A stretch of DNA of 44,616 nt from Caldimonas mangrovi (GTDB taxonomy: Bacteria; Pseudomonadota; Gammaproteobacteria; Burkholderiales; Burkholderiaceae_C): assembly GCF_023721835.1 (NCBI RefSeq), contig NZ_JAMKFE010000025.1, positions 1 to 44,616 on the forward strand. Reading direction: 5' to 3'. The notes beneath the pieces were generated by a model. It ran no database searches and was not told where the DNA came from. It was given only the letters and a program-made list of their open reading frames with translations. Of this stretch, positions 1 to 44,616 are shown piece after piece. Position 1 is the first letter of the stretch; the number at the start of each line of letters is the position of its first letter. Position numbers and translations under genes: made by a program.

Positions 1-125
1 CCGCCGAACTTGCTCGACAGCACCGTCGTGATCGCCGCCGTCAGCGTCGTCTTGCCATGGTCCACGTGACCAATCGTCCCCACGTTCACGTGCGGCTTGG
101 TACGCTCAAACTTGCCTTTTGCCAT
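1..125 (-). CDS. tuf: Elongation factor Tu, N-terminal part (cut by window edge)
   Basis: The reverse strand encodes the first 41 residues of EF-Tu, the GTPase that brings aminoacyl-tRNA to the ribosome. The start [20 protein letters not shown] is the standard bacterial N-terminus, and the P-loop GHVDHGKT follows at about residues 19-26. The rest lies outside the window. It is the last visible gene of a tRNA-Tyr/tRNA-Gly/tRNA-Thr/tuf unit, the arrangement known from the E. coli tufB operon, so it is probably co-transcribed with the three tRNAs. Confidence 0.97.
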
Positions 126-174
126 TTTTCCGATCTCCTGACGGTGGAATGCCGGTGTTGACGGTTTGTAGGGT

Positions 175-249
<75 letters not shown>

Positions 250-494
250 AGTCGACACTGGTTTGCTGGCCGGCTCGGCTTGCGGCAAACCGCTGGCGAC
301 TGGGCGCCTCTCACTCACATTCACTCTTCACCGCACCCCGCTTCGGCGACACCGAAGACTGGAATGCCCGGAATCACCCTGAGGCGACCCCCCGGCCCTG
401 CGCCGCGCTTCGGGCCCGCGCGACCTCGAAGCACGCGGCTCGCTCAACCATCGCGAGCTGGCCGAACCCGCGGGCCCTCACCCATCCCGCCACC

Positions 495-536
495 CCAGTT
501 ACCAGAGGGCCCGCTCGGGGGCCCTCTGGTAACTGG
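495..536 (-). repeat. Perfect 17-bp hairpin immediately 3' of tRNA-Gly, taking in its CCA end
   Basis: The arms at 495-511 and 520-536 are perfect reverse complements (CCAGTTACCAGAGGGCC on the plus strand) with an 8-base loop. The outer three bases of the right arm are the encoded CCA end of tRNA-Gly. No T-run follows in the direction of transcription, so this looks more like an RNA processing or stability element than a simple terminator. The 250-533 spacer between tRNA-Thr and tRNA-Gly otherwise shows nothing recognisable. Confidence 0.7.
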
Positions 537-607
537 AGCGGGAGACGGGAATCGAACCCGCGTCATTAGCTTGGAAGGCTAAGGTTCTACCATTGAACTA
601 CTCCCGC
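534..607 (-). tRNA. tRNA-Gly (anticodon TCC)
   Basis: The reverse strand gives acceptor stem GCGGGAG/CTCCCGC, D-arm AGTTCAATGGTAGAAC, anticodon stem TTAGC/GCTAA with loop CTTCCAA (anticodon TCC, reads GGA), T-arm GGGTTCGATTCCC and an encoded CCA. It is the middle tRNA of the tuf-linked array. Confidence 0.96.
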
Positions 608-689
608 CCGGGAGCACCGTCAGACCCGAAGGCCGTCCAGTAAGGTATCGCTTCAACCGCGCCCAAGCCAAACAACATTTGTTTCGCCT

Positions 690-775
690 TGGTGGAGGAG
701 GCTGGATTCGAACCAGCGTAGGCGTAAGCCAACAGATTTACAGTCTGCCCCCTTTAGCCACTCGGGCACCCCTCC
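690..775 (-). tRNA. tRNA-Tyr (anticodon GTA)
   Basis: A class II tRNA of 86 bases on the reverse strand, with acceptor stem GGAGGGG/CTCCTCC, anticodon loop CTGTAAA (anticodon GTA), a long variable arm, T-arm GGTTCGAATCC and an encoded CCA. It is the first gene of the tRNA-tuf transcription unit. Confidence 0.96.
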
Positions 776-789
776 GCGGCGAACCACAG

Positions 790-819
790 ATTCTAGCAGG
801 GTCTTCGCGCGCCTGCCAA
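790..819 (-). promoter_or_regulatory. Sigma-70 promoter for the tRNA-Tyr/Gly/Thr-tuf unit
   Basis: On the reverse strand TTGGCA (819-814, five of six matches to the -35 consensus) is followed after 18 bases by TAGAAT (795-790, five of six matches to the -10 consensus). This places transcription start about 8 bases before the tRNA-Tyr 5' end at 775, as expected for a stable-RNA promoter. Confidence 0.7.
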
Positions 820-830
820 TCCCCGCAGGC
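811..830 (-). terminator. Short hairpin downstream of ung
   Basis: GCCTGC (811-816) and GCAGGC (825-830) form a perfect 6-bp stem with an 8-base loop, starting 10 bases past the ung stop codon. There is no T-run, so its role as terminator is a guess. It overlaps the -35 element of the tRNA promoter. Confidence 0.35.
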
Positions 831-840
831 ACAGCAGGGC

Positions 841-1587
841 TCACCACGCGATGCCGGTCTCGCCCGGGCGGTGCGCTGCCAGCCAGGCGTTGGCGGCCGA
901 GAAGTGACGACAACCGATGAAGGGCTGCGGCGGGCGCAGCGCCGACAGCGGCGACGGATGATTGGCGGTCAGGACGGCGTGCCGGGTGGTGTCGATCAGC
1001 GGCAGCTTGCGTTGTGCCGGCGCTCCCCACAACAGGAAAACACTGGGCGCGGCATGCCGCGAAACCTGCTGGATCAGCGCGTCGGTCAAGCTTTCCCAGC
1101 CGCGCTGGGCATGGCTTTGCGGCTGACCGCCCTCGACGGTCAAAGCGGTGTTGAGCAGCAGGACGCCCTGTCGAGCCCAGCGGGTCAGGTCGCCGTCGGC
1201 AGGCATCGGCGCGCCGGTATCGGCCGCCACTTCCTTGTAGATATTGCGCAGGCTCGGCGGCAGCCTGGCGCCGGCCGGGACCGAGAACGCCAGCCCCTGG
1301 GCCTGCCCGGGGCCGTGGTACGGGTCCTGACCGAGCACCACCACCCTCACCGCAGCGAGGGGTGTGAGTTCCAGCGCCCGGAACACCTGGGCCGGATAAA
1401 CGGTCGCGCCGTCGCGCACCCGCTGATCGACAAAGTCGACCAGCGCCTGGCCCGTCGCGGTGAAGCGGAAGGCGTCCGTGACCTCGCGCCACCCGGGCGG
1501 GACACGGTCGAAGCATGCGGCCAGCGACCCGCCCAGCCGGTTGTCGCCCGGTGCGCCGGCGGCGAACAGGTCCGGTTGAGCCGCCAT
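841..1587 (-). CDS. ung: Uracil-DNA glycosylase
   Basis: A 248-residue family 1 uracil-DNA glycosylase, which removes uracil from DNA to start base excision repair. The water-activating motif GQDPYHG is at about residues 86-92 (catalytic Asp88), the uracil-binding LLLNT at 143-147, and the DNA-intercalating motif HPSPLS at 210-215 with the catalytic His. Length is usual for the family apart from a short non-conserved N-terminal extension. Its start codon overlaps the trpC stop codon by one base (TGATG), so it is translationally coupled to the trp operon and is probably its last gene. Confidence 0.96.
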   Translation of the reverse strand: MAAQPDLFAAGAPGDNRLGGSLAACFDRVPPGWREVTDAFRFTATGQALVDFVDQRVRDGATVYPAQVFRALELTPLAAVRVVVLGQDPYHGPGQAQGLAFSVPAGARLPPSLRNIYKEVAADTGAPMPADGDLTRWARQGVLLLNTALTVEGGQPQSHAQRGWESLTDALIQQVSRHAAPSVFLLWGAPAQRKLPLIDTTRHAVLTANHPSPLSALRPPQPFIGCRHFSAANAWLAAHRPGETGIAW

Positions 1588-2375
1588 CAGGCGAACAGCG
1601 CTTCCAGCGCGGCGCCGGGGTCCTCGGCACGCATGAAGGCCTCGCCGACCAGGAAGGCATGCACACCCTCCCCGCGCATGCGGCCGACGTCGTCTCGCGC
1701 GAGGATGCCGGATTCGGTGACCAGCAGGCGATCAGCGGGCACGTCGGGCAGCATGCCGAGCGTGGTCTCGAGGGTGACCTCGAAGGTGCGCAGATTGCGA
1801 TTGTTGATGCCCACGAGCGGCGTCTTCAGCCGCAGCGCCCGCTGCAGCTCGTCACGGTCGTGCACCTCGACCAGCACGGCCAGCCCCAGCCCCTGCGCCG
1901 CCGCTTCGAGGTCTGCCATCTGCGCGTCGTCGAGACAGGCAGCGATCAGCAGGATGCAGTCGGCGCCCATCGCACGCGCCTCGAACACCTGGTATTCGTC
2001 GACCATGAAGTCCTTGCGCAGCACCGGCAGCGCGCAGGCGGCACGGGCCTGCTGCAGGTAGTCGGCGTGGCCCTGGAAGAAGCGTTCGTCGGTCAGCACC
2101 GACAAGCACGCGGCCCCGTGCCGTGCGTAGCTGTCGGCGATCTCGGCCGGCACGAAACGCTCGCGCAGGATCCCCTTGCTCGGGCTGGCCTTCTTGACTT
2201 CGGCGATCACCGCGGCCCGGCCGACGGCCATGCGTGCGCGCAAGCTGCCGGCAAAGTCACGCAGGTCGCGCCGGCCTTCGGCTTCGTCACGCAACGACGC
2301 CGCGCTGCGGCGCACCTTGGCCGCCGCGATCTCCTCGCGCTTCACGGCCACGATCTTCTGCAGGATGTCGCTCAT
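1587..2375 (-). CDS. trpC: Indole-3-glycerol phosphate synthase
   Basis: A 262-residue TIM-barrel enzyme that converts carboxyphenylaminodeoxyribulose phosphate to indole-3-glycerol phosphate in tryptophan synthesis. Diagnostic segments are [12 protein letters not shown] near residue 60, the [12 protein letters not shown] strand-loop near 120, [10 protein letters not shown] near 170, VGINNRNL near 190 and TESGI near 220. It is monofunctional, without a TrpF domain. Its start overlaps the trpD stop by four bases (ATGA), which points to translational coupling in the order trpE-G-D-C. Confidence 0.97.
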
Positions 2376-3409
2376 GCTGCGGATTTCAGCTTCTGGGTCA
2401 CGGCGGCGAACTGGCTCAGCTTCGCGAGTGCCTTGCCGGACGCCACCGCCTCACGCGCCATCTTGACGCCTTCGGCGACGGAGCCGGCGACGTCGGCGCA
2501 GTACAGGGCCGCGCCGGCATTGAGCAGCACGATGTCTCGCACCGGACCGTCCTCGTTCGCCAGCGCACGTTGGATGCACTGCACCGACTCTTCCTTGTTG
2601 GCGACCTTCAGCACCCGGGTGTCGTAGACCGGCAGCCCGAAGTCGCTCGGGTGCACGGTGTACTCGCGCACCTCGCCGTTCTTCAGCTCGCCGACCAGCG
2701 ATTCGCCGGACAGCGAGATTTCGTCCATGCCGTTCATGCCGTAGACGATCATCACATGCTCGGACCCCAGCCGCTGCAGCACCCGCACCTGGATGCCGAC
2801 CAGGTCGGGGTGGAACACGCCCATCAACTGGTTGGGCGCGCCGGCCGGGTTGGTCAGCGGCCCCAGGATGTTGAAGATGGTGCGGATGCCGAGTTCCTTG
2901 CGCACCGGCCCGGCGTGTTTCATCGACGCGTGGTGGTTGGGCGCGAACATGAAGCCGATGCCGGTTTCTTCCAGGCAGGCGGCGACCTGCTCGGGCCCGA
3001 GGTCGATGTGGACGCCGAGCGCCTCGAGCACGTCTGCGCTGCCCGAACTCGACGAGACGCTGCGCCCGCCATGCTTGGCGACCCGGGCGCCCGCCGCCGC
3101 GGCGACGAGCATCGAGGCGGTCGAGATGTTGAAGGTGTGCGCGGCGTCGCCGCCGGTGCCGCACAGGTCGACCAGGTGTGTCCTGTCGGCCACCGCCACC
3201 GGTGTCGCGAACTCGCGCATCACCTGTGCGGCTGCGGCGATCTCGCCGATGGTCTCCTTCTTGACCCGCAGGCCGACCGCCAGTGCGGCGATCATGACCG
3301 GCGACATCTCGCCGCTCATGATGCGGCGCATCAAGGCCAGCATCTCGTCGTGGAAGATCTCGCGGTGCTCGATCACGCGCACCAGCGCGTCGGTGTTGGT
3401 GATGGCCAT
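2372..3409 (-). CDS. trpD: Anthranilate phosphoribosyltransferase
   Basis: A 345-residue enzyme that transfers the phosphoribosyl group of PRPP to anthranilate. The PRPP-binding DLCGTGGD lies at about residues 80-87, followed by NISTAS and [15 protein letters not shown]; the anthranilate-side segment [12 protein letters not shown] and [10 protein letters not shown] follow. The start [10 protein letters not shown] was chosen because the longer open frame upstream overlaps trpG and loses similarity. The 20-base trpG-trpD gap carries a ribosome site (AAGGGCGAG) closely resembling that before trpG. Confidence 0.97.
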
Positions 3410-3429
3410 GTCGTCTCGCCCTTCGCTCG

Positions 3430-3996
3430 TCAATGGCTGCACAGGAAGTTCTTCAGCATCGCGTGACCGTGCTCGGTCAGGATCGATTCCGGGTGGAATT
3501 GCACGCCCTCGATCGCCAGTTCCTTGTGGCGCACGCCCATGATCTCGCCGTCCTCGGATGTGGACGTGATCTCCAGGCAGTCGGGCAGCGACTCGCGCTC
3601 GATCGCGAGCGAGTGGTAGCGGATCACCGTGAAGGCCTTCGGCAGGCCCTGGTACACGCCCTGCTGGTCGGTCGTGATGACGCTGGTCTTGCCGTGCATC
3701 TGGCGTTGCGCGCGTACCACCCTGCCGCCCAGGGCGGCGCCGATGCTCTGGTGGCCCAGGCAGACGCCGAGGATGGGCAGCTTGCCGGCGAAATGCCGGA
3801 TCGTGTCGACGCAGATGCCGGCCTCGGCGGGCGAGCATGGGCCGGGCGACAGCACCAGCCGTTCGGGTTGGAGTTCGGTGATGCCTTCGAGCGTGATCTC
3901 GTCGTTGCGGAACACGCGCACGTCCTGGCCCAGTTCGGCGAAGTACTGCACCAGGTTGAAGGTGAAGGAGTCGTAGTTGTCGATCATCAGCAGCAT
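3430..3996 (-). CDS. trpG: Anthranilate synthase component II (glutamine amidotransferase)
   Basis: A 188-residue class I glutamine amidotransferase that supplies ammonia to TrpE. It shows [14 protein letters not shown] at the N-terminus, the oxyanion loop [12 protein letters not shown] near 50, the nucleophile elbow [10 protein letters not shown] near residues 77-86, and the catalytic His-Glu in QFHPESILT near 170. A strong AAGGAGAG ribosome site precedes the ATG. It lies 17 bases after trpE. Confidence 0.97.
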
Positions 3997-4013
3997 GGTC
4001 GTCTCTCCTTCGC

Positions 4014-5498
4014 TCAGAAGCCTTCTTCCACCAGTTCGGCGGCACGCAGCAGCGCCCGTGCCTTGGCTTCGGTTTCCTTCCATTCGAGTTCGGGCACCGA
4101 GTCGGCCACCACGCCGGCCGCCGCCTGCACGTACAAGGTGTTGTCCTTGACGATGCCGGTGCGGATGGCGATGGCAACATCCATGTCGCCGGCGTAGCTG
4201 AGGTAGCCGCAGGCGCCGCCGTAGATGCCGCGCTTGACCGGTTCCATCTCGTCGATGATCTCCATCGCGCGGATCTTCGGCGCGCCGGTCAGCGTGCCGG
4301 CCGGGAAGCTGGCACGCAGCACGTCGAGGTTGGTCATGCCGTCCTTCAGGATGCCTTCGACATTGCTGACGATGTGCATCACGTGCGAGTAGCGCTCGGT
4401 GACGAAAGCCTCGGTCACCTTCACGCTGCCGGTCTTGGCGATGCGGCCGATGTCGTTGCGCGCCAGGTCGATCAGCATCACGTGCTCGGCGCGCTCCTTC
4501 GGGTCGGCGAGCAGTTCTTCTTCGAGCGCCTTGTCCTGCTCGGGCGTGGCGCCACGCGGGCGCGTGCCCGCGATCGGGCGGATCACGACCTTTTCCCCTT
4601 CGGGGCTGTGTTCGTGCCGCACCAGGATCTCGGGCGAGGCACCGACGATCTGGAAGTCGCCCATGTCGTAGAAATACATGTACGGCGACGGGTTCAGCGA
4701 GCGCAGTGCACGGTACAGACTGAGCGGCGACTCGGTGTAGCGCTTCTTCAGGCGCTGGCCGATCTGCACCTGCATCATGTCGCCGGCGGCGATGTATTCC
4801 TTGGCCCGCAGCACCGCGTCGAGGTAGTCGTCCTTCGCGAACTCGCGCTCGATCGCATGCGAGATGCCGCGCTTGACCGGCGGCGCGGTGACGCTGAACT
4901 TCAGCTTGTCGATCAACTCGGCCAGGCGGCGCTTGGCGCGGAAGTACGCCTCCGGCTCGCGCGGGTCGGCATAGACGATCAGGTAGAGACGCCCGGACAG
5001 GTTGTCGATGACCGCGAGTTCCTCGCACTGCAGCAACAGGATGTCGGGCGTGTCGATGCCGCCCTCCTTGTGCACCTTGGCGAGCTTGGGCTCGATGTAG
5101 CGCACGGTGTCGTAGCCGAAGTAGCCGGCCAGCCCGCCGCAAAAGCGCGGCATGCCGGGACGCAGCGCCACCTTGAAGCGCTTCTGGTAGTCGGCGATGA
5201 AGTCGAGCGGGTTGCCTTCGTGCGTTTCGACGACCTGGTCGTCGGTGACCACTTCGGTGGTCCAGCCGTGGGTGCGCAGCAGCGTGCGCGCCGGCAGGCC
5301 GATGAACGAGTAGCGGCCGAAGCGCTCGCCGCCGACGACGGATTCGAGCAGGAAGCTGTATTTGCTGCGCCCGGTGGCGTAGGCCAGCTTCAGGTACAGC
5401 GACAGCGGGGTTTCGAGGTCGGCGAAGGCCTCGGAGATGAGGGGAATGCGGTTGTAGCCCTGCTGGGACAGGCTCTTGAATTCGAGTTCGGTGATCAC
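4014..5498 (-). CDS. trpE: Anthranilate synthase component I
   Basis: A 494-residue enzyme that makes anthranilate from chorismate with ammonia from TrpG. The chorismate-binding core is visible: [43 protein letters not shown] and YGGACGYL in the C-terminal half. The N-terminal [18 protein letters not shown] belongs to the Trp feedback-binding region. I place the start at a GTG (5498) because a GGAGG sits 9 bases upstream and the protein then begins (V/M)[19 protein letters not shown], the usual betaproteobacterial TrpE start; the in-frame ATG at 5555 has no such support. The preceding leader suggests attenuation control. Confidence 0.95.
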
Positions 5499-5571
5499 GC
5501 GGTGGGCCCTCCAAGCCCGGCGGCGCCCGCGCTCGATGGCGGGGCTCCGCGGCAATGGGAAATTGTCGAGG

Positions 5572-5650
5572 GGAATCGTGGGATTCCGGGCGTGCCGGTG
5601 GGGCGCATGGGGTGCTCAGAAGAACGAGGCACCGCTCACGGCCGGCGGCA
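5572..5650 (-). promoter_or_regulatory. Possible trp attenuator hairpins between trpL and trpE
   Basis: Read on the reverse strand, the trpL-trpE gap holds several alternative stems: TGCCGC (5650-5645) with GCGGTG (5635-5630, G-T pairs included), followed by U-rich TCGTTCTTCT; GGTGC plus TC (5633-5626, one bulge) with GAGCACC (5617-5611); and GGAATC/GATTCC (5587-5582/5577-5572) with loop CCAC. The first two share bases 5633-5630 and are mutually exclusive, as in an attenuator. Which one terminates is not clear, and no classical long U-run is present. Confidence 0.4.
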
Positions 5651-5652
5651 AA

Positions 5653-5733
5653 TCAAACCAGTGCGTGCGGGCGACGCCAGGGCCAGGCTCCCCGGTCGTT
5701 CGAACCTTTGGTTTGTTTGCGCGAAATGAACAT
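5653..5733 (-). CDS. trpL: trp operon leader peptide (Trp-Pro-Trp)
   Basis: A 26-codon frame upstream of trpE, opening ATG-TTC-ATT and closing TGA, with TGG-CCC-TGG at codons 17-19 and a basic tail. Tandem Trp codons in a short peptide before trpE are the hallmark of ribosome-mediated attenuation: low charged tRNA-Trp stalls the ribosome and prevents termination. No Shine-Dalgarno sequence precedes the ATG. A possible -10 (TACACT, 5747-5742) would start transcription about two bases before the ATG, so the message may be leaderless, as known for rhizobial trpL. Role and start are inference; the codons are seen directly. Confidence 0.75.
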   Translation of the reverse strand: MFISRKQTKGSNDRGAWPWRRPHALV

Positions 5734-5916
5734 GGAGGCGGAGTGTAGCAGCGCCTTGTGGCCGGCCGGAACGGGCGGCCCCTGTCGCGACGGTGACACC
5801 TTGTCGCGGCCGGTCCAAAAATTTTCCGAACGTTCGTGCGTTTTCCCGATGGACAAGCGAGCCCGCAAGCCCAACACTGACCGGCTTGTCAAAACATGTA
5901 ACAGGAGCAAACCGCC

Positions 5917-6519
5917 ATGTTCCGACCCTGGTTCTCTGCTTTGGCCATTGCCCTGATCGGTCTCGGCGCAGCACACGCGCAGGCGACCGAGGTCGCCGGC
6001 GTCAAATTCGATCAGCAGATCCAATTGAACGGCGCGCCGCTGCAGCTCAACGGCGCCGGCGTGCGCTACAAGGCGATCTTCAAGGTGTACGCCGCGGGCC
6101 TGTACCTGACCCGGAAGGCCGCCACGCCCGAGGCGGTGATGGCTGCGACCGGCCCGCGCCGGCTGAACATCGTGATGCTGCGCGACATCGATGCCAATGA
6201 GCTCGGCAAGCTGTTCACCCGCGGCATGGAGCAGAACGCGTCGCGCGAGGACTTCGTCAAGTCCATCCCCGGCACGATCAAGATGGGCGAGATCTTCGCC
6301 GCGAAGAAGAAGCTGGCAAGCGGCGAGTCGTTCCAGGTCGACTGGGTGCCGGGCCAGGGCACCTACATCCTGGTCAACGGCAAGCCGATGGCCGAGCCGA
6401 TCAAGGAGCCCGAGTTCTACACGTCGCTGATCAAGATCTGGCTGGGCCACCACCCGGCCGATGCGACGCTGAAGGACGCGTTGCTGGGCAAGGAAAAGGA
6501 CCGGGCCGCGAATTCTTGA
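5917..6519 (+). CDS. Exported chalcone-isomerase-like protein
   Basis: A 200-residue protein with a Sec signal peptide (cleavage likely after ...AAHAQA, about residue 23). The body resembles the bacterial chalcone isomerase-like family: GVKFDQQIQLNG, YKAIFKVYAAGLYL and the C-terminal SLIKIWLGHHPADATLKDALLG. Bacterial members are periplasmic and their function is not settled; true chalcone isomerisation is unlikely. A good AGGAG precedes the ATG. It sits on the opposite strand between gph and the trp operon and converges on gph with a 20-base gap. Confidence 0.85.
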   Translation: MFRPWFSALAIALIGLGAAHAQATEVAGVKFDQQIQLNGAPLQLNGAGVRYKAIFKVYAAGLYLTRKAATPEAVMAATGPRRLNIVMLRDIDANELGKLFTRGMEQNASREDFVKSIPGTIKMGEIFAAKKKLASGESFQVDWVPGQGTYILVNGKPMAEPIKEPEFYTSLIKIWLGHHPADATLKDALLGKEKDRAANS

Positions 6520-6539
6520 GCGCGCCCTGGGCCGGTGCC

Positions 6540-7211
6540 CTAGAACGCAGGTTCCAGTTCGTCGAGCCGGTCGACGAACCCGTCGGCCGGCGCGCTGCGC
6601 ACCGGCTCGCCGTGGTTGTAGCCGTAGGTCACCAGCACGACCGGGCAGCCGGCGGCACGCGCCGCCATGGCATCGTTGATGGAGTCTCCGATCATCAGCG
6701 TGCGCGCCGGTTCGGTGCCCAGCGCCTCGCAGGTCTTCAGCAGCGGCAACGGGTCGGGCTTCTTGCGTTCGAAGGCGTCGCCGCCGAAGGCCCGCCGGAA
6801 GTAGGCGGCCAGGCCCTTGCGTTCCAGCAGCGGCAGCGCGAAAGCGGTCGGCTTGTTGGTCAGGCAGGCCAGCGGCAGGCCCAGCGCCGCCAGCCGCCGC
6901 AGCCCCTCGATGACGCCGGGAAATACCGCGGCATGCTCGCCGTTGATCGCCAGGTAGTGATGCTGGTAATGCGCCCATGCGTCTTCGTAGAGCCGGTGCA
7001 CGCCTTCGGCGTCCTGGGTGCGCGCCAGCGTCTGGCGGATCAGGTGCTCGGAGCCCTTGCCCACGGTGCGCGCGACGAAGGCATGGTCGATGGGCGGCAG
7101 CGCGAGATCGCCCAGCATGCGGTTGAGGGCGACGACGAAGTCGCCGGCGGTATCGACCATCGTCCCGTCGAGGTCGACGATCACCCCCTGCAGGCCCGCG
7201 GGAAGCTTCAT
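6540..7211 (-). CDS. gph: Phosphoglycolate phosphatase (HAD family)
   Basis: A 223-residue HAD hydrolase that dephosphorylates 2-phosphoglycolate. HAD motif I is [12 protein letters not shown] near residue 12 (nucleophile Asp and acid/base Asp), motif II LTNKP near 112, the motif III lysine in KKPDPLPL near 150, and motif [14 protein letters not shown] near 176. The start MKLPAGLQG overlaps the rpe stop by four bases (ATGA). An rpe-gph-trpE order is common in proteobacteria; here the plus-strand chalcone-isomerase-like gene is inserted before trpE. Confidence 0.93.
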
Positions 7212-7888
7212 GCCGCCAGTTGCCCGCGCATCGCGTCGATGACGCCCTTGTAGTCGGGCTTGCCGAAGATGGCGCTGCCGGCGACGAAGGTGTCGGCACC
7301 GGCATCGGCGACCTGGCGGATGTTGTCGACCTTGATGCCGCCGTCCACTTCGAGGCGGATGTCGCGCCCGCTGGCGTCGATGATCTTGCGCACCTGCTCG
7401 ATCTTCTTCAGCGCGGCGGGGATGAAGCTCTGGCCGCCGAAACCGGGGTTGACGCTCATGATCAGCACCAGGTCGACCTTGTCGATCACCCATTCCAGCA
7501 CGTCGATCGGACTGGCCGGGTTGAACACCAGGCCGGCCCGGCAGCCTTCTGCCTTGATCAGTTGCAGCGTGCGGTCGACGTGGGTGCTGGCGTCGGGGTG
7601 GAAGCTGACCAGGTCGGCGCCGGCCTTCGCGAAGGCCTGGGCGAGCGCATCGACCGGCTGCACCATCAGGTGCACGTCGATCGGCACGGGCGTGCCGTCG
7701 GGTTGGCGGGCATGCGGACGCAGCGCTTCGCAGATCATCGGGCCGAACGTCAGGTTGGGAACGTAATGGTTGTCCATCACGTCGAAATGAATCCAGTCGG
7801 CGCCCGCAGCGATCACGTTGCGGACTTCTTCGCCCAGGCGGGCGAAGTCGGCGGAGAGGATGCTGGGGGCGATGCGGTAGGTCGTCAT
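7208..7888 (-). CDS. rpe: Ribulose-phosphate 3-epimerase
   Basis: A 226-residue TIM-barrel enzyme interconverting ribulose 5-phosphate and xylulose 5-phosphate. It has the conserved [16 protein letters not shown] start, [17 protein letters not shown] with metal-binding His and Asp, [20 protein letters not shown] and the phosphate-binding EVDGGI and AGSAIFG segments. I chose the ATG at 7888 (MTTYRIAPS) rather than the longer frame because that is where family similarity begins. It is coupled to gph by a four-base overlap. Confidence 0.96.
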
Positions 7889-7974
7889 GGGGTCGTCCGG
7901 CGTGCAGGGCGCCATTGTAGGGAGCCTCCTTGCTACCATCGCCGCCAGGGACAAGGGCCAGACACTACATCTCC

Positions 7975-8352
7975 ATGAGCACCTACGAATTCACCTGCAG
8001 CGTCGAGCCGCAGTACCTGCCAGAGCAGTCGAACCCGGTGCAAGGCGTCTACGCCTTTGCCTACACCGTGACGATCGAGAACACCGGTGACGTGCCGGCG
8101 CAGCTGATCTCGCGCCACTGGGTCATCACCGACGCGAACGGCAAAGTCGAGGAGGTCAAGGGCCTCGGTGTGATCGGGCAGCAGCCCTTCCTGAAGCCCG
8201 GCGAAGGCTTCGAGTACACCAGCTGGACGCGCATCGGCACGCCGCGCGGCACGATGAGCGGCAGTTATTTCTGCGTTGCCGAGGACGGCGAACGCTTCGA
8301 CGCGGTGGTGCCGGCCTTCTCGCTCGCGGTGCAGCGCAGCGGGCTGCATTGA
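7975..8352 (+). CDS. apaG: ApaG family protein (Co2+/Mg2+ efflux protein ApaG)
   Basis: A 125-residue single-domain ApaG protein with a fibronectin type III-like beta fold. Segments include [54 protein letters not shown] and [10 protein letters not shown]. The biochemical role of ApaG is uncertain; loss in enterobacteria affects Co2+ resistance. The ATG at 7975 opens at [10 protein letters not shown]. It is divergent from rpe and its stop overlaps the next gene's start by one base (TGATG). Confidence 0.95.
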
Positions 8353-10415
8353 TGCGCGGGCTCCGGGCGGTCCTGGCACCGTCGGTCTGGGACCTGAGCT
8401 CGCTGCTGTCGGTGCTGAACCCACGTGCCGAGCTGGCCGAGCGCAACCTGTGGTGGGTGCGGCTGGCCGAATGGCTGCGCCACGCGCCGTTGCGCAAGGA
8501 AGGCGTCGAGACGCCCGAGACCGGCACCGCCACCCCGCTGCCCGTGCTGCGCCTGCGCCACCTGTTGAACCTGCTCGACCGCCAGCCGGACTACCGGGCC
8601 CAGGTGGTCGAGCTGATTGCCCGCACCCTGGAAGACATGGACGCGACGCTGCTGCTGGCCGACTTCGGCTTCGCACCGCGCATGGCTTTTTTCGGCGAAC
8701 TGGCCGAGCGGGTGCAGCGCAAGCTGCTGCCCGGCACTTCGCAGACGCGCGACCTGGCCGAGCTGTTCCAGCTGGTGTTCGCCGACGAAGCCGACCCGGC
8801 CTGGCTGAACGCGATCGATGATGCGACGCTGGGCCGCCTGGCGGCGTTGCTGCAGGAGGCCGTGGCCGCTTCGCGCCACCCTCAGGCGGCCGCACACTGG
8901 CGCTCGGCGCTGCTCGACGCGATGATGTTCTGCATCAGCCAGGTGCGCGCGACCGCGTTTTCCGCCGAGATCCGCACGCGGCTGTCCGAGTCGGCCCGGG
9001 CCTTGTCGCCGTTCCGGCAGCTGACACGCGCCTTCGATGAGCTGCGCACCCGGCTGGAATCGGACGACACCACGCCTGCGCAGCTGGTGCCGGCCCTCGG
9101 CTACGCCCACGCGCTGCTGGACGCCTGCCGGCGCGACGCCGGCACGGTGTACGACCACCTGGAGGAGTACGGCGTCTCGGTCGACATCGTCTTTGCGCTG
9201 CAGCAACTGCAGGCGCGGCTGGAGCGGGTGCACCTGCTGCTCGACTGCCTGCTGAGCAAGGACCCGGCGCGCGCGGTGCGCGAGCTGATGGTGCAGTTCG
9301 CCGAGACCGCGCAGCGACGCCGCAGCGTGCGGGCGCTGCTGGCGCGCAACTACTCGCTGCTGGCACGCAAGATGGTGGAGCGCAGCGCCGAAACCGGCGA
9401 GCACTACATCACCCGCAACCGGTCCGAGTACCTGCAGATGTTCTGGCGTGCAGCCGGTGGCGGCGCCGTCACGACGATGACGGTGCTCGTCAAGTTCCTG
9501 TTGACCGGGCTCGGGTTGTCGCCGTTCTTCACCGGCTTCGCGGCCGGGCTGAACTACGCCGCGAGTTTCGTCGCGATCCAGCTGGCGCACTTCACGCTGG
9601 CGACCAAGCAGCCGGCGATGACAGCGCCGGCTATGGCCGCCAAGCTCGACGACGTCGGCTCCGACGCGGCGGTGGAGGGTTTCGTCGACGAAGTCGCGCA
9701 CCTGATCCGCACGCAGGCCGCGGGCATCCTCGGCAACGTCGCGGTCGTGCTGCCCTGCGTGCTGATGGTGCAGCTGGCGTGGCAGGCAGCCTTCGGCGCG
9801 CCGCTGGTCGACGCGGAAAAGGCCGCCTACTCGGTGGCCTCGCTGACTGTGCTGGGCTGGACACCGCTGTACGCGGCGGCCACCGGCGTGTTGCTGTTCG
9901 CGTCCAGCATCGTCGCCGGTTGGGCCGAGAACTGGTTCGTGCTGCACCGGCTCGGTAGCGCGCTGCGCTGGAACCCGCGCATCCTGGCACGGCTGGGCGA
10001 GTCGCGGGCCACGCGCTGGTCGGCCTATCTGCAAGCCAACGTCTCGGGCTTCGCCGGCAACATCGCGCTGGGCTTCATGCTGGGCCTGGTGCCGGCGTTC
10101 GCGGGCTTCTTCGGCATCCACTTCGACGTGCGGCACGTGACGCTGGCCAGCGGCCAGCTCGGCGCGGCACTCGGTGCGCTCGGCTGGGAGCTGGTCTACA
10201 CGCCGGGCTTCTGGCTCGCAGCCGCCGGCATCGCCTTGACCGGCGTGCTGAACGTGAGCGTCAGCTTTCTGCTCGCCTTCCGGCTGGCGCTGCGCTCGCG
10301 CAACGTCCGGCTGAAAGACCGCGCCCGCCTGTATGCCGCCGTCAGGCGGCGCCTGCGGCGCCAGCCCATGAGCTTCCTGCTGCCGCTGCGGGTCGCAAAG
10401 GCGCAGGCCGCGTGA
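8352..10415 (+). CDS. Multi-span membrane protein of the 'site-specific recombinase' (SpecificRecomb) family
   Basis: A 687-residue protein. The first half (to about 360) is soluble, helical and leucine/arginine-rich. The second half carries about six hydrophobic spans, for instance VLVKFLLTGLGLSPFFTGF, VAVVLPCVLMVQLAW, YAAATGVLLFASSIVAGW, IALGFMLGLVPAFAGFF and AAAGIALTGVLNVSVSFLL. Homologues next to apaG are commonly labelled site-specific recombinase after a gonococcal protein, yet nothing here resembles a tyrosine or serine recombinase and the topology is that of an inner-membrane protein. It is translationally coupled to apaG. The family call is fairly sure; the recombinase function is doubtful. 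Confidence 0.8.
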   Translation: MRGLRAVLAPSVWDLSSLLSVLNPRAELAERNLWWVRLAEWLRHAPLRKEGVETPETGTATPLPVLRLRHLLNLLDRQPDYRAQVVELIARTLEDMDATLLLADFGFAPRMAFFGELAERVQRKLLPGTSQTRDLAELFQLVFADEADPAWLNAIDDATLGRLAALLQEAVAASRHPQAAAHWRSALLDAMMFCISQVRATAFSAEIRTRLSESARALSPFRQLTRAFDELRTRLESDDTTPAQLVPALGYAHALLDACRRDAGTVYDHLEEYGVSVDIVFALQQLQARLERVHLLLDCLLSKDPARAVRELMVQFAETAQRRRSVRALLARNYSLLARKMVERSAETGEHYITRNRSEYLQMFWRAAGGGAVTTMTVLVKFLLTGLGLSPFFTGFAAGLNYAASFVAIQLAHFTLATKQPAMTAPAMAAKLDDVGSDAAVEGFVDEVAHLIRTQAAGILGNVAVVLPCVLMVQLAWQAAFGAPLVDAEKAAYSVASLTVLGWTPLYAAATGVLLFASSIVAGWAENWFVLHRLGSALRWNPRILARLGESRATRWSAYLQANVSGFAGNIALGFMLGLVPAFAGFFGIHFDVRHVTLASGQLGAALGALGWELVYTPGFWLAAAGIALTGVLNVSVSFLLAFRLALRSRNVRLKDRARLYAAVRRRLRRQPMSFLLPLRVAKAQAA

Positions 10416-10439
10416 TGAACTTTGACGTTGCGACGGGAC

Positions 10440-10580
10440 TCAAGGCGATGGCGGGTTGTCGTCCGCGGGTGGCGTCTCGTCGGTGCGGCTGCGGTCCTTG
10501 CGGCCCGAGAACATCGTCCACCAGACGATGAAGATCAGGATCAGGAGGGCGCCGAGCGCCTCCAACAAAATCAACCACAT
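10440..10580 (-). CDS. Small 46-residue single-span membrane protein
   Basis: A short frame starting MWLILLEALGALLILIFIVW, so one transmembrane helix (about 2-22) begins at the N-terminus. A GRKDR stop-transfer patch and a proline- and Asp/Glu-rich soluble tail follow. A GAAGGAAAG ribosome site at correct spacing supports the ATG at 10580 and argues against the longer frame upstream. It is convergent with the 'SpecificRecomb' gene, and its start codon overlaps the putative mltA start on the other strand. Function unknown. Confidence 0.75.
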   Translation of the reverse strand: MWLILLEALGALLILIFIVWWTMFSGRKDRSRTDETPPADDNPPSP

Positions 10581-11757
10581 GGCCTTTCCTTCGCTTTGCC
10601 TGCCGCGCGCCCACCGGATGTGGGGCGCCCTGATTCTAGGAATGCTGGCGTCCTGCGCCAGCCCGCCCGCGCCCGGCCCGGCGCCGGACCCTTCCATCAC
10701 AGCCCCTGCCGGGCCGGCAGCTGCCACCACCGCCACGGTCATCGAACAGCCGCGCTCGCGCTGGGTGCCGGTCGGCTGGGACGCGCTGCCCGGCTGGGGC
10801 GGCGACCAGATCCAGTTCGCCTGGCCGGCCCTGTTGCGCAGCTGCCAGCGCCCCGCCCCCGCCTGGACGCGCGCGTGTGCCGAGGCCCTGGCGCTGCCCG
10901 AACCGACCGAAGCCGCGGTGCGCCGGTGGATGCAGCACCGCCTGCAACCCTATCGGGTCGAGCCGCGCGACGGCGCGGCGTCGGACGGGCTGATCACCGG
11001 CTACTTCGAGCCGCTGATCGAGGCCCGCCGCGAGCCGGACGCCCAGTTCCGCGTGCCGCTGTACCGGCCACCGGCCGACTTCGGCAAGCGCAAGCCGTAC
11101 TGGACCCGTGCCCAGCTCGAGACCCTGCCCGCGGCACGCGCCAAACTGCGCGGCAACGAGCTGGCCTACGTGGCCGACCCGCTGGATGCGCTGGTGCTGC
11201 ACATCCAAGGCTCGGGCCGGCTGCTGCTCACCGAGCCCGACGGCCGCCAGCGTCTGGTGCGGGCGGCCTTTGCCGGCCACAACGACCACCCGTACCGCTC
11301 GGTCGGCCGCTGGCTGGTCGAGCAGGGCGCGTTTTCGCTCGAACAGGCGTCGTGGCCGGCGATCAAGGCCTGGGCGCGTGCCCACCCGAAGCGCGTGCAG
11401 GAGATGCTGCAAATCAACCCCCGCTATGTGTTCTTCCGCGAAGAACCGCTGCCCGACCCGAGTATCGGCCCGCTGGGCGCCCAGGGCGTGCCGCTGACGC
11501 CGGGCCGCTCGATCGCGGTCGACCGCGAGTCCATCCCCTACGGCACACCGGTGTGGATCGACACCACTGAGCCGACGCCTGCGCCGGTGCCCGCGCCGCG
11601 CCCGCTGCAGCGGCTGGTGATGGCCCAGGACACCGGCGGGGCCATCGTCGGGGCCGTGCGGGCCGATTACTTCTGGGGCTGGACCGAAGGCGCCGAGGAG
11701 TTCGCGGGCCGCATGAAGCAGCCGCTGCGCATGTGGGTGCTGTGGCCGCGCTCGTGA
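10579..11757 (+). CDS. mltA: Membrane-bound lytic murein transglycosylase A
   Basis: A 392-residue lipoprotein that cleaves peptidoglycan glycan strands to 1,6-anhydro-muropeptides at the outer membrane. The lipobox LASC lies about 26 residues from the chosen start. MltA signatures are ITGYFEPLIEA, VLHIQGSGRLLL, GHNDHPYRSVGRWL, NPRYVFFRE and the 3D domain VDRESIPYGTPVWI...MAQDTGGAI...ADYFWG, which supplies the catalytic Asp. The start is uncertain: the ATG at 10579 gives an Arg-containing signal peptide but no visible Shine-Dalgarno; the ATG at 10618 would leave no positive n-region. Confidence 0.93.
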   Translation: MAFPSLCLPRAHRMWGALILGMLASCASPPAPGPAPDPSITAPAGPAAATTATVIEQPRSRWVPVGWDALPGWGGDQIQFAWPALLRSCQRPAPAWTRACAEALALPEPTEAAVRRWMQHRLQPYRVEPRDGAASDGLITGYFEPLIEARREPDAQFRVPLYRPPADFGKRKPYWTRAQLETLPAARAKLRGNELAYVADPLDALVLHIQGSGRLLLTEPDGRQRLVRAAFAGHNDHPYRSVGRWLVEQGAFSLEQASWPAIKAWARAHPKRVQEMLQINPRYVFFREEPLPDPSIGPLGAQGVPLTPGRSIAVDRESIPYGTPVWIDTTEPTPAPVPAPRPLQRLVMAQDTGGAIVGAVRADYFWGWTEGAEEFAGRMKQPLRMWVLWPRS

Positions 11758-11767
11758 GCGCGGTGGC

Positions 11768-12655
11768 TCACCGGCGCATCGCCTGACGGTAGCGCCCAGG
11801 CGGCACGCCGTGGGCCGCACGGAAGCGGTTCACGAGATGGCTGGCGCCGGCGAAGCCGCAAGCCTGCGCGACGTGCTCGAGCGGTGCATCGGTGGTGCAC
11901 AACATCGAACGTGCGCGTTCCAGCCGCCGCTGCAGCACCCAGGCGTGCGGCGCCATGCCGAACGAGACCCGGAACATGTGCGCGAAATGGTGCTCGGACA
12001 GCGCGGCCTGCGCCGCCAGTTCGCCGACCGTCAGCGGCGATGAGAGGTGCGCGTCGATGTGCTCGGCCAGACGCCGGCGCAGCGCCGGAGCCAAGCCGCC
12101 GCGTGATGTCCACACAGTTGGCCGGCCGGCATGAGCCTGTACCAGCCGGGTCAGCACCTGGTGCGCGAGCGCATTGGCGTGCAGCCGGGCGTCGACGTCG
12201 TTCCAATCCAGACAGGCCATGGCCGCCAATGGCGACGCGACCTCGGCATCTTCGAAGAAGGTGCGCTCGTGCAGGTTGAGCTCACGCGGCTCGCGGTCGA
12301 GCAGACGCACCGCCAGCGGTGCCAGCCGCTCATGCTCGAAATACAGGTGCAGGAAGCGCTGCTCGCTGCCCACCACCCAGCTCGAGTCGTGCTCGGCCGG
12401 CATCACGCACAAGCGCCCCGGCGCGCCGCGCTGCGCCGGCGACCCGGTACGGAAGGTGCTGAAGCCGCCCTGCAGGTAGAGCGACACCGTGTGGTGGCTC
12501 GGACGCTCGTAGCGCGTCGCGTCGTGCGCATTGCACCAGATAGCCGCCGAAAACCCGTCGCCCAGCGACACGCCGCGTTGCAGCCGGGCGCGCGAGCGGG
12601 TGCGCAACGTGTCGAACACGTCGGTGTGCGGAGGGGCGTGCAGATCGGCGGGCAT
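11768..12655 (-). CDS. AraC family transcriptional regulator
   Basis: A 295-residue regulator. The N-terminal 170 residues form a cupin-like sensing domain (SLYLQGGFSTFRTGSP, FLHLYFEHERLAPLAVRL). The C-terminal 100 residues hold two helix-turn-helix motifs: LTVGELAAQAALSEHHFAHMF and PLEHVAQACGFAGASHLVNR, followed by the typical FRAAHGVPPGRYRQ. I start it at the ATG at 12655 (MPADLHAPP). It is divergent from the DMT transporter gene at 12771, which is its most likely target. Confidence 0.9.
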   Translation of the reverse strand: MPADLHAPPHTDVFDTLRTRSRARLQRGVSLGDGFSAAIWCNAHDATRYERPSHHTVSLYLQGGFSTFRTGSPAQRGAPGRLCVMPAEHDSSWVVGSEQRFLHLYFEHERLAPLAVRLLDREPRELNLHERTFFEDAEVASPLAAMACLDWNDVDARLHANALAHQVLTRLVQAHAGRPTVWTSRGGLAPALRRRLAEHIDAHLSSPLTVGELAAQAALSEHHFAHMFRVSFGMAPHAWVLQRRLERARSMLCTTDAPLEHVAQACGFAGASHLVNRFRAAHGVPPGRYRQAMRR

Positions 12656-12770
12656 GGTGGGCTCGAAGTCCCCCACTGTACGCAAGCTCGGCGCGGTTGG
12701 CCGAAGCGCCGGCAAACAAACCGCAGATTCGTGCAACCGGCCGCGGCCCCAGGCGGCCAGACTGCCCGCC

Positions 12771-13682
12771 ATGACCGCCGCTCTTTACTTCCTCACTGTC
12801 GCGATCTGGGGCACCACCTGGATCGCTCTGAAGTGGCAGCTCGGCCCGGTGCCGATCCCGCTGTCCATCGTCTACCGCTTCGCGCTGGCGGCGCTGGTGC
12901 TGTTCGCCGTATTGGCATTGAGCGGCCGCCTGCGCCGGCCGAAGGACGGCGCCATGACGCTGATCGCCGCGCAGGGCATCTGCCTGTTCTGCCTGAACTT
13001 CATTTGCTTCCTGCACGCGAGCCGCTACATCCCGAGCGGGCTGGTGGCGGTGCTGTTTTCGACCGCCACGGTGTGGAACGCGATCAATGGCCGGCTGTTC
13101 CTAAAGCGGCCGATCTCGGCGCAGGTGGTCGCGGGCGGCACGGTCGGCATGCTGGGGCTGGCGCTGCTGTTCTGGCCCGAGCTGGCGCATGCGAGCGGGC
13201 AATCCGGTGCCTGGCTGGGGCTGCTGCTCGGGCTGGCGGGCACGCTGTGCTTTTCAGCCGGCAACATGCTGTCGGCCCGTCTGCAGGCCGCCGGCCACAC
13301 GCCGCTGGTTACCAATGCGTGGGGCATGCTGTTCGGTGCCATGGTGCTGCTCGCCGTGCACGCCGCGAGCGGCGGCGACTGGGTCTTCGACACATCGGCG
13401 CGCTATGTCGGTGCCCTGCTCTATCTGGCGATCCCGGGTTCGGTGATCGGCTTCACCGCCTACCTGATGCTGGTCGGCCGGCTGGGGCCCGAGCGGGCAG
13501 CGTACTGCACCGTGCTGTTCCCCGTCGTGGCGCTCAACGTCTCGGCGCTGTTCGAGGGCTACCAGTGGACGCCCTTGGCCGGGGCGGGCCTGGTATTCGT
13601 GATGCTCGGCAACGCGCTGGTGTTCCGCAAGCCGCGGACGGCGGCGGGCGGACGAGCCGCCGCAGACCGCCCGCCCGTCTGA
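12771..13682 (+). CDS. DMT superfamily (EamA) transporter
   Basis: A 303-residue inner-membrane protein with about ten hydrophobic spans arranged as two EamA repeats (roughly 1-135 and 145-290). The first opens FLTVAIWGTTWIALKW and continues SIVYRFALAALVLF; the second contains LGLLLGLAGTLCFSAGN and IPGSVIGFTAYLMLVGRLGP. Such proteins export metabolites or amino acids, but the substrate cannot be read from sequence. The divergent AraC regulator suggests inducible expression. It ends three bases before the stop of the convergent gene. Confidence 0.92.
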   Translation: MTAALYFLTVAIWGTTWIALKWQLGPVPIPLSIVYRFALAALVLFAVLALSGRLRRPKDGAMTLIAAQGICLFCLNFICFLHASRYIPSGLVAVLFSTATVWNAINGRLFLKRPISAQVVAGGTVGMLGLALLFWPELAHASGQSGAWLGLLLGLAGTLCFSAGNMLSARLQAAGHTPLVTNAWGMLFGAMVLLAVHAASGGDWVFDTSARYVGALLYLAIPGSVIGFTAYLMLVGRLGPERAAYCTVLFPVVALNVSALFEGYQWTPLAGAGLVFVMLGNALVFRKPRTAAGGRAAADRPPV

Positions 13683-13685
13683 GCG

Positions 13686-15962
13686 TCAGAACTTGACATC
13701 GCCGTGGATGACGCGCGGCGCGGCACTCACGGCGGGCTTGGCACCGATGTAGATGTCGGAGTCGCTGCTGGACGGGTCCTGCAGCCCGGCGGCGCTCGGC
13801 AGCGTCAGCTCGCTGGGCAACGTGACACCGGCCGCGGCGCACACGGCCGGGTCCTTGCGTGCGAAGCGGATCTCGCGGTCCAGCCACTTGACCAGCATCG
13901 GCTCGCCGTTGCTCATCACGCGGCCGAGCGTCTCGTCGAACGGGATCACGAAGGCCGGCACGTAACGCGACTCGGGCGTCTCGCAGCTCACGCGCTCGTT
14001 GGTCAGGCGCGACACGCAATGCCCGGGGATACCCCACAGCTCGCCGAAACCGCCGTACTCGAGCACGATGGACTTGCCGGCGTACTGGCCGTAGGCCGCA
14101 CCGCTCGGCACCTCGTAGTTCACCTGCAGCGGCGGGTCGAAGCTGACGATGGCGCCATTACCGTCCTTCACCACGGCGAACTGATTCCACTGGTTGGGCC
14201 CGGTCTCCCACTGATAGTAGGTGTCCAGCGACTCCAGCTCATGGTCGCAGTACTTCGTTGCGTCGAAGTCGCACGCCGCATCGCTCAGCGCCGCGAACAG
14301 TCGGCCGCTGCGCACGCCCCATTGGTATTGGGGACGCGACGCCAGGGCATCGCCGTCGGTGAAGGTCACGGCAGAGCCCGTATGGTCCTTCAGCACGGCG
14401 TTGGCCGCATCGGTGGTGTAGCTGACGACGGCACTGCCATCGCTTGGCTCCCAATGGTTGAAGGTGGCATCCAGATAGGGCGACGGTCCGGCCGAGCCAT
14501 CGGCGAAGAATGCGGCCATCGAAGCCGCCGTCGGACAATCGCGCAGGCAGAACAGCGTCGCCGGCATCTGGCTCGGGTAGACCAGATCCTGAACGCGGTA
14601 GATCACCTCCACGGCCGTCGAGTCGACGGTATCGCCCGCACTTTCGAGGGCGACATAGACTTCGCCGCCGAGCGCCTGCGACCAGCCGCGCGCACCGCCC
14701 TTGTTCGCAAAGTACGACGGCAACACCGACTGCTCGGCGGAAAGATCGCGCGTCTGGCATTGCTCGGTGCATTCCAGCACCCCGGTGACCTTGAACACGC
14801 CCGCGGCGTTGTCCCAGTAGACCTCGTACTGCTTGTTCGGCTGCGCACCTTCGAAGAAGCCGGCCACGTCCCCGACGAAACTGTAGAACTTGATCTTGTC
14901 GATCGCCGCCAGCGTGCGCGTGCGCTTGCTGTACTTCATCAACCGCCCCTCCGACTGCAGCAGCGTGTAGGCGGTCTTGGTCGGCGGTTGATCTGCCACG
15001 TACTGCACGCGCTGCACGGTCGCTCCGTTGCCCGCACCGGCTTCCTCGGGCAGCCACAGGCCCCAGTAGCCGATGTGGCCGTGGTAGAGGGTACCGTTGC
15101 CGGCTTCGTACTCGATCGGGAAGCCGGACTGCCGCGTCACGCGCTCGCCGGTGCCGGCATCGTACAGGCCATAGCGCCACACGGACATGCCGGTCTCGGG
15201 ATCGTCCGCGTCGCGCGTGAAGCATTGGTCCTGCACGCCGTTCGAGCGCCGGAAGTAGTCGGCGTTGTAGGCGAACGAGAAGGCGATCTGCTGACCCATC
15301 TCGTCGATCTGCAACACGCCTGCGCCACTGTCGGGGCCCGATTTGGTGAGTTGCAGTGCCTTGGTGCTGCTGCCGCCAGGCCCGGCGGGCTCGATCTCGT
15401 AGTAGCTGATGCCGCCGGCGCTTCCCTCCAGAAAGCCACGCATCATGCAGGGGCCGTCGTCGGCCTTGCCGCAATAGTCGAGCCGGAAGACGCCGTAGGG
15501 GTTGCCGTCGGAAGGCGGCTCGGTGGCGGTGGTGTTCACGAAGATCGTGACGTCGAAGTCGCGCTCCGACTCCTCGACCCAGGTCCGAACACGCATCGGC
15601 TCGTCGTTGGACGTCCGAGACGAATCGACGATGGCCCGCATGTAGGACGGTGCATTGGAGCCGGAGTTCGTGGCGCCCGAGTTGCTCGTGCTCGATCGCG
15701 ATTCGGGATCGCACTTGCCCTTGTCGACCAGGGCCACATAGGTGTCCTTGTTGACCAGCGCATCGGGGCGCATGGCCGACATGAAGCACATGATCATGTT
15801 CACCTGGTTCACCCCGCGCGAGGTGGCGTCCTCGACGTTGGTGTGCTGCGTGTCGGTCGCATAGGGCGAGGTCGCGCCCGGCGCGGCATCGGCGCTGCCT
15901 GCCAGGGCGCCGATGAGCATCGGAAGCACCAGCAGGCGCCAAGTCGGAAGTCGGTTGTCCAT
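13686..15962 (-). CDS. Large exported protein of unknown function, Cys-rich
   Basis: A 758-residue protein I do not recognise. A Sec signal peptide is clear (MDNRLPTWRLLVLPMLIGAL followed by Ala-rich AGSADA, cleavage near residue 27). The mature part is rich in Gly, Asp and aromatic residues, with many short beta-type stretches and roughly 15-20 cysteines, often in close pairs (LECTEQC, LFCLRDC, ACDFDATKYC), suggesting disulfides outside the cytoplasm. No transmembrane anchor, sorting tail or enzyme motif is seen. It follows a 57-residue lipoprotein gene by 23 bases and is probably co-transcribed with it. Confidence 0.75.
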   Translation of the reverse strand: MDNRLPTWRLLVLPMLIGALAGSADAAPGATSPYATDTQHTNVEDATSRGVNQVNMIMCFMSAMRPDALVNKDTYVALVDKGKCDPESRSSTSNSGATNSGSNAPSYMRAIVDSSRTSNDEPMRVRTWVEESERDFDVTIFVNTTATEPPSDGNPYGVFRLDYCGKADDGPCMMRGFLEGSAGGISYYEIEPAGPGGSSTKALQLTKSGPDSGAGVLQIDEMGQQIAFSFAYNADYFRRSNGVQDQCFTRDADDPETGMSVWRYGLYDAGTGERVTRQSGFPIEYEAGNGTLYHGHIGYWGLWLPEEAGAGNGATVQRVQYVADQPPTKTAYTLLQSEGRLMKYSKRTRTLAAIDKIKFYSFVGDVAGFFEGAQPNKQYEVYWDNAAGVFKVTGVLECTEQCQTRDLSAEQSVLPSYFANKGGARGWSQALGGEVYVALESAGDTVDSTAVEVIYRVQDLVYPSQMPATLFCLRDCPTAASMAAFFADGSAGPSPYLDATFNHWEPSDGSAVVSYTTDAANAVLKDHTGSAVTFTDGDALASRPQYQWGVRSGRLFAALSDAACDFDATKYCDHELESLDTYYQWETGPNQWNQFAVVKDGNGAIVSFDPPLQVNYEVPSGAAYGQYAGKSIVLEYGGFGELWGIPGHCVSRLTNERVSCETPESRYVPAFVIPFDETLGRVMSNGEPMLVKWLDREIRFARKDPAVCAAAGVTLPSELTLPSAAGLQDPSSSDSDIYIGAKPAVSAAPRVIHGDVKF

Positions 15963-15985
15963 GGTTGTTCCCCTTCGCCTCGACC

Positions 15986-16159
15986 TTAGTTCCCGTTCTT
16001 CGGCGTCACGACGGAGACGCTGTTGGGAGTGCTGATGCCTTGTACCGTTTCGGACCCTCCCGAAGAGGCCCCGGACGACGACGACGAGCCGCCGCAGGCC
16101 GCCAGCGCGAGCGTCGAGAAAACAGCCGCATACGCGGCGCAACGAGCCAATCGGTCCAT
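15986..16159 (-). CDS. Small 57-residue lipoprotein
   Basis: A short gene starting MDRLARCAAYAAVFSTLALA with lipobox LAAC (Cys22), then GGSSSSSGASSGG, a flexible Ser/Gly linker, and a short tail (VQGISTPNSVSVVTPKNGN). A perfect AGGAGG ribosome site stands eight bases before the ATG, which makes this a confident gene despite its size. The tail is too short for an enzyme, so it may anchor, tether or assist the 758-residue exported protein encoded next. Confidence 0.85.
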   Translation of the reverse strand: MDRLARCAAYAAVFSTLALAACGGSSSSSGASSGGSETVQGISTPNSVSVVTPKNGN

Positions 16160-16638
16160 GCGGAACCTCCTGTGTGCGAGTCATCGAAAACCGGGAGCAG
16201 TGCCACTGCCCGCGGGCGAGCCGGCCAAGGCAGAGGCCGGCGCGGCCGGATGCGGACATACGGTGTATCGACGGCGGCGGCGGGGGAGTTGAGGGGGGGA
16301 GATCAGCGCGCGTGATGCAGTACGCGCAGAAAGTCGGGGCACAGACGGACGGTCGGAAACCCCGGGTTTTCCTGGCTCCCGGCGCGCTCCGAAGGCTTAC
16401 CGTCATGGTTTGGCAAGCACGTCACGGGCCGCCCGCGCCAGAGGCGACACGGTCCCTCACCGCGGGCATGTACGGCGACCATTCGCCGCTCGCCGCGATC
16501 GGTCCACGGCTTCTCCGCGAGCCGATCGCACGCGCGACCTCCATCTTGGAATCGATCGCGCTCAGGATGCAGCCGCGGACGTCCCCGCGGATCGGCGAAC
16601 CGATGGGCAGCGACCCCTTGCCGGTTCTCTTGAAGGTT
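16160..16638. other. 479-base gap between two minus-strand genes
   Basis: No convincing gene is seen. It holds a perfect 7-bp hairpin (16220-16226 with 16235-16241, 8-base loop), a G-rich tract (16280-16300) and a near-perfect 18-base palindrome (16355-16372, one mismatch). The promoter of the lipoprotein/exported-protein pair and the end of the 16639-17316 transcript should lie here. An open frame on the plus strand has skewed, arginine-rich composition and looks spurious. Confidence 0.5.
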
Positions 16639-17316
16639 TCAGGGGGCAGTCACCCGCATCTGCACCACCGAGCGGCGACTGCCGCGTGCCTCGGCGCTGG
16701 ACCAGTTGCCTCGCTCGATGGTGTGTTGCTCCTCGAGCGTGTCGGCGATTGTCACCCACTCGCCGAGCGGGACCTGCACGCGGGTTAATGTCGTGCCGCC
16801 TTCGCGCAGGGGCCGATCCTGCATGCCGGACGTCGGGTCGTTGAAGCGGCTCGACTCGGCCGCGATCTCCACCGTCACCGGTTCGCCGCCTCCGGGCCAG
16901 CGCGGCTGCACCGTGAAGCCACGCCCGGCTTCGAGCATCACCTTGGACGGCACCAGCGTCGCGCCGTCGCGGGCGTTCCAGATCACCTGGTACCACTGCA
17001 ACGGCTGCTGCTGCGCGAGCCGGATACCGGCGCGTCCCCCGTTGAGCACCAGCACCTGTTGCGTGCCGTCACCGCGCGTCACGCTTTCGCGGCGGGTGGT
17101 GTGCACCGTCACGCCCCCCTGCGCGTTGACAGTACGGTGGCTGGAAATCACCACCGAGCCGGAGGCGCTGGCACCCTGGCGGGCCAGCTCGGTTTGGTCC
17201 CCCTGGCGCAGTTCGATGCGCAGATTGCGCTGCGGCAGCCCGGGCTGTGCGAACACGCTGGGACAACCCGCCCCCAGGACGGCAGCGACGACCCATATGC
17301 GACGTGAAGCGTTCAC
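16639..17316 (-). CDS. Exported protein of unknown function
   Basis: A 225-residue protein starting with GTG, supported by GGAG eight bases upstream. A signal peptide of about 23 residues ends at SVFAQ. The mature part contains NLRIELRQGD, SGSVVISSHR, QQVLVLNGGRAGIRLAQQQP and GRGFTVQPRWPGGGEPVTVE, a pattern I associate with uncharacterised, all-beta periplasmic proteins of Burkholderiales. The segment LVLNGGRAGI has a faint look of secretin-associated beta domains, which I would not press. It is divergent from the lipoprotein at 17473. Confidence 0.75.
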   Translation of the reverse strand: MNASRRIWVVAAVLGAGCPSVFAQPGLPQRNLRIELRQGDQTELARQGASASGSVVISSHRTVNAQGGVTVHTTRRESVTRGDGTQQVLVLNGGRAGIRLAQQQPLQWYQVIWNARDGATLVPSKVMLEAGRGFTVQPRWPGGGEPVTVEIAAESSRFNDPTSGMQDRPLREGGTTLTRVQVPLGEWVTIADTLEEQHTIERGNWSSAEARGSRRSVVQMRVTAP

Positions 17317-17472
17317 TTTCGACTCCTGCGGCCCGGCATCTGCCCGGCCGTGCGATATGCACTGTAGCGGGCAGGCCGACGGCTTCGCGCTGTCGCCGCA
17401 TGGCGACTGCAGCTTTACACAGCTTCACCCAGCGGACGCAACCATGATGCATCGCGATTCGAGCATGCCTGC

Positions 17473-18027
17473 ATGAAGATCCTTCCGCTTCGTTCCTCGG
17501 CGCCGGGCCGGTGGTCGCGCTGGGGCGCCTGCAGCCTGGCCCTCGTGCTCGCCGCCTGCGCAAGCCCGCCGCCCCGTCCTGCCGCCCACCGGAACGCGCC
17601 TGCCGCCTCGGCCCGGCCGCTGTATTTCTACCCGCAGCAGGGGCAAGGTGAACGGCGCCAGGACCGCGACCGCTACGAGTGCTACCAGTGGGCCTCGCGG
17701 CAAACGCGCAGCGACCCCGGGATGACGCCGCTGCGCACCTATGTGCACGCGGCACCGGCACCCGACCCTGCGCCCGGCCGGGACACTGCGGTGGGCGCGT
17801 TGGGCGGCGCGATGATCGGTGGTGCCGTGGCCTCACGTCACCACACCGCCGAAGGCGCGGCGGTGGGCCTGGTGCTCGGCGCGTTGATCGGTGCGGCGTC
17901 GGACCAGGCCCGTGCCGATGCGGCGCGACAGACTCAAGCCGCCACCCGGTACGCCACCCCGCCGTGGCACGACTTCCGCCGCGCGATGTCGGCCTGCATG
18001 GCCGGGCGCGGCTACACCGTGGGTTGA
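17473..18027 (+). CDS. Glycine-zipper lipoprotein
   Basis: A 184-residue lipoprotein with lipobox LAAC at about residues 26-29. A Pro-rich linker is followed by RDRYECYQWASRQT, then a glycine-zipper hairpin (AVGALGGAMIGGAVASR and AAVGLVLGALIGAASD, about residues 106-142), which in related proteins inserts in or associates with membranes, and a C-terminal ACMAGRGYTV. The first and last of these segments recur in the next gene (18048-18941), so the two products probably belong together. Confidence 0.85.
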   Translation: MKILPLRSSAPGRWSRWGACSLALVLAACASPPPRPAAHRNAPAASARPLYFYPQQGQGERRQDRDRYECYQWASRQTRSDPGMTPLRTYVHAAPAPDPAPGRDTAVGALGGAMIGGAVASRHHTAEGAAVGLVLGALIGAASDQARADAARQTQAATRYATPPWHDFRRAMSACMAGRGYTVG

Positions 18028-18047
18028 CAGCCCCTGGAGCGATCAAC

Positions 18048-18941
18048 ATGGATTCGATGCCGTTCATACCCTGGCTGCAGATCGTCGCGATGGCGACCGT
18101 GCTGGCATGCCCGGTGGTCTCGCAAGCCGAACCGGCCGACAGGGATCGCGGCGCCCGGCAAAAAGAGCAGCGGGCCGAGCCCCGCGGGGCGCAGTTGCGT
18201 GACCACGACCGCGAACGCGGGCCGCGCCCGGCGCCGCCGCGCCTGCGTTCGCCCAGCGAGCGCCCCGCACCCGACGTCCATCGCCCGCCGCACGTGCGCT
18301 CGGGCGATCGCGAACGCCGGCCCCATTGGGACGACGATCGGCGCAGACGGCACGACCGGCCACCGCCACACTGGCACGACGATCGGCGCTGGGACCGGCC
18401 GCCTCACCATCACTCTCACTATCGTCACGCGCCTCGCTACCGTTGGGGCCACCACGTGTCGTCATTGGGGCCGCGCGCGCACTTGTCGCTGCACTTCGGT
18501 GAGCGCTACTGGTTCGACGACGGCTTCTGGTACACGCCGGCACCATCGGGCTTCGTGGTCGTGCGCCCGCCCGTCGGCGTCTACCTGAACGCGCTGCCGG
18601 TCGGCTACACGCTGGTGCGCGTCGGGCCCAGCGTCTACTACCACGCGAACGGCGTGTACTACACCGAAGCGCCGAGCGGGGGCTACCAGGTGGCCCAGGT
18701 GCAGGACGACGACCCAGCGCCGTCCTACCAGCCGCCCATGGTGTACCCGGCGCGCGGCCAGTCGGCCGAGCAGCAGCGCAGCGACGAATACGAGTGCCAT
18801 ACCTGGGCGGTCGACCGCGCCGGCTTCGACCCGACGCTGGTGCCGCTCGGGCAGGGCCCTGAAGGCGACTCGGTCCTGCGGGGCAACTACCAGCGCGCGC
18901 TGACCGCCTGCCTCGAAGGCCGCGGCTACACGGTGAAGTAA
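18048..18941 (+). CDS. DUF6515-type exported His/Arg-rich protein
   Basis: A 297-residue protein with a signal peptide (to about residue 28, VSQAEP), then a long Arg/His/Pro/Asp-rich stretch (about 30-135) likely to be disordered and possibly metal- or polyanion-binding. Next comes a compact domain with LHFGERYWFDDGFWYTP, GFVVVRPPVGVYLNALPVGY and YYHANGVYYTEAPSGGYQV, the DUF6515 pattern. The C-terminal part, DEYECHTWAVDRAGFDPT...CLEGRGYTVK, matches the preceding lipoprotein. It lies 20 bases after that gene, probably in one operon. Function unknown. Confidence 0.82.
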   Translation: MDSMPFIPWLQIVAMATVLACPVVSQAEPADRDRGARQKEQRAEPRGAQLRDHDRERGPRPAPPRLRSPSERPAPDVHRPPHVRSGDRERRPHWDDDRRRRHDRPPPHWHDDRRWDRPPHHHSHYRHAPRYRWGHHVSSLGPRAHLSLHFGERYWFDDGFWYTPAPSGFVVVRPPVGVYLNALPVGYTLVRVGPSVYYHANGVYYTEAPSGGYQVAQVQDDDPAPSYQPPMVYPARGQSAEQQRSDEYECHTWAVDRAGFDPTLVPLGQGPEGDSVLRGNYQRALTACLEGRGYTVK

Positions 18942-18948
18942 AGCGCGC

Positions 18949-19035
18949 TCAGCTGCCGCCCTTGCGCGGCGACTTGCCCGGGTTCTTCTTGTTGCGGGTG
19001 TGCGGGCCGCGCCCGCGCGAGATCTGTTCGTTCAT
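18949..19035 (-). CDS. 28-residue very basic small protein
   Basis: A short frame opening MNEQISRGRGPHTRNKKN and ending SPRKGGS, with nine Lys/Arg and no hydrophobic core. A GAGGA ribosome site sits nine bases before the ATG, and codon use matches neighbouring genes. The composition suggests nucleic-acid or ribosome binding and disorder, but I cannot name a family. It is convergent with the DUF6515 gene (7-base gap) and on the same strand as the AsnC regulator, 65 bases downstream of it. Confidence 0.6.
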   Translation of the reverse strand: MNEQISRGRGPHTRNKKNPGKSPRKGGS

Positions 19036-19100
19036 GGATCGGTCCTCGTGGAGGGTTGAAAGACTTGCAGCGCAAGGCGCGGCAAGCGCCGTTCCCAACG

Positions 19101-19667
19101 TCAGCCGGCAGTGCGTGCCCGCGGCTTCAGATGCCCCAGCGGCAAGGCCCGGCTGGCCTTCACCTCGCCCAGCGAGAAGCTGGTGTGCAGGTCCTTCACG
19201 TTGGGCAGCTTGAACAGCGTGTCCATGGCCCAGCGCGAATAAGCGTCGAGGTCGGTCGACATCACCTGCAGCTCGAAGGTGCCCGAGCCCGAGATGTAGT
19301 GGCACGAGATCACCTCGGGCAGTGCCCGGATCGCGTCTTCCAGCTCGCGCGTGGCCACCGCGTTGTTGCGCTCGGCATCGACCCGCACGAAGGCCAGCAC
19401 GCCCAGGCCGATCTTGTGGCGGTCGATCTCGGCCCGGTAGCCCTTGATGTAGCCCTGCTCTTCCAGTGCCTTCACGCGACGCCAGCACGGGCTGGGCGAC
19501 AGACCGATGCGGGCGGCCAGCTCGGCGTTGGACAGACGCGCATCCTGCTGCAGCTCGTGCAGGATCGCGATGTCGTAGCGATCCAGCCCCTCTTCAAGTT
19601 CGCCGGCGGTGGCCGTCGCGGCAGAGAAGCTGCGGGTTTTCCCTTGGTCGCCGGTTTTTGAGGGCAT
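19101..19667 (-). CDS. Lrp/AsnC family transcriptional regulator
   Basis: A 188-residue regulator. A 25-residue variable N-terminus is followed by the AsnC-type helix-turn-helix (LDRYDIAILHELQQDARLSN, ELAARIGLSPSPCWRRVKAL) and the RAM ligand-binding domain (LGVLAFVRV, EVISCHYISGSGTFELQV, FKLPNVKDLHTSFSLGEVK). An AAGGAAAG site supports the ATG at 19667. It is divergent from the indolepyruvate ferredoxin oxidoreductase gene at 19840 and is its probable regulator, responding to an amino acid; the ligand is inference. Confidence 0.93.
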   Translation of the reverse strand: MPSKTGDQGKTRSFSAATATAGELEEGLDRYDIAILHELQQDARLSNAELAARIGLSPSPCWRRVKALEEQGYIKGYRAEIDRHKIGLGVLAFVRVDAERNNAVATRELEDAIRALPEVISCHYISGSGTFELQVMSTDLDAYSRWAMDTLFKLPNVKDLHTSFSLGEVKASRALPLGHLKPRARTAG

Positions 19668-19839
19668 TTCTTTCCTTGCATTCGCGTTCAAGGGGTGATT
19701 ATTCCCACATCGGCGTTGTTCGAGGCAAAGAAAGAAAAGACTTGCCCGCGGGAGATTCCTAAACTGGGGGACCATGGTGCCGGCCCGGCGCGCCACAAGT
19801 GCGCCTGCGGCGACAGGCCCCCACAAGGAGTTCCTCACG

Positions 19840-22800
19840 ATGAATGCCCCGCTCCCCGAGTCGATCCGCCGCGCGCTGGAATCGGTCACCCTGGACGACA
19901 AGTACGCGCTCGACCATGGCCGTGCCTTCATGAGCGGCGTGCAGGCGCTGGTCAGGCTGCCGATGCTGCAGCGCACGCGCGACGCGATGGCCGGCCTCAA
20001 CACCGGCGGCTTCATCAGCGGCTACCGCGGCTCGCCGCTCGGCGGCTACGACCAGGCGCTGTGGCAGGCGAAGAAACACCTGGCGGCCAACCACATCGTG
20101 TTCCAGCCCGGCGTCAACGAAGAACTCGGCGCCACCGCAGTGTGGGGCACGCAGCAGCTGGACCTGTACCCCGAACAGAAAAAGTTCGATGGCGTGTTCG
20201 GCATCTGGTACGGCAAGGGCCCTGGCGTGGACCGCTCGCTCGACGTGTTCAAGCACGCCAACATGGCCGGCACCGCGAAGCACGGCGGTGTCATCGCGAT
20301 CGCGGGCGACGACCACATCTCCAAGAGCTCGACCGCCGCGCACCAGAGCGACCATGTGTTCAAGGCGGTCGGTTTCCCGGTGTTCTTCCCGACCAACGTG
20401 CAGGAGATCCTGGACCTCGGCCTGCATGCCTTCGCAATGAGCCGCTTTGCCGGCGTGTGGGCCGGCATGAAGACGATCCAGGAGATCGTCGAATCGTCGT
20501 CCAGCGTGTGGGTCGACCCGGACCGCGTCAACATCGTGCTGCCGGAAGACTTCGCGATGCCGCCGGGCGGCCTGCACATCCGCTGGCCCGACCCGCCGCT
20601 GGAGCAGGAAGCGCGGCTGATGAACTACAAGTGGTACGCCGCACTCGCCTATGTGCGCGCGAACCGGCTGAACCACACGGTGATCGACTCGCCGAATGCG
20701 CGCCTGGGCCTGATCGCCAGCGGCAAGGCCTACAACGACACGCGCCAGGCGCTGCACGAGCTGGGCCTGGACGACGACACCTGCCGCCGCATCGGCATCC
20801 GGCTGCACAAGGTCACCGTGGTGTGGCCGCTGGAAGCCTCGATCACACGCGAGTTCGCGACCGGCCTGCAGGAGATCCTGGTCATCGAGGAAAAGCGCCA
20901 GGTCATCGAATACCAGATCAAGGAAGAGCTCTACAACTGGCGCGAGGACGTGCGCCCCAACGTGCTCGGCAAGTTCAACGAGCCCGATGGCGACCACTCG
21001 GGCGGCGAATGGTCGATGCCCAACCCGGCGTCGAACTGGTTGCTGCGCGCACAGGCCGACCTGAACCCGGCGCTGATCGCGAAAGCCATCGCCCAGCGCC
21101 TCGAGAAACTCGGCCTGATGCAGCAGCTCGGCAGCGACCTGCGGGCCCGCATCGCCGCGCGCATGGCGGTCATCGAGGCGAAGGAGCGCAGCGAGCAGAC
21201 GCTCAAGCTCGACACCGACCGCGCGCCGTGGTTCTGCAGCGGCTGCCCGCACAACACCAGCACCCGGGTTCCCGAAGGCTCGCGCGCAGTGGCCGGCATC
21301 GGCTGCCACTACATGACGGTGTGGATGGACCGCAGCACCAGCACCTTCACGCAGATGGGCGGCGAAGGCGTGCCGTGGGTCGGGCAGGCGCCGTTCACGA
21401 ACGAACAGCACATCTTCGCCAACCTGGGCGACGGCACCTACTTCCACAGCGGGCTGCTGGCGATCCGCCAGAGCATCGCCGCCGGCGTCAACATCACCTA
21501 CAAGATCCTCTACAACGACGCGGTGGCGATGACCGGCGGCCAGAAGGTCGGCGAGCGCCCTGAAGGCCATTCGGTGCTGCAGATCATGCAAAGCCTGATC
21601 GCCGAGGGCGTCGGCAAGCTGGTGATCGTGACCGACGAGCCGGGCAAGTACCACGGCGTGTCGCTGCTGTCCGGCGTGACGGTGCACCACCGCGACGAGC
21701 TCGACCGCCTGCAGCGCGAGTTCCGCGAACTCAAGGGCACCACCGCGATCATCTACGACCAGACCTGCGCGACCGAAAAACGCCGCCGCCGCAAGCGCGG
21801 CACGATGGCCGACCCGGCCAAGCGCGTTGTCATCAATGAGCTGGTGTGCGAAGGCTGCGGCGACTGCTCGGTGCAGAGCAACTGCCTCAGCGTCGAGCCG
21901 GTCGAGACCGAGTTCGGCCGCAAGCGCCGCATCAACCAGAGCACCTGCAACAAGGACTATTCCTGCGTGAAGGGTTTCTGCCCGAGCTTCGTCACCGTCG
22001 AAGGCGGCGAGCTGAAGTCGGCGAAGAAGTCCAAGGCCGGGCGGCCCGACCCGTTCACTTTGCCCGAACTGCCCGAGCCGGCGCTGCCGCTGGCCGAACA
22101 GGCCTACGGCATCGTGGTCGCCGGTGTCGGCGGCACCGGCGTGATCACCATCGGCCAGTTGCTGGGCATGGCTGCCCACCTGGAAGGCAAGGGCATCGTC
22201 ACGCAGGACGCGGCGGGCCTGGCGCAAAAGGGCGGCAGCACCTGGAGTCACATCCAGATCGCGAACCGCGCCGAGGCGATCCACACCACCCGCGTCGGCA
22301 CCGCCGAAGCCGACCTGGTGATCGGCTGCGATCCGATCGTCGCCGCCAACAAGACCACCCTCGGCACGATGGTCGAGGGCCGCACCCGCATTGCGCTCAA
22401 CTCGCACGGCGCGCCGACCGCTGCCTTCGTGACCAACCCCGACTGGCAGTTCCCCGGCGGCAGCTGCGAGACGCTGCTGGCGAAAACGGTGGGCGCAGCC
22501 AACCTGGGCCGCTTCGATGCAGAGCAGTTGTCGGTACGCCTGCTCGGCGACTCGATCTATGCGAACCCGATGATGCTGGGCTACGCATGGCAGAAGGGTT
22601 GGGTGCCGCTGACGCGCGCCTCGCTGATGCGCGCGATCGAACTGAACGGCGTGCAGGTCGACAACAACAAGGCCGCCTTCGAGTGGGGTCGCCGCATTGC
22701 CCACGACCTCGCGGCCGTCGAGGCGCTTGCGCAGCCGCAGACCCAGGTGGTGCAGTTCGTCAAGAAGACCGCGCAATCGCTGGACGACATCGTCGCGAAA

Positions 22801-23424
22801 CGCGAGGAGTTCCTGACCGGCTACCAGAACGCGGCGTATGCGCAGCAGTACCGCAGCTTCGTCGACCGGGTGCGCGCCGCCGAAGCGCCGCTCGCATCGA
22901 CCCGGCTCACCGAGGCGGTCGCGCGCTACCTGTTCAAGCTGATGGCCTACAAGGACGAGTACGAGGTGGCGCGACTGCACACCGACCGGAGCTTCCTGTC
23001 CAGGATCGAGCAGCAGTTCGAAGGCGACTACAAGCTGGTCTATCACCTCGCCCCGCCGCTGACCGCGAAGCGCAACGACCGTGGCGAACTGGTCAAGCGC
23101 CCGTTCGGCCCGTGGATGCTGAAGGCCTTTGGCGTGCTCGCGAAGCTGAAGGGTCTGCGCGGCACGGCATTCGACGTGTTCGGCCACACCGAGGAGCGCA
23201 AGACCGAGCGGGCCCTGATTTGCCAGTACAAGGACAGCATCGAGGAGGTGCTGGCCTCGCTGAACGCCGAGCGGCTGGCGCTGGCGGTCGAGATCGCTCG
23301 CATCCCGGAGGAGATCCGCGGCTACGGCCACGTGAAGGAGCGGCACTTGAAGGCGGCGCGCACCAAGTGGGACCGGCTGATGGCCGACTGGCGCCAGCGC
23401 GGCAGCCTGCCCGAGGCCGCCTGA
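19840..23424 (+). CDS. Indolepyruvate ferredoxin oxidoreductase, fused alpha-beta-type subunit protein
   Basis: A 1194-residue enzyme predicted to oxidatively decarboxylate aryl pyruvates (from aromatic amino acids) to acyl-CoA with transfer of electrons to ferredoxin. An N-terminal pyrimidine-binding region (GGFISGYRGSPLGGYDQAL) is followed by a TPP-binding domain near residues 460-560 (WFCSGCPHN, GIGCHYMTVWMD, NLGDGTYFHSG), an iron-sulfur segment near 669-715 (VCEGCGDC...TCNKDYSCVKGFCP) and a C-terminal gamma-type domain from about 755 (GIVVAGVGGTGVITIGQ). AAGGAG precedes the ATG at 19840. The 172-base gap to the divergent AsnC gene should hold its control region. Confidence 0.95.
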   Translation: MNAPLPESIRRALESVTLDDKYALDHGRAFMSGVQALVRLPMLQRTRDAMAGLNTGGFISGYRGSPLGGYDQALWQAKKHLAANHIVFQPGVNEELGATAVWGTQQLDLYPEQKKFDGVFGIWYGKGPGVDRSLDVFKHANMAGTAKHGGVIAIAGDDHISKSSTAAHQSDHVFKAVGFPVFFPTNVQEILDLGLHAFAMSRFAGVWAGMKTIQEIVESSSSVWVDPDRVNIVLPEDFAMPPGGLHIRWPDPPLEQEARLMNYKWYAALAYVRANRLNHTVIDSPNARLGLIASGKAYNDTRQALHELGLDDDTCRRIGIRLHKVTVVWPLEASITREFATGLQEILVIEEKRQVIEYQIKEELYNWREDVRPNVLGKFNEPDGDHSGGEWSMPNPASNWLLRAQADLNPALIAKAIAQRLEKLGLMQQLGSDLRARIAARMAVIEAKERSEQTLKLDTDRAPWFCSGCPHNTSTRVPEGSRAVAGIGCHYMTVWMDRSTSTFTQMGGEGVPWVGQAPFTNEQHIFANLGDGTYFHSGLLAIRQSIAAGVNITYKILYNDAVAMTGGQKVGERPEGHSVLQIMQSLIAEGVGKLVIVTDEPGKYHGVSLLSGVTVHHRDELDRLQREFRELKGTTAIIYDQTCATEKRRRRKRGTMADPAKRVVINELVCEGCGDCSVQSNCLSVEPVETEFGRKRRINQSTCNKDYSCVKGFCPSFVTVEGGELKSAKKSKAGRPDPFTLPELPEPALPLAEQAYGIVVAGVGGTGVITIGQLLGMAAHLEGKGIVTQDAAGLAQKGGSTWSHIQIANRAEAIHTTRVGTAEADLVIGCDPIVAANKTTLGTMVEGRTRIALNSHGAPTAAFVTNPDWQFPGGSCETLLAKTVGAANLGRFDAEQLSVRLLGDSIYANPMMLGYAWQKGWVPLTRASLMRAIELNGVQVDNNKAAFEWGRRIAHDLAAVEALAQPQTQVVQFVKKTAQSLDDIVAKREEFLTGYQNAAYAQQYRSFVDRVRAAEAPLASTRLTEAVARYLFKLMAYKDEYEVARLHTDRSFLSRIEQQFEGDYKLVYHLAPPLTAKRNDRGELVKRPFGPWMLKAFGVLAKLKGLRGTAFDVFGHTEERKTERALICQYKDSIEEVLASLNAERLALAVEIARIPEEIRGYGHVKERHLKAARTKWDRLMADWRQRGSLPEAA

Positions 23425-23428
23425 GGGC

Positions 23429-23453
23429 CGGCGGGCGCTCGCCGCGCCCGCCG
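23429..23453. terminator. Hairpin between convergent genes
   Basis: CGGCGGGCG (23429-23437) and CGCCCGCCG (23445-23453) form a perfect 9-bp GC stem with a 7-base loop, exactly between the stop codons of the indolepyruvate oxidoreductase gene and the convergent thiolase gene. It could serve both directions, but no T-run is present on either side. Confidence 0.45.
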
Positions 23454-23457
23454 CTGT

Positions 23458-24636
23458 TCACAGCATCTCGACCGCAACGGCGGTGGCTTCGCCGCCGCCG
23501 ATGCACAGCGTGGCGATGCCGCGCTTCAGCCCGCGCCGACGCAGCGCGCCCAGCAGCGTGACGAGGATGCGGGCCCCCGATGCGCCGATCGGGTGGCCCA
23601 GCGCACAGGCGCCGCCATGTACGTTGAGCGCTTCGTGGTTCACCCGGTGTTCGTGCATCACCGCCATCGCCACCGCGGCAAATGCCTCGTTCACTTCCCA
23701 CAGGTCGACGTCGGCGACGCTCCAGCCGGCCTTCTTCAACAGTTTCGCGATGGCGCCCACCGGCGCCGTCGTGAACCAGCGCGGCTCCTGCGCATGGACC
23801 GCCTGGGCGCGTAGGCGCGCCAGCGGCTTCAGTCCCCGTTGCATCGCGGTGGACTCGCGCATCAGCACCATCGCGGCCGCACCGTCGCAGTTGCTCGACG
23901 AACTGGCAGCGGTGAGGGTGCCGTCTGCCTTGAACGCGGGGGCAAGCGTCGGGATCTTCTCGGCCTTCAGCTTGAACGGCCGCTCGTCGCGTGCGATCAC
24001 CGCCGGGCCGCCTTTGCCGCCCACCGCCACCGGCGCGATCTCCCAGTCGAAGCTGCCGTCCTCGTTCGCGCGCCGCGAGCGCTCGACCGAGGCCATTGCA
24101 AACGCGTCCATCGCTTCGCGGCCGAAACCGTACTTCGCCGCGCATTCCTCGCCGAACAGCCCCATCGGCTTGCCGGGCTCGTAGGCGTCTTCCAGCCCGT
24201 CGAGCGTCATGTGGTCGTACAGCGCGGCGCTGCCGGCCTTGATGCCCTTGCGAACGAAGGCCAGGTGCGGCGCGTTGCTCATGCTCTCCATGCCGCCGGC
24301 GACCAGGAGGTCGGCACTGCCGCTCATCAGCATGTCGTGCGCGAACATGGCGGCACGCATGCCGGAGCCGCACACCTTGTTCAAGGTGACGGCACCGACC
24401 GCATCGGGCAGCCCCGCGCGCCGCAACGCCTGCCGCGCCGGTGCCTGGCCCTGCCCGGCCATCAGCACGTTGCCCATCAGCACTTCATCGACCGCGTCGC
24501 CGGGCACGCCGGCGCGTTCGATGGCGGCGCGTATCGCGACGGCGCCGAGTTCCCAGGCCTGCAGGCCGGCCAGATCGCCGAGCAACCCGCCGATGGGCGT
24601 GCGCGCGGCCGAGACGATGACGACGGAATCGGACAT
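23458..24636 (-). CDS. Acetyl-CoA C-acyltransferase (thiolase)
   Basis: A 392-residue thiolase that condenses or cleaves acyl-CoA units. The acylated nucleophile is Cys89 in NKVCGSGMRA, with His348 in GGACALGHPIGASG and Cys378 in CIGGGEA near the C-terminus, exactly the biosynthetic-type thiolase layout. AAGGAG precedes the ATG at 24636. It may act in acetoacetyl-CoA, PHB or amino acid breakdown; the neighbouring indolepyruvate oxidoreductase makes amino-acid catabolism plausible. It is divergent from a GlxA-like regulator, with a dyad between them. Confidence 0.95.
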   Translation of the reverse strand: MSDSVVIVSAARTPIGGLLGDLAGLQAWELGAVAIRAAIERAGVPGDAVDEVLMGNVLMAGQGQAPARQALRRAGLPDAVGAVTLNKVCGSGMRAAMFAHDMLMSGSADLLVAGGMESMSNAPHLAFVRKGIKAGSAALYDHMTLDGLEDAYEPGKPMGLFGEECAAKYGFGREAMDAFAMASVERSRRANEDGSFDWEIAPVAVGGKGGPAVIARDERPFKLKAEKIPTLAPAFKADGTLTAASSSSNCDGAAAMVLMRESTAMQRGLKPLARLRAQAVHAQEPRWFTTAPVGAIAKLLKKAGWSVADVDLWEVNEAFAAVAMAVMHEHRVNHEALNVHGGACALGHPIGASGARILVTLLGALRRRGLKRGIATLCIGGGEATAVAVEML

Positions 24637-24667
24637 GACGGCGTTCTCCTTGATTGAGCAGCAATGG

Positions 24668-24684
24668 ATGGTGCGGTGCACCAT
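24668..24684. promoter_or_regulatory. Operator-like dyad between thiolase and GlxA-like regulator
   Basis: ATGGTGC-GGT-GCACCAT is a perfect 7-bp inverted repeat with a 3-base centre in the 110-base divergent gap, 32 bases from the thiolase start and 63 from the regulator start. This size and symmetry fit a homodimeric repressor site. Which protein binds is unknown. Confidence 0.5.
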
Positions 24685-24746
24685 TTGAGCCGGTAAGTCC
24701 GTGCGGCTACAGTGTCCGGATCGACATTTTTCAGGCTTATTCAGCC

Positions 24747-25730
24747 ATGCATGATTTCATCGTGCTGTTGATCCCCGGGGCGCATGCGACCAGCGTGGCG
24801 GCGACGCTGGACATGCTGTCGGCGGCGGCACTGCTGGCGCGCCGCGTGGGCTGCCCGGTGCCGCGCTGGACCGTCGTTTCCGCCAGCGGCGGCGATGTTG
24901 CGCTCGGCAACGGCGTGTCGGTGACCTCCCAGGTGCTGCCCGCGCGACTGCCCTCCGGGCGGCCGACCTGGATCGTGCCCGGGCTCGGCGCCACCAGCGC
25001 GCGGCGCGCCGAGGCGCTGCTGTCAGATGCCGGCACGCAGGCCGTGCTGCGCGTGCTGCGGCGAGCCGCGGCGCGCGGTGGTTCCATCGCGGCATCGTGC
25101 TCCGCGGTGCTGCTGCTGGGCGGGGCGGGGCTGCTCGACGGCCGTCGCGTCACGATCTCGTGGTGGCTGGCGCCGCTGTTGCGTCGCATGGTGCCGGCGT
25201 GCCAAGTCGACGAAATGCGCATGGTGATCGAGGACGGCCCGATCGTCACCGCGGGCGCCGCCTTCGCGCAGATCGACCTGATGCTGTGGTTGCTGCGCCG
25301 GCGTTTCGGCCAGGCCTTGAGCGAAGCGGTCGCACGCGCGCTGCTGATCGATGGGCGCCAATTGCAGGGCCCCTACATCGACCCGTCGGTGGTCAACGCC
25401 GGGCACGAGCTGCTGATGCGCATCGAGGCGCAAGTCCGCGCGGCGCTGCCGCACCCGCCTTCCGTCGAGGCCTTGGCTGCGACGTTGGCGATGTCGCCGC
25501 GCACGTTGACGCGGCGGGTGCGCACCGCCAGCGGCCGCTCGCCGCTGGAGCTGGTCCAGTCGGTGCGGCTGGCCAGCGCGCGGGCACTGCTCGAAAGCGG
25601 TGGGCTGTCCGTCGAGGAAGTCGCGCATCGCGTGGGGTATCAGGATGCGACCGCACTACGCCGCCTGATGAAGAAGGCCTATGGCGCGACGCCACGGCAG
25701 ATGCGCCCCACGGCCGTTCCAGACGCTTAA
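24747..25730 (+). CDS. GlxA-like AraC family transcriptional regulator (DJ-1/PfpI domain)
   Basis: A 327-residue regulator. The N-terminal 190 residues form a DJ-1/PfpI-type domain (VLLIPGAHATSVAATLDML, TWIVPGLGA, GSIAASCSAVLLLGGAGLLDG with the usual Cys elbow). The C-terminal AraC domain has SVEALAATLAMSPRTLTRRV and LSVEEVAHRVGYQDATALRR, ending KKAYGATPRQMRP. GlxA-type regulators commonly control amino-acid or quaternary-ammonium catabolism. It is divergent from the thiolase; a motif shared with the second PEP-CTERM promoter begins in its final codons. Confidence 0.92.
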   Translation: MHDFIVLLIPGAHATSVAATLDMLSAAALLARRVGCPVPRWTVVSASGGDVALGNGVSVTSQVLPARLPSGRPTWIVPGLGATSARRAEALLSDAGTQAVLRVLRRAAARGGSIAASCSAVLLLGGAGLLDGRRVTISWWLAPLLRRMVPACQVDEMRMVIEDGPIVTAGAAFAQIDLMLWLLRRRFGQALSEAVARALLIDGRQLQGPYIDPSVVNAGHELLMRIEAQVRAALPHPPSVEALAATLAMSPRTLTRRVRTASGRSPLELVQSVRLASARALLESGGLSVEEVAHRVGYQDATALRRLMKKAYGATPRQMRPTAVPDA

Positions 25731-25839
25731 CGAATGCTTGCACTCCCTCGCTCCTGAGGCGCTGGAACACGGTCACGCTGGCGCCGACCTGCGCACTGCA
25801 GGTTGCCCGCACATTCGCTGCCCGTGCGCCGTCTGGCAC
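25726..25839 (+). promoter_or_regulatory. Upstream region of first PEP-CTERM gene, with two blocks shared with the second
   Basis: Block 1 (25726-25746) reads CTTAACGAATGCTTGCA plus four bases and matches 28357-28377 at 19 of 21 positions; it begins inside the stop of the preceding regulator gene. Block 2 (25797-25839, from TGCAGG to CTGGCAC) matches 28462-28504 at 32 of 43 positions without gaps. Block 1 is 145-155 bases from each start codon, so a promoter or activator site is likely. I could not fit it convincingly to a sigma-54 or sigma-70 consensus. Confidence 0.55.
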
Positions 25840-25890
25840 GAACCCGGGCCACCTGATCGATCACCTACAACCCCTCAGGAGGAAGTTGTC

Positions 25891-28239
25891 ATGCCCCATT
25901 TTTGTTCACGACCCGTCCGCTGCACACCGTCCGTGGCTGCGTCCACCTTGGCAACCGCCGCCTGGCTCGCCTGTGCGCCGCTGCCCGCCAGCAGCGCCGG
26001 CCCCGACGTCTCGTGGACCGGCGGCGCGGGCCCCGACCAGGCGTTCTGGGACCTGGCGCAGAACTGGGATGCGGACTTCCCGCCGTCGCCTTACTTCTAC
26101 CCGGGCGGCGAAAAATGGGTCGACCTCGGCAGCCACGACACCGTCCTGCGCTACGGCAACCATGGCATCGGCCGCTTGACCGGTACGGGCACGTTGACGC
26201 TGGCCGGCGGCGGCATCGGCATGGAGATGGACCTCGACTCGCGCCTGGGCAGCCTGCGGATGGAGGCGGGTGGGTTCGTGCTGCCCTGGCTCACCGTCGG
26301 CAGCTTCCACTGGAGCGGCGGGGGCTTCGGCGGCTATTCGCCGTCCAGCGGCAACGGCTACGTGATCGTCGAGGGCGACGCCCATATCACCGGCGTGTCG
26401 AGCCGCTCCGGCGCCTCGTTCACCTTCCTCGGCAATACCCGGTGGGACGGCACAGGCATCATCGACTCCCGCGGCCTGCTGCAGGTCGGCGCCAACGCGC
26501 ACTTCGACGACCACGCCGGCCCAACCGGCCACGCCTGGTCGCTGGGATTGGATGGGGAATACCTGGTGGAAGGCCGCTACACCAAGACCGGCGTGGGCGA
26601 TTCGACACTGCAGACCATGCGCAGCACCGACTTCCGCAACACCGGCACGGTGGACGTACAAGAGGGCGCATTGAAGATGCGCATCGGCCTGTTCGTGGAA
26701 GGCGACTACGACAGCGGCGTCGAGCCGAGCTTGTGGACCAACGAGGGCACGTTGCAGACATCCGGAGGCTCGCTGCAGGTGCAGTTGCTGGGTGCGACCG
26801 CTGCCCACCGCGGGCAGGCGCTGGTGCACGCCGGATCGATGAGCTTCGAGCTGGAGGATGCCGCGCTGAACAGCAGCGGCGATTGGCGCATCGACAGCAA
26901 TGCGTCGCTCACCTTCCAGGGCAGCCCCGCACAGACGGCGATGTCCACCGTCGACGTCACCAGCGGCCGCATCACCAATCAGGGACAGCTGACCATCCAC
27001 GGCGTGCGCATGCGCGTCGGACCGGACGCGGCGCTGGATGGCCCGGGGCATCTGGCCGTCACCGGGCAGGGCGTGTTCGAGTACGCCCAGCCGCTCGCGC
27101 TGGGCTCCCTGCGCATCGGTGCGGGCGCCGACTCGGCGGGGCACGTGAAGATCGCCGGCAGCCTCGACGTTCAGGACCTGGTGTGGGGCCACGGCAGCTT
27201 GTCGGCCGGTGGCCCGATCACGGTGAGCCGGTATGCGCAACTGAGCGGAGATGCCATCGACGCCGCCGGGCGCCAGGGCAAACGCCTCGACACCGAGCTG
27301 GTGCTGCTCGGCGCCGGTCTGTGGGAGGACGGACGAGACCTGTACGGTGCCGGCGCCCTGCGGATCGCGGCCGGCGCGACGTTCGACGTCCAGCCCGCAC
27401 GGAGCGGTCGCGCGATCGAGCTCGCGCGCGTGCGCAACGCCGGCCGCTTCAATGCCAACGGCGACCTGGTGGTCCACGCCCCGTTCGACAACACCGGCAC
27501 GGTGAACACCGACGGGGGCACGTTGACGTTTCGCGGCCCGCTGGTCAACCGGGGCACGTTGTCGGCGCAATGGGGACGCATCGAGATCGAGTCACCGAAC
27601 GCGCCGTGGCGCAACGAGGGTCGCCTCGAACTGCTCAACGCGCAGGCTCAGGTCGGCGGCGGTTTCGTCAACGCCGGACAGGTGGTGCTCGGCTTGCAGT
27701 CTGACTTCGGCGAGCCGGCCCTGGCTCGGCTCACGGTGGACGGCGACTACGTGCAGGACGATATCGGCGCCGCAAGCTGGATCGACGGCCTTCTGCAGGC
27801 CGACAACCTGCGCTTCGAGGCCGGCAGCTTCGGCGTGGGCTTGCGCGGGAGCGTCGGCTTGGCCGAGTTGGTGGCCGGTACGATCAGTTTTGGCGGCGCG
27901 GCACTGTATCTCGACATCATGAACATCGACTGGATGGACCGGATCGCCATCGACGGCCTGGCCCGCCTGGACGGCCATCTCGATATCGATTTCGGCCAGG
28001 AGCTGCCGTTTGGCGATCTGTCGCAGACCTACCGCATCCTCACGGCGTCCGGCATCCAGGGCAGCTTCGACAGCATCACGAGCAACCTGGATGCCTCCCG
28101 CTATCGCCTGATCGCGCTCTATGGCGACGACCACGTGGAGCTCCAGATCGCCGCGGTGCCGGAGCCGGAAACCTATGCGCTGATGGCGCTCGGGCTCGTC
28201 GTGGTCGGGGCCGTCGGTCGTCGCAGACGCGCGACCTGA
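25891..28239 (+). CDS. PEP-CTERM sorting-domain exported protein (first of a tandem pair)
   Basis: A 782-residue exported protein. A Sec signal peptide (to about residue 35, ending ASSAG) precedes a long, repetitive beta-rich region with units such as NTGTVDVQEGALKM, NTGTVNTDGGTLTF and VNRGTLSAQWGRIEIE, which suggests a beta-solenoid. A conserved pre-tail module (YRILTASGIQGSFDSI, NLDASRYRLIALYG) is followed by the PEP-CTERM tail from about 756: VPEPETY, a hydrophobic helix and RRRR. Exosortase (EpsH), encoded elsewhere, is expected to process the tail during export. A GGAGG site precedes the ATG. The neighbour at 28530 is a paralogue. Confidence 0.92.
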   Translation: MPHFCSRPVRCTPSVAASTLATAAWLACAPLPASSAGPDVSWTGGAGPDQAFWDLAQNWDADFPPSPYFYPGGEKWVDLGSHDTVLRYGNHGIGRLTGTGTLTLAGGGIGMEMDLDSRLGSLRMEAGGFVLPWLTVGSFHWSGGGFGGYSPSSGNGYVIVEGDAHITGVSSRSGASFTFLGNTRWDGTGIIDSRGLLQVGANAHFDDHAGPTGHAWSLGLDGEYLVEGRYTKTGVGDSTLQTMRSTDFRNTGTVDVQEGALKMRIGLFVEGDYDSGVEPSLWTNEGTLQTSGGSLQVQLLGATAAHRGQALVHAGSMSFELEDAALNSSGDWRIDSNASLTFQGSPAQTAMSTVDVTSGRITNQGQLTIHGVRMRVGPDAALDGPGHLAVTGQGVFEYAQPLALGSLRIGAGADSAGHVKIAGSLDVQDLVWGHGSLSAGGPITVSRYAQLSGDAIDAAGRQGKRLDTELVLLGAGLWEDGRDLYGAGALRIAAGATFDVQPARSGRAIELARVRNAGRFNANGDLVVHAPFDNTGTVNTDGGTLTFRGPLVNRGTLSAQWGRIEIESPNAPWRNEGRLELLNAQAQVGGGFVNAGQVVLGLQSDFGEPALARLTVDGDYVQDDIGAASWIDGLLQADNLRFEAGSFGVGLRGSVGLAELVAGTISFGGAALYLDIMNIDWMDRIAIDGLARLDGHLDIDFGQELPFGDLSQTYRILTASGIQGSFDSITSNLDASRYRLIALYGDDHVELQIAAVPEPETYALMALGLVVVGAVGRRRRAT

Positions 28240-28356
28240 GGAAGACGCGCAAGCGGCCCACGACGGCAGGTATCAGGACGCAACAACGGGGCCGTGCGGC
28301 AGGGAAATCGCGCAGCGCGACACCACGGCGATCGAGGCTGGCGTTGCCCTCCGGCA

Positions 28357-28504
28357 CTTAACGATTGCTTGCATTCCGGAGCACCCGATCGAGCAAAACC
28401 GGATCAGGCTCGCGAAGGCAAGGCGCGTGAACGGCCCGACGAAACCGTCCGCGACGAGCCTTGCAGGCCGCCTGCGTATTCGCTCCCCGCTCGCGTCCTG
28501 GCAC
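28357..28504 (+). promoter_or_regulatory. Upstream region of second PEP-CTERM gene, with the same two blocks
   Basis: Block 1 (28357-28377) contains CTTAACGATTGCTTGCA; block 2 (28462-28504) runs from TGCAGG to CTGGCAC. Both correspond to blocks before the first PEP-CTERM gene, though the gap between them is 84 bases here and 50 there. In the 290-base intergenic stretch 28240-28529 I see no other gene. Confidence 0.55.
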
Positions 28505-28529
28505 TCCGGGAGCGAGCAGGGAGACACAC

Positions 28530-30644
28530 ATGCGCCCCAGTTCCTTCAGGCCCCCTCAGCTTCATCTCCTGGCAGCCGCTGCTTTCGCGTGCATGCCGCC
28601 GGTCGCCACCGCCGACCCGCCCCCCGCCTACATCGCGCCCGGCGAAACCTGGGTCGACGACGTTCCGGTCGGATGGTCCTACAGCGACGAGTACATCGAC
28701 TTCGTCAATGAAGGCCGCTACGTCAAGACGGGCGATGGTGGGCGGGGCTATACCTGGGCCTGGGGTTTCGACAATCGCGGCGAATATGACGTGACGGCCG
28801 GTGCCGTCAGCTTCGGCCTCGGCGCCGCCAGCAACGGCTGGAGGAACTCCGGCCAGCTGTACGTGCGCGAAGGCGCGCAAATGGAAGTCTTCATGCCCCG
28901 CTTCAACGCGACATCGGTCCACTCGGGCCACGTACACGTCGAGCGGAATGCGGTGTTCGGGCTGGGCATGGCTCTCAGCTCCGTGCTGGAGAGTTCCGGC
29001 GCCTGGACGGTCGACCGAGGCGGGCACTTGGCGTTCTCCGGGGCTTCCGGCCCTGATCCGTGGGGCGGGTCTTCGCCCGGCGACAGCTTCACCGGCGTCG
29101 GCATCCGCAACGAGGGCGTGGTGAGTTTCTCCGGCAACTACGCCCGCTTCAGTGGCGGCGCCACCTTGTCCGGCTCGGGCCGGGTCGAGCTGGTCGACGG
29201 CGCCGTCCTCGACCTCCTCGACGATCTGCGCATCGGCAGCCTGCTCGTCGACCAGCCCGTCCCCTCCGATGTCCTGCCCACCTTCAGCCTGCTGCGTGCC
29301 CGCCACGTCACGCTGGACGCGCTCGAGTGGGGCTCGGGGAAGCTGGAGGTCTCGTCGGTCACGGTGCACGGCGCGACGCGCCTGTACGGCTACACCTACC
29401 ACGAATACCAGGACGGGCAAAGCTCGAGCTTCGTGCGCGAGAAGCGTGTCGAGAACCCCTTCGTCTTCCAGGGCGACGTCGACTGGGCCGGGGACTATGC
29501 CCTCGTCGGCGGCGGCCGCATCACCGTCGACACCGCCGGTCGTTTCCTGGACAACCACGACCACCGCGACCCGTGGACCGGCGTGCGCATGCCGCAATAC
29601 ATCGACATCGCGCGCTTCGACAACCACGGCACCTACCTCAAGACGGGGGCCGGCGACACCACGGTGCTGGCTCCTTTCGTCAACACCGGGCTGGTGACAA
29701 ACCGTGGGGCCGGCACGTTGACGCTGGCCGGAGCCGTCGACAACCGCGGCACGCTGGAAGCCGACGGTGCCAGGTTGGTGGTGCACGGGGCGCTGCAACA
29801 GTTGCAGCTCGACCAGGCCACTTATCCGAGGAGCCACATGCTGACCGGCGGCCGCTACGTCATGCGCAACGGCGTCATCGTGCTGACGCCCCGGGCCGCC
29901 GACGCACCGCGCCTGGCCGACGCGAAGATCCGTACCAACGGCGGCCATATCGTGCTCGATGGGCCCGGAGCCGGCCTGCGGGTCGCGCACCTGGGCAGCG
30001 ACTACGAGGCGTTGGACGAACTCATCTGGAACAAGGGTTCGCTGGTCCTGCTCAACGGCGCGCAGCTCGGGACCGGCATGCCGTTCTACAACGCCGGCGC
30101 GCTCAGCGTCGGCGCCGGCAGCCTGCTGGATGTCGCCGACCGCTACACGAATGACGGCGGAGCGGCCTGGATCGGCGGGCGGCTCGACGCGGAAAGCTTC
30201 AGCTTCTTCAGCGGCACGCTCGGCGCGGGCCTCGAAGGCGAGGTCGGTGACGGCGTACTGAGCGGCGGCGCACTGGCGCTCGGCGGCACGGGGATGCTGC
30301 ACCTGGACCTGCTGGGCTCCGAGCACTTCGACACGCTGAGCCTGGCCGACGCTGCGATGCTCGGCGGGCAGTTGTGGGCGGAGTTCGGGCCCGGCGCGGC
30401 GCCGCTCGGCAGCTTCCGCTTCCTCACCGCGGACGGGGGCGTCAGCGGCCGTTTCGCCTCCATCGCCAGCAACCTCGATCCGTCGCGTTATGTGCTTTCG
30501 GCGGTGTATGGCGCGACCTATGTCGAACTCAACGTGGCGGCCGTGCCGGAGCCTGAAACCTACCTGCTGATGGCCATCGGTCTCGGTCTGCTGGGGTACG
30601 TGGGTCGCCGCCGTCGACCCGGCGCTGCAAGGCCGGGCGACTGA
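28530..30644 (+). CDS. PEP-CTERM sorting-domain exported protein (second of a tandem pair)
   Basis: A 704-residue paralogue of the preceding protein. A signal peptide (to about residue 29, ending VATADP) is followed by beta-rich repeats (GRYVKTGDGGRGYTWAWGFD, GTYLKTGAGDTTVLAPFVNT, GAVDNRGTLEADGARLVVHG), the same pre-tail module (FRFLTADGGVSGRFASI, NLDPSRYVLSAVYG) and a PEP-CTERM tail from about residue 672 (VPEPETY, hydrophobic helix, GRRRR). A GCAGGGAG site precedes the ATG at 28530. Such proteins are usually surface or exopolysaccharide-associated in biofilm-forming betaproteobacteria. Confidence 0.92.
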   Translation: MRPSSFRPPQLHLLAAAAFACMPPVATADPPPAYIAPGETWVDDVPVGWSYSDEYIDFVNEGRYVKTGDGGRGYTWAWGFDNRGEYDVTAGAVSFGLGAASNGWRNSGQLYVREGAQMEVFMPRFNATSVHSGHVHVERNAVFGLGMALSSVLESSGAWTVDRGGHLAFSGASGPDPWGGSSPGDSFTGVGIRNEGVVSFSGNYARFSGGATLSGSGRVELVDGAVLDLLDDLRIGSLLVDQPVPSDVLPTFSLLRARHVTLDALEWGSGKLEVSSVTVHGATRLYGYTYHEYQDGQSSSFVREKRVENPFVFQGDVDWAGDYALVGGGRITVDTAGRFLDNHDHRDPWTGVRMPQYIDIARFDNHGTYLKTGAGDTTVLAPFVNTGLVTNRGAGTLTLAGAVDNRGTLEADGARLVVHGALQQLQLDQATYPRSHMLTGGRYVMRNGVIVLTPRAADAPRLADAKIRTNGGHIVLDGPGAGLRVAHLGSDYEALDELIWNKGSLVLLNGAQLGTGMPFYNAGALSVGAGSLLDVADRYTNDGGAAWIGGRLDAESFSFFSGTLGAGLEGEVGDGVLSGGALALGGTGMLHLDLLGSEHFDTLSLADAAMLGGQLWAEFGPGAAPLGSFRFLTADGGVSGRFASIASNLDPSRYVLSAVYGATYVELNVAAVPEPETYLLMAIGLGLLGYVGRRRRPGAARPGD

Positions 30645-30647
30645 CCT

Positions 30648-31262
30648 TCAACAGCGTTCGATGCCGGCGGTGAGGGCAGGAGACGCCAGCGATTGCCACC
30701 ATGCGTGCAATCGCTCGGCGGCCTCCTCGACACGGCCTTCGTTGCGGATCACGCAGTCCGCTGCGACAGATTCGCCGAGCGCGGCCGCGCGCAGCAAGCG
30801 TCGCTCGATCTCGGACGCGGACTCGCGGCCTCGCAAGGCCAGTCGGGCAGCAAGCGTCGGGGAAGACGCTGTCACCAGCACCACCCTCGCCCGTGGCGCC
30901 AGACGCCGCAGCGCCTGCAGCTGCCCGCGAGATCCGTTGAGCACCAGCCACTGCCCGCGCTCCATAGGCGCCAGCAAGGTGCGCCGAACGCCGTAGTGCA
31001 AGCCGTTGGCACGCCAGTGCAACGCCAGCAGCCCCTGGACGAGCAGCCGCTCCATCTGCACCTCGTCCACGGCCTCGTGCTGTTCGGCGTGCGGGTGCCG
31101 GGAGGACCGGCGTGTGATGATGCGCTGCGCAAACGCCACCGGGGCATGCGGTGGCAACCCGTCTCGCCAGGCTCGCAGCACCGTATCCTTGCCCGCGCCC
31201 GAGGGACCGACCACGTACAGGAGGCGGCCGCCGCCATCGGGCAGCGATGCGTCAGCGTGCAA
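30648..31262 (-). CDS. phnN: Ribose 1,5-bisphosphate phosphokinase
   Basis: A roughly 204-residue P-loop kinase related to guanylate kinase, converting ribose 1,5-bisphosphate to PRPP at the end of C-P lyase metabolism. The P-loop is VVGPSGAGKDTVL near residue 20; RIITRR and HWRANGLHYGV follow, as in PhnN. No ATG fits; I place the start at TTG 31262, preceded by GAGG at seven bases and overlapping the end of the DUF1045 gene by 11 bases. The exact start is uncertain. It ends three bases from the convergent PEP-CTERM gene. Confidence 0.88.
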   Translation of the reverse strand: MHADASLPDGGGRLLYVVGPSGAGKDTVLRAWRDGLPPHAPVAFAQRIITRRSSRHPHAEQHEAVDEVQMERLLVQGLLALHWRANGLHYGVRRTLLAPMERGQWLVLNGSRGQLQALRRLAPRARVVLVTASSPTLAARLALRGRESASEIERRLLRAAALGESVAADCVIRNEGRVEEAAERLHAWWQSLASPALTAGIERC

Positions 31263-31977
31263 GTTCGAACCTCGTCGCCAAACGGAACGGCCTGCCGGGT
31301 GCGGGCTCGACGAACAGGCACAGTGCATCGCAACGCATAGGCACGCCGAGGGCCTCGCCGAAATGCTCGCGTGCCCGCTCCAAGAGGGCGTCACGCGGCT
31401 CGCCCGGCAACGCGTCGAGCGGGTCGGTCAGCGTCATGTGAAAGCGCCACTCGCTCAACACGTAGGGGTAGCCGTGAGCCTCGAGCAGCGCCTGCTGCTG
31501 CGGCGTCAGCGTCAATGAATGGCGCCTCGCACGCTCTTCATCGGTCGGCGGTGCCCGAAAGGTATCGAGATCGATCACGCACGCGTCGGCCAGGCGCTGC
31601 AGCGGGTGGTCGGCCCCGAGCGCCTGCGCCGGCCGCAAGGCGAGAAAGCGCCCGAGCCATGCCACGTCGAGCACCGGCATGTCGAACGCCGGGGTTCGGC
31701 TGGCAAGCCGGGCCACCGCCCCCAGCAGGGCCGTCTCCGACCAAGGCTCGCGCAGCCGGAACGGCGGCTTCAGTGTCGCGTGGAAGCCGTAGCGGCGCGG
31801 CTCGCTGATGTGAGGTCGTGCCGGCTCGGGCCAGCCGGTGTCAGGCGACAACGGGTCGCGCTGCAGCCACCGGCAACCGGTCTCCCACAACGGGTGATTG
31901 GCCGCAGGAGCGAAGTAGACCGCATAGCGGTGCACGGTGGTCGTCGTACCCATCATCCGCGTCGATCCGCCTGTCAT
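31252..31977 (-). CDS. DUF1045 phosphonate-operon protein, 2H phosphoesterase type
   Basis: A 241-residue member of the DUF1045 family often found in phosphonate operons. Two H-x-T motifs are visible, in YGFHATLKPPF (about residue 70) and WRFHMTLTDPL (about 180), the double signature of 2H phosphoesterases acting on cyclic phosphates. C-P lyase yields 5-phosphoribosyl 1,2-cyclic phosphate, normally opened by PhnP; no phnP is present here, so this protein may do that job (inference). The ATG at 31977 overlaps the phnF stop (ATGA); the ATG at 31956 is an alternative. Confidence 0.85.
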   Translation of the reverse strand: MTGGSTRMMGTTTTVHRYAVYFAPAANHPLWETGCRWLQRDPLSPDTGWPEPARPHISEPRRYGFHATLKPPFRLREPWSETALLGAVARLASRTPAFDMPVLDVAWLGRFLALRPAQALGADHPLQRLADACVIDLDTFRAPPTDEERARRHSLTLTPQQQALLEAHGYPYVLSEWRFHMTLTDPLDALPGEPRDALLERAREHFGEALGVPMRCDALCLFVEPAPGRPFRLATRFELAR

Positions 31978-32735
31978 TCGGGTTGAAAGTCCTCGGGAGA
32001 CACGCTCAACTGCACCGCGTCGGCCGCGAACAGCGTGGTACCAGCCTCGACCGGCACGCCATGGCCGTCGACGTTGACGTAATCGACCAGCAGCACCGGC
32101 GCATTCACCGGCCGCGCCAGTGCGTCGGCTTCCTCGTGCGTCGGCATGCGACACGAGACCACGCTGCGCTGGCGCGTGTAGTCGTCCACGCCGAATTCGC
32201 GCAACGACGCGGTGATCGAACGCGTGCGGCCGAAAGCCTGCGCAATGCCCGCAAAGCGCACCGCCGGGAACACGCTGGTGCTGACGCCGATCGGGCGTCC
32301 TCGCACGACGGCACGGGTGCGCAGCACCTCGACACGGTCTTTCGCCGCGATGCGCAGCGGCTGCGCCCATGTACCCGCTTCCTGCACCTCGGCGCCACGC
32401 AGTTCGCGCCGGGCTTGCTCGCCGCCGTCGGCGAGGTTCTGCGTCAGCCGCGTGCGGCGCTGCAGCGCGTAGTCGAGCACCAGCTCGCGCACGAAAGTGC
32501 CGCGGCCGTGCACGACACGCACGTACCCACTCTCGGCGAGCGAGCGCACCGCCTGTCGCAGCGTGTGACGATGAACGGCAAAGCGCTCGGCGAGCGCCGT
32601 CTCGTTGGGCAGGCGCTCGCCGGGCAGGATGCGGCCCGCGGCGATGTCCTCGCGCAGCGCGCGCGCAATGGTTTCCCACCGGCGCGCCGGCACATCGGTG
32701 ACGGCGGCATCGGGCGGCGACGGATCGTTGAACAT
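31974..32735 (-). CDS. phnF: GntR/HutC-type phosphonate regulator
   Basis: A 253-residue regulator. The N-terminal winged helix-turn-helix (ETIARALREDIAAGRILPGE, LPNETALAERFAVHRHTLRQ, AVRSLAESGYVRVVHGRGTF, residues about 20-85) is followed by a UTRA-type effector domain ending in LLVDYVNVDGHGVPVEAGTT. PhnF-type proteins repress phn genes. It is divergent from phnG, and heads a minus-strand set phnF-DUF1045-phnN joined by overlaps. A near-palindrome shared with the phnC promoter is its likely operator. Confidence 0.93.
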   Translation of the reverse strand: MFNDPSPPDAAVTDVPARRWETIARALREDIAAGRILPGERLPNETALAERFAVHRHTLRQAVRSLAESGYVRVVHGRGTFVRELVLDYALQRRTRLTQNLADGGEQARRELRGAEVQEAGTWAQPLRIAAKDRVEVLRTRAVVRGRPIGVSTSVFPAVRFAGIAQAFGRTRSITASLREFGVDDYTRQRSVVSCRMPTHEEADALARPVNAPVLLVDYVNVDGHGVPVEAGTTLFAADAVQLSVSPEDFQPE

Positions 32736-32766
32736 GACGGCTTTCCTGGTTGGGACATGTCGGAGT

Positions 32767-32784
32767 GCTTCAACAAACTGTCAT
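32767..32784 (+). promoter_or_regulatory. Half-conserved Pho box before phnG
   Basis: GCTTCAA-CAAA-CTGTCAT has the 7-4-7 layout of a PhoB site; the second half-site is the exact consensus CTGTCAT, the first is degenerate. It lies 51 bases before the phnG start. Taken alone it would be weak, but the phnC promoter has a much better one. Confidence 0.4.
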
Positions 32785-32814
32785 CAACCCCCCGGACACT
32801 GGGCAACATCTTAG

Positions 32815-32830
32815 AGACGTCTAGATGACA
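32815..32830. promoter_or_regulatory. Probable PhnF operator before phnG
   Basis: CGTCTAGATGA (32818-32828) is a near-palindrome centred on TCTAGA and lies eight bases before the phnG ATG. The same 11 bases occur exactly, in the other orientation, at 43542-43552 before phnC. A site shared by two phn promoters and adjoining phnF is best explained as the GntR regulator's operator. Confidence 0.6.
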
Positions 32831-32835
32831 AGCTC

Positions 32836-33315
32836 ATGTCAAGCACTGCACCGATCGACGACACGACACCCCGGCGCGCCTGGCTCGCCGTGCTGGCGCA
32901 CGCGACGACCGACGAGCTGCGGCGGCTCGCCGCGCCGATTGCCGAAGCGCAGCGCTTCGACTGGCTGCGCCCGCCCGAAACCGGCCTGGTGATGCTGCGC
33001 GGCCGCATCGGCAACACCGGCGACCGCTTCAACCTGGGTGAGGCGACGGTCACGCGGTGCGTGGTGCGCGTCGCCCATCCCGAAGGCGGCAGCACGGCCG
33101 GCGTCGGCTACGTGCTCGGCCGCGATGCCGAGCGGGCGCGCTGGGTGGCCTGCCTCGATGCCTTGCTGCAAGCCGGCGCCTCGCACGCCGACGTGATGCA
33201 CCGCGTCGTCGAGCCTCTGGCCGCGCTGGCCCGCCAGCGCCACCGTACGGAGCAGGCCGCCGCGGCGTCCAGCCGCGTCCAGTTCTATACCCTGCAAGCG
33301 GAGCTGAATCCATGA
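32836..33315 (+). CDS. phnG: C-P lyase subunit PhnG
   Basis: A 159-residue subunit of the PhnGHIJ core complex, which with PhnI, PhnH and PhnL attaches phosphonate to the ribose C1 of ATP. Family segments are RAWLAVLAHATTDEL, RPPETGLVMLRGRIGNTGDRFNLGEATVTRC and GVGYVLGRDAERA. It is the first gene of the phnGHIJ-GNAT-phnKLM operon. No Shine-Dalgarno is visible; the operator lies just before the ATG. Confidence 0.95.
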   Translation: MSSTAPIDDTTPRRAWLAVLAHATTDELRRLAAPIAEAQRFDWLRPPETGLVMLRGRIGNTGDRFNLGEATVTRCVVRVAHPEGGSTAGVGYVLGRDAERARWVACLDALLQAGASHADVMHRVVEPLAALARQRHRTEQAAAASSRVQFYTLQAELNP

Positions 33316-34022
33316 ACACTGCCGCCCCGGCGCTGGCCAACCTGCCGCTCGGTTTCGCCGACGCGGTGCACGGCACGCAGACCAGCTTCCGTGGCCTGCT
33401 CGACGCCATGGCGCGGCCGGGTCGCGTGCACCGCCTCGAATCCGCGACTGCGCATCAGCTGCAGTTCCCGCCTGCCATCAGTCCCGCGATGGCGGCCCTG
33501 CTGCTGACGTTGTGCGATGCCGACACACGCGTGTGGATCAGCCCGGCCTTCGGCGCCGGAGCCGCACACATCCATGCGTTCGGCCGCTTCCACACGGGGC
33601 TCGTCTCGGTCGACGACCTGCGCCGGGCGCAATTCGCCTTCCTGCCCGCCAGCGACGCTCCTGAGCGGGCACTGCGCGAGCTGCCCCACGGCAGCGACGA
33701 GGTGCCGCAGGACGGTGCCACGCTGGTCATCGACACGCCGCTGCTCGCCGCGCAGGAAGAAGACGCGGACGGCCGCACCACCGGCCCGCTCGACCGCGAG
33801 GCCGCGGACGCGACGCCGTGGGTGCGGCTGACCGGCCCCGGCGTGCAGCACGCGCACCGCCTCGCGGTGGGCGGCCTCGGCCTCGCGTTCTGGCGTGCGC
33901 GCCAGGCCTTGCAGACGCGGTTTCCGCGGGGGGTCGATGTGGTCTTCACCTGCGGCGAACGCGTCGCCGCCGTGCCGCGCTCGACACAGGTCGAGCCGCT
34001 GCTCGCCATGGAAGGGAACTGA
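33312..34022 (+). CDS. phnH: C-P lyase subunit PhnH
   Basis: A 236-residue subunit of the C-P lyase core, related to PLP-fold proteins without bound cofactor. Recognisable parts are GFADAVHGTQTSFRGLLDAM near the start, AALLLTLCDADTRVW, and RLTGPGVQHAHRLAVGGL with FPRGVDVVFTCGERVAAVPR at the C-terminus. Its ATG overlaps the phnG stop (ATGA). Confidence 0.95.
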   Translation: MNTAAPALANLPLGFADAVHGTQTSFRGLLDAMARPGRVHRLESATAHQLQFPPAISPAMAALLLTLCDADTRVWISPAFGAGAAHIHAFGRFHTGLVSVDDLRRAQFAFLPASDAPERALRELPHGSDEVPQDGATLVIDTPLLAAQEEDADGRTTGPLDREAADATPWVRLTGPGVQHAHRLAVGGLGLAFWRARQALQTRFPRGVDVVFTCGERVAAVPRSTQVEPLLAMEGN

Positions 34023-34024
34023 CG

Positions 34025-35158
34025 ATGTACGTTGCCGTGAAGGGGGGGGAACGCGCGATCGAAGCCTCGTACCGGCTGCTCGACGCGGCACGCCGGGGCG
34101 ACCCGGCGGTGCCCGAGCTGCAGGTCGGGCAGCTGCAGCAGCAGATGCGCCTGCTGGTGGACCGCGTGATGGCCGAGGCCTCGCTGCACGACCCGGAGCT
34201 GGCAGCGCTGGCCCTGAAACAGGCCCAAGGCGATGCGATCGAAGCGGTGTTCCTGCTGCGAGCCTACCGCAGCACGCTGCCGCGCTTCGGCTACGGCGAG
34301 CCGCTCGACACTGCCCGCATGCGCGCGAGCCGCCGCATCTGCGCGGTGTTCAAGGACGTGCCCGGCGGGCAGGTGCTCGGCGCCACGCACGACTACACGC
34401 AGCGGCTGCTGGACTTCGGGTTGCTGTGCCCCGACGCCGGCCACGCCGTCATCCAGGCGGCGTCCGGCGCGCCGGTGCCGGACGCCATGCCGAGCGCGCT
34501 CGCCGCGCTGGCGGCCGAAGGCCTGATCGAGCCACAGCGGCCGAGCGCCGGCGACCCCGAACCGCCGGACATCACACGCGTGCCGCCGAGCTACCCGTTG
34601 CCGCGCACGGCTCGCCTGCAGATGCTGGCCCGTGGCGACGAGGGTTGGGTGCTGGGCATGGCCTACTCGACGCAGCGCGGTTATGCGAACACCCACCCCT
34701 TCGCCGGCGAGGTCCGTGTCGGCCACGTGCCGGTGGAAATCGTTCCCGACGAACTGGGTTTTCCGATCGAGATCGGCGAGGTCGAGCTGACCGAGTGCCA
34801 GATGATCAACCAGTTCACCGGCAGCGCGGACGTGGCGCCGCAGTTCACGCGCGGCTACGGCCTCGCGTTCGGCCGCAGCGAACGCAAGACGATGGCGGTG
34901 TCGCTGGTCGATCGCGTGATGCGCGCCGACGAGTTCGGCGAGGACCGCACCAGCCCCTCGCAGGACCAGGAGTTCGTGCTGCCGCACTCGGACAACGTCG
35001 AGGCCTCGGGTTTCGTGCAGCACCTGAAGCTGCCGCACTACGTCACCTTCGAGAGCGAGCTGCAGCTGATCCGCGCGCTGCGCGAGGCATGGGACGCACG
35101 CACCACGGTGCCGCCCCGTTCCGTCGAACCCTCGACCAAGGAAGTCTGCGCCAAATGA
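34025..35158 (+). CDS. phnI: C-P lyase subunit PhnI
   Basis: A 377-residue core subunit; with GHL it catalyses the nucleosidase-type displacement of adenine from ATP by phosphonate. Typical segments are MYVAVKGGERAIEASYRLL, AYRSTLPRFGYGEPLDTARM, RRICAVFKDVPGGQVLGATHDYTQRLLDF, EVELTECQMINQFTG and DNVEASGFVQHLKLPHYVTF. The ATG at 34025 is two bases after the phnH stop. Confidence 0.96.
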   Translation: MYVAVKGGERAIEASYRLLDAARRGDPAVPELQVGQLQQQMRLLVDRVMAEASLHDPELAALALKQAQGDAIEAVFLLRAYRSTLPRFGYGEPLDTARMRASRRICAVFKDVPGGQVLGATHDYTQRLLDFGLLCPDAGHAVIQAASGAPVPDAMPSALAALAAEGLIEPQRPSAGDPEPPDITRVPPSYPLPRTARLQMLARGDEGWVLGMAYSTQRGYANTHPFAGEVRVGHVPVEIVPDELGFPIEIGEVELTECQMINQFTGSADVAPQFTRGYGLAFGRSERKTMAVSLVDRVMRADEFGEDRTSPSQDQEFVLPHSDNVEASGFVQHLKLPHYVTFESELQLIRALREAWDARTTVPPRSVEPSTKEVCAK

Positions 35159-36012
35159 ACCTCCATGACCTGCCCGACGCCGCGACGCCGCTGATCGGCT
35201 ACAACTTCGCTTACCTCGACGAGCGCACCAAGCGGATGATCCGTCGCGCGATCCTGAAGGCCGTCGCCATTCCCGGCCATCAGGTGCCGTTCGGCTCGCG
35301 CGAGATGCCGCTGGCCTACGGCTGGGGCACCGGCGGCATCCAGGTGACGGCGGCGATCATCGGCCGCACCGATGTGCTGAAGGTCATCGACCAGGGCTCG
35401 GACGACACCACCAACGCGGTCAACATCCGCCGCTTTTTTGCGCGCACCACCGGCGTCGCGACCACCTGGCGCACGCGCGAGGCGACGCTGATCCAGACCC
35501 GCCACCGCATCCCCGAGGCGCCGCTCACCGAAGCACAGACACTGGTCTACCAGGTGCCGCAGCCCGAGCCGCTGTACAAGCTGGAGCCGCGCCGCGGCGA
35601 GACGCTGAAGCTGCACGCGCACCGCGAGTACGGGCTGATGAACGTCAAGCTGTACGAGGACATCGCGCACTGGGGCCGCATCGAGACCACGTACGACTAC
35701 CCGGTGCTGGTCAACCGCCGCTACGTGATGGCGCCATCGCCGATCCCGAAGTTCGACAACCCGAAGATGGACCGCATGCCCGCGCTGCAACTGTTCGGCG
35801 CCGGCCGCGAGAAACGCCTCTATGCAGTGCCGCCGTACACCGAGGTGCAGAGCCTGGACTTCGAGGACCACCCGTTCGCAGTCGAGCACCCCGGCCACGC
35901 CTGCGCGCTGTGCGGCTGCACGACGAGCTATCTGGACGAGGTGGTGACGGAGGGCGCCAGGACCCTGTGGACCTGCTCGGACACGGACTGGTGCCGGGAG
36001 CAGCGGGGATGA
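35155..36012 (+). CDS. phnJ: C-P lyase, radical SAM subunit PhnJ
   Basis: A 285-residue enzyme that cleaves the C-P bond of ribose 1-phosphonate 5-phosphate to alkane and cyclic phosphate, using a [4Fe-4S] cluster and SAM. Near the C-terminus cysteines lie at 250, 253, 274 and 280 (CALC...CSDTDWC), matching the unusual cluster site and the following catalytic Cys of PhnJ; Cys255 is extra. Other segments are GYNFAYLDERTKRMIRRAIL and PMPSPIPKFDN-like APSPIPKFDNPKMDRMPALQ. ATGA overlap with phnI. Confidence 0.96.
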   Translation: MNLHDLPDAATPLIGYNFAYLDERTKRMIRRAILKAVAIPGHQVPFGSREMPLAYGWGTGGIQVTAAIIGRTDVLKVIDQGSDDTTNAVNIRRFFARTTGVATTWRTREATLIQTRHRIPEAPLTEAQTLVYQVPQPEPLYKLEPRRGETLKLHAHREYGLMNVKLYEDIAHWGRIETTYDYPVLVNRRYVMAPSPIPKFDNPKMDRMPALQLFGAGREKRLYAVPPYTEVQSLDFEDHPFAVEHPGHACALCGCTTSYLDEVVTEGARTLWTCSDTDWCREQRG

Positions 36013-36461
36013 AGCTCAGTTTCCGCACCGCCACGCTCGACGACGTGCCGGCCGTGCTGGCGCTGTACGAAGCCGCTGCCATCGACCCGCCCGGCAGCGC
36101 CGACCTCCGACTGGCGCGCGCGACCTTCGAGCGCATGCAGAGCCACCCCGACTACCGCGTCTGGCTCGCCGAACTCGACGGCGAGCCCGTCGGCACGCTG
36201 GCGCTGGCCGTGATGGACAACCTGGCGCACCGCTGCGCGCCGTCGGCCCTGGTCGAGGACGTGGCGGTGCACCCGAGGTGCCAGGGCCGGGGTGTCGGCC
36301 GCCGCCTGATCGGCCATGCCATCGAGCAGGCACGCGCCAAAGGCTGCTACAAGCTCGCGCTGTCGTCCAACGCCCGGCGCCAGAGCGCCCATGCCTTTTA
36401 CGAACGCCTCGGCTTCCAGCCGCACGGCATCAGCTTCCGGGTGAACCTCGATGAGCAATGA
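36009..36461 (+). CDS. GNAT N-acetyltransferase in the C-P lyase operon
   Basis: A 150-residue GNAT protein with acetyl-CoA loop HPRCQGRGVGRRLIGHAIE near residues 87-105 and the C-terminal SAHAFYERLGFQPHG. Inserted between phnJ and phnK by an ATGA overlap with phnJ and an 11-base overlap with phnK, so it must be co-expressed with C-P lyase. It may acetylate aminoalkylphosphonates like PhnO, protecting the cell or preparing substrates, but sequence alone does not show orthology to PhnO. Confidence 0.9.
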   Translation: MKLSFRTATLDDVPAVLALYEAAAIDPPGSADLRLARATFERMQSHPDYRVWLAELDGEPVGTLALAVMDNLAHRCAPSALVEDVAVHPRCQGRGVGRRLIGHAIEQARAKGCYKLALSSNARRQSAHAFYERLGFQPHGISFRVNLDEQ

Positions 36462-37239
36462 CCCCACCAGCCAGCCTCTGCTGCGCGTTGCCGGCGTGAG
36501 CCACCGTTTCGGCGCGGCATGGGCCGTGCGCGATGCGAGCTTCCAGCTGCACCCCGGCGAAGTGCTCGCCGTCGTCGGCGAGTCCGGCTCCGGCAAGTCG
36601 ACACTGCTCGGCGGCCTCGCCGGCCGCTTGCAGCCTGCGCACGGCACGGTGGAATACCGCCGTGCCGACGGCGTATGGGTCGATGTGCACCGCATCGCCG
36701 AGGCCGAGCGCCGCCTGCTGGCGCGCACCGAATGGGGTTACGTCGAACAGCATGCCGCCGATGGGCTGCGCATGAACGTCAGTGCCGGTGCCAACATCGG
36801 CGAGCGGTTGATGGGGCTGGGTTCGCGGCATTTCGGCCACTTGCGTGCCCAGGCCACCCACTGGATGGAGCGTGTCGAACTCGACGCGACCCGCGTCGAC
36901 GACCTGCCGCGCGAATTCTCGGGCGGCATGCGCCAGCGTCTGCAGATCGCGCGCAACCTCGTTACGCGGCCGCGCCTGGTGCTGATGGACGAACCGACGT
37001 CCGGGCTGGACGTCTCGGTGCAGGCGCGCCTGCTCGATCTGATCCGGCTGCTGGTCGCTCGCATGCACCTGGCCGCGATCATCGTCACGCACGACCTGGG
37101 CGTCGCGCGGCTGCTGGCGCACCGCACGATGGTGATGCGCCACGGCCGCATCGTCGAGCAGGGGCTGACCGACCGGGTGCTGGACGACCCGCAGCACGAA
37201 TACACCCAGCTGCTCGTCTCCTCGGTCGTCTCACCTTGA
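36451..37239 (+). CDS. phnK: C-P lyase ATP-binding protein PhnK
   Basis: A 262-residue ABC-type ATPase that docks on the C-P lyase core rather than on a membrane permease. Walker A is GESGSGKST (near residue 44), the signature FSGGMRQRLQIARNL (near 155), Walker B LVLMDEPTSGLD (near 175) and the switch His in IIVTHDLG. The C-terminal HEYTQLLVSSV is oligopeptide-ABC-like, typical of PhnK. It precedes phnL by eight bases. Confidence 0.94.
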   Translation: MSNDPTSQPLLRVAGVSHRFGAAWAVRDASFQLHPGEVLAVVGESGSGKSTLLGGLAGRLQPAHGTVEYRRADGVWVDVHRIAEAERRLLARTEWGYVEQHAADGLRMNVSAGANIGERLMGLGSRHFGHLRAQATHWMERVELDATRVDDLPREFSGGMRQRLQIARNLVTRPRLVLMDEPTSGLDVSVQARLLDLIRLLVARMHLAAIIVTHDLGVARLLAHRTMVMRHGRIVEQGLTDRVLDDPQHEYTQLLVSSVVSP

Positions 37240-37247
37240 AAAGCCGC

Positions 37248-37988
37248 ATGAAGCACGATCGCAACATCCTGCCCGCCATCGAAGTGCGGGCCTTGAGCAA
37301 GACCTTCACGCTGCACCTGCGCGGCTCGCAGCGGCTGCCGGTGCTGCAGGGCTTCGAGATGGAGGTGTACCCCGGCGAGTGCGTCGCGCTGGTGGGCGCC
37401 TCCGGACAGGGCAAGTCGACGTTGATGAAATGCCTGTACGGCAGCTACGGTTGCGAGCAGGGCCGCGTGGTGCTGCGGGCCGGCCATGACAGCGTCGACC
37501 TGGCGTCGGCCTCGCCGCGCCAGGTGCTGCACTGGCGACGCCGGGGCATCAGCTATGTCAGCCAGTTCCTGCGCGCAGTGCCGCGCGTGGGCGCGCTCGA
37601 CGTGGTGGCCGAACGGCTGCTGGAAGACCTGCCGCCGGACGGCACGGACGCCCTCGACGATGCGCGCTACGCGCAACAGGCCGCAGCGGCCCGCGAGCAG
37701 GCATGCACGCTGTTGGCGCGGCTGAACCTGCCGTCGGCGCTGTGGGAACTGCCGCCGGCCACGTTCTCGGGGGGCGAGCAGCAGCGCGTCAACATCGCAC
37801 GCGGCTTCGTCAAGCCGACGCCGGTGCTGCTGCTGGACGAACCCACCGCTTCGCTGGATGCCGCGAACCGGCGCATCGTGGTGCAATTGATCGCCGAAGC
37901 CAAGGCGCGCGGGGCCGCGGTGGTCGGCATCTTCCATGACGAGGAGGTGCGCGACACTGTCGCGACGCGGCAGGTCGGCTTCGCATGA
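37248..37988 (+). CDS. phnL: C-P lyase ATP-binding protein PhnL
   Basis: A 246-residue ABC-type ATPase of the C-P lyase system. Walker A GASGQGKST near residue 49, Q-loop RRRGISYVSQFLRAVPRV, signature FSGGEQQRVNIARGF, Walker B VLLLDEPTASLD and GIFHDEEVRD with the switch His. The phrase YVSQFLRAVPRV is characteristic of PhnL. The start MKHDRNILPAIEVR was chosen where similarity begins. Confidence 0.94.
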   Translation: MKHDRNILPAIEVRALSKTFTLHLRGSQRLPVLQGFEMEVYPGECVALVGASGQGKSTLMKCLYGSYGCEQGRVVLRAGHDSVDLASASPRQVLHWRRRGISYVSQFLRAVPRVGALDVVAERLLEDLPPDGTDALDDARYAQQAAAAREQACTLLARLNLPSALWELPPATFSGGEQQRVNIARGFVKPTPVLLLDEPTASLDAANRRIVVQLIAEAKARGAAVVGIFHDEEVRDTVATRQVGFA

Positions 37989-39145
37989 ACGGAATCACCA
38001 TGAACCACAACGAGCTGGTCCTCAGCAACGCCCGCATCGTGCTCGCGCACGAAGTGGTGCACGGCAGCGTGCAGCTGCGCGACGGGCGCATCGCCGGCAT
38101 CGACGCCGGCGCCACGGCCGTGCCCGGTGCCATCGACCTCGAAGGCGACCACCTGCTGCCCGGGTTGGTCGAGGTGCACACCGACAACCTGGAACGCCAC
38201 GTGATGCCCCGCCCGCGCGTGTTCTTCCCGGCGCAGTCGGCCGTGCAGTCGCACGACGCCGAGATCGCCGCGGCGGGCATCACCACCGTGTTCGACGCGA
38301 TCGGCGTAGGCGACCCGTACGACGACGGCTTTCGCGCGAAGGACCAGAGCAGCATCCTGCAGGTGATCGACCTGCTCGAGGACGCCGGCGTGCTGCGCAC
38401 GCGCCACTACGTGCACATCCGCTGCGAGCTGCCGGCGCCCAACGCGCGCGAGCTGTTCGAGCCGTTTGCCCGCCACCCGCGGCTGAAGCTGCTGTCGCTG
38501 ATGGACCACACGCCGGGCCAGCGGCAGTGGAACGACATCGAGCATGCCCGCATCTACTACACCGGCAAGAAGGGCTGGAGCCTGCAGAAGTTCGAGGAAG
38601 AACTGCGTCTCGCACCGCGCCGGCAGGCCGACCACGCCGAACCGAACCGGCGCTGGTTCGTCGAGTTCGCGCACGAGCAAGGCGTGGCGCTCGCGACGCA
38701 CGACGACACCACGCTGGCGCACGTCGACGAGGCGGTGGCGCTGGGCGCCGCGATGAGCGAGTTCCCGACCACGATGGCGGCCGCGCAGCACGCCAAGGCC
38801 GTCGGCCTGGCGACCATCGCCGGGGCGCCCAACGTCGTGCGCGGCGGCTCGCACTCAGGCAACGTCGCGGCGCTCGACCTGGCTCGAGCCGGCGTGCTGG
38901 ACGTGCTGTCGTCCGACTACGTGCCGGCCAGCCTGATCCACGCGGCATGGTGCCTGCACCAGCAAGGCGGTTTCACGCTCAGCGAAGCCGTCAACGTCGT
39001 CAGCCGCAACCCGGCGCAGGCGACCGGGCTGCACGACCGCGGCGAGATCGCCCCCGGGCGGCTGGGCGACGTGATCCGCGTGCGCGAGGTGAACGCTCGC
39101 CCGGTGGTGTGCTGCGTGTGGCGGGGCGGGCAGCGGGTCTGCTGA
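37985..39145 (+). CDS. phnM: Ribose 1-phosphonate 5-triphosphate diphosphatase
   Basis: A 386-residue amidohydrolase-superfamily enzyme that removes pyrophosphate from ribose 1-phosphonate 5-triphosphate before PhnJ acts. Metal-site motifs are LLPGLVEVHTDNLERH near residue 60, and LATHDDTT near 240; SAVQSHDAEIAAAGITTVFDA and SHSGNVAALDLARAGVLDVL are typical of PhnM. It overlaps phnL by ATGA and ends the core operon. No strong terminator follows; only a weak stem near 39163-39180 ahead of TTTTT. Confidence 0.96.
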   Translation: MNGITMNHNELVLSNARIVLAHEVVHGSVQLRDGRIAGIDAGATAVPGAIDLEGDHLLPGLVEVHTDNLERHVMPRPRVFFPAQSAVQSHDAEIAAAGITTVFDAIGVGDPYDDGFRAKDQSSILQVIDLLEDAGVLRTRHYVHIRCELPAPNARELFEPFARHPRLKLLSLMDHTPGQRQWNDIEHARIYYTGKKGWSLQKFEEELRLAPRRQADHAEPNRRWFVEFAHEQGVALATHDDTTLAHVDEAVALGAAMSEFPTTMAAAQHAKAVGLATIAGAPNVVRGGSHSGNVAALDLARAGVLDVLSSDYVPASLIHAAWCLHQQGGFTLSEAVNVVSRNPAQATGLHDRGEIAPGRLGDVIRVREVNARPVVCCVWRGGQRVC

Positions 39146-39357
39146 AAGGGTTTTATTCCCGCACACCACTTGCATGGGTGGCTATGTTTTTCCGGGTTCC
39201 CGTGTGTGGCGCGCCGGGTACGGCCGGCGTCCCTTGTTGCGGGGACGGTGCACCACAAGCGGCCCGACTCGGCAACAATCCGCGTTCGATCCAACATCCA
39301 ACCGCCGGGTCACGCCTCAGCGCGGGACACGGTCTCACTTCGGCGAGGAAACCGCAC

Positions 39358-40119
39358 ATGTCCGACAAGAAACGTTCCACCGACCGCCCCGACATCCTCC
39401 GGCGCGCCATGACGCTCTCGGCGCTGGGCCTGGCTGGCGCAGCGCTCACCGGCTGCGGCGGCGGCTCTGAGGGCGACGAAGATCTGCCCAACCTGCGCTT
39501 CGTCAACGGCACGCTCGAATACACCTCGATGAGCGTCTACCTGGACGGCGGCTCGCAGGCAGTGCTGACCGGCCTGAACAACGGCGGCGAGATCAGCGCG
39601 ATCCGCACTGTCGATGAGGGCGTGCACACGGTGCGCATGGCCAGCACCAGCCCCGTCGGCGAGGTCTCCGGCACCAAGGATTTCGAGCTCGAAACCTACA
39701 CCACCGCTTTGGTGTACGGGCCGACCACCGCCAAGCTGCTGTTCATCGACGAGAACAGCGCCGAGCCGGCGTCGGGCCGTACGCGGCTGAGGGTGTTCCA
39801 GGCCGCCTCGACGGCCGGCGCGCTGGACGTCTACGTGACCGCCACCAACGTCACTGACCTGACGGCGCTGACGCCCAACGTGGAGGGCCTGGCCTACGAC
39901 AGCAATGCGTCGATGAACGCCCCGGTGACGCTCGATTCGGGCACCTACCGCGTTCACCTCACCGCAACCGACAGCAAGACGCCGCTGTACCGGTCGGCCA
40001 ACGTGACGTTCCCGAGCCGCTCGGTGGTGGCGCTGGTGGTCATCCCGAACGACGGCGATCTCGCCATCGTCGCGCTGCCCGAGCGTCGCAACGGCAACCT
40101 GCTGACCGACCAGCTCTGA
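39358..40119 (+). CDS. DUF4397-type lipoprotein
   Basis: A 253-residue envelope protein. A charged N-terminus with RRAMTLSALGLAGAALTGCG gives a twin-arginine-like start combined with a lipobox (LTGC, about Cys33). The mature part has two beta-sandwich repeats of DUF4397 type: LRFVNGTLEYTSMSVYLDG...VDEGVHTVRMAST, and LRVFQAASTAGALDVYVTA...LDSGTYRVHLTAT. GAGG precedes the ATG. It lies 212 bases after phnM and probably has its own promoter. Its link to phosphonate use is unclear; it may be an unrelated cargo gene. Confidence 0.85.
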   Translation: MSDKKRSTDRPDILRRAMTLSALGLAGAALTGCGGGSEGDEDLPNLRFVNGTLEYTSMSVYLDGGSQAVLTGLNNGGEISAIRTVDEGVHTVRMASTSPVGEVSGTKDFELETYTTALVYGPTTAKLLFIDENSAEPASGRTRLRVFQAASTAGALDVYVTATNVTDLTALTPNVEGLAYDSNASMNAPVTLDSGTYRVHLTATDSKTPLYRSANVTFPSRSVVALVVIPNDGDLAIVALPERRNGNLLTDQL

Positions 40120-40143
40120 CGGCCGGCCCAGGGAACCCCGCGC

Positions 40144-40761
40144 TCACACGGCGCTGATCGGTTTGCCCCCCACGCGAGCCGCCGGCCGGCGGCTCGCCTG
40201 CATCACGCCCTGCAGCACGCCAAGGTAGTAGGCCAGCGGCGGTGTCGGCTTGCCCGGCACCTTCGCGAGGTCGTCCCAGCGGCGCAGCTGCACCGCTTCC
40301 ATCGCGTGCGGCAGCGCCTCGAATGCAGCAGCCTCGACGGGCGTCATCGGGCCGCCCTGCAACGACAGCGTGTGCGCCGACGCCGCCGACAGTCCGCTCT
40401 GGTAGCCCGGCTCGCGCGCGCACAGGTAGCGCTTGGCCGCCACGTGCAGCCGGATCGGCCCGGTCACCGCCGCGCCGAAGTCGGCGCACAACAGGTCGAG
40501 CGCACACTCTTCATGACGGTCGTCCTGGTCGCCGGGCACCGGCTCGTCGATCAGCAGATGGCCCAGGTCGTGCAGGAAGGCCGCCGCCACCAGTGGCTCG
40601 TCCGCGTCGGCCCATTCGGCCAGCTGCGCGCACTGCAGCGCATGCTCGAGCGCGGTCACGCGCTCGGCGTGGCGGCCGCTGTACAGGCGCTGCCCGCGGG
40701 CGGTGTAGAGCGCCTCGATGCTTTGCAGCAGGCGATCGTCTTCGTCGAAAAAGCAGTCCAT
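40144..40761 (-). CDS. Phosphonate-associated HD domain protein (PhnZ-like)
   Basis: A 205-residue HD-domain protein of the type linked to phosphonate operons. The HD pair is in AAFLHDLGHLLID near residue 67, preceded by a metal His in ALEHALQCAQLAE near 40 and followed by RLHVAAKRYL near 107. Characterised PhnZ is a mixed-valent di-iron oxygenase that breaks the C-P bond of 2-amino-1-hydroxyethylphosphonate after hydroxylation by PhnY. No phnY is in the window, so the substrate is uncertain. It is last of the phnC-D-E transporter operon, 10 bases after phnE. Confidence 0.85.
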   Translation of the reverse strand: MDCFFDEDDRLLQSIEALYTARGQRLYSGRHAERVTALEHALQCAQLAEWADADEPLVAAAFLHDLGHLLIDEPVPGDQDDRHEECALDLLCADFGAAVTGPIRLHVAAKRYLCAREPGYQSGLSAASAHTLSLQGGPMTPVEAAAFEALPHAMEAVQLRRWDDLAKVPGKPTPPLAYYLGVLQGVMQASRRPAARVGGKPISAV

Positions 40762-40771
40762 CGGATGCCCT

Positions 40772-41611
40772 TCAGATCAAGCGCTTGCGCAGTGCCGATG
40801 AAGCCACGTCGATCACCGTCACGGTGATGACCAGCATCAGCAGCACCGCTGCCGTCTCGGCGTACTGGAAGCCGCGGATGACATCCCACAACACCATGCC
40901 GATGCCGCCGGCGCCGACCATGCCGACGACCGAGGCCGAGCGCACATTGGCCTCGAAGCGGTACAGCGAGTACGAGATCCACAGCGGCATCACCTGCGGG
41001 ACCACGCCGTAGACGATCTCCTCGATCGGCCGTGCGCCGGTGGCGCGGATGCCCTCGACCGGCTGCGGGTCGATCGCTTCGACCGCCTCCGAGAACAGCT
41101 TGGCGAGCGTGCCGGTGGTGTGCACCCACAGCGCCAGCACGCCGGCGAAGGGCCCCAGCCCGACCGCGACGACGAACAGCAGCGCAAACACCATCTCGTT
41201 GATCGCACGGCAACCGTCCAGCAGGCGCCGCACCGGCTGGTAGACCCACCACGGCGTGATGTTGCTCGACGCCAGCAGCCCCAGCGGCACCGCGCAGAGA
41301 ATCGCCAGCGCCGTGCCCCAGAGGGCGATCTGCAAGGTCACCAGCAGCTCGGCTGCGTAGTGCTGCCAGTCGCGAAAGCTGGGCGGGAAGAAGCCTTTCA
41401 GGTACTCCGCCATGTTGCCGGCGTCGCGCCACAGGTCGAGCGGGCGCAGGTCCGCCCCCTTCCATGAGCCGGCCAGCACCGCCAGCAGCAGCGCCCACAG
41501 CAGCAGCGTTCCCAACGACGTCTTCGGGGCAGCTGCGGGCAGCACCGGGGCCGTGTCGCGGCGGCCGGGGACGGCCGCACCGGCCGACTCGAGCGTGCGT
41601 GCGTTCATCAT
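40772..41611 (-). CDS. phnE: Phosphonate ABC transporter permease PhnE
   Basis: A 279-residue inner-membrane permease with about six spans, the first at [15 protein letters not shown] near residue 40. The region [20 protein letters not shown] is followed by the binding-protein-dependent transport motif around [20 protein letters not shown], which contacts the ATPase PhnC, and by the C-terminal [20 protein letters not shown] and [16 protein letters not shown]. Two consecutive ATG codons (41611, 41608) can start it; neither has a clear Shine-Dalgarno. Confidence 0.94.
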
Positions 41612-41641
41612 CGACTTCGGCAACAGCAGGCGGTGCAAGGC

Positions 41642-42616
41642 TTACTTTGCGCTCGCGACGAGCTTCTGCAGTTGCGCCAGCTGCTGGTCGATCTCGCGCA
41701 GCTTCTTCTGGCGCTCGTCCGCCGACAGCGTGGTGTCGCTCTCGACCTTGGCACGCTGGCGCACCAGCTCCAGCTGGCGGATCGGCACCAGTTGCGTGTC
41801 GTCCGAGGCGACGAAACCGGCGAAGGTGAGTGTCTTGAGGATGCCCTGCTCGCGCGCATCCTTGCCGTAGCCCAGCAGGAACGCGCGGATCTTCTGCTTC
41901 GCCTCGGCATCGAGGCTCTTGCGCCACAGCATCGGGTCGCTCGGGATCAGCGGCGAGCGCCACACTTCACGCAACTCGGCACGCTTGTGGGGCTGCTTCA
42001 TCTGCATGCGGTCGAGGCCGTCGCTGGAGACCGTCGCCACGTCGACCTGCCCGTTGGCGACCGCCAGCATATTGGTCTCGTGATTGGCGCGCACGGTGCG
42101 CTTGAAGTCCTTCACCGGGTCGACCTTGTTCTCGGCGAAAGCGTAGTAGCCCGGCACCAGCGAGCCCGAGGTGGAGTTGGGGTCGCCGAAGCCCAGCGTC
42201 AGCTCGGCGCGGTGCGCTAGCACGTCGTCGAGTGTCTTGTGCGGGCTGTCCTTGCGCACCACCATCACGCTCCAGTAGCCGGCAGCGCCGTCGGCCTGCG
42301 TGACCTTGGCGAACACTTCGCCGCCGGCGCGGTCGACGGCTTCCATGCCGGACTTGTTGCCCATCCACGCGACGTCGACCTTGTTGAAGCGCATGCCCTC
42401 GATGACGCCGGCATAGTCGGGCGCGAAGAAGGCGGTGATCTCCAGCCCGGTGGCGCGCCGCATGTCCTCCAGCAGCGGCTGCCAGGCCGTCTTCAGGTTC
42501 GCAGACGACTCGGTGGAAATGATGCCGAAGGTGACTTCCTTCGACTGGGCGTGCACGGCCGTGGCGAAGGCCAGGCCGGCGGCGACGGCGAGATGAGCGA
42601 ACAGGCGACGGTTCAT
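41642..42616 (-). CDS. phnD: Phosphonate ABC transporter substrate-binding protein PhnD
   Basis: A 324-residue periplasmic binding protein. A signal peptide (to about residue 23, ending AVHAQ) is followed by VTFGIISTESSANLKTAWQP, AFFAPDYAGVIEGMRFNKVD, AWMGNKSGMEAVDRA and GFGDPNSTSGSLVPGYYAF, which form the phosphonate-binding cleft of PhnD. A predicted coiled tail rich in Gln/Lys ends the protein. AAGGAG precedes the ATG at 42616. Confidence 0.95.
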   Translation of the reverse strand: MNRRLFAHLAVAAGLAFATAVHAQSKEVTFGIISTESSANLKTAWQPLLEDMRRATGLEITAFFAPDYAGVIEGMRFNKVDVAWMGNKSGMEAVDRAGGEVFAKVTQADGAAGYWSVMVVRKDSPHKTLDDVLAHRAELTLGFGDPNSTSGSLVPGYYAFAENKVDPVKDFKRTVRANHETNMLAVANGQVDVATVSSDGLDRMQMKQPHKRAELREVWRSPLIPSDPMLWRKSLDAEAKQKIRAFLLGYGKDAREQGILKTLTFAGFVASDDTQLVPIRQLELVRQRAKVESDTTLSADERQKKLREIDQQLAQLQKLVASAK

Positions 42617-42666
42617 GGGAACTCCTTGGACGAGACGGACGGTAGAGACAGGCCGCAGCGCGGGCG

Positions 42667-43506
42667 TCATGCCGCCTGCAGCGCGGGCCGCGGCAACACG
42701 ACCGGCGTTACCGCGGCAGGCGTCGCGACGGCACGCTCGAACAGCTCGTCGCTCTGCGTGCCGTACAGGTGCTTCAGGCGTTCGCGCGTCAGCGAAGCGG
42801 TCGGGCCGTCGTAGACCACCTCGCCATGCCGCAGCGCCACGGTGCGCGGGCAGTACGCGAAGGCGTGGTCCACCTGGTGCAGGGACACGACGACGGTGAC
42901 ACCGCGCTCGCGGTTCAGCTCGGCCAGCAGCTCCATCACCTTGCGGCTCGATTCCGGGTCCAGCGAGGCGATCGGTTCGTCGGCCAGGATGAGCCGGGCA
43001 CGCTGCACGATGGCGCGCGAGATCGCCGCGCGCTGCTGCTGCCCGCCCGACAACGTCGACGCGCGCTGCCAGGCGCGTTCGGCAATGCCCACGCGCTCCA
43101 GCGCATCGAGCGCCGCCTCGCACTCCTGTGGCGGAAAGCGCTTCAGCAGCGTGCGCCACAGCGGCAGCCGATGGAAGGCCCCGGCCAGCACGTTGTGCAT
43201 CACCGGCAGGCGGTCGACCAGATTGAACTGCTGAAAGATCATCGCGACGCTGGCACGGATGTCCCGCACCGCGCCGCCGCAGCGGCCCGCTTCCTGCACC
43301 GTGCGGCCCATCACCTGCACACGCGAGCCAGGGCCGGCATCGGCACGGTGCAGCCCGCTCAAGTGGCGCAGCAGGGTCGACTTGCCCGAGCCGGAGGCCC
43401 CCAGCAGCGCCACCATCTCGCCGTCGTGCACGGTGAGGTTCACGCCCTTGAGCGCCAGGCAGGTGCCGAAGGTCTTGCGCAGGTCGCGCACGTCGATCAC
43501 AGGCAT
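42667..43506 (-). CDS. phnC: Phosphonate ABC transporter ATP-binding protein PhnC
   Basis: A 279-residue ABC ATPase. Walker [10 protein letters not shown] near residue 38, Q-loop [20 protein letters not shown] typical of PhnC, signature [15 protein letters not shown], Walker [13 protein letters not shown] and [12 protein letters not shown] start at the ATG at 43506 ([13 protein letters not shown]); the in-frame ATG at 43545 lies inside the putative operator. It heads phnC-phnD-phnE-HD, with a Pho box and a PhnF-like site upstream. Confidence 0.95.
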
Positions 43507-43540
43507 GGACACAGTCGGTCTCCCCAGGTCGTTGGGGCGA

Positions 43541-43553
43541 ATCATCTAGACGA
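43541..43553. promoter_or_regulatory. Probable PhnF operator before phnC
   Basis: TCATCTAGACGA (43542-43553) is a 12-base near-palindrome with one mismatched pair, and 11 of its bases are identical, inverted, to the site before phnG. It sits just downstream of the Pho box, where the -10 region of a PhoB-dependent promoter would lie, so binding would block transcription. Confidence 0.6.
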
Positions 43554-43556
43554 CCC

Positions 43557-43596
43557 ATGACCGACCGGTGAACCTTGCATGACGGTTGCATGACAC
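43557..43596 (-). promoter_or_regulatory. Pho box of the phnCDE operon
   Basis: On the reverse strand GTGTCAT-GCAA-CCGTCAT (43596-43579) closely follows the PhoB consensus of two CTGTCAT repeats 11 bases apart. Further repeats continue in the same 11-base phase: GGTTCAC (degenerate, 43574-43568) and CGGTCAT (43563-43557). This predicts activation of phosphonate uptake by phosphate starvation. Confidence 0.72.
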
Positions 43597-43677
43597 GCCG
43601 GCCGCCCGGCACAGCCAGCATTCCGCTCGTCCGGCCGGGGTCAGCGGGCGGGCGCGCGGCTGCCTACACTGCAGCCC

Positions 43678-44493
43678 ATGCCACCGATCGAGTTCGACTG
43701 CCCTGCCCTGCGCGCTGCACGCGACCTGCACAGCGGCAAGCGGCTGCCGTTCCTCATCGCCGGTGCACACGTCGGCTCGGTCGCGCGCGACCACCTCGGC
43801 CTGCTGGCCGAGCACGCGACGTGGCTGCAGATCGGTCCGCGCGGCGTGCGCATGCTCGAGCGGCTGCGCACCGAGCCGCAGCGCAGCGCGGCGCTGGCTG
43901 CCACCAACTCGGTGCTACGCGCGCTGGGGCTGGTGCGCGGCTGGCGCGACGAGATCTACCCGGTGCTCGCGGAGCCCGGTGCCGTGCCGCTGGCGCTGAT
44001 CGAGCGCGCGGCGTCGCGCTTCTGGGGCACGCTGACCTTCGGTGCGCACCTGAACGGCTATGTGTGCGACACGCTCGGTCGCCCGTCCCACCTGTGGATC
44101 GCACGCCGCGCGCTGAGCAAGGCCACCGACCCGGGCCGGCTCGACAACCTGGTCGGCGGCGGCGTGCCGCATGGGCAGTCGCCGTTCACGACGCTGGTGC
44201 GCGAATGCTGGGAGGAGTCCGGCATTCCGGAAGCACTGGCCCGGCAGGCACACCCCATGAGCCAGGTGCGGCTGCACTGCGACATCCCCGAGGGCGTGCA
44301 GCAGGAAGTGATCTACGTCTACGATCTCGAGTTGCCGCGTGATTTCGAGCCGCGGGCCATGGATGGCGAGGTGATGGAGCACCGGCTGCTGCCGATCGAG
44401 GACGTGGTGGAGCTGCTGCGCGGCCCTGAATTCACGACCGACGCAGCACTCGTGACGCTGGACTTCCTGCAGCGGCGCGGCTTGCTGCCCTAG
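43678..44493 (+). CDS. Nudix hydrolase with DUF4743 N-terminal domain
   Basis: A 271-residue protein. The N-terminal 110 residues are of DUF4743 type (seen with plant and fungal Nudix proteins once labelled thiamin pyrophosphokinase-like). The Nudix box is GGGVPHGQSPFTTLVRECWE continuing ESGI, near residues 161-184; the first Glu of the canonical G-x5-E is Gln, while REx2EExG is kept. Substrate unknown. It is divergent from phnC and is cut off on the right by an insertion sequence that begins one base after its stop. Confidence 0.9.
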   Translation: MPPIEFDCPALRAARDLHSGKRLPFLIAGAHVGSVARDHLGLLAEHATWLQIGPRGVRMLERLRTEPQRSAALAATNSVLRALGLVRGWRDEIYPVLAEPGAVPLALIERAASRFWGTLTFGAHLNGYVCDTLGRPSHLWIARRALSKATDPGRLDNLVGGGVPHGQSPFTTLVRECWEESGIPEALARQAHPMSQVRLHCDIPEGVQQEVIYVYDLELPRDFEPRAMDGEVMEHRLLPIEDVVELLRGPEFTTDAALVTLDFLQRRGLLP

Positions 44494-44494
44494 G

Positions 44495-44616
44495 TGTGAA
44501 GCTTCAATAGGTTGTTGCGGGTGTTCACCCGGAGTGGTTTTGAGAGACTGGGAATCGCCAAACCCCCTGTCTAACCAAAGCCGGAGCCCGGATGAACACC
44601 CATAAGAATGCCCGAT
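44495..44616 (+). mobile_element. Left end of an IS481-like insertion sequence (continues beyond window)
   Basis: A stretch starting TGTGAAGCTTCAATAGG, beginning one base after the Nudix gene stop, leads into a transposase start. TGT termini are usual for IS481-family elements. A short internal hairpin, CGGGTG-TT-CACCCG (44518-44531), lies near the end. The left boundary is inferred from the TGT and the position; the right end is not in the window. Confidence 0.65.
44592..44616 (+). CDS. IS481 family transposase, first codons only
   Basis: Eight codons, MNTHKNAR, preceded by GGAG. This N-terminus is what I know from many IS481-family DDE transposases of betaproteobacteria. The remainder lies outside the window, so whether the gene is intact cannot be said. 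Confidence 0.7.

Follow-up and report, generated by a model that had tools for sequence, protein, structure and literature searches.

In Escherichia coli, trpE is preceded by the leader trpL, a short open reading frame (ORF) in which two Trp codons lie close together, accompanied by RNA hairpins and an intrinsic terminator. In vitro work in the early 1980s reportedly found that the ribosome-binding site of this leader pairs with a distal leader segment, limiting leader-peptide synthesis. TnaC is a nascent peptide that arrests the ribosome in response to free Trp, and Rfam release 15 includes a Trp leader family. In rhizobia, a trpL leader ORF lies ahead of trpE, its RNA starts at the ATG and it is subject to transcription attenuation; according to the available text of PMC7298713, both the RNA (rnTrpL) and the peptide (peTrpL) have been shown to act in trans.

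We analysed a 44,616-nucleotide stretch of DNA from Caldimonas mangrovi (contig NZ_JAMKFE010000025.1), hereafter the window. On its minus strand, a phosphoglycolate phosphatase gene, an extended -10 element, a leader ORF, trpE, trpG and trpD follow one another (Table 1). The leader ORF has 26 codons, with TGG-CCC-TGG at codons 17-19, and ends 154 nt before the trpE start. An initial annotation had claimed this frame with these Trp codons, its place ahead of trpE and a TACACT close to the ATG, and we recovered all three. The trpE product contains the Pfam domains Chorismate_bind and Anth_synt_I_N, and the nearest named TrpE among the matches listed (84.8% identity) is that of a Rubrivivax metagenome-assembled genome, which makes a Rubrivivax-like member of GTDB Burkholderiaceae probable as the source. 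Judging from the comparisons below, the element is likely to control trpEGD in cis as a tryptophan leader, or attenuator, and to occur in most of the searched genomes of the family. It is probably a variant trp attenuator, near-leaderless and with a hairpin in its coding region, and in several clades with a helix that joins the 5' end to the tail.

Table 1. Coordinates of the leader, its predicted RNA elements and the neighbouring genes in the window
Feature	Coordinates	Strand	Remarks
Phosphoglycolate phosphatase gene	7253..6540	-	NCBIfam TIGR01449
Chalcone-isomerase-like gene, between the phosphoglycolate phosphatase gene and the -10	5917..6519	+	Pfam PF16036
Extended -10, TGCTACACT	5742..5750	-	TG at 5750-5749, TACACT at 5747..5742; 8-nt gap to leader ATG
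Leader ORF (trpL-like), encodes MFISRKQTKGSNDRGAWPWRRPHALV	5653..5733	-	TGA stop at 5655..5653
P0 5' arm, GCAAACAAACCA	5709..5720	-	Codons 5-9
P1 hairpin (GGTT/GACC)	5694..5706	-	Arms 5706..5703 and 5697..5694
Conserved core, GACCGGGGAGCCTGGCCCTGGCG	5675..5697	-	Leader nt 37-59, codons 13-20
P2 hairpin, loop AGCCUGG	5677..5695	-	Arms 5695..5690 and 5682..5677
P0 3' arm, TGGTTTGATTTGC, one bulged A	5648..5660	-	Contains leader stop codon
Possible hairpin presenting the trpE Shine-Dalgarno (GGGCT-TGGAG-GGCCC)	5504..5518	-	Enrichment of such hairpins
trpE, anthranilate synthase component I, GTG start	4017..5498	-	TIGR00564, 541.6 bits

A Pfam search with the leader peptide gave nothing at E <= 0.01. 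No Rfam family matched the leader, either in the whole window at gathering thresholds or in 11 leader loci at E <= 1; the Rfam Trp leader family shares gene and amino acid with the window leader, and no Rfam model matches it. Our leaders resemble E. coli trpL in each of the features named above, with the intrinsic terminator in the Burkholderia clade. They differ in that window-type leaders have no Shine-Dalgarno and a -10 almost at the ATG, that their Trp codons are split by Pro, Leu or Ser and lie inside a hairpin, and that early codons in the Burkholderia clade pair with the terminator U-tract; the pairing described for the E. coli ribosome-binding site resembles this last arrangement. With rhizobial trpL they share a leader ORF ahead of trpE; a 5' end at or close to the ATG and transcription attenuation, both features of the rhizobial leader, are predicted for window-type leaders. 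Compared by eye, the three rhizobial peptides in PMC7298713 (peTrpL and two relatives) contain WWW or WW in place of W-P/L/S-W and share no core with DRGAWPWR. The rhizobial parallel that had been drawn for this locus therefore holds for the kind of element and stops short of kinship. A search of full-text literature, limited to main texts and to few subscription papers, found no described betaproteobacterial trpE leader, and an earlier description may exist elsewhere. A large betaproteobacterial family thereby gains a trp leader that has no Rfam match and was not found described in that search, in a form ready for use as a covariance-model family.

Distribution, start and frame of the leader

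A 172-nt DNA query matched 41 of 100 genomes (the window's own counted), all 41 from the window's family, and none of the 40 among them that belong to other families of the order. A covariance model built from 30 leaders (R1) matched 233 of 299 family genomes and 112 of 141 genera at E <= 0.001, with 25 of the 30 training genomes included in those 299. Among 274 class-wide genomes it gave seven matches at E <= 0.01, three of them in the window's family (own included); the other four, outside the family and weak (five loci, L065-L069), were rejected, having no trpE and a sequence that is not leader-like. Sixty-six family genomes gave no R1 match. We examined 20 of these and found trpE in 16, with at least 300 nt upstream in 14, and 11 of the 14 had a divergent W-x-W leader. 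Three family members with enough upstream sequence (L314-L316) have no leader ahead of trpE. One of them, L315, in which the leader ORF is absent as in L314, retains a TTTGCTACACT promoter, so its leader looks deleted.

At 171 distinct trpE loci, which were fetched by leader hits before the exact-core scan and so are no unbiased sample, TGGCCNTGG lay within 600 nt upstream in 160. Ten of the remaining 11 had W-L-W or W-S-W. In the other one (L122), the second Trp codon is replaced by Cys (TGGCCCTGT) and the rest of the core is intact. An exact 21-nt core pattern was present at at least 119 loci in named genomes. Among the matches listed, trpE lay 115-415 nt downstream in 113 of 119, and the other six had less than 700 nt of sequence on the trpE side; the genera listed include Rubrivivax, Acidovorax, Variovorax, Comamonas, Polaromonas, Hydrogenophaga, Roseateles, Burkholderia, Paraburkholderia, Caballeronia and Trinickia. 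By these searches, the leader is common to most of the searched genomes of one family, which is probably Burkholderiaceae in the GTDB sense.

Counts below come largely from sets of 180 and 281 leaders. Their selection pattern requires GGN-GCN-TGG, then a pyrimidine (C or T) at positions 1 and 2 of codon 18, then TGG, and it sets the middle base of codon 20; invariance at those bases and in the P2 pairs 41-55, 43-53 and 44-52 is therefore partly by construction. The pattern derived from an earlier open W..W search, and a recount of 173 leaders did without it. Exact-pattern loci L188-L306 are excluded from the 180-leader set. Dropped from the sets were six loci without the pattern (L122, L307, L314-L317), the 30 that belong to other families (L323-L352) and any locus with a TrpE match starting beyond residue 40. 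The recount began with 185 distinct loci, of which 173 had a -10, an ATG and an ORF containing W-x-W. Left outside were 12: the loci L122 and L316, and ten others in which no such ORF was seen, L314 and L315 among them; in the remaining eight of those ten the leader is present, with a -10 or ATG off pattern.

We found a -10-like hexamer in 174 of 180 leaders (TACACT in 142, with a TG extension in 156). In 171 of the 180 the ATG followed it at a distance of 6-10 nt, compared with 17.7 in shuffled upstream sequence. Among the 179 leaders with an in-frame ATG, a Shine-Dalgarno core preceded the leader ATG in one and trpE in 106. Since the usual distance from a -10 to the start site is well established, the positions of the leader -10 predict a message that starts 0-4 nt before the ATG. 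The leaderless start first suggested for the window is thus probable, with good if indirect support, in the form of a leaderless or nearly leaderless message. Leaderless messages have been described in Burkholderia cenocepacia (PMC4603805) and Cupriavidus metallidurans (PMC7563307), whose genera belong to the window's family; in the available main texts of these two papers, the trp terms searched for are absent.

Next to the promoter, the reading frame itself was informative. We took the hexamer TA[ACG]A[CA]T and an ATG 4-12 nt later, picked regardless of frame, which could be done for 172 of 180 leaders. In 172 of 172, this ATG was in frame with the Trp codons, across 11 different ATG-to-Trp distances (42-72 nt) and with no stop between. 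Judged by frame conservation alone, the leader ORF, about 20-30 codons long, is translated, and its two Trp codons lie almost side by side, clustered ahead of a trp gene. Comparison of related genomes had been proposed for the window; it showed that Trp codons and frame are conserved, and the R1 matches across the family together with the frame test place the leader far from chance.

The conserved core and the predicted leader helices

Leader nt 37-59 are almost invariant in the 180-leader set, partly owing to selection by pattern. This core, conserved down to its wobble bases, was absent from the initial annotation. In the pattern-free recount, codon 15 was GGA in 165 of 173 leaders, GGG in seven and GAG in one, and never GGC or GGT; GGA makes up 1.8% of Gly codons in trpE genes. 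Codon 14 was CGG in 160 (11.7% of Arg codons in trpE genes) and the middle codon, 18, was CCC in 151 (37% of Pro codons in trpE genes). The other middle codons were CCT (8), CTT (8), TCT (3), TCC (1), CTG (1) and TTG (1), which makes the residue Leu in ten leaders and Ser in four. Codon 20, outside the P2 hairpin, varied freely, with CGT in 90, CGC in 54, CGG in 16 and CGA in 13.

The core conservation to the wobble base is accounted for by P2, a hairpin in the coding sequence that pairs leader nt 39-44 with 52-57: the frozen wobbles lie inside the stem and the freer ones in the loop or outside. In the window, the Trp17 codon is in the loop and the Trp19 codon in the 3' arm. Pairs 40-44/52-56 were all standard in 176 of 180 leaders (partly by construction), Arg-to-Gln leaders retained pair 41-55 as A-U, and three leaders had A42-U54 in place of G-C. 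Twelve of the 14 Leu or Ser middle codons consist of pyrimidines only, so pairing of this codon with the G-rich 5' arm stays possible, mostly as G-U. We conclude from these patterns that P2 is built around the Trp codons within the ORF. They also bear on the idea that DRGAWPWR arrests the ribosome on free Trp in the manner of TnaC. The residues around the Trp codons are conserved too, as such a peptide would require, but the conservation is largely at the nucleotide level, with P2-stem wobbles nearly frozen and the codon-20 wobble free, and Pro18 can be replaced by Leu or Ser and Asp13 by Gly, Ser or Tyr. We therefore regard nascent-peptide sensing as very unlikely.

A second hairpin, P1, pairs leader nt 28-31 with 37-40 and overlaps P2. 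Leaders with unusual 3' arms showed Watson-Crick compensation in 6 of 12, versus 0.8 expected (0 of 1,000 shuffles), and those with any non-GACC arm in 16 of 42, versus 8.0 (3 of 1,000 shuffles). In the commonest, GACC type, P1 was found in 90 of 138 leaders compared with 90.1 expected, which is no covariation beyond chance. If G-U pairs were counted as well, the 42 leaders of other types gave 23 full helices, fewer than the 30.4 obtained with upstream sequence borrowed from the GAC type. Lacking covariation in the commonest type and any gain with G-U, P1 is the weakest of the three helices. The whole window leader folded with no extra stability over shuffled sequence (z -0.99; first 144 nt, z -0.17).

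The third helix, P0, also absent from the initial annotation, pairs the first codons of the leader with its tail. In the window and its clade the 5' arm GCAAACAAACCA pairs with UGGUUUGAUUUGC, and the window duplex has a z of -5.1, with 0 of 100 shuffles as low. Given 25 Acidovorax/Comamonas-like leaders (alignment A2, 25 of 29 picked leaders, with L030, L161, L172 and L182 left out), RNAalifold paired GUUCAUUC (nt 3-10) unprompted with GAAUGAAC ahead of trpE; changes in this P0 were one-sided only. Pairing with the GAAUGAAC motif would explain why GAATGA is enriched downstream (42 of 180 leaders versus 4.5). For the window's clade, alignment A3 brings together 12 leaders chosen by eye; they come from three peptide groups with P0, of which L289, L145, L019, L175 and L187 were left out, so that its counts favour P0. 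Pair 18-82 was changed on both sides in two of these leaders and pair 21-78 in two; 64 of 500 shuffles reached two such pairs and none of 500 reached four cells, and slid versions of P0 scored worse. Compensated P0 helices were also seen in the divergent leaders L096, L130 (11 bp), L139 and L321.

In the 24 leaders of the Burkholderia clade (alignment A4; all of them exact-pattern loci among the matches listed, 16 distinct), codon 4 covaries at its third position with the base that follows U6: among the matches listed, AAT occurred with A in 15 of 15 and AAC with G in 9 of 9. Rows L197 and L290, with the tail one base misaligned, were counted as unpaired there. All of these P0 covariation counts are of sequences and not of independent events. 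Across clades, P0 was in the best 5% in 42 of 275 leaders, versus 15 expected, and beat all 20 shuffles in 41 of 271, versus 13 expected; by peptide group, it was in the best 5% in none of 16 MFVH, 10 MFTS and 7 MFTA leaders. Taken together, the pairings indicate that P0 joins the first codons to the tail in several clades, the window's included.

Strong nucleotide conservation and the helices P0-P2 would also fit a structured RNA that binds a ligand or protein, with the ORF incidental. Against this, 172 of 172 ATGs are in frame over 11 lengths with no stops, and the promoter is positioned at the ATG, which makes this reading extremely unlikely. For P2, candidate roles in CsrA binding, at a pause site or in ribosome entry were also considered.

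Termination and models of control

In the Burkholderia clade, comprising Burkholderia-, Paraburkholderia-, Caballeronia- and Trinickia-type leaders, the U-tract of an intrinsic terminator serves as the P0 3' arm (GCUGAAGC...GCUUCAGC, CCGUUUUUU). Terminator stem and U-tract were present in 24 of 24 leaders (16 distinct) among the matches listed, with a pattern written after inspection of those 24 sequences. The window gave one weak terminator match, compared with 0.7 expected, and 49 of 180 leaders had U-tract terminators, no excess over the 40-60 in shuffles. The window has P0, P1 and P2 but no clear terminator and no demonstrated antiterminator, so the mutually exclusive stems claimed for it in the initial annotation were not confirmed. 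Ribosome-mediated attenuation, the mechanism proposed along with them, is indicated by the Trp codons, the position of the leader and the Burkholderia terminator; for the window itself it is plausible.

Because there is no excess of U-tract terminators over the 180 leaders, Rho or weak sites need considering. Rho could end leader transcription in clades like the window's, with a stalled ribosome hiding a rut site that would be exposed after the ribosome's departure. The lack of a clear U-tract terminator in the window and of an excess across leaders favours this; the Burkholderia clade, on the other hand, has a U-tract terminator, and we hold the Rho reading to be possible, if doubtful.

We also considered control of trpE translation, in which the core or a local arm would sequester the trpE Shine-Dalgarno and a stalled ribosome would free it. 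Complements of the core were enriched downstream (AGGCTC, 29 versus 6.2; AGGGCC, 30 versus 10; 180 leaders), and 27 of 29 and 25 of 30 occurrences, respectively, lay within 30 nt of the trpE start. Hairpins presenting the Shine-Dalgarno were enriched as well (73 of 200 leaders with a Shine-Dalgarno-like site; shuffled mean 44.8, maximum 57). However, a stalled-ribosome mask on the core left Shine-Dalgarno accessibility at 0.42 versus 0.41 (178 leaders), the letters beside the Shine-Dalgarno also pair with the local arm, L012-L014 have AAGGTTTGA-like Shine-Dalgarno sequences without a core complement, and the Burkholderia clade has a plain terminator. This kind of control is thus unlikely. Core-to-Shine-Dalgarno pairing as a general switch was rejected, being enriched but confounded by the local hairpin and absent in some clades, as was sequestration lifted by a stalled ribosome, for which folding shows no effect. 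At 5504-5518 of the window and in relatives, CTC or GCC often follows the trpE Shine-Dalgarno (GGAGGCTC, GGAGGGCC); these letters complement the leader core as well as the local arm.

Under the attenuator that we favour, the first base of the message would coincide with the leader ATG or lie no more than about 4 nt from it, and a 70S ribosome would initiate at this 5' end. When charged tRNA-Trp is scarce, the ribosome would stall at codons 17-19 and melt P1 and P2; it would also open P0, either because further ribosomes queue up upstream or because the leader is held open, and with all three melted RNA polymerase would transcribe trpE. Under ample Trp, the ribosome would depart, P2 and P0 would close and transcription would stop before trpE; in Burkholderia this would happen at the U-tract terminator, in the window's clade perhaps at a weak site or through Rho. 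As soon as the tail has been transcribed, P0 would close the 5' end, shutting the finished leader RNA to further translation, and could aid termination or sense 5'-end occupancy. This would be an attenuator apparently read from a leaderless or near-leaderless message, with a regulatory hairpin embedded in its ORF and a tail to which the first codons pair. If the leaders are leaderless, the relatives would offer natural material for testing how RNA polymerase is coupled to 70S initiation at a 5'-terminal AUG.

Several observations sit uneasily with this model. Terminators show no excess over shuffled sequence, P0 is missing from some clades, P1 has no covariation in its commonest type and three family members have no leader. 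Ribosome-mask folding of Burkholderia-clade leaders gave terminator pairing of 0.92 for the free leader, 0.81 with the mask at Trp17, 0.95 at Trp19, 0.59 at Trp22 and 0.96 at the stop, so that a mask at Trp19 leaves it unchanged. A different reading of P0 is that it senses the ribosome queue, with 5'-end occupancy deciding in place of a classical 2:3 antiterminator. With a leaderless message, the first codons would be free whenever no ribosome is there, and would then pair with the tail (the U-tract in Burkholderia, GAAUGAAC in the Acidovorax-like clade), which would favour termination and bar new ribosomes from the leader. Only with a stall at Trp17 or Trp19 would the next ribosome wait over codons 1-6 and block P0, so that trpE is transcribed; the usual 45-nt ribosome spacing should accommodate this second ribosome. 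We give the queue sensor a low probability.

Besides any role in cis, the terminated leader RNA or the peptide might have trans-acting functions like those in rhizobia. In the Burkholderia clade, termination should release a leader RNA of about 120-150 nt, P0 would close and perhaps stabilise it, and the leader peptide is well conserved, but RNA pairing accounts for a good part of that conservation; a trans role seems rather improbable to us.

Beyond the single leader ahead of trpE, a few loci stood out. L160 (G103:C77, about 1060-850, minus strand) has a second leader copy directly upstream of trpG (TIGR00566), with no trpE at the locus. With completeness at 90% and contamination at 4% for this genome, the copy may come from a different organism. 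In other families of the order (L328-L352), a short W-R-W ORF lay near trpE in 11 of 30 trpE loci, often with the DNA TGGCGATGG, and these ORFs probably represent another Trp leader type. L323, from family f8, has a related leader (MFLDKKHSV...EAWLWRRW) with ACAAAAAAC inside the ORF and GTTTTTTGT downstream, which is a P0-to-U-tract arrangement outside the window's family.
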